Virus record (IMG/VR): IMGVR_UViG_3300043313_002154
Location: 1-22,142 of that record
DNA length: 22,142 nt
Reading direction: 5' to 3' (one strand)
Origin: a virus
In this document: positions 1 through 22,142 of the stretch, in pieces
How positions within the stretch are numbered: the stretch's first letter is position 1
How the letters are laid out: each line of letters begins with the position of its first letter
The notes under the pieces: generated by a model
What the model saw: only the letters and a program-made list of their open reading frames with translations
Database searches by the model: none
Told to the model about the DNA's origin: nothing
Program-made: the position numbers and the translations under genes

Positions 1-2
1 TG

Positions 3-50
3 CGTGATGCCGGGCACGGATTCATATCCGAGGCCCAACCTCACACCTAA
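3..50 (+). CDS. Possible 3' end of the gene upstream of the capsid gene (partial)
   Basis: Frame 3 is open from the window edge to a TAA at 48-50, encoding a tail that ends ISEAQPHT. Frame 2 stops at 5-7, while frame 1 stays open into the capsid gene. In siphoviruses the gene before the capsid is usually a scaffold or protease, but 15 codons cannot identify it. The stop lies 17 nt before the capsid start, a spacing that fits an operon. Confidence 0.25.
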   Translation, partial: RDAGHGFISEAQPHT

Positions 51-67
51 AGGCAGGTGGAACTCGC

Positions 68-997
68 GTGGCACGCGAAACCTTTGAAGACTGGATCCCG
101 ATTGAAAACGGGGACAAGGCCATTCAGGCCCTCAACCGTGGATCCGCAACCGAGCGCCTCGCGCGCCCCGAGCCCATGGGCTCAGACACCAAGTGGGTAC
201 CCCGCTCCGGCACTTTCGCCGTAGCCGCAATCGCCAAGGGCGGTACCTACGTCGAAACCTCCGGCACCAACGACTACGTCGAGCTCATCGCCCGCAAGGC
301 CGGTGGCGCCATCCGCATCGCCGAAGAGGATCTGACCGACGGCCCGGTCGATGTCATCAACACCAAGAAGGTTGATGCTGCCCGGAACCTCGGCTACTTC
401 TTCGACAACGCCACCCTCGGCACCTCCGCCGCGGCCAACGGCACCACCATCCCGTACGACTCGGTCTACAAGGCCGTCCGCACTACCGACACCAACATCA
501 GCTACACCGCTGACGCCAACTACATCGGTGGCTCCGCGACCTACAACAACCTGTCGCTCGTCCTGAGCAAGGTTGAGGACAGCATCTGGTGGAGCGAAGA
601 CGACTTCTACTGGATCGCCTCGCCCGCCTTCAAGCATGTTTTGCGGACCATCTACGACACCACGAACAAGCCGATCTTCCTTGAGACCACCGACGGCACC
701 CCGAACACGATCTTCGGATACCCCGTCGCGTGGACGGTCGCAGCCCGCACGTCGGCCACCGCTACCGCGGCGCCGGCCGGCTTCCCGCTGCTGTGTGGTG
801 TGAACCGCCAGCTGCTGATCAAGGGCATGGCCAAGCTGTCACCGCAGATCGCCAGCTCCAACCCGGGCTTCGCAATCCAGCGGGCCGGCAACGGCATCGG
901 CTTCCTGACTGATGAGTCGCTCATGAAGGCCGCGATGCGGCGAGGGTTCAAGGTCGGTGCGGCCAACGCCTTCTGCGTGTTTGAGAAGACCAGCTAG
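68..997 (+). CDS. Major capsid protein, HK97-fold
   Basis: This 309-residue protein is the probable shell subunit of the phage head. The GTG start at 68 follows AGGTGG at 55-60, a good ribosome binding site. The length suits HK97-fold capsid proteins. A polar N-terminus is followed by mixed alpha/beta sequence with a segment reading GGAIRIAEEDL near residue 80, which resembles the spine-helix entry of these proteins, and a C-terminal stretch ending KVGAANAFCVFE that resembles an axial-domain strand. Position is the strongest support: adaptor, stopper, neck, terminator, tube, chaperone and tape measure genes follow in canonical order. No protease or scaffold domain is fused to it, so these would lie upstream. 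The stop codon sits inside a perfect inverted repeat. The assignment rests on context and general sequence character, not on a catalytic motif. Confidence 0.85.
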   Translation: MARETFEDWIPIENGDKAIQALNRGSATERLARPEPMGSDTKWVPRSGTFAVAAIAKGGTYVETSGTNDYVELIARKAGGAIRIAEEDLTDGPVDVINTKKVDAARNLGYFFDNATLGTSAAANGTTIPYDSVYKAVRTTDTNISYTADANYIGGSATYNNLSLVLSKVEDSIWWSEDDFYWIASPAFKHVLRTIYDTTNKPIFLETTDGTPNTIFGYPVAWTVAARTSATATAAPAGFPLLCGVNRQLLIKGMAKLSPQIASSNPGFAIQRAGNGIGFLTDESLMKAAMRRGFKVGAANAFCVFEKTS

Positions 998-1018
998 TAA
1001 TCGGGGAGAACTAGCTGG
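990..1018 (+). terminator. 9-bp perfect inverted repeat spanning the capsid stop codon
   Basis: CCAGCTAGT (990-998) and ACTAGCTGG (1010-1018) are exact reverse complements separated by 11 nt. The capsid stop codon (995-997) lies in the left arm. No T-run follows, so it is not a classical intrinsic terminator. It could be a partial terminator or a 3' hairpin protecting the capsid mRNA. Confidence 0.5.
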
Positions 1019-1095
1019 CATCGTCGGCGGGGGCCCGCGCGGCCATATGCCAAGAAGGCAAAGGCCCCTACCGACCACTCACGAAAGGACACGAG

Positions 1096-1521
1096 ATGCC
1101 GAAGCTCAACAAGACAGACATCGAGCTCATCGACGACAAGTCCGACGTCAAAGGCAAGACGGACGGCAAGGCGCGCAAGCAGTTCATGCTCCAGGTCAAC
1201 CCCAAGGATTCCTTGGAGGCCATCAAGAGCCACGACGAGGTGCACGTCGGCAACAAGCAGGCCACCCTGCAGGAGCTGCTGAACCGCGGCCTCCACCCGA
1301 AGGGCGAAGCCGTCCTGGAGGACGCAGAGGTGGTGCAGGAGGGTCTCAACACGATGACCGTCAAGCTCACCTACGCCGTCAAGGTGGTCCCCGCCTCCCT
1401 CGACTACGACCCGGGCAACATCACCGCCCCGGTCGACCGGGAGGACGACAAGCGGGAGCGCGTACGCCAGTCCCGGCTGCGCGCAGCCTCAGACCCAGCG
1501 GGCTTCGTCGACGCTGAATAG
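1096..1521 (+). CDS. Small charged protein following the capsid gene, function unknown
   Basis: I do not recognise this 141-residue protein. It starts at ATG 1096 after GAAAGGA (1084-1090). It is rich in Lys, Asp and Glu: the N-terminus (DIELIDDKSDVKGKTDGKAR) is charged, a middle segment resembles short beta strands (LNTMTVKLTYAVKVV), and the C-terminal 30 residues are charged and probably disordered. It lies between the capsid and head-tail adaptor genes, with hairpin-forming sequence on both sides. In other phages this slot can hold a decoration protein or a small head protein, but nothing in the sequence shows such a role here. No cysteines, membrane segments or signal peptide are present. 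It is real by codon bias and its ribosome binding site. Confidence 0.8.
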   Translation: MPKLNKTDIELIDDKSDVKGKTDGKARKQFMLQVNPKDSLEAIKSHDEVHVGNKQATLQELLNRGLHPKGEAVLEDAEVVQEGLNTMTVKLTYAVKVVPASLDYDPGNITAPVDREDDKRERVRQSRLRAASDPAGFVDAE

Positions 1522-1524
1522 TCT

Positions 1525-1568
1525 CCGTGGGGGGCGAGCCAGAATTGGGCCGGGCAAGTCCCCCGCGG
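1525..1568 (+). terminator. G/C-rich hairpin in the gap before the adaptor gene
   Basis: CCGTGGGGG (1525-1533) can pair with CCCCCGCGG (1560-1568) over nine positions, one of them a G-U wobble, with a 26-nt loop. It fills most of the gap between the stop at 1521 and the start at 1587. No T-run follows. It may be a second structured element that tunes expression after the capsid gene. Confidence 0.3.
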
Positions 1569-1586
1569 TCAGCGTAAGGAGAACCG

Positions 1587-2036
1587 ATGGTCTGGGCCAC
1601 AGCGGGCGACGTCACCACCTACACCGGCACCGCGTTGGAAGCATTCCCCGAGCCGGCGAGCATCCTCGCCCTGGCCAACAGCACGATCACGATCTACTGC
1701 AACCGCACCGAAGCAGCCTCCGCGTCCATGTCGGCGCGTGACCTGCTCGTGCTGAAGATGGCCACCTCATTCCAAGCCGCCTGGCTCACCCAGCAGGACG
1801 ACTACCTGACCCGCGTCAACTTCGAATCCTCCACGATCGATGGCGAGTCCGTTCGCTTCTCCGGCGAGGCCCAGCAGAACCTGGCGCCGATGGCGCGGCG
1901 TGCCCTGCGCAACCTGTCATGGAAGGGCTCCCGTACCCTGTCGATCCCCGACATTTCGGTGCCGTTGGGTGGTGGCTCGATCATCGACTTCCTGTCAGAG
2001 TCCTCCGACGCGTCCGATTCGTGGAGCGATCACTAA
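1587..2036 (+). CDS. Head-tail adaptor (connector, gp6/gp15-like)
   Basis: This 149-residue protein probably forms the ring under the portal, the first piece of the head-tail joint. The ATG at 1587 follows AAGGAG (1577-1582). Family members have an N-terminal helical bundle and a short C-terminal arm. Here residues 1-75 include a segment beginning WATAGDVTTYTG, which is typical of connectors in actinophages, then two predicted helices, then a region reading APMARRALRNLSWKG and a Gly/Ser-rich acidic tail. Its place directly after the capsid genes and two genes before the stopper agrees. The call rests on general resemblance and gene order; no catalytic motif is expected. Confidence 0.7.
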   Translation: MVWATAGDVTTYTGTALEAFPEPASILALANSTITIYCNRTEAASASMSARDLLVLKMATSFQAAWLTQQDDYLTRVNFESSTIDGESVRFSGEAQQNLAPMARRALRNLSWKGSRTLSIPDISVPLGGGSIIDFLSESSDASDSWSDH

Positions 2037-2049
2037 ACGTCAGAGCCTG

Positions 2050-2066
2050 CGTGTAGCTTGTACACG
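2050..2066 (+). promoter_or_regulatory. Leaderless-type promoter with overlapping palindrome inside the structural operon
   Basis: CGTGTA (2050-2055) and TACACG (2061-2066) form a perfect 6-bp inverted repeat with a 5-nt spacer. Inside it, TAGCTT (2054-2059) fits the actinobacterial -10 pattern TANNNT. It ends exactly 6 nt before GTG at 2066, the spacing expected if transcription starts on the start codon. No TTGACA-like -35 box is visible. The same layout occurs at 15985 and 19919 on the other strand. Confidence 0.45.
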
Positions 2067-2338
2067 TGATGGAGCCGTGGCATGTGGTGGCGGCCTGCTA
2101 TTCACTCGCTCTGTGTGTCGTCCTCGCCGCCGCTCTCGGAAACTACATGATTGAGCGATGGGCCAAACAGGAGGCACCGCATGCGCAAGCCAGCCAGCCA
2201 GGTACACCCCAAAGACCTCGCAACCGGCGACCGCGTCACCATCGCCGATGGGAGTGGCAACGAGCTCACCGGCTTAGTGCGTACCGGCGTCAGCGAGAAC
2301 AAGCTGGAGCGGTGGGTCGCCATGAAAGCCTTCGGTAA
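2066..2338 (+). CDS. Possible small membrane protein, leaderless start, overlapping the next gene
   Basis: This open frame encodes up to 90 residues. The first ~30 contain one hydrophobic segment (VVAACYSLALCVVLAAALG) followed by a charged cytoplasmic-type stretch. The start would be GTG 2066 or ATG 2069; neither has a ribosome binding site, but the upstream box fits leaderless transcription. The last 158 nt overlap the better-supported gene starting at 2181, and that part reads as an Arg/His-rich shadow, so the functional part may be only the first ~38 residues. It fills a gap between the head-tail adaptor and a small gene. If real, it is a regulated membrane protein made apart from the surrounding structural genes. 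It could also be a chance open frame. Confidence 0.35.
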   Translation: MMEPWHVVAACYSLALCVVLAAALGNYMIERWAKQEAPHAQASQPGTPQRPRNRRPRHHRRWEWQRAHRLSAYRRQREQAGAVGRHESLR

Positions 2339-2441
2339 AGAGATCAAAGTCGCCAGCTGGAAGGCCGGCGGGATCCACGCCGACGGCAAGTGGACCTCCA
2401 CCTTCCCCGTCATCGACCGCGAAGTTACGTTGGGATTTTGA
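2181..2441 (+). CDS. Small beta-rich protein in the head-tail joining region, function unknown
   Basis: This 86-residue protein is not recognised. ATG 2181 is chosen over an in-frame upstream start at 2151 because AGGAGG (2169-2174) lies just before it. The sequence alternates short hydrophobic strands and turns (DRVTIADGSGNELTG, then EIKVASWKAGG), suggesting a small beta barrel, a fold common among head-tail joining and decoration proteins; this is inference. Its stop overlaps the next start by one base (TGATG at 2439-2443), so it is translationally coupled to the probable stopper gene. Third codon positions are strongly G/C, supporting a real gene. Confidence 0.75.
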   Translation: MRKPASQVHPKDLATGDRVTIADGSGNELTGLVRTGVSENKLERWVAMKAFGKEIKVASWKAGGIHADGKWTSTFPVIDREVTLGF

Positions 2442-2782
2442 TGATCGGCTGGTCAACTGGATCGTTCAAGATCCTCCGCGGCACCACCACCAACGCTAGC
2501 GGTGACGACATCGACGACGACACCATCGTCGCCACCGGCGTGCACCTCGGACTCCGGTCCGGCGCTACGGGTGGCGCCACCCGTAGCGACTCGAACGTCT
2601 CCGGCACACCGCGCACCGTCACCGCCTGGCGGGGCTCCTCCAAGGCGACCGTTGACCTGCGATCCTTCGACCGGATCGTCAACGAACGCACCGGTGCGAT
2701 TTTCCTCATCGAAGGCGTCCGCCCGGCAACCAGCGGTGTACGCCGAACTGGCCTAAGATTCGAGGCGCACAGAGTCGGATAG
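2441..2782 (+). CDS. Probable head-tail stopper (head completion protein)
   Basis: This 113-residue protein probably closes the portal channel after DNA packaging and bridges adaptor and tail. It starts at ATG 2441, overlapping the previous stop by one base. A longer in-frame open frame from 2390 is rejected because it would cover the end of the previous gene. Residues 35-113 look like the small beta barrel of stopper proteins: short strands with many Thr, Val and Arg residues and a segment FDRIVNERTGAIFLIEGVRP. The main evidence is position between the adaptor and the HK97 gp10-like protein. Conservation in this family is low, so the call is moderate. Confidence 0.55.
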   Translation: MIGWSTGSFKILRGTTTNASGDDIDDDTIVATGVHLGLRSGATGGATRSDSNVSGTPRTVTAWRGSSKATVDLRSFDRIVNERTGAIFLIEGVRPATSGVRRTGLRFEAHRVG

Positions 2783-2802
2783 CGGCCCAAGCCTTCGAGA
2801 AG

Positions 2803-2821
2803 AAGGAGCTACAGACTCCTT
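2803..2821 (+). other. Small hairpin in the gap before the neck gene
   Basis: AAGGAG (2803-2808) and CTCCTT (2816-2821) are exact reverse complements with a 7-nt loop. The gap of 60 nt (2783-2842) is long for this tightly packed block. The hairpin would hide a decoy ribosome-binding-like sequence. It may be a weak terminator or have no role. Confidence 0.25.
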
Positions 2822-2842
2822 TCTGATCGAGAAGGTCGAGGG

Positions 2843-3238
2843 ATGGCTGTCGTCGTCATGGACCCCGCAGTGTGGGGCCACATGGATCGCGTATGCGAGC
2901 AGCTCGCCGACCATGTCGGAGACGAAGTCCACAACGACATCGCTGAGGCCATCCTCCCGCCCATGACGGGCTACGGCCGCGGCGAGATGCTCGGCACCCT
3001 CCACGGCGTTCCTCTCGGCGCTCGGCATCAGATCTGGATCGGCACCGACCACTGGATGACCGTCGAGTACGGCGCCAAGCCGCACATCATCACCCCCAAC
3101 GGACCTTGGCCCTTGCTGGATCGACTCCGCGGCAAGTACTTCGGTTTCCTCGTGCACCATCCTGGCTCGCCCGAGCAGGCACCGATGCGCAAAGCCATCC
3201 ATCAGAAGCGCCCGCTGCCGTATGTCGGGGGCATGTGA
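2843..3238 (+). CDS. HK97 gp10-like neck / minor tail completion protein
   Basis: This 131-residue protein belongs, by its C-terminal signature, to the HK97 gp10-like group that joins head and tail. Residues ~80-125 read GAKPHIITPNG, then VHHPGSPEQAPMRKAI, matching the group's pattern of a Gly/His beta strand, a His-Pro-Gly turn and a final helix with Met-Arg. The N-terminal ~45 residues form a helix. The start at ATG 2843 follows a purine-rich stretch (AAGGTCGAGGG). The stop overlaps the start of the tail terminator gene by one base (3236-3240), so the two are coupled. Among the head-tail joining genes this is one of the better supported by sequence. Confidence 0.7.
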   Translation: MAVVVMDPAVWGHMDRVCEQLADHVGDEVHNDIAEAILPPMTGYGRGEMLGTLHGVPLGARHQIWIGTDHWMTVEYGAKPHIITPNGPWPLLDRLRGKYFGFLVHHPGSPEQAPMRKAIHQKRPLPYVGGM

Positions 3239-3699
3239 TGGCCGGGACTCTGCCGCCGAGCAACGAACAAGTCGCCGTCAAATGGCTCCAAGGCGTCACG
3301 CTGCTCAGCGGGCTTGTAGCGACCACGCTGCCGTCGGACCTATCCGTATGGGGCGACACCGGTTTCGTGACCGTAGCGGGCGTAGGTGGCACGCCACACG
3401 GTTACCTGCCGCAGGGCGGACCTGTCATCTCCGTGCATTTCTGGGCTGCCACCATCTCAGGCTCCCGGCCGCCGTGGGGGGTCGCCTTCGACCTCTACTC
3501 GCGGGTCCGACACGGCTCCAACGGCGTCCTTGACTACGCCAACATCGGTCGGCTGCTGACAGGCTTCCCGAGCCAGTACACCAACGCGCGGGTCAATGCC
3601 GCCAACTTCCTGGGCGAGCCCGAGCGACGGCCTGGCGACCCGGGCGACTTCGCCGAGTACGTCGCGAACCTCGAACTGCAGTGGGTGCCACTGCCATGA
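3238..3699 (+). CDS. Probable tail terminator
   Basis: This 153-residue protein probably caps the tail tube and docks the tail to the head. The start at ATG 3238 is set by the one-base overlap with the previous stop; an open frame from 3106 would run through that gene. The N-terminal ~25 residues form a helix (NEQVAVKWLQGV), followed by alternating strands (GGPVISVHFWAA, FDLYSRV) and a closing strand (FAEYVANLELQWVPLP). Terminators of this kind have mixed alpha/beta sequence and end in a strand. The gene before is gp10-like and the tail tube gene follows after one small gene, which is the expected slot. Confidence 0.6.
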   Translation: MAGTLPPSNEQVAVKWLQGVTLLSGLVATTLPSDLSVWGDTGFVTVAGVGGTPHGYLPQGGPVISVHFWAATISGSRPPWGVAFDLYSRVRHGSNGVLDYANIGRLLTGFPSQYTNARVNAANFLGEPERRPGDPGDFAEYVANLELQWVPLP

Positions 3700-3866
3700 G
3701 TGGAGATCTGACCCCCGAGCTCCAAGAACTGCTGAAGACGGCAGACGACGAAGGCATCCTGCAGAAGGCCCACCAGCCGCACACCGGCCCCTGTCGCTGC
3801 ATCAAGATCGAACCAAAGTTTCCGGCCCAAACCACCACCCCTGAAAGGAAAGACCAGTGGCAGTAA
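3696..3866 (+). CDS. 56-residue protein between tail terminator and tail tube, function unknown
   Basis: The ATG at 3696 overlaps the terminator stop (ATGA), and the TAA at 3864-3866 lies 10 bases into the tail tube gene. The protein has an acidic helix (LTPELQELLKTADD), then His/Pro-rich sequence and a CRC motif in GPCRCIKIEP, and ends hydrophilic. It is not recognised. The tight overlaps and codon bias indicate a real gene coupled to both neighbours. The Cys-X-Cys plus nearby His residues could bind a metal, but that is speculative. In many siphoviruses nothing is encoded between these two genes. Confidence 0.6.
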   Translation: MSGDLTPELQELLKTADDEGILQKAHQPHTGPCRCIKIEPKFPAQTTTPERKDQWQ

Positions 3867-4426
3867 CCGCTGCGAACGTGATCATGGGGCCGGCAACGCT
3901 GTACATCGCAGCCTTCGGCGCCGTAGAGCCCACCGACGCCCTCGTCGCCACCCCGCCATCCTCGGCCGTCTGGACCGATCTGGGCGGCACTGACGACGGC
4001 GCAGTCCTCACCATGGGCAATGAGTACGCCGACATCACCGTCGACCAGATCGCGCTCGCGGTCGGGGCGCGGCTCAACAACCAAGTCGTTGGCCTCGAAG
4101 TAAACCTCGCCGAGGTAACCCTCTTGAATCTGAAGTGGGCGATGAACGGCGGCACGATCGCCGCATCGGGGGCCCTGTGGTCGTCCTACGACCCGCTGTC
4201 ACCCGACCCGGCCGCGTTCCCGAACTATGGCGCGCTCCTCCTCGACGGTCCCGCGCCAAGCTCAACGGTCACCAAGAACCGGCGCGTGATCCTGCGCAAG
4301 GTGCTGAACGTGGAGCAGGTCAAGCCGCCGTACAAGAAGGGCGGCCAGATGTTCTTCCCGACCAACTTCAAGGGCTACTACGTCAGCGCCTCAACGCTGC
4401 CGTTCCACATCGTCGAAACCCCATAG
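3857..4426 (+). CDS. Major tail tube protein
   Basis: This 189-residue protein is the likely subunit of the tail tube. The start is GTG 3857, preceded by GAAAGGAAAG (3842-3851), a strong ribosome binding site fitting a highly expressed gene. The N-terminus (AANVIMGPATLYIAAFG) is typical of tail tube proteins in actinophages, which begin with a short strand leading into a beta sandwich. Alternating strand-like segments continue to the end (RRVILRKVLNVEQV, FPTNFKGYYVS). The gene sits directly before the tail assembly chaperones and tape measure gene, as in almost all siphoviruses. Its length is within the usual range. Confidence 0.85.
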   Translation: MAVTAANVIMGPATLYIAAFGAVEPTDALVATPPSSAVWTDLGGTDDGAVLTMGNEYADITVDQIALAVGARLNNQVVGLEVNLAEVTLLNLKWAMNGGTIAASGALWSSYDPLSPDPAAFPNYGALLLDGPAPSSTVTKNRRVILRKVLNVEQVKPPYKKGGQMFFPTNFKGYYVSASTLPFHIVETP

Positions 4427-4439
4427 TCAAGGAAGGCCC

Positions 4440-4793
4440 ATGACCCAGATCCTCACGAAGCCTCTGAAGCGGGTTCCGTTCTTCGAGATCGGCGACACCA
4501 AGTTCACCATCCTCGAACGCGTGCCCAAGTCGGTCGCGTTGCAGATGTTGCACGAGATCCGCCGGGTCGGCTACGAAGCCGTCCTGCCAGCCATGTTCGA
4601 AAAGTGCCTGGGCGTGGACGGCTACGAGAAGCTGCTGGAGATCTTGGACGACGGCGAGATCGACGACGTCGACTACGACTGGATCCAGAAAGAGATCGAG
4701 ACGAAGGTCATGGGGGCGGTCGAGAACCTGGGGGAAGCCTCAAGCTCCGGTACGAAGAAGTCGGCTGGATCCTCGACCACCAAGAGGACTTAG
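4440..4793 (+). CDS. Tail assembly chaperone, short form (gpG-like)
   Basis: This 117-residue protein starts at ATG 4440 after AAGGAAGG (4428-4435). It is mostly helical and acidic, with a cluster of Asp and Glu residues (EILDDGEIDDVDYDW) near residues 68-82. In siphoviruses the first chaperone and its longer frameshifted product coat the tape measure protein while the tube forms. The 19 residues after the slippery site are Ser/Lys/Thr-rich and look like a short low-complexity tail, as usual for the unshifted product. Identification rests on its position directly before the tape measure gene and on the overlapping second frame. Confidence 0.8.
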   Translation: MTQILTKPLKRVPFFEIGDTKFTILERVPKSVALQMLHEIRRVGYEAVLPAMFEKCLGVDGYEKLLEILDDGEIDDVDYDWIQKEIETKVMGAVENLGEASSSGTKKSAGSSTTKRT

Positions 4794-5074
4794 CCGCTGA
4801 CTTCCGAGTCTTCTACCGGCTGACACCGAAGAAGACGAAGAAGCTGTCCGGGCCAGAGTGGCTGGCCCTCTGCACCCGGACAGTGCACTACCGGGGCGTG
4901 ATGCGCGGCCGCGTGCAGGCCGAGATGGAAGACGAAGACCAGGGCCCAAAACGTTCAGAGCGAGAAGACGTGACCTGGGTGGACGGGTCGATCGAATCGC
5001 TACAAAGCAACCCCGCATTCCGGGGTGCGATCAGTTTCGGGAGGGCCGATGGCGCTGGGCTTCAAGGTAGCTGA
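4440..5074 (+). CDS. Tail assembly chaperone, long form made by -1 frameshift (gpGT-like)
   Basis: After codon GGG at 4731-4733, moving back one base lets translation enter the frame that ends at 5074, giving about 211 residues. The added ~113 residues begin SLKLRYEEVGWILDHQEDL and include a helical region with FYRLTPKKTKKL and LSGPEWLAL, resembling the second chaperone domain. This downstream frame has no convincing start of its own, since its first ATG at 4604 lies inside the first gene and reads as a shadow there, but the codon bias shifts to this frame after about 4735. The end overlaps the tape measure gene by 26 nt. Frameshifting here is a conserved trait of tail chaperones; efficiency cannot be read from sequence. 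Confidence 0.75.
4730..4736 (+). other. Probable -1 slippery site GGGGGAA
   Basis: Read as G GGG GAA in the starting frame, this lets the P-site tRNA re-pair perfectly on GGG after a -1 step. It lies just before the point where coding character changes frame. A second run of five Gs at 4712-4716 is a less good candidate. No clear downstream pseudoknot or stem was seen by eye. Confidence 0.65.
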
Positions 5075-7211
5075 CGGCTACGTCGAGGTGCATGCGCGCT
5101 ACGACAAAGGCCAACTGCGTCGTGCCGCGCAGGATGCCGCCGACGACCACGACACCGAGTTCAACAAGGAGCACGACCGGAACTCGCAGTCGTCCGCCAA
5201 GGATTTCAACGACAGGATCGGCGGCAGCCAATCAGAGCGTGTCAGGGCTGGCCGGAATGCCAGCCGGGACCACATCAAAGGTTGGGAAGAGGGGGTCGTC
5301 AAGGAGGACAGCAGGATCCTCCAGATCGGCAAACGGTTCGCCTCCCACATCCACACGGGCTTCGACCGCGAAGTCAACAAGAGCTTCGGCAAGTACCGCA
5401 GGATGGGCCAGAAGATCACCGGGGCCATGTTCGGCAAGGACAACGCAGCCCGGGCAGCCGCGAACTTCTTCAAGTCGTTCGCCGAGGCGGTCACGTTTGG
5501 CCAGGCCGACTTCTCCGGGCCGAAGATCACCGGCCCGCTTACCAAGATCGGCGCCGTCATGGGCACCGTCCTCGGCGTCTTGCTCGCTGGTGCCCTTGTG
5601 GTGCAGATCGGCAACGCGATCACCGCCCTACTGCCGCTGGCTTTGGGTGCGGCGATCCTCGCAGCTCCGATCGCCGACCTGATCGCCCGCAACATCGACC
5701 TCAAAAAGGGGAAGCTGTCGTTCAAGAAAAACGACATTGGCGCCTCGCTGAAGGGCTTCATCCGGCAAGCCCAACAGCTCGCCGACGCCATGGGCAAGGT
5801 TTTCAAGGGCCCGTTCATCGCCGGGCTTAAGCAGGCAACGACCCTGTTCAAGCAGATCGAGGGCCCGATGAAGCGGGCAGTGCAGGCGATTACCCCGGGC
5901 GCGATGGCGATGTGGAAAGGCTTCCTCGGCGGCATCGTCGCCTTCGGTCGGGCCTTCCAGCCAGCGCTTGCTGGCATCAACGCCGGGCTGAAGCAGTGGG
6001 GCATCGAGTTCCCCAAGATCGGCAAGGCGCTCGGCCAGATGTTCGCGACGATCCTCAAAAACCCGGAGCTGGTACGCAACGCCGTGAAGGGCCTAAGCGC
6101 CACCGTGCAGTTCCTGATCAAGGCTTTGGGCGGGGTGGTCACCTTCCTCACCTATGCGCTCGGCGCCTGGAACAACCTGTGGCGGCTCGCCCACGTCGGC
6201 TGGCAGATCTTCTCCAAATGGATCGGCCTGCCCGGCATCCTCGGCCGGATCTGGCACGCCCTCCTACCGCTGCGCAAGGCGCTCCTCGACGCCTGGGAAG
6301 CCTTCAAAAAGTTCGCCACCGCCAGCAACGACAAGCAGGCGCTGCAGCGGTTCAAGGTACTGATCGACAAGATCAAAAAGGTGTGGGATGCGCTCAAGCC
6401 GATCCTCAAGAAGGCCCTCCAGGTGGCCTGGGACAAGCTCAAGGAGTACTGGAACGCCCACGTGAAGCCATGGTGGGACAACACCGCCAAGCCCTGGCTG
6501 AAGAAGAAGCTGGAGGAGGTCGCAAAGGCGGCCTTCAAGATGCTGGTCGACGCCGCGATCAAGGAACTGAAGAAGCTGCCCGGCAAGGTGATGGACGAGC
6601 TCGGCAAAATCCCGGGCAAGATCAAGACCAAACTCCAGGTGGCTGTGACCACCGCGAAGGCTAAGGCTAAGGAGTTGGTCGACGGCTTCGTCAAGAAGGT
6701 CAAAGAGCTGCCTGGCAAGGCAAAGTCGGAGGTCGGCAAGGTCAAGGGCGCCGTCGTCAGCGCCCTGGCCGGCGCCGGGTCGTGGCTGATCGGCGCCGGC
6801 AAAGCGCTCATGTCCGGCCTCGCGGCCGGCATCCGCGCTGGCCTGTCCTGGGTGAAAAACGCGGCGGTGACAGCCGCCAAGGCAGCAGTCGGCGCGGCCA
6901 AATCGGCGTTGGGAATCCATTCGCCGTCGACGGTCGCGGCCGAGGAGGTCGGTAAGCCGATCGCGCAAGGCATCGGTGTCGGCATGCGGAAGCAAATGCC
7001 GGACGAGATGAAGGGCCTCGCCGGTCTACTGCCCTCCGTACGCGGAGGCATGAGCGCTGGCAACACCTACCAGACCAGCTCCAGCTTCAGCCCGACGATC
7101 CATGTGCACGTCGCCGCTGGGTTGGATCCGGTCGATGCGGCAGCACGCCGGGCCCTCGTCAAGGGCTTGTGGCTGGAGACGGAGAAGTTCAGGAAGGACT
7201 ACATGCGGTGA
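5049..7211 (+). CDS. Tape measure protein
   Basis: This 720-residue protein sets tail length and is threaded inside the tube. ATG 5049 is preferred over GTG 5025 because GGGAGGG (5039-5045) lies close before it. Residues 1-165 are charged and helical. A strongly hydrophobic double segment spans ~168-214 (VMGTVLGVLLAGALVVQIG onward), and another spans ~355-374. Residues ~440-570 are Lys-rich with repeated LPGK/IPGK units (LPGKVMDELGKIPGK, then LPGKAKSEVGK). Near residue 620 is AAKSALGIHSPS, a hallmark of the C-terminal region of many tape measure proteins. By the rough rule of 0.15 nm per residue the tail would be near 110 nm. The stop overlaps the next start by four bases (GTGA). No peptidase domain is seen. 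Confidence 0.93.
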   Translation: MALGFKVADGYVEVHARYDKGQLRRAAQDAADDHDTEFNKEHDRNSQSSAKDFNDRIGGSQSERVRAGRNASRDHIKGWEEGVVKEDSRILQIGKRFASHIHTGFDREVNKSFGKYRRMGQKITGAMFGKDNAARAAANFFKSFAEAVTFGQADFSGPKITGPLTKIGAVMGTVLGVLLAGALVVQIGNAITALLPLALGAAILAAPIADLIARNIDLKKGKLSFKKNDIGASLKGFIRQAQQLADAMGKVFKGPFIAGLKQATTLFKQIEGPMKRAVQAITPGAMAMWKGFLGGIVAFGRAFQPALAGINAGLKQWGIEFPKIGKALGQMFATILKNPELVRNAVKGLSATVQFLIKALGGVVTFLTYALGAWNNLWRLAHVGWQIFSKWIGLPGILGRIWHALLPLRKALLDAWEAFKKFATASNDKQALQRFKVLIDKIKKVWDALKPILKKALQVAWDKLKEYWNAHVKPWWDNTAKPWLKKKLEEVAKAAFKMLVDAAIKELKKLPGKVMDELGKIPGKIKTKLQVAVTTAKAKAKELVDGFVKKVKELPGKAKSEVGKVKGAVVSALAGAGSWLIGAGKALMSGLAAGIRAGLSWVKNAAVTAAKAAVGAAKSALGIHSPSTVAAEEVGKPIAQGIGVGMRKQMPDEMKGLAGLLPSVRGGMSAGNTYQTSSSFSPTIHVHVAAGLDPVDAAARRALVKGLWLETEKFRKDYMR

Positions 7212-8422
7212 GCTTCACCTCGATCACCATCGGCCGGATGACGCTGCAGGAACAGTTCGGCCTGTCGTCGAATATCTCCGCCGGCACTGACACTCAAACC
7301 CTCGTGCTGTCCGGTGAAGAGTCCTTCCCACCGCTCACCTTGGCGCAGGTGAAGCAGCTGCGCGAAGACATCCTCGGCCTGCAGAACCGGCTGGTGCCGA
7401 TCCGCTTCGGCACCAAGTCTGATCATGACGGCTGGTATCGCATCTCCGACGTGAACACCCAGGTCCGCGACTACCAGGGCAGCGAAGTGCGCGCCTTCTC
7501 CTGGGGCATTAACGCCGAATACATCGGACCCGAGAACGCCGTCGACCTCGAATCCAGACTCACCGGGGTGCAGCGGATCAACGACTTCGGCCTGACCGGT
7601 GAGAAGTGGCATGCCGTGCCGGCGAACGTGCAGTTCTACTACGGCGGCACGGCGACGATCGTGCGCCGGGCCACCACAGACGGGGCCAGCGCCGCCGTGT
7701 ACCGCACCGTAGGCGCGTCGGCGAACCCGCGGTGGGGACTGAGCCTCGCCAACTACTCGGTCGGCCGGGCTCGGATTCTCATCAACGGTGTGGAACGGGT
7801 CGGCAACAACGTGGTCGGTGCCTACGACACATGGGTACTGACCAACGGACTCGTCTCGGCGTCCATGTCGCCGAGCTCGTCGACCACCTGGAACATCGCA
7901 GCCTGGGATGGTGCTGCGTGGGCCTCGAAAGAGTGGAACTTCAACTGGGGTGGTGCCCCCGGCTCCGTCGAGTCCACAATGGCGTACGCCACGATCCTTC
8001 GCAACGACTACGAGGCATGCACGATCCGCCTCATCAACGACCACGCCACGGCACGCAAGACGGTCGACCTGACGTTGCGACGCGGCTCCCGGTTCGTCGA
8101 AGGGTACGCGACGGACACCACCTCCGAGACTGCCGGAGTTTGGTTGGTCGTCCCCGAAGCGAGCACGTCGCCGGCCTCCTCGGGCTATGTGCGGGCGACA
8201 TCGAACGACGCCCAAGGCAACCGTTATGTCGCCGGCTCGGCGCGCTCCTTCACCGCTCTGTCCGCATCCGGCGGCCTCACCAAATCCTCGACGACGAAGC
8301 TGGACTTCTTCATCGGTGCCGAAGTCGGAGGCTCAGCGGCGCAAACCGGCGACGATGCGGCGACCCTCGCGTTGCACTATCTGACGGCGATGGGTGAGGT
8401 CACCCTGGCGAGCGTGCGATGA
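7208..8422 (+). CDS. Distal tail protein / minor tail protein (Dit-like)
   Basis: This 404-residue protein probably forms the ring at the tail tip that links the tube to the hub. GTG 7208 is chosen because it overlaps the tape measure stop (GTGA) and follows AGGAAGGA (7192-7199). The first ~130 residues resemble the conserved Dit core: a segment with LTLAQVKQLREDILGLQNRLVPIRFG, read here in parts, then DGWYRISDV and strand-rich sequence. The C-terminal 270 residues are beta-rich with many Trp, Ser and Thr residues (WNIAAWDGAAWASKEW), as in jelly-roll or carbohydrate-binding modules, but no family is certain. It couples to the next gene through an ATGA overlap at 8419-8422. Being directly after the tape measure gene is the main support. 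Confidence 0.7.
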   Translation: MSFTSITIGRMTLQEQFGLSSNISAGTDTQTLVLSGEESFPPLTLAQVKQLREDILGLQNRLVPIRFGTKSDHDGWYRISDVNTQVRDYQGSEVRAFSWGINAEYIGPENAVDLESRLTGVQRINDFGLTGEKWHAVPANVQFYYGGTATIVRRATTDGASAAVYRTVGASANPRWGLSLANYSVGRARILINGVERVGNNVVGAYDTWVLTNGLVSASMSPSSSTTWNIAAWDGAAWASKEWNFNWGGAPGSVESTMAYATILRNDYEACTIRLINDHATARKTVDLTLRRGSRFVEGYATDTTSETAGVWLVVPEASTSPASSGYVRATSNDAQGNRYVAGSARSFTALSASGGLTKSSTTKLDFFIGAEVGGSAAQTGDDAATLALHYLTAMGEVTLASVR

Positions 8423-11400
8423 CATCAGTCACCGAGGTCAAGCAGTCGCCGGGCCGTTGGGATTTGCAGCTCGACCGGTCCACCCCGCGCGCCATCATCG
8501 ACGCGCTCACCCCGTTTGGGCATATCGCCATCGCCCCCGGCAGGATCGACGTCGGCCAGGTGGGCGATAACCTGTTGCGACAGGCGCGCTACGTAGGCGT
8601 CTATCGGGGTGGCAAGGTGGCCGGGGAGGAGTTCTCCCTAGAAGGCTCCGGTATGGCCTTCTGGGTGGGGGATGAGGACGGCAAGGGCCCGATTATCGAA
8701 TCGGTCTCTGCCTCTGCGGCCACCTTCGCCCAAACGATAAACCTCATACTCCCGGCGGCGGTCACCGCCGGAACGCTCTATTCGGTACCCGGCTCGGCCA
8801 CCCTGAATCACACCTTTCAGTGGGAGACTGCCAAGTCGGCATTGAACTTCGCGACCAACGCCTTTTCGACGCCAACCATCCCCGTTTCGTGGCGGGTCAA
8901 CGGCGACGCGACGCTCGACGCAGGCCCAGATTCTTCGCTGTACAACCTGAATCCGACCTCGATTCTGGTCCGAAAAGACGCCGTGCTGCGCACCGGCCGG
9001 GGTGCGGACGTGACCGGCATCTCCGGGGATCTGCAGCTGGAGACGGCGTATTCCGACTACACGACCAAGGTCATCGTGCTCGGCGCTGGTGAAGGTGACG
9101 CGACGATCGCCGGGTCTGCGTCGCTGGCCGCGTCGGCGGTCCTCTACAACGACATGCACGGCAACAAGGTCTCATTCACCCGGCTCGTTGATGACCTCGA
9201 CGCCGACGGGGTGACCCTCGCCCCCGCAATCGCGGCGTCGCTGCTGTCCCGGTTCGACTCCTTCACCCAAGGCGCAACGCTGTCGAGCGACGACTACGAC
9301 GTCCGCGGCGACTTCAACGTCGGCGACCACGTGGCGGTCTTCGACCCGGATATCGGCTTCGTCGACTACAGCCACGAAATGTATTACGAGGGCGTCCCGA
9401 TCAACCCGACGTACCTGCAGGTCCAAGGCATCACCTGGCCGGTCGAGACGGGGTTCACGGTCGGCTTCCGCGACATGAGCGGTACGTGGCTCGACCTCAC
9501 CGACCACTACAAGCCGGCGAGCGGGCAGACCCTGATCGACGTCGGCGATAATCCGTCCGGCCTGACCTCGCTCGGCTTCGACATCGACCGAGGCCGCGTC
9601 GTCGCCGACGCGTCGGTGCCCGCCACGCCCGTCTTCGGCACGTTCTACTCCTCGAACTACCTCAACACCGCAGGCGACACCCGCTCGCAAGTCCTGGTGA
9701 CTTGGACCAAGCCGCTCAACAGTGACGGCTCGACGATCATCGACGGCCACCATTACGAGATCCGCTACCGGCCGAACGTCACCGCGCCCTACCCGGCAAC
9801 CTGGGGCGAGGCGGCCCAAAACACCTGGGGTGGGCTGTTCACATGGATGCAGCCCCGCGTGCCGCCATTCACCACAACCGAATGGCATGTCGTGGAGGCG
9901 CCGTTCGACGTCGAGCAGCGGATGATCCTAGAGCTGCTCCCCTCGGTGATCTACGAGTTCCAGATCCGCGCGGTCGACGGGGCGAATCCGCCCAACAGGA
10001 GCGCCTGGAGCGCCTCTCAGGCGATCACGGCAGCCCGGGACACACTTCCCCCCACCCAGCCCGCTGCGCCGGTCGTGGCCGCCTCCAGGCTCTCCCTGCA
10101 GGTCATCCACTATCTAGGGCGCAACGACGGCGGCACCTTCAACCTCGACCGCGACCTGCAATGGCTGGAAATCCATGCCTCAAACGACCCGTTCTTCTTT
10201 CCAAGCGAAACCACCCTGGCCGGGCGGGTGCCGGCGGCGGCCGCGTTGGCAGCGCAAACCCCGGTCGTGGCGAGCGTCCTCGTCGAAGACACAATCGACC
10301 TCTACGTGCGAGTCGTCGCGGTCGACCGGGACGGGAACCGCTCGAACGCCTCGGAGGCGGCGCAGTCCTCGGCGCTACTGATCGACGACTCACACATTTC
10401 CGATCTGACAGCCTCCAAGATCACAGCCGGCACCATCTCTGCGAACCTGCTGCTGTCTGGGAGCATTCGCACCGCCCAATCCGGCAGCCGTGTCGAACTC
10501 AACGCCTCTGGCCTGCAGGCATTCGACACCGACGGTGACCTGACTACCAGCCTGTCATCCGACCCGGCGCTCACCGGCCAGTTCCTGTCGCTGCTCAACG
10601 ACGGCCGCACCCTAGCGACGATCAACGAAGAAGGCGTCGCCTCGTTCCAACGCGTCTACGTCAACGAAGCGTTCGTCGGCGGCACCAACATCATCGACGG
10701 TTACGTCGAGCTTCGCCCCCGTGGCGTGGTGGCGTACGGCCGGTCCTTCGACGACGTCAGTGCGTCCGCGGCGAACACCCGGAAGGGCTATCTGGAGATC
10801 GCATTCGATGCCGAGTCGGGCCGCACCTACGAGGTCGTGTTCCAAGGCGAAGTCGAATCCACCTCGGCGAACATCGGCGAGCGCTACATCTTCGACATCT
10901 ACGACGGCGGCACATCCATGCCGTCGCTGGCGTCGACGAACCTCGGCGGCGTCTCGTTCGCCGCGACCGGCAACGCTGGCCGCAACGACACCGGCTCCGG
11001 GTCGCTGATCCTGAATTGCCCAGACGACATCACCGTCGGTCAACATCGGCTGCTGTGGGCGTTCCTCGCCAGCGAAGGCACCCCCACGATGCGCGGCACC
11101 GACGGACCTTCATATTTCTACGTCAAAGACGTGGGGCCGACGGACTTCTACGACAACGTCGCAGTGCTGAACAACGGCGCCGGTGGCAGCACAGCGGTGT
11201 CGAAGACCTACACCGTCACCTACCCGTGCACTTGGTCGGCGACGTACGGCGACTATGGCGGCGGCAGTAAACAGCTTCTCGACCTGACGTATGTGGGTCA
11301 GGGCGAGTCGCCGACCTACGGCGAAACGATGGGCCTGTTCGGGTTCTCCTCCCAGATCGCGACCGACCTCGCCGGGGCGACGGTGAAACGGATCGCGTTC

Positions 11401-11718
11401 ACCGCCTATGCGCATTGGTGGAGCAAGACCGCAGGCGGCACTGCGATCCTCGGCTACCACAACTACACCAGCGTGCCGGATGCCTTGTCTGGCGCCCGGA
11501 TGAACGAGGACGAACAAGAGGTGGAGGAATGGCCGAAGCCGGGCTTCGTCACCACCGTGCTGAACAGCAGTTTCAGGACCGCGTTCCAAGCAGGCGCCGG
11601 CACCGCAACAGGGATTGTGGTGGGTCGCGCGCCGTCAACCGCCACCGTCTACCGGGCCCATTTCGACGGGATTACAGAGCCCTATCCAGCGTCCCTGCAG
11701 ATCACGTACACGAAGTAG
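8419..11718 (+). CDS. Large tail hub / host-contact protein with fibronectin-III-like domains
   Basis: This 1099-residue protein is likely the central tail-tip or fibre component. Residues 1-395 form a beta-rich hub-like region. Two fibronectin-III-like domains follow at about 400-540 (QVLVTWTKPLNSDG, HHYEIRYRP, YEFQIRAVDG) and 545-655 (DLYVRVVAVDRDGNRS). Residues ~661-700 read ISDLTASKITAGTISANLLL, a segment common just after such domains in phage tip attachment proteins. The last ~400 residues are beta-rich with many Gly, Ser and Tyr residues and probably face the host. The start at 8419 shares ATGA with the previous stop. No lysozyme, peptidase or other catalytic motif was found. The exact split between hub and fibre roles is inferred. 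Confidence 0.75.
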   Translation: MTSVTEVKQSPGRWDLQLDRSTPRAIIDALTPFGHIAIAPGRIDVGQVGDNLLRQARYVGVYRGGKVAGEEFSLEGSGMAFWVGDEDGKGPIIESVSASAATFAQTINLILPAAVTAGTLYSVPGSATLNHTFQWETAKSALNFATNAFSTPTIPVSWRVNGDATLDAGPDSSLYNLNPTSILVRKDAVLRTGRGADVTGISGDLQLETAYSDYTTKVIVLGAGEGDATIAGSASLAASAVLYNDMHGNKVSFTRLVDDLDADGVTLAPAIAASLLSRFDSFTQGATLSSDDYDVRGDFNVGDHVAVFDPDIGFVDYSHEMYYEGVPINPTYLQVQGITWPVETGFTVGFRDMSGTWLDLTDHYKPASGQTLIDVGDNPSGLTSLGFDIDRGRVVADASVPATPVFGTFYSSNYLNTAGDTRSQVLVTWTKPLNSDGSTIIDGHHYEIRYRPNVTAPYPATWGEAAQNTWGGLFTWMQPRVPPFTTTEWHVVEAPFDVEQRMILELLPSVIYEFQIRAVDGANPPNRSAWSASQAITAARDTLPPTQPAAPVVAASRLSLQVIHYLGRNDGGTFNLDRDLQWLEIHASNDPFFFPSETTLAGRVPAAAALAAQTPVVASVLVEDTIDLYVRVVAVDRDGNRSNASEAAQSSALLIDDSHISDLTASKITAGTISANLLLSGSIRTAQSGSRVELNASGLQAFDTDGDLTTSLSSDPALTGQFLSLLNDGRTLATINEEGVASFQRVYVNEAFVGGTNIIDGYVELRPRGVVAYGRSFDDVSASAANTRKGYLEIAFDAESGRTYEVVFQGEVESTSANIGERYIFDIYDGGTSMPSLASTNLGGVSFAATGNAGRNDTGSGSLILNCPDDITVGQHRLLWAFLASEGTPTMRGTDGPSYFYVKDVGPTDFYDNVAVLNNGAGGSTAVSKTYTVTYPCTWSATYGDYGGGSKQLLDLTYVGQGESPTYGETMGLFGFSSQIATDLAGATVKRIAFTAYAHWWSKTAGGTAILGYHNYTSVPDALSGARMNEDEQEVEEWPKPGFVTTVLNSSFRTAFQAGAGTATGIVVGRAPSTATVYRAHFDGITEPYPASLQITYTK

Positions 11719-11723
11719 GAGTC

Positions 11724-12290
11724 ATGGCCACCTTCACCACCCGCCTCGCCGCCACCAAGCCGGCGTCATCTGAGAACGTGTCGATCACCGTGCTCGACAA
11801 CAACTTCGACCTGTTCGATGCGGCGGTCGGCGCAACCGTCGGCGTCTCGGCGGCCCGGCCTGCGTCGGCGTTCTCAGGTCGGGTCTGGTACGACACCGAC
11901 CTCTCGTCGTTGAGAGTCAACACCGCAGTGTCGGCGTCCACCGCCGCAGTGTGGTCGGATGCGTCCGGGCTGTATGACACGCGGGTGTCGAACCTGGAGC
12001 GACCGCCGATCAACAGCCAAGCCGGCACCGCCTACACCGCCTCCGCCTCCGACAACGGCAAGATCATCGAAATGACTGCGGCGTCGGCGAACACGATCAC
12101 GTTTCCCACGATGACCGTCAATTCAGTGGTGGGGATCCTGCAGTACGGTACCGGCGCCACCAATATCGCCGGTACGGGTGTGACGATCCGCAGCCGGGGC
12201 TCCCTGACGAGGCTGGCCGGCCAGTACGCATTCGCGACACTGGCATATCGGTCGCCGTCGGAGGCTGTGCTGTTCGGAGACCTGGGCTGA
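11724..12290 (+). CDS. Small minor tail / fibre-associated protein
   Basis: This 188-residue protein starts at ATG 11724 after AGGAG (11717-11721). The N-terminal ~45 residues contain a segment like that starting many actinophage fibre-associated proteins (STRL-type start, then NNFDLFDAAVG). A beta-type segment follows (ASAFSGRVWYDTDLSSLRVN), in which GRVWYDTD resembles the short pre-helix motif found before spike or fibre domains. The second half contains alternating strands (TVNSVVGILQYGTGATNIAG, VTIRSRGSLTRL) like the receptor-facing sheets of small tail proteins. It overlaps the next gene by one base, so it is part of the same tail-tip operon. No enzyme motif is visible. Confidence 0.65.
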   Translation: MATFTTRLAATKPASSENVSITVLDNNFDLFDAAVGATVGVSAARPASAFSGRVWYDTDLSSLRVNTAVSASTAAVWSDASGLYDTRVSNLERPPINSQAGTAYTASASDNGKIIEMTAASANTITFPTMTVNSVVGILQYGTGATNIAGTGVTIRSRGSLTRLAGQYAFATLAYRSPSEAVLFGDLG

Positions 12291-13726
12291 TGCCAGGCAT
12301 CGGTGTCTTTTCGTCGTCTGCCGGGCGTCGTCGTGGCTCCCTGCCGCAGCCCCCTCCTCCACCACCGCCGGACAGTGGCGGAGGAGGGGGTGACCCCGGC
12401 CCCCAGCCGGTCGGCCCGCCCGGGACGTGGGTCTCAGTGTTCTCCGACGAGTTCAACGGCGCCAGCGTCGACACAACCAAGTGGAACGTGCTCGGCTCCG
12501 GCGCCGGCACCATCAACAACGTCACCCCCAGCACCTCTCTGGTTTCGGTGGCCGGCGGAGAGCTGGTGTTGCAGCTATCCAGCAACGGGCTCAACGGCGC
12601 GGCGGTGTCCTCCGCCGACTTCGGCGGGGTCGCGCACTACCGGATGCCGGTCGGCGGCTACGCCGAAGCCAGCTGCTACTTCCCTGGTGATTCGGGTGAC
12701 CACATTTGGGACTGGCCGGCGTTCTGGACGAGCGGGCAAAGCTGGCCGGCCAACGGGGAAATCGACATCGCTGAAGGGCTCAGCGGTGAGCTGACCCGCA
12801 ACTATCATTCCCCGTCAGGCGCGCACAATAGTGGCCCTATCGCCGGGACGTGGAACAACGCCTTCCACACCTTCGGCGCGCACCGTCAAGCCAGCCAAAT
12901 CGTTTTTTATTGGGACGGCGTTCAGGTTGGTTCCGCCCAAGCGACCGACGACGCGGGCGGCGCCCAGGCCATTGTGATCAACCTCGGCAAATCCAACAGC
13001 CGGGCTGTGCATTCGGGTCTGGCCGGTGCGATGCGGGTTGCGTGGGTGCGGGTGTGGGAGCCGGGCGGCGCTGGCACTGGCACCTCCGGTGGCACGATTA
13101 CGCTGCCTGGGTCGGCAGCGGTGACCGAGTTGGCGTCTGGGAGCGGCGTAATCAACGCCAGCATGCCGGCAAGCATCGCCGTCGACGAATATCTGATTGC
13201 ACATGTGGGGACGACGCTGGCTTCGGCACCTACCCCGCCGTCTGGGTGGACGCTGATTGCGAGCTCGCAGCAGCTTGAGTCGTCGGCACCGCTGTCGTCC
13301 AGCGGTTACTACCGCAAAGCCACCGGCAGTGAAGCCTCCACCTACACCTGGAGCAATGTTGGCACCGGCCGGTCGACGGTGATTGTGCAGCGGTTTGCCG
13401 GAGTCCATGCCACCACGCCGTTCGACACGACGTCGACTTCGCAGAAAACGACGGTGGCGACCTCGCTTACCGTGCCAGCTTTGACGACGGTGTCGGCCAG
13501 CACAAGGTTGGTGTCGGGGTGTTCGCTGAATGCGGCCTCGGCGGCGGCACTGGTGGTGCCTTCTGGGATGACGCAGGCGGCGTCAACAACCGGCACTGGG
13601 CGGCGCTCGTCGTTGGCGACGGTGACCTTAGCGGCGTCTGGGTCGTCGGGCACGAAGGTGTGGGCGGATTCCCCGTCGACGGCACTGCAGTTCGCTGGCT
13701 GGCTGACCGCTTTGAGGCCAGCATGA
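12290..13726 (+). CDS. Tail protein with GH16-type glycoside hydrolase domain
   Basis: This 478-residue protein probably cuts beta-linked glucans, galactans or a similar polymer on the host surface. Residues 1-16 form a short N-terminus, ~17-45 a Pro/Gly-rich hinge, and ~46-262 a GH16-type domain. In that domain NGEIDIAEG carries the catalytic pattern ExDxxE at E157, D159 and E162, the nucleophile, helper and acid/base of the retaining GH16 family. FSDEFNG near residue 50 and FYWDGVQVG near 206 are also typical of GH16. Residues ~273-478 form a separate beta-rich Ser/Thr domain, possibly for binding. There is no signal peptide, which fits a virion protein and not a secreted enzyme. The start overlaps the previous stop and the end overlaps the spike gene (ATGA). 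Substrate cannot be read from the sequence. Confidence 0.8.
   Translation: MPGIGVFSSSAGRRRGSLPQPPPPPPPDSGGGGGDPGPQPVGPPGTWVSVFSDEFNGASVDTTKWNVLGSGAGTINNVTPSTSLVSVAGGELVLQLSSNGLNGAAVSSADFGGVAHYRMPVGGYAEASCYFPGDSGDHIWDWPAFWTSGQSWPANGEIDIAEGLSGELTRNYHSPSGAHNSGPIAGTWNNAFHTFGAHRQASQIVFYWDGVQVGSAQATDDAGGAQAIVINLGKSNSRAVHSGLAGAMRVAWVRVWEPGGAGTGTSGGTITLPGSAAVTELASGSGVINASMPASIAVDEYLIAHVGTTLASAPTPPSGWTLIASSQQLESSAPLSSSGYYRKATGSEASTYTWSNVGTGRSTVIVQRFAGVHATTPFDTTSTSQKTTVATSLTVPALTTVSASTRLVSGCSLNAASAAALVVPSGMTQAASTTGTGRRSSLATVTLAASGSSGTKVWADSPSTALQFAGWLTALRPA
12350..12390 (+). repeat. 11-bp inverted repeat encoding a poly-Pro / poly-Gly hinge
   Basis: CCCCCTCCTCC (12350-12360) and GGAGGAGGGGG (12380-12390) are exact reverse complements with a 19-nt spacer that itself contains CCGCC and GGCGG. 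The left arm encodes prolines and the right arm glycines, because Pro and Gly codons are complementary. It marks the hinge before the GH16 domain. Confidence 0.8.
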
Positions 13727-15345
13727 GAGGCGTCCTGGTCGGGATGCCGATCGGGCAGGGCGCCAGCATTCGCTCCCCGTACTCCATCGTGGATTCGCCG
13801 TCAGGCGACCCCAGCGGGACGACCGACTCCGCAAACATCCAAGCTGCGATCAACGCCGGCGGGCTGATCTTCATGCAGCCCGGCACCTACATCGGCAACG
13901 TGCTGATCAAAACGGGCGCCTACCTCCTCGGCACTGGCGTCGGCAAGACGATCCTGAAGAAACCGGCCAGCTCCAGCGCGGACGCCATCTCGGTCCCCAG
14001 CTTCGCGAGCCTCACCGGCACCGACAGCAGCGGCGGCGAGAAACAGTTCGGCATCTACCACATGTCGATCGACGGCAACCAATCCGGCGGTGCGACCGGC
14101 CGTGGCATCTCGCTTTACGGCTACCACTACGACATCGAGAACGTCGACATCTACGAATGCGGCTCCGATGGCTTCTACTCCGAGTGGGGCACCGCCGGGG
14201 TCATCACCGAAGGCATGGAAGCCACCATCTCGAAGATGCACATCCACGACAACGAGGCCAACGGCTTCGTCTTCGACGGGCCGCACGACTCGCAGATCAG
14301 CGAAGTCACGACGTGGTACAACGGCCCCTCGGCGACCGGCGGCCTTGGTGTCCACCTCAAAGGCCGCGCTGTCGGAACCATGTTCAACAGCTGCCACGCC
14401 TACGGGCCGCACCTCAACTCATGGAAGGTCGAGGGGAACGCGCTCCTCCTGAATTGTGTCGGCGAGGGCGCGAACGTGCAGGTGAGACTGCTGTACGCCG
14501 ACTGCTCAGTTATCGGCGGCTCCTACTTCGCATCGGGTGGCGTCGGAAGCCAGGTCGGCATCGAGATCGGCTCCAGTGGTGGTGGCGGGGTAGCGGTCAC
14601 CGGCTCAAACATTGACACGAAGCTGCTGAACTGCACCGGCGGCTCGCTGGTGTTCACGAACAGCGGCGGCGCGAACGTGATACGGCTGCTCGCCTACCAA
14701 ACCTCTGGGTCGTTCACCACCGGCACCCCCAGCGCATCCGACCGGCTGGACCTTCATTTCGTCGGCCAAACCCGTGCCATCAACACGGCAGCAGCAGTCC
14801 AGCAAGGCTACGGCAAACACATTTGGGAGATCGGCGCCAACAACACCGCCTTCCTGCTACGCAACGACGGCGCCGATCAGGTCAACGTCAACACCACCTC
14901 CAAACGGCTTGAGATGGTGTCCGGCTACTCCCTTCACGGCTACACCGATGCCTACACGACCCGCTCCGTTCTCGTAGAGGCGGCGAACGGGCACCTATCT
15001 TTGCCAACCATCACCGCCCCCACCGCGGCGGCCGGCTCTGCCGCGGGCACCACGCCGCCTACGCCCGTCCGCACAAACTGTTCCGACTCCCGGGGCGTCA
15101 TCTCCTTCGGAACCGGCACGGGCCCGACCGCAGGGCAGCAAGCGACAGTCACCTTCAACACAGGATGGACAACACTCTCCATCAATCCCGTGGTCGTGCT
15201 GACCGCCCGCAACACGGCGACCGCGGCGTTAAATCTGTTCACGGTGCCGAACGGGACGTCAGGCTTCGCGGTGCACGCCCAGGTCGCTCCTGCCGCATCA
15301 CAGGCCAACACGGTGTACGAGCTCGGCTACCACGTGATCGGCTAG
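13723..15345 (+). CDS. Beta-helix tail spike (pectate-lyase-like fold)
   Basis: This 540-residue protein is probably a trimeric spike that binds or cleaves host-surface polysaccharide. The start at ATG 13723 shares ATGA with the GH16 gene stop; an open frame from 13519 would overlap that gene and is rejected. Residues ~30-60 read TTDSANIQAAINAGG and FMQPGTYIGNVLIK, the typical entry to parallel beta-helix proteins of the pectate-lyase-like superfamily. Residues ~60-370 carry repeated short strands with Asp, Asn and Gly turns (YDIENVDIYECGSDGF, ISKMHIHDNEANGF, SQISEVTTWYNG), as in helix coils. The C-terminal ~120 residues form a separate beta-rich domain (VISFGTGTGPTAGQQATVTF) that may hold the trimer together or bind a receptor. 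Catalytic residues cannot be assigned by eye. Its stop overlaps the stop of the opposing gene. Confidence 0.8.
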   Translation: MRGVLVGMPIGQGASIRSPYSIVDSPSGDPSGTTDSANIQAAINAGGLIFMQPGTYIGNVLIKTGAYLLGTGVGKTILKKPASSSADAISVPSFASLTGTDSSGGEKQFGIYHMSIDGNQSGGATGRGISLYGYHYDIENVDIYECGSDGFYSEWGTAGVITEGMEATISKMHIHDNEANGFVFDGPHDSQISEVTTWYNGPSATGGLGVHLKGRAVGTMFNSCHAYGPHLNSWKVEGNALLLNCVGEGANVQVRLLYADCSVIGGSYFASGGVGSQVGIEIGSSGGGGVAVTGSNIDTKLLNCTGGSLVFTNSGGANVIRLLAYQTSGSFTTGTPSASDRLDLHFVGQTRAINTAAAVQQGYGKHIWEIGANNTAFLLRNDGADQVNVNTTSKRLEMVSGYSLHGYTDAYTTRSVLVEAANGHLSLPTITAPTAAAGSAAGTTPPTPVRTNCSDSRGVISFGTGTGPTAGQQATVTFNTGWTTLSINPVVVLTARNTATAALNLFTVPNGTSGFAVHAQVAPAASQANTVYELGYHVIG

Positions 15346-15566
15346 ACGGGCATGTCGTCGTCGTCGGCTTCCGCTTTGGCCGGCTCTGGATGGTCGCCGT
15401 CGCGCAGCCCAGGCTCCATCGCTGCCAGGAGTTCCATGAGCCGGCCCCACTCTTCGACGGTTAGCGGAAACGGCCCGGAGAACTCGACCTTCGCCTTCAG
15501 GGTCAAAGGCAGCGTGTAATACCTCGTCGGCCGCTCCTGCTTCGGCCACTCGTCAGGCCGGGCCAT
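15342..15566 (-). CDS. 74-residue protein, function unknown
   Basis: ATG at 15566 overlaps the stop of the upstream minus-strand gene by one base (TGATG), so the two form an operon. A longer open frame to 15713 is rejected because its extra part is an Arg-rich shadow of that gene. The protein has strand-like sequence (RYYTLPLTLKAKVEF), a helix (TVEEWGRLMELLAAMEPGL) and an acidic tail ending ADDDDMPV. It is not recognised. Its stop shares the bases CTAG with the spike gene stop on the other strand, leaving no space for a separate terminator between the convergent genes. Confidence 0.7.
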   Translation of the reverse strand: MARPDEWPKQERPTRYYTLPLTLKAKVEFSGPFPLTVEEWGRLMELLAAMEPGLRDGDHPEPAKAEADDDDMPV

Positions 15567-15985
15567 CAGGCGGCCTGCGCGATGTTGCGGGTACGCCGCC
15601 ACTCGCGGAAGGCTTCGCGATGCTCGATGAAGTCGGCGAGCACCTCCTCGGTCAGCCCGCCTTCGCATAGGTTGACGTACGCGTCGGCGAACTGAGTGCG
15701 GTGAAGAGAGCACAGCGGCGCAGTGTTGGCGAACTCTTTCGCGCGGCGGTTCACCTCCGCGCGGGCCTCCCCCTCCGTGTATGGCATGCCCGTCGATGGG
15801 TTGTGCTCGAACGGCGAGAGCTTGATGACGAAGAAGCGCTCCGCCTGCTCCTTCTGGGTCTTCACGGCGTTGGGTGGGCAGCCGACACAGTAGCCGGTGC
15901 GGACGCCCTTCGCCCTGAGCTCGTGAGCGGAGTCGTCCTCGGTGGTAAAGACGGGGTCATTCTCGGGGTTATAGATCTTGGGCAT
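15566..15985 (-). CDS. 139-residue protein with possible zinc site CxxC...CxxH, function unknown
   Basis: The protein starts at ATG 15985 with no ribosome binding site but with a well-placed promoter-like box, suggesting leaderless expression. Cys33 and Cys36 (in GYCVGCPP) and Cys92 and His95 (in PLCSLHRT) could form one zinc site bridging two halves of the protein. Between them is a charged, partly helical region with FFVIKLSPFEHNP. The C-terminal 40 residues are helical and charged. No known family is recognised; a DNA- or RNA-binding or adaptor role is possible only by analogy with other small zinc proteins. It is the first gene of a two-gene leftward unit between tail and membrane-protein genes. 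Confidence 0.75.
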   Translation of the reverse strand: MPKIYNPENDPVFTTEDDSAHELRAKGVRTGYCVGCPPNAVKTQKEQAERFFVIKLSPFEHNPSTGMPYTEGEARAEVNRRAKEFANTAPLCSLHRTQFADAYVNLCEGGLTEEVLADFIEHREAFREWRRTRNIAQAA

Positions 15986-16007
15986 GACAGGAGTGTACAG
16001 CGCACAC
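15986..16007 (-). promoter_or_regulatory. Leaderless-type promoter with overlapping GTGT...ACAC palindrome
   Basis: On the minus strand, TACACT (15997-15992) fits TANNNT and ends exactly 6 nt before ATG at 15985. It overlaps GTGTGCGCTGTACAC (16007-15993), whose outer arms GTGT and ACAC pair. No -35 box is evident. The start has no Shine-Dalgarno sequence. The layout matches the sites at 2066 and 19919, though this palindrome is less perfect. Confidence 0.45.
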
Positions 16008-16080
16008 CTGACAGCGTTGCGACCGTCTCTTTACTAAGCTGTGATGTAGCACCTTCGCCTTGAATCCCGCGGGTGGCTAG

Positions 16081-16096
16081 GGGATATCCCTACGAT
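16081..16096 (+). promoter_or_regulatory. Palindrome and -10-like box upstream of the membrane-protein genes
   Basis: GGGATATCCC (16081-16090) is a perfect 10-bp palindrome immediately followed by TACGAT (16091-16096), which fits TANNNT. Transcription would begin near 16103, giving a leader of about 40 nt to GTG 16145, which has its own ribosome binding site. No good -35 box at normal spacing is visible. The rest of the 159-nt divergent gap shows nothing clear. Confidence 0.3.
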
Positions 16097-16144
16097 TGAG
16101 CCGAACCGACGTCAACTGGCCCAAGCTGACCCCTGGGAGCGAGC

Positions 16145-16444
16145 GTGGACCCGACCGACTGGGCCGGTCTACTGTCGCCGGTCGGATGCGTCGTCTTCCT
16201 CGTCGTCGCCCTCGCGAGAGGCTGGCTCGTGTCGGGGCGGGAGATGGACCGCCACGAGAAGATCTGGGAAGCTCGACTAGTAGAGGCCCACGAGCGCGAG
16301 CTGATCTGGCAGAAGACCGCCGAGACCCGCGAGGAGACTAGCCGGGATGTGGCCGATCAACTTCGGATGCGGCAGATCGTTGACGAGACTGTGGTCAAGA
16401 CAATCGCGGCGCTCCCACAGGTCAAAACTGCAGAGGGAGTCTGA
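16145..16444 (+). CDS. Small membrane protein with one N-terminal membrane segment, possible holin-type protein
   Basis: This 99-residue protein has one hydrophobic segment at about 6-31 (LLSPVGCVVFLVVALARGW) and then a long charged helix (residues ~34-90, REMDRHEKIWEARLVEAHE and onward), probably a cytoplasmic coiled coil. GTG 16145 follows GGGAGCGAG (16135-16143). Similar one-segment proteins followed by small membrane proteins occur beside lysis genes in many actinophages, so a holin or lysis-regulator role is reasonable but unproven. It is the first gene of a three-gene unit and begins opposite a divergent leaderless gene. An open frame at 16096 in another frame is a shadow. Confidence 0.75.
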   Translation: MDPTDWAGLLSPVGCVVFLVVALARGWLVSGREMDRHEKIWEARLVEAHERELIWQKTAETREETSRDVADQLRMRQIVDETVVKTIAALPQVKTAEGV

Positions 16445-16445
16445 C

Positions 16446-16616
16446 GTGGTCGCCGGTACCGATCTCAACGCAGCCCAGAAGGCGCTGCAACGGGCTCAGC
16501 GGGAGCGCGCTGAGGTGCTGGCGATGCGCAAGAAGACCGAGGAAAACGCCCGGCAGGCAAAGCGGTTGCTCGCTGAGAACAATTTCGCGGCACGGGTCTT
16601 CGGGAGGGGCACATGA
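16446..16616 (+). CDS. 56-residue helical protein, function unknown
   Basis: The start is GTG 16446, one base after the previous stop, with GAGGGAG (about 16433-16439) as ribosome binding site. A longer frame from 16347 would overlap the upstream gene and is rejected. The sequence is one long charged helix (LNAAQKALQRAQRERAEVLA) ending with ENNFAARVFGRG. Small proteins with an ENxFA-type end occur next to membrane proteins in actinophage genomes, but no function is known to me. It overlaps the next gene by four bases (ATGA), so all three genes here are coupled. Confidence 0.7.
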   Translation: MVAGTDLNAAQKALQRAQRERAEVLAMRKKTEENARQAKRLLAENNFAARVFGRGT

Positions 16617-16981
16617 GTTGGATCGACACGGTCATCGCTTGGGATTTCTTCATCGCCATGGCCGCACCGCCAGTGTTCGTCGCGGTCTATCTGACGATGA
16701 CGTGGTGGAAGACCTGGGAGGGCCGGGTCATCATGGCGAAGCAAGTACTGTTCACCGGCTTCCTGCTCAACGGCGTCCTGTACTACGCCCTCGGGCCCGA
16801 CTATCCCGGCAGCGACGCGTTCCGGCTGGTGCTGTTTACAGTGATGCCGATCGCGTTCTGGGGGATGACGATCTTGCTGATCAATGCTCGGCTGCAGGCT
16901 CGTCGGGAGAAGCTAGCCCTGGCTGCCCAGCCGCCATCGCCAGAAACCCGTCCACTGACTGATGATCACCAGTTAGGGTAG
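16613..16981 (+). CDS. Three-segment membrane protein, candidate holin
   Basis: This 122-residue protein has three hydrophobic segments, at about 8-29 (DFFIAMAAPPVFVAVYLT), 43-61 (QVLFTGFLLNGVLYYALG) and 70-91 (RLVLFTVMPIAFWGMTILL), followed by a charged cytoplasmic tail. The size and three-segment layout match class I holins, which make holes in the membrane at lysis, but this class has little sequence conservation and no endolysin is adjacent. ATG 16613 overlaps the previous stop (ATGA) and follows GGGAGGGG (16602-16609). The last 101 nt overlap the end of the opposing gene. The overlap covers only the tail, which is less constrained than the membrane part. Confidence 0.75.
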   Translation: MSWIDTVIAWDFFIAMAAPPVFVAVYLTMTWWKTWEGRVIMAKQVLFTGFLLNGVLYYALGPDYPGSDAFRLVLFTVMPIAFWGMTILLINARLQARREKLALAAQPPSPETRPLTDDHQLG

Positions 16982-17291
16982 CGACCGGCACTGTAGCTTC
17001 CCGCTCCAATAGTCCTCGCAGCTTCCCGTTCTCCCCTGTCAGGTCGTCCAGTCGGCCGACCAGCTCAGCAATCGTCGCCTCGTCCTCCTGGGATTGCGCC
17101 TGCGCCTCGGCGAGCAGCGTACGCAGGGCGTCGTTCTCGGTGGCTAGCTGCGCGTTCTCCCACGTCTGCTGCTGTCCCTGTGCGCCGATGCGACGTATCA
17201 GCTGGTCGATGAGCTTGCCCGGGTCGAGCGGGATCGACTGCGGCAGACCGGGCTCTTGCTCGTCGGTCACGGTCTCTTCGTCGGGAATCAT
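16881..17291 (-). CDS. Coiled-coil protein, function unknown
   Basis: This 136-residue protein starts at ATG 17291 after AGAAAGG, nine bases past the stop of the glycosyltransferase gene. Residues ~40-100 form a clear coiled coil with Leu and Ala in heptad positions (NAQLATENDALRTLLAEAQ, then ATIAELVGRLDDLTGENGK). The N-terminus is acidic, and the C-terminus is low-complexity (GQPGLASPDEPAAEH). It is the last gene of the long leftward unit. Its final ~33 codons overlap the membrane-protein gene on the other strand. A scaffold or partner role for neighbouring proteins is possible, but nothing shows it directly. Confidence 0.75.
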   Translation of the reverse strand: MIPDEETVTDEQEPGLPQSIPLDPGKLIDQLIRRIGAQGQQQTWENAQLATENDALRTLLAEAQAQSQEDEATIAELVGRLDDLTGENGKLRGLLEREATVPVATLTGDHQSVDGFLAMAAGQPGLASPDEPAAEH

Positions 17292-17300
17292 GGTGCCTTT

Positions 17301-18149
17301 CTAGAGCTGCTCGGACAGGTCGCGGTACGCCTCAAGGATTCTGTCATCCGCGAAGTGGCGCCACTGGGTCAGGAACGAATAGTGCGATACCAGGGCGCTG
17401 CCGACGATGGTGTTGTCCACCCCAAGTTGGGCGGGGCGGATCTTCGTGTGCCAGTCCTCCTCCTCGGCTGGCAGCTCACCGCCGACCCTGGCGTAGTCAG
17501 AGCCGAGGGAGGCGAAGCAGGAGACAGAGAATTGCTTCGGAGGAAGGTCGAAATTGTGGTGGGCAAACAGCTGGTCGACGGTGCCGTTCTCGATGTGTTT
17601 CAGCAGTAGGTCATGCAGCTGGATCGCGAAGCCGCCGTCGGCCCAGCCGATCGGATCCATGCAGTGAAACCCGACCTCCGGCCAGTCCGGCTCCTCCAGC
17701 GGGATTCGGCCGTCCTGCTGTAGCCACCATGAGCAGATAGCATTGTTGATGATGATCGGGAACGAGCACAGGCCCGGCGAGACGATCTTGTGCTCGACGA
17801 TCTCCTTCACCGCGTTCTCGTGCACGTAGACGATGTCGTCGTCGAAGCGCACATACACCGTGTCGGGGTCGGTCATCGCCCGGTAGGCGTACATCGTATT
17901 CATCTGCTTCTTCGGATAGCGCGGCAGATCCTTCGGACGGGAGAACGTCTTCACCCAATCCCACTGGCGCGCCACCCGGGACGCCCAGACGCGGTCCTCT
18001 TGCTGGCCTTGAAGGTCGGTGTTCATGTAGAACCACAACTCGTCGATCAGCCCGCGGTCGTGATCGCGCTGCAGATACTTCAGCAGGATCGAGACGTACT
18101 TCTTCCGGCCGTACGGAATCCAGGCCACGACCCGCTTCCCACCGATCAC
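17301..18149 (-). CDS. Probable GT-A-like glycosyltransferase
   Basis: This 282-residue protein probably moves a sugar from a nucleotide-sugar donor. The start is GTG 18149, overlapping the previous stop by four bases (GTGA); a TTG frame from 18185 is less likely. The N-terminus (RVVAWIPYGRKKYVSILLKYL) resembles the first strand-helix of GT-A enzymes. DPDTVYVRFDDDIVYV places three Asp residues at 103-105, matching the DxD metal/nucleotide site at the end of a strand. Later segments WADGGFAIQLHDLLL and VSCFASLGSDYARVG may form the acceptor side. No membrane anchor or signal peptide is seen, so it acts in the cytoplasm. Neighbouring sugar genes support the call. The acceptor could be a virion protein or a host glycan. 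Confidence 0.7.
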   Translation of the reverse strand: MIGGKRVVAWIPYGRKKYVSILLKYLQRDHDRGLIDELWFYMNTDLQGQQEDRVWASRVARQWDWVKTFSRPKDLPRYPKKQMNTMYAYRAMTDPDTVYVRFDDDIVYVHENAVKEIVEHKIVSPGLCSFPIIINNAICSWWLQQDGRIPLEEPDWPEVGFHCMDPIGWADGGFAIQLHDLLLKHIENGTVDQLFAHHNFDLPPKQFSVSCFASLGSDYARVGGELPAEEEDWHTKIRPAQLGVDNTIVGSALVSHYSFLTQWRHFADDRILEAYRDLSEQL

Positions 18150-18343
18150 TGCTCGGCCACCTTCGAGTCGTAGGCCAGTCTGCAAGCCGCGGCGACAAAC
18201 ATGAGCCCCTCGGAGACTTGGTCGAGCACGTCGGGGGTTTGCGAGTGCGCGAGCTTGTACGCAGTCTCTGCGTCGTCGTCAGCGATGAGTCGCAGAAGCT
18301 CGATTGCGACCTCAATGGCGGCCGGCTTGGCTATCCGAGGCAT
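18146..18343 (-). CDS. 65-residue helical protein between two glycosyltransferase genes, function unknown
   Basis: The ATG at 18343 follows GGGAGGA on the minus strand and overlaps the end of the GT-B gene by 13 bases. A frame extending to 18868 is a shadow of that gene and is rejected. The protein is helical (AAIEVAIELLRLIADDDAETAY, seen in parts, then SQTPDVLDQVSEGLMFVAAACRLAYD). It resembles small DNA-associated or adaptor proteins only in general character. Translational coupling to both glycosyltransferases suggests a related or regulatory role. Confidence 0.65.
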   Translation of the reverse strand: MPRIAKPAAIEVAIELLRLIADDDAETAYKLAHSQTPDVLDQVSEGLMFVAAACRLAYDSKVAEQ

Positions 18344-19398
18344 GCGTCCTCCCACTGTTTCGCTATCGCCTGCATCGTGTTCCGCGACGCCCGCCTGTCC
18401 GCGTTCAGGCCCATCTGCCAGCGTCTCTCCGGGTCGTTCAGCAGCTGACGCAGGTACAGCTTCCAATCGGACTCCCGAGAGCACAGGAAGCCGTTCCAGC
18501 CGTGCCTGATCCACTTCTTGTAGGGCCCGATCGGGGAGGCGATGATCGGCACCCCCGACATTCCGGCCTCCAACGCTTTCGTCGCGAACTTGGCCTCGGT
18601 GAACGGGGTCGACTCGTACGGCGCCAAAACGATGTCGAGCATTGAGAAGGCCCGGTAGTAGTCCGCGAAGCCCTGGTCGAACGCCGGGATCCATTCGTAG
18701 ACGCCGCCGCGGTCCTTGTGCCACCGGAAACCCATCATGGCGACCTTTTGGGCGGGGATGCCGATGAACTGGATATACGGCACCGGACCCAGCTCGCCCT
18801 TCGCCGCGGCATTGACCACGTTTTTGATCATCGGCAGCCAGGCAGCCGTATTCTCCGACCCGGCCCAACCGATCGTCACCGTCTTCGGATCCTTCTGCCG
18901 CACATTGTTTTTGATGCCGGCGTGCAATCCGTTCTCGACGATCTTGATCTTGTTTTCTTCGATGCCTTGCATGGCTATGGAAGCGGCGAGGACGTCGGAG
19001 CAGACGGTCACGATGTCGGCGATCTTCATCGACTGTCGCAGATTGTCCAGCAGTCCACCCTCACAGACCAACTTTCCGTCCGGGTTGATGCCCTGCTCCC
19101 AGAACCGTTTCGAGGCGACGTTCGAGGCGTCGATGTTGAAGTAGTCGTCGTCCAGGTCGATCACCATGCGAGTCTTCGGCTGCTCGTCGCGCAGTGCCTG
19201 CCACAAAGGCATCACGACAGGATGCGCCAGCCGGGACGCGACGATCACATCGGTTCGGAGATGCGTCCGCGCGGGCTGCCGGTTGGGGCTGGACCAGCGG
19301 GCGTGGTGGCCTTCCCACATCAACGCGTTGGCGGGGATGACGCCGCGGTAATGGGAGCTGCCGTCCTCAGAGGCCAGCAGAAAATGCCAGCTAGCCAT
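18331..19398 (-). CDS. GT-B-type glycosyltransferase (GT4-like)
   Basis: This 355-residue protein probably transfers a sugar from a nucleotide donor. Near residue 80 is MVIDLDDDYFNID. The C-terminal half shows family-like features: TIGWAGSENTAAW (~175-187), where the donor-binding domain begins, and PYESTPFTEAKFATKALEAG with GVPIIASPIGP (~258-290), which follows the GT4 layout of a Lys-containing helix, a Glu near the nucleotide sugar and a Gly-Val-Pro turn. The first ~70 residues form the acceptor-side domain. ATG 19398 overlaps the upstream gene stop by eight bases. No signal peptide or membrane segment is seen. It likely works with the epimerase and the second glycosyltransferase. Confidence 0.8.
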   Translation of the reverse strand: MASWHFLLASEDGSSHYRGVIPANALMWEGHHARWSSPNRQPARTHLRTDVIVASRLAHPVVMPLWQALRDEQPKTRMVIDLDDDYFNIDASNVASKRFWEQGINPDGKLVCEGGLLDNLRQSMKIADIVTVCSDVLAASIAMQGIEENKIKIVENGLHAGIKNNVRQKDPKTVTIGWAGSENTAAWLPMIKNVVNAAAKGELGPVPYIQFIGIPAQKVAMMGFRWHKDRGGVYEWIPAFDQGFADYYRAFSMLDIVLAPYESTPFTEAKFATKALEAGMSGVPIIASPIGPYKKWIRHGWNGFLCSRESDWKLYLRQLLNDPERRWQMGLNADRRASRNTMQAIAKQWEDACLG

Positions 19399-19663
19399 GG
19401 ACAGTCTTCTGTGCGAGCCGGTATGCGCCAGGGCTGGAGCGTCGTCGGCCGGACGCTATGGCCCGGGCGTCGTTGAGCGCGGTGTCGGCGCGGCTGAACG
19501 AGGCGGTGGTGCCCGCCTTCGCCCGCAGGGCAGCCAGGGTCAGGGCTGGATCCACAACGCATTCTGCGCGTCCCTCGACGGCTGCGGGGGTGTGGAGCGG
19601 GCAGCAGGCACCGGTCTGATAGGGCCGCGCCGGATCTGCGCCACACACATGACAACTAGCCAC
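19391..19663 (-). CDS. 90-residue zinc-ribbon-like protein
   Basis: GTG 19663 overlaps the stop of the upstream gene by eight bases. Cys4 and Cys7 (SCHVCGADP) with Cys20/Cys21 and His24 (GACCPLHTP) form a CxxC...CxxH pattern. A Cys-His-x-Cys-Gly-Ala start followed by a His-Thr-Pro-Ala turn is common in small proteins of actinophages and their hosts, whose role is not known to me. The remaining ~60 residues are helical, Ala/Arg-rich and polar. A metal-binding fold is likely; DNA, RNA or protein binding cannot be decided. It lies between the leaderless gene and the GT-B gene. Confidence 0.7.
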   Translation of the reverse strand: MASCHVCGADPARPYQTGACCPLHTPAAVEGRAECVVDPALTLAALRAKAGTTASFSRADTALNDARAIASGRRRSSPGAYRLAQKTVHG

Positions 19664-19919
19664 CGACGATGAGCTTCTTGATTCGCTTGTGGATGTGCTC
19701 GCTGACGATCTCTAGGGCCTCCTCAGAAGACTCCTGCGCCTTCGTCTCGTGGACGATCTCGCTGGACATGATGATCTGCCCGACCCAGCCCTCCATCGTC
19801 TGAATGGCGCGGGTGGACAGCAGTGACCGGGATGCCTCCTTCGGCCGTTCGCCCTCTTTCGCGTCGAGGAAAACGGTGCCGCTGCTGTATGTCCAATTCG
19901 TCGGGATCGTCGTAGCCAC
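19656..19919 (-). CDS. 87-residue protein with leaderless GTG start, function unknown
   Basis: The start is GTG 19919 with no ribosome binding site. The -10-like box TAAGGT ends exactly 6 nt before it. The N-terminus has short strands (TNWTYSSGTVFLDAKEGE) and the C-terminal half is helical and charged (SSEEALEIVSEHIHKRIKK). No known family is recognised. It begins a block of overlapping genes that includes the zinc-ribbon-like protein and both glycosyltransferases, so its promoter may drive part of the sugar-modifying block. Codon bias supports a real gene. Confidence 0.75.
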   Translation of the reverse strand: MATTIPTNWTYSSGTVFLDAKEGERPKEASRSLLSTRAIQTMEGWVGQIIMSSEIVHETKAQESSEEALEIVSEHIHKRIKKLIVGG

Positions 19920-19935
19920 GTGTGTACCTTACACA
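19920..19935 (-). promoter_or_regulatory. Leaderless promoter with perfect palindrome, shared with the epimerase stop codon
   Basis: TGTGTA (19921-19926) and TACACA (19930-19935) form a perfect 6-bp inverted repeat with a 3-nt spacer. On the minus strand TAAGGT (19931-19926) fits TANNNT and ends 6 nt before GTG 19919. Its first three bases are the stop codon of the upstream epimerase gene (19931-19929). No -35 box is evident. A protein bound here would block the -10 box. Confidence 0.5.
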
Positions 19936-20915
19936 ACTGCTGGGATTTCGACGGTGTCGCCGGACACAATGTTCGTCCGCTCCCACCATTCCGGCAGCCA
20001 ATGCGCCTGGTACCAGCGGATCGTCTCCTCGATGCCGCGCTGGAAGAGGATCAAAGACTCGGGGTCGATGCCGATCTGCTTCAACGTCGCAGGGTTCGCC
20101 GTCACCCGATCGTGCGGGGTTTCGCCGGGCCTCATCGGCAGATACACGATCGGCGGCTGCTTCGGTGCGCCCAAATCGGCGGCTGTGCACGAGATGAGCC
20201 GAGCGACCTGATTCACCGACAAAGACTTCACCGGCCCGACCTCGACCGGCATCGGCAGCACGTTGCCCTTCGCCGCGTGCTCCAACGCCGAGACCAGCGC
20301 GCGGGCGACATCCTTCACGTGCACCATGTCGGAGATCTGCGTGCCGTCGCCATAAATCTCGATCGGCTCCCCCAGAATCGCGCGGCACACCATCGACGGG
20401 GTTATCTTGCGAACCTTCGCCGGGCCATACGGGGGGGCGACCGACTGCCGAGGCCCATACGCATTCACGGCGCGGACCTGATTGATCCGGGTCTTGTGCT
20501 CCTTGTTGTACATGATCACCGACCGCTCGGCGAGGTGCTTGGTGATCGAGTAGGAGTTGTTCATCCAGTAGTTGCCGACGCAGATGTTGACGCCCGGAAT
20601 GTCGTATTTCCGGCAGGCTTTGATGAAGTTCAGCCCGCCGATGCCATTGGTGATGAACGCCGGCTCCGGGTCGTCGATTGTCTCCTGCGTACCCAGACAG
20701 GCCGCGAGATGGATGATCCCATCCACGTGGGCGGCGAGCTCGGACATGGCGGTCCAGTTGGTCACGTCGCCGAGGGAGACCCGGAAGATCCCGCCCACCG
20801 CGTCAGGGCGGTGACCCTGGCGGTCGAAGATGACGGGCTCATGTCCGCGGCGGATCAGCTCCTCGCCGACCCACGTTCCGATGAAGCCAGCCCCGCCCGT
20901 TATTCCGACCTTCAC
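19929..20915 (-). CDS. NAD-dependent sugar-nucleotide epimerase/dehydratase (extended SDR)
   Basis: This 328-residue protein probably converts a nucleotide sugar by epimerisation or dehydration, supplying donors for the glycosyltransferases downstream. Residues 7-13 read GGAGFIG, the NAD-binding glycine motif of extended short-chain dehydrogenases. Tyr122 and Lys126 (in NSYSITKHLAE) form the YxxxK catalytic pair. YGDGTQISDMVHVKDVARA near residue 190 matches the family's substrate-side motif. Unusually, the segment before YxxxK (NICVGNYWMNN) is short and lacks the usual Ser-Ser/Thr stretch. Start GTG 20915 has no ribosome binding site but a -10-like box 7 nt before it. Length is normal. Substrate is unknown. 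Confidence 0.88.
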   Translation of the reverse strand: MKVGITGGAGFIGTWVGEELIRRGHEPVIFDRQGHRPDAVGGIFRVSLGDVTNWTAMSELAAHVDGIIHLAACLGTQETIDDPEPAFITNGIGGLNFIKACRKYDIPGVNICVGNYWMNNSYSITKHLAERSVIMYNKEHKTRINQVRAVNAYGPRQSVAPPYGPAKVRKITPSMVCRAILGEPIEIYGDGTQISDMVHVKDVARALVSALEHAAKGNVLPMPVEVGPVKSLSVNQVARLISCTAADLGAPKQPPIVYLPMRPGETPHDRVTANPATLKQIGIDPESLILFQRGIEETIRWYQAHWLPEWWERTNIVSGDTVEIPAVV

Positions 20916-20928
20916 GCGGGGAAGCGTA
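20916..20928 (-). promoter_or_regulatory. Possible leaderless promoter of the epimerase gene
   Basis: On the minus strand TACGCT (20928-20923) fits TANNNT and ends 7 nt before GTG 20915. There is no Shine-Dalgarno sequence. Unlike the other three sites, no GTGT/ACAC palindrome is present; instead a G/C-rich inverted repeat lies just upstream (20932-20947). Confidence 0.35.
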
Positions 20929-20931
20929 ACC

Positions 20932-20947
20932 GCCGCGCGGGCGCGGC
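20932..20947 (-). repeat. G/C-rich 7-bp inverted repeat between the ATPase and epimerase genes
   Basis: GCCGCGC (20932-20938) and GCGCGGC (20941-20947) are exact reverse complements with a 2-nt centre. It lies in the 41-nt gap after the ATPase stop and directly upstream of the epimerase -10-like box. It could be an operator or, as RNA, a terminator without T-run. Its all-G/C content in a G/C-rich genome lowers the weight. Confidence 0.35.
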
Positions 20948-20956
20948 ATCGGGATA

Positions 20957-22142
20957 TCAGCGCATTGCGTGGATCTTCGGCAGCGTCCTGACTGGCGCTG
21001 GAGGGGAGTTGCTCGATCCCGCATCGGATCGGCCGACCGGATCCTCCCCCCCAGCACGTTTCTTCGGCTTGTTCAGACCCATGGCGGCGATTGCTTCATC
21101 GGTCTCCCAGGTGAACCGGACCCTGATCGTCGTGTCGTACTCATCGGCCAATTGGTCGAGCTGCTCCCAGCCCAACACATTCGTTCCGGTGAACGCAACG
21201 CCTTGCAGCCGCTTCGGGATCTTGGGCTCACCTGCCGCTTTGTACGCCTTCGTGCCGAACAGCTTGTCGAACTGCATCGCGCCCAAGCCGCCGAACGCGG
21301 TGTAGTAGGTGAACAGGTCACGGACGTCGACCTGGGACTTCAGTGGATCCTGCACAGCGCCGATCACCATGAAACCGGCCTTCAGGCCCTGCCGCAGGAT
21401 CTCCTGTAGATCAGCGGAGATGTTGACGTCGTGGCCGTCGACCTTGACGGTGCCCAACGTCATCACGGTTGCAATCTCGTCGACCAGCAGGATCCGCAGA
21501 GGCGTCTCGACCGATGGAGTGAATACGCGGGCGGTGCCGCGCAGTGTCATGCCACGGTGGCGCATCTCCATCAAGAACCGGCGCACGCAGCGCGCGACAT
21601 CCTCGCGGAACTCCGGCCCGAGCATCCACATCCAGCCGTCGCCGTAAGTCTCCTGCAGCTCCTCCAGCGACTTGTCCTCGAACTCCGGCGGCATCTCCGC
21701 GGCAACGAAGCGGTTGAACAGCCCGGATTGGTTATAGCCGTCGAGCTCCATGCCCATCGCCGGATCGATCGAGTCGATCAGCATCGCCCGGCCGTGGATC
21801 GAATGCTCTGCAGCGCCCAGGAATGAGCCGATCGCGCCAGATTTGCCGGTACGCGACGGCCCCGCCAGCAGCCAATGGAACGGGACGGTGATCAAATCCA
21901 GTTTGAACGGATCCCCGTTCTCCAACCGCGCCACCGCCAGGCCCTGTTTGAACCATGCGGTCCAATCCCCGTCGGGCGGCGGTGGGCGGTGGGCATAGGG
22001 GCGCACGATCTGCCGCAACGGATCGGTCTTCCACAGCCACAATGTCACGTTGTGCACCGACTTCTTCGACTGCACCGCGCGACCGCCGATTGCGCCCAAA
22101 GTCCGTCGTACGCCCTGAATCGCGTACTGGTAGAGCTCCGGG
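20957..22142 (-). CDS. FtsK/SpoIIIE-type DNA translocase ATPase, cut by the window end (partial)
   Basis: At least 395 codons of this gene lie in the window and the start lies beyond it; the frame stays open to the edge, so TTG 22099 is not a real start. AGPSRTGKSG (coded near 21838-21863) is a Walker A site and LRILLVDEIA (near 21471-21500) a Walker B site. A segment LRQGLKAGFMVIGAVQDP follows, in the place of the FtsK/SpoIIIE/TraB sensor region. Family members pump double-stranded DNA as hexamers. In phages and integrative elements such proteins are linked to DNA transfer or segregation, but their role here is unknown. No C-terminal DNA-reading gamma domain is seen: after the ATPase core the last ~45 residues are Pro/Ser-rich. 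The N-terminal part is missing from view. Confidence 0.82.
   Translation of the reverse strand, partial: PELYQYAIQGVRRTLGAIGGRAVQSKKSVHNVTLWLWKTDPLRQIVRPYAHRPPPPDGDWTAWFKQGLAVARLENGDPFKLDLITVPFHWLLAGPSRTGKSGAIGSFLGAAEHSIHGRAMLIDSIDPAMGMELDGYNQSGLFNRFVAAEMPPEFEDKSLEELQETYGDGWMWMLGPEFREDVARCVRRFLMEMRHRGMTLRGTARVFTPSVETPLRILLVDEIATVMTLGTVKVDGHDVNISADLQEILRQGLKAGFMVIGAVQDPLKSQVDVRDLFTYYTAFGGLGAMQFDKLFGTKAYKAAGEPKIPKRLQGVAFTGTNVLGWEQLDQLADEYDTTIRVRFTWETDEAIAAMGLNKPKKRAGGEDPVGRSDAGSSNSPPAPVRTLPKIHAMR

Follow-up and report, generated by a model that had tools for sequence, protein, structure and literature searches.

Leaderless promoters of actinobacteria carry a TANNNT box some 12 bp ahead of the start codon (PMC3160421). 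The operators of the mycobacteriophage BPs gp33 repressor, like the phiC31 and L5 sites cited with them, are a short, partly palindromic site repeated across promoters (PMC4557955), and the start-associated sequences (SAS) of cluster K mycobacteriophages contain the ribosome binding site (GGGATAGGAGCCC) and are asymmetric (PMC3203893). We analysed a stretch of 22,142 bases (the window), an entire IMG/VR record to which no named phage is a near match; the capsid protein it encodes shares 45% identity with those of Streptomyces phages Zuko and KimJongPhill, and 61–72% with those of several uncultured records. We found that three promoter-type sites described by a first-pass annotation (A, B, and C; Table 1) are indeed present, each with the form GTGTA-N5-YACAC overlapping a TANNNT box that ends 6 nt before a start codon; the box covers the left arm at A and C and the right arm at B. 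Site B also allows a second reading, TGCGCT in the common register with a start 7 nt ahead of the ATG. With boxes ending 6–7 nt before the start codon, all three sites resemble the actinobacterial leaderless promoters; however, the TANNNT signal of the latter comes without the conserved GTACAC found here (PMC3160421), and most copies of the element in relatives of the window phage have leaders.

Table 1. Positions of the element, its -10 boxes, and the adjoining genes in the window, and of the exact copies in three related records.
Record	Feature	Position	Strand	Description
Window	Site A	2051–2065	+	GTGTAGCTTGTACAC; perfect 5-bp arms in 15-bp element; adjoins GTG 2066
Window	-10 box at A	2054–2059	+	TAGCTT; 6 nt before GTG 2066
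Window	ORF A	2066–2338	+	read as 90 aa (see text); hydrophobic N-terminus
Window	Site B	15993–16007	-	GTGTGCGCTGTACAC; top window match to relatives-only matrix
Window	-10 box at B	15992–15997	-	TACACT; 6 nt before ATG 15985
Window	Gene B	15566–15985	-	139 aa; matches phrog_35236 (unknown function) weakly
Window	Site C	19920–19934	-	GTGTAAGGTACACAC; adjoins GTG 19919
Window	-10 box at C	19926–19931	-	TAAGGT; 6 nt before GTG 19919
Window	Gene C	19656–19919	-	87 aa; 43% identical to its homologue in G001; matches no family
G016	Copy	132	+	GTGTAGTCTGTACAC; immediately before GTG start
G015	Copy	23180	-	GTGTAAGCTGTACAC
G015	Copy	16739	-	ATGTACGCTGTACAC
G015	Copy	35577	+	TTGTACTGTGTACAC
G017	Copy	24876	-	CTGTACGGTGTACAC
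G017	Copy	36418	+	CTGTACTCTGTACAC

ORF A is doubtful as a 90-aa gene beyond 2181, because codon bias is lost in its frame after that position, where the next gene overlaps in another frame, and proteins B and C had no relatives among named phages or in a direct scan of viral contigs. The TAA within site C is the stop codon of an epimerase gene, and the start of this gene (20915, -) has a TANNNT box at 7 nt, no Shine-Dalgarno (SD) sequence, and no palindrome.

The arms are as rare in the window as the first-pass annotation had stated: exact GTGTA-N1..10-TACAC occurred at 2051 and 19922 only (0.00 expected, 100 shuffles), and GTGTA-N5-TACAC with at most one mismatch fits all three sites. An arm spacing of 5 was enriched (3 exact vs. 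0.03 expected; 10 with one mismatch vs. 2.1) and, when spacings of 0 to 14 were compared, was the only one with several exact copies. Of 44 occurrences of TGTANNNT, 7 were followed by at least five of the six letters of GTACAC, against an expectation of about 0.17. A weight matrix made from six sites of relatives alone gave window site B the highest score of 44,256 positions, followed by A and then C. This test is independent as regards the sequences, but the 15-bp frame was not chosen independently, the six sites having been found with the window pattern in mind. The scores of B and A were reached in 0 of 40 shuffled windows. A chance origin, with the palindrome arising from a -10 box and ordinary sequence, could account for the score of site C alone (expected 0.25 times per window) and would fit a first set of 14 related records, which gave one palindrome, located at other genes; but it is largely refuted by the relatives-only ranking and by independent recurrence in three relatives, and we consider it very unlikely. 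CRP-like sites have the consensus TGTGA-N6-TCACA, and we rejected this assignment, as both arms and spacing differ.

The three relatives (G015, G016, and G017) were obtained by a scan with a capsid protein alignment, and they contain six exact copies of TGTANNNTGTACAC, every one shortly upstream of a gene, with no exact match in 15 other phage records. The earlier conclusion from the first 14 records, that the palindrome was not conserved, was withdrawn once these copies appeared. Thus the element is shared, holds a fixed place relative to the -10 box, recurs upstream of genes in three relatives, and is absent from the other phages searched. The genes downstream encode a helix-turn-helix (HTH) protein in all three relatives, an exonuclease in two, and a scaffold-like protein before the capsid gene in one (the scaffold name rests on position and on similarity to the annotated scaffold-capsid order). 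The HTH genes that carry the element are orthologous (29–34% identity to the first; 51% between G015 and G017), and the orthologous exonuclease promoters also retain it, directly after a terminator-like hairpin; this hairpin is strong and ends immediately before the element (G015 35577, G017 36418). TANNNT is present at 6/6 of these sites and the full TGTAC-N3-GTACA core at 4/6, and the window sites retain TGTA/TACA or less; the left arm has a free first base and the right arm a fixed last C, which makes the symmetry imperfect and counts against an operator. At the G017 scaffold promoter the right arm is retained and the left is lost (GCATACCCTGTACAC; only TANNNTGTACAC kept). Two further arrangements were seen in these records: G015 33771 (+), upstream of a small gene with an SD, has GTGTAAGGCACAC, which is 13 bp long and resembles window site C in its tight reading, and a GC-rich hairpin upstream of the capsid gene (G015 16100–16190, -; G017 17140–17215, -) has a GTAC-rich, palindrome-like loop ending in CGTACAC, with no -10 box.

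An SD-bearing leader follows the element in 5/6 relative copies, and the link drawn at first pass between the element and missing ribosome binding sites is therefore incidental. That annotation had described all three window starts as lacking an SD sequence, which is correct for A and B; at C, an AAGG sits within the -10 box, 7 nt ahead of the GTG. The AAGG could favour a translation or RNA-hairpin signal at the start codon, but we regard this as extremely improbable: the relative copies lie 20–37 nt before SD-led starts, and a form of the element in another relative, G001, occurs with no start codon behind it (1948; a leader with GGGGGAG is next). Because the SD leader follows in 5/6 copies, we assign the element to the promoter and not to translation. 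Its likeness to SAS is one of position only, both being short repeats a few bases before phage start codons that are conserved between relatives; the element here has no AGGAG ribosome binding site and lies upstream of the presumed transcript.

We therefore describe a promoter module that would consist of the -10 box, the conserved GTACAC, and a presumed transcription start. RNA polymerase would use the TANNNT box as the -10 element, with no clear -35, and transcription would start directly after the element. The GTACAC between -10 and the start, together with the TGTA overlapping the -10 box, could form a two-fold site with the core TGTAC-N3-GTACA, on which a putative dimeric repressor would cover -10 to +1 and block the polymerase. 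On balance, and with some caution, we lean towards the three window sites being copies of one such dispersed phage promoter-operator module, with a phage or host regulator as its putative binder. Of the earlier proposal that the shared palindrome marks one regulator, the sharing holds up, being above chance and recurring at promoters of related phages, and one common regulator is what we infer from it. With three copies in the window, three in G015, and two in G017, one site stands at several promoters of one genome, as do the short, partly palindromic operators of BPs, phiC31, and L5. The sequence differs from that of BPs, however (BPs half site CGACATATGTCG), and the BPs OR lies between -35 and -10, whereas the site here lies between -10 and +1 and its binder is a candidate. 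A literature search with the exact operator strings gave nothing. Because it also precedes key genes of three related phages, the element is probably a genuine phage control site and not coincidental. It supplies a concrete control element for a group of actinobacterial phages that is uncultured, and its distribution suggests that accessory genes in the structural region and core genes may share one switch.

The HTH protein is a candidate binder because its own promoter carries the site in 3/3 relatives. By profile it is AlpA/excisionase-like (phrog_2620), and AlphaFold2 modelling (best of five models at mean pLDDT 85, the others at 54–66) gave a structure with only weak matches to DNA-binding domains of MerR type, among them those of RacA, MtaN, and BldC. 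The region expected to hold the HTH gene lies outside the window, which we count against the promoter-operator reading. The other candidate is a host TetR-type repressor; a phage-encoded TetR was ruled out, as TetR domain PF00440 had no match in nine phage records, a result that also weighs against the promoter-operator reading.

In the host case, phage promoters would carry host operators and hence be silenced or timed by the host. We searched 297 genomes from the family to which a Pseudonocardia MAG belongs, a host-type set that may not match the host of the window phage, and obtained 16 matches to TGTANNNTGTACACRTG vs. 4 for the reversed control. At the inspected loci (families assigned by eye, not by profile), 8/10 open a leaderless TetR-like gene and one a monooxygenase-like protein. 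In Pseudonocardiaceae (L053–L062), TGTACG(G/T/C)TGTACAC adjoins the start codon of leaderless TetR-like genes, some with a second copy just upstream. Here TGTAC-N3-GTACA lies over the -10 box and runs up to the start codon, an arrangement that the phage sites share in full or in part; this geometry probably serves autorepression there and would offer a precedent for the mechanism proposed at the phage sites. The identical form over the -10 box, and host-family forms that include TGTACGGTGTACAC and TGTACGCTGTACAC, also found in G017 and G015, speak for a host binder. The host sites differ in that they open the repressor gene itself, and the phage records have no TetR gene. Against a host binder, the spacer start is fixed as CG at host sites and variable at phage sites, and the element is absent from a provirus relative in a Pseudonocardia-genus genome; proviruses of the capsid family in host genomes also lack it. 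We consider a host binder unlikely, and the likeness raises the question of whether phages borrow host TetR-type operators.

Conservation at orthologous genes differs between lineages. The element is kept at the HTH and exonuclease genes of G015–G017 and is absent at B and C in G001, the nearest syntenic relative, so the conservation at the same genes on which the first-pass annotation had staked its claim fails there, and the element recurs at other genes in other relatives. G001 and G002 are the closest relatives to share genes with the window, and they lack the right arm. The G001 homologue of gene C has GTGTAAGGT-CATAAC-ATG, which preserves the -10 box with its 6-nt spacing but not the right arm (CATAAC for ACACAC); the gene at the place of B keeps TACACT-N7-ATG but not the GTGT arm. 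Across G001/G002, the non-palindromic (C/G)AT(A/C)AC follows 4/11 TGTANNNT and GTACAC follows none. As the two lineages have different forms at the same place, the stretch between -10 and the start is conserved within a lineage and different between lineages. Such lineage-bound specificity would fit a co-evolving factor, and the non-palindromic second form weakens a dimer-operator reading.

The main rival is a promoter class with no operator, in which TGTANNNT would serve as an extended -10 box and GTACAC as a discriminator that the polymerase, host or phage-modified, prefers, with the palindrome as a by-product. The TANNNT at every relative site agrees with it, as do the non-palindromic discriminator in G001/G002 and G015 34194 (+) and 25930 (-), which carry GTGTANNNT with no right arm; the right arm that outlives the left at the G017 scaffold promoter is as compatible with a promoter as with half an operator. 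Against this, we know of no sigma-70 promoters with a six-base conserved discriminator as a feature, the lineage-bound change points to a co-evolving factor, and no sigma factor or RNA polymerase match was found among the scanned phage proteins (a small HTH protein of G016, 552–1043, has a weak sigma region 4 match, below the cut-off). We hold this rival to be possible, if somewhat unlikely, and continue to prefer the promoter-operator module. More speculatively, and doubtful in our judgement, the six bases between -10 and the transcription start may be a lineage-specific tag (GTACAC vs. (C/G)AT(A/C)AC) read by a co-evolving phage factor that would control regulator, recombination, capsid, and accessory genes together.

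We also considered a single 22-bp element that would cover both the forward sites and, in flipped orientation, the B-type sites of G001; it was dropped, with poor leave-one-out scores for window A and C (0 and 9), and the 15-bp register was preferred because it better explains these two sites. Leaderless starts of G001 (L018 and L019; 6041 +, 26178 -, and 33158 -) share a longer non-palindromic repeat, about (C/T)TGTC(A/G)TGT-N8..9-TACACTTTT, before the ATG, and window site B carries CTGTCAGGT at roughly the same distance. Between the head-tail adaptor gene and the next tail gene of G001/G002 (L018 13825; L009 8300), a DNA cytosine methylase-like gene is inserted where the window has ORF A; it has its own leaderless promoter, in the manner of accessory (moron-like) genes with their own promoters.
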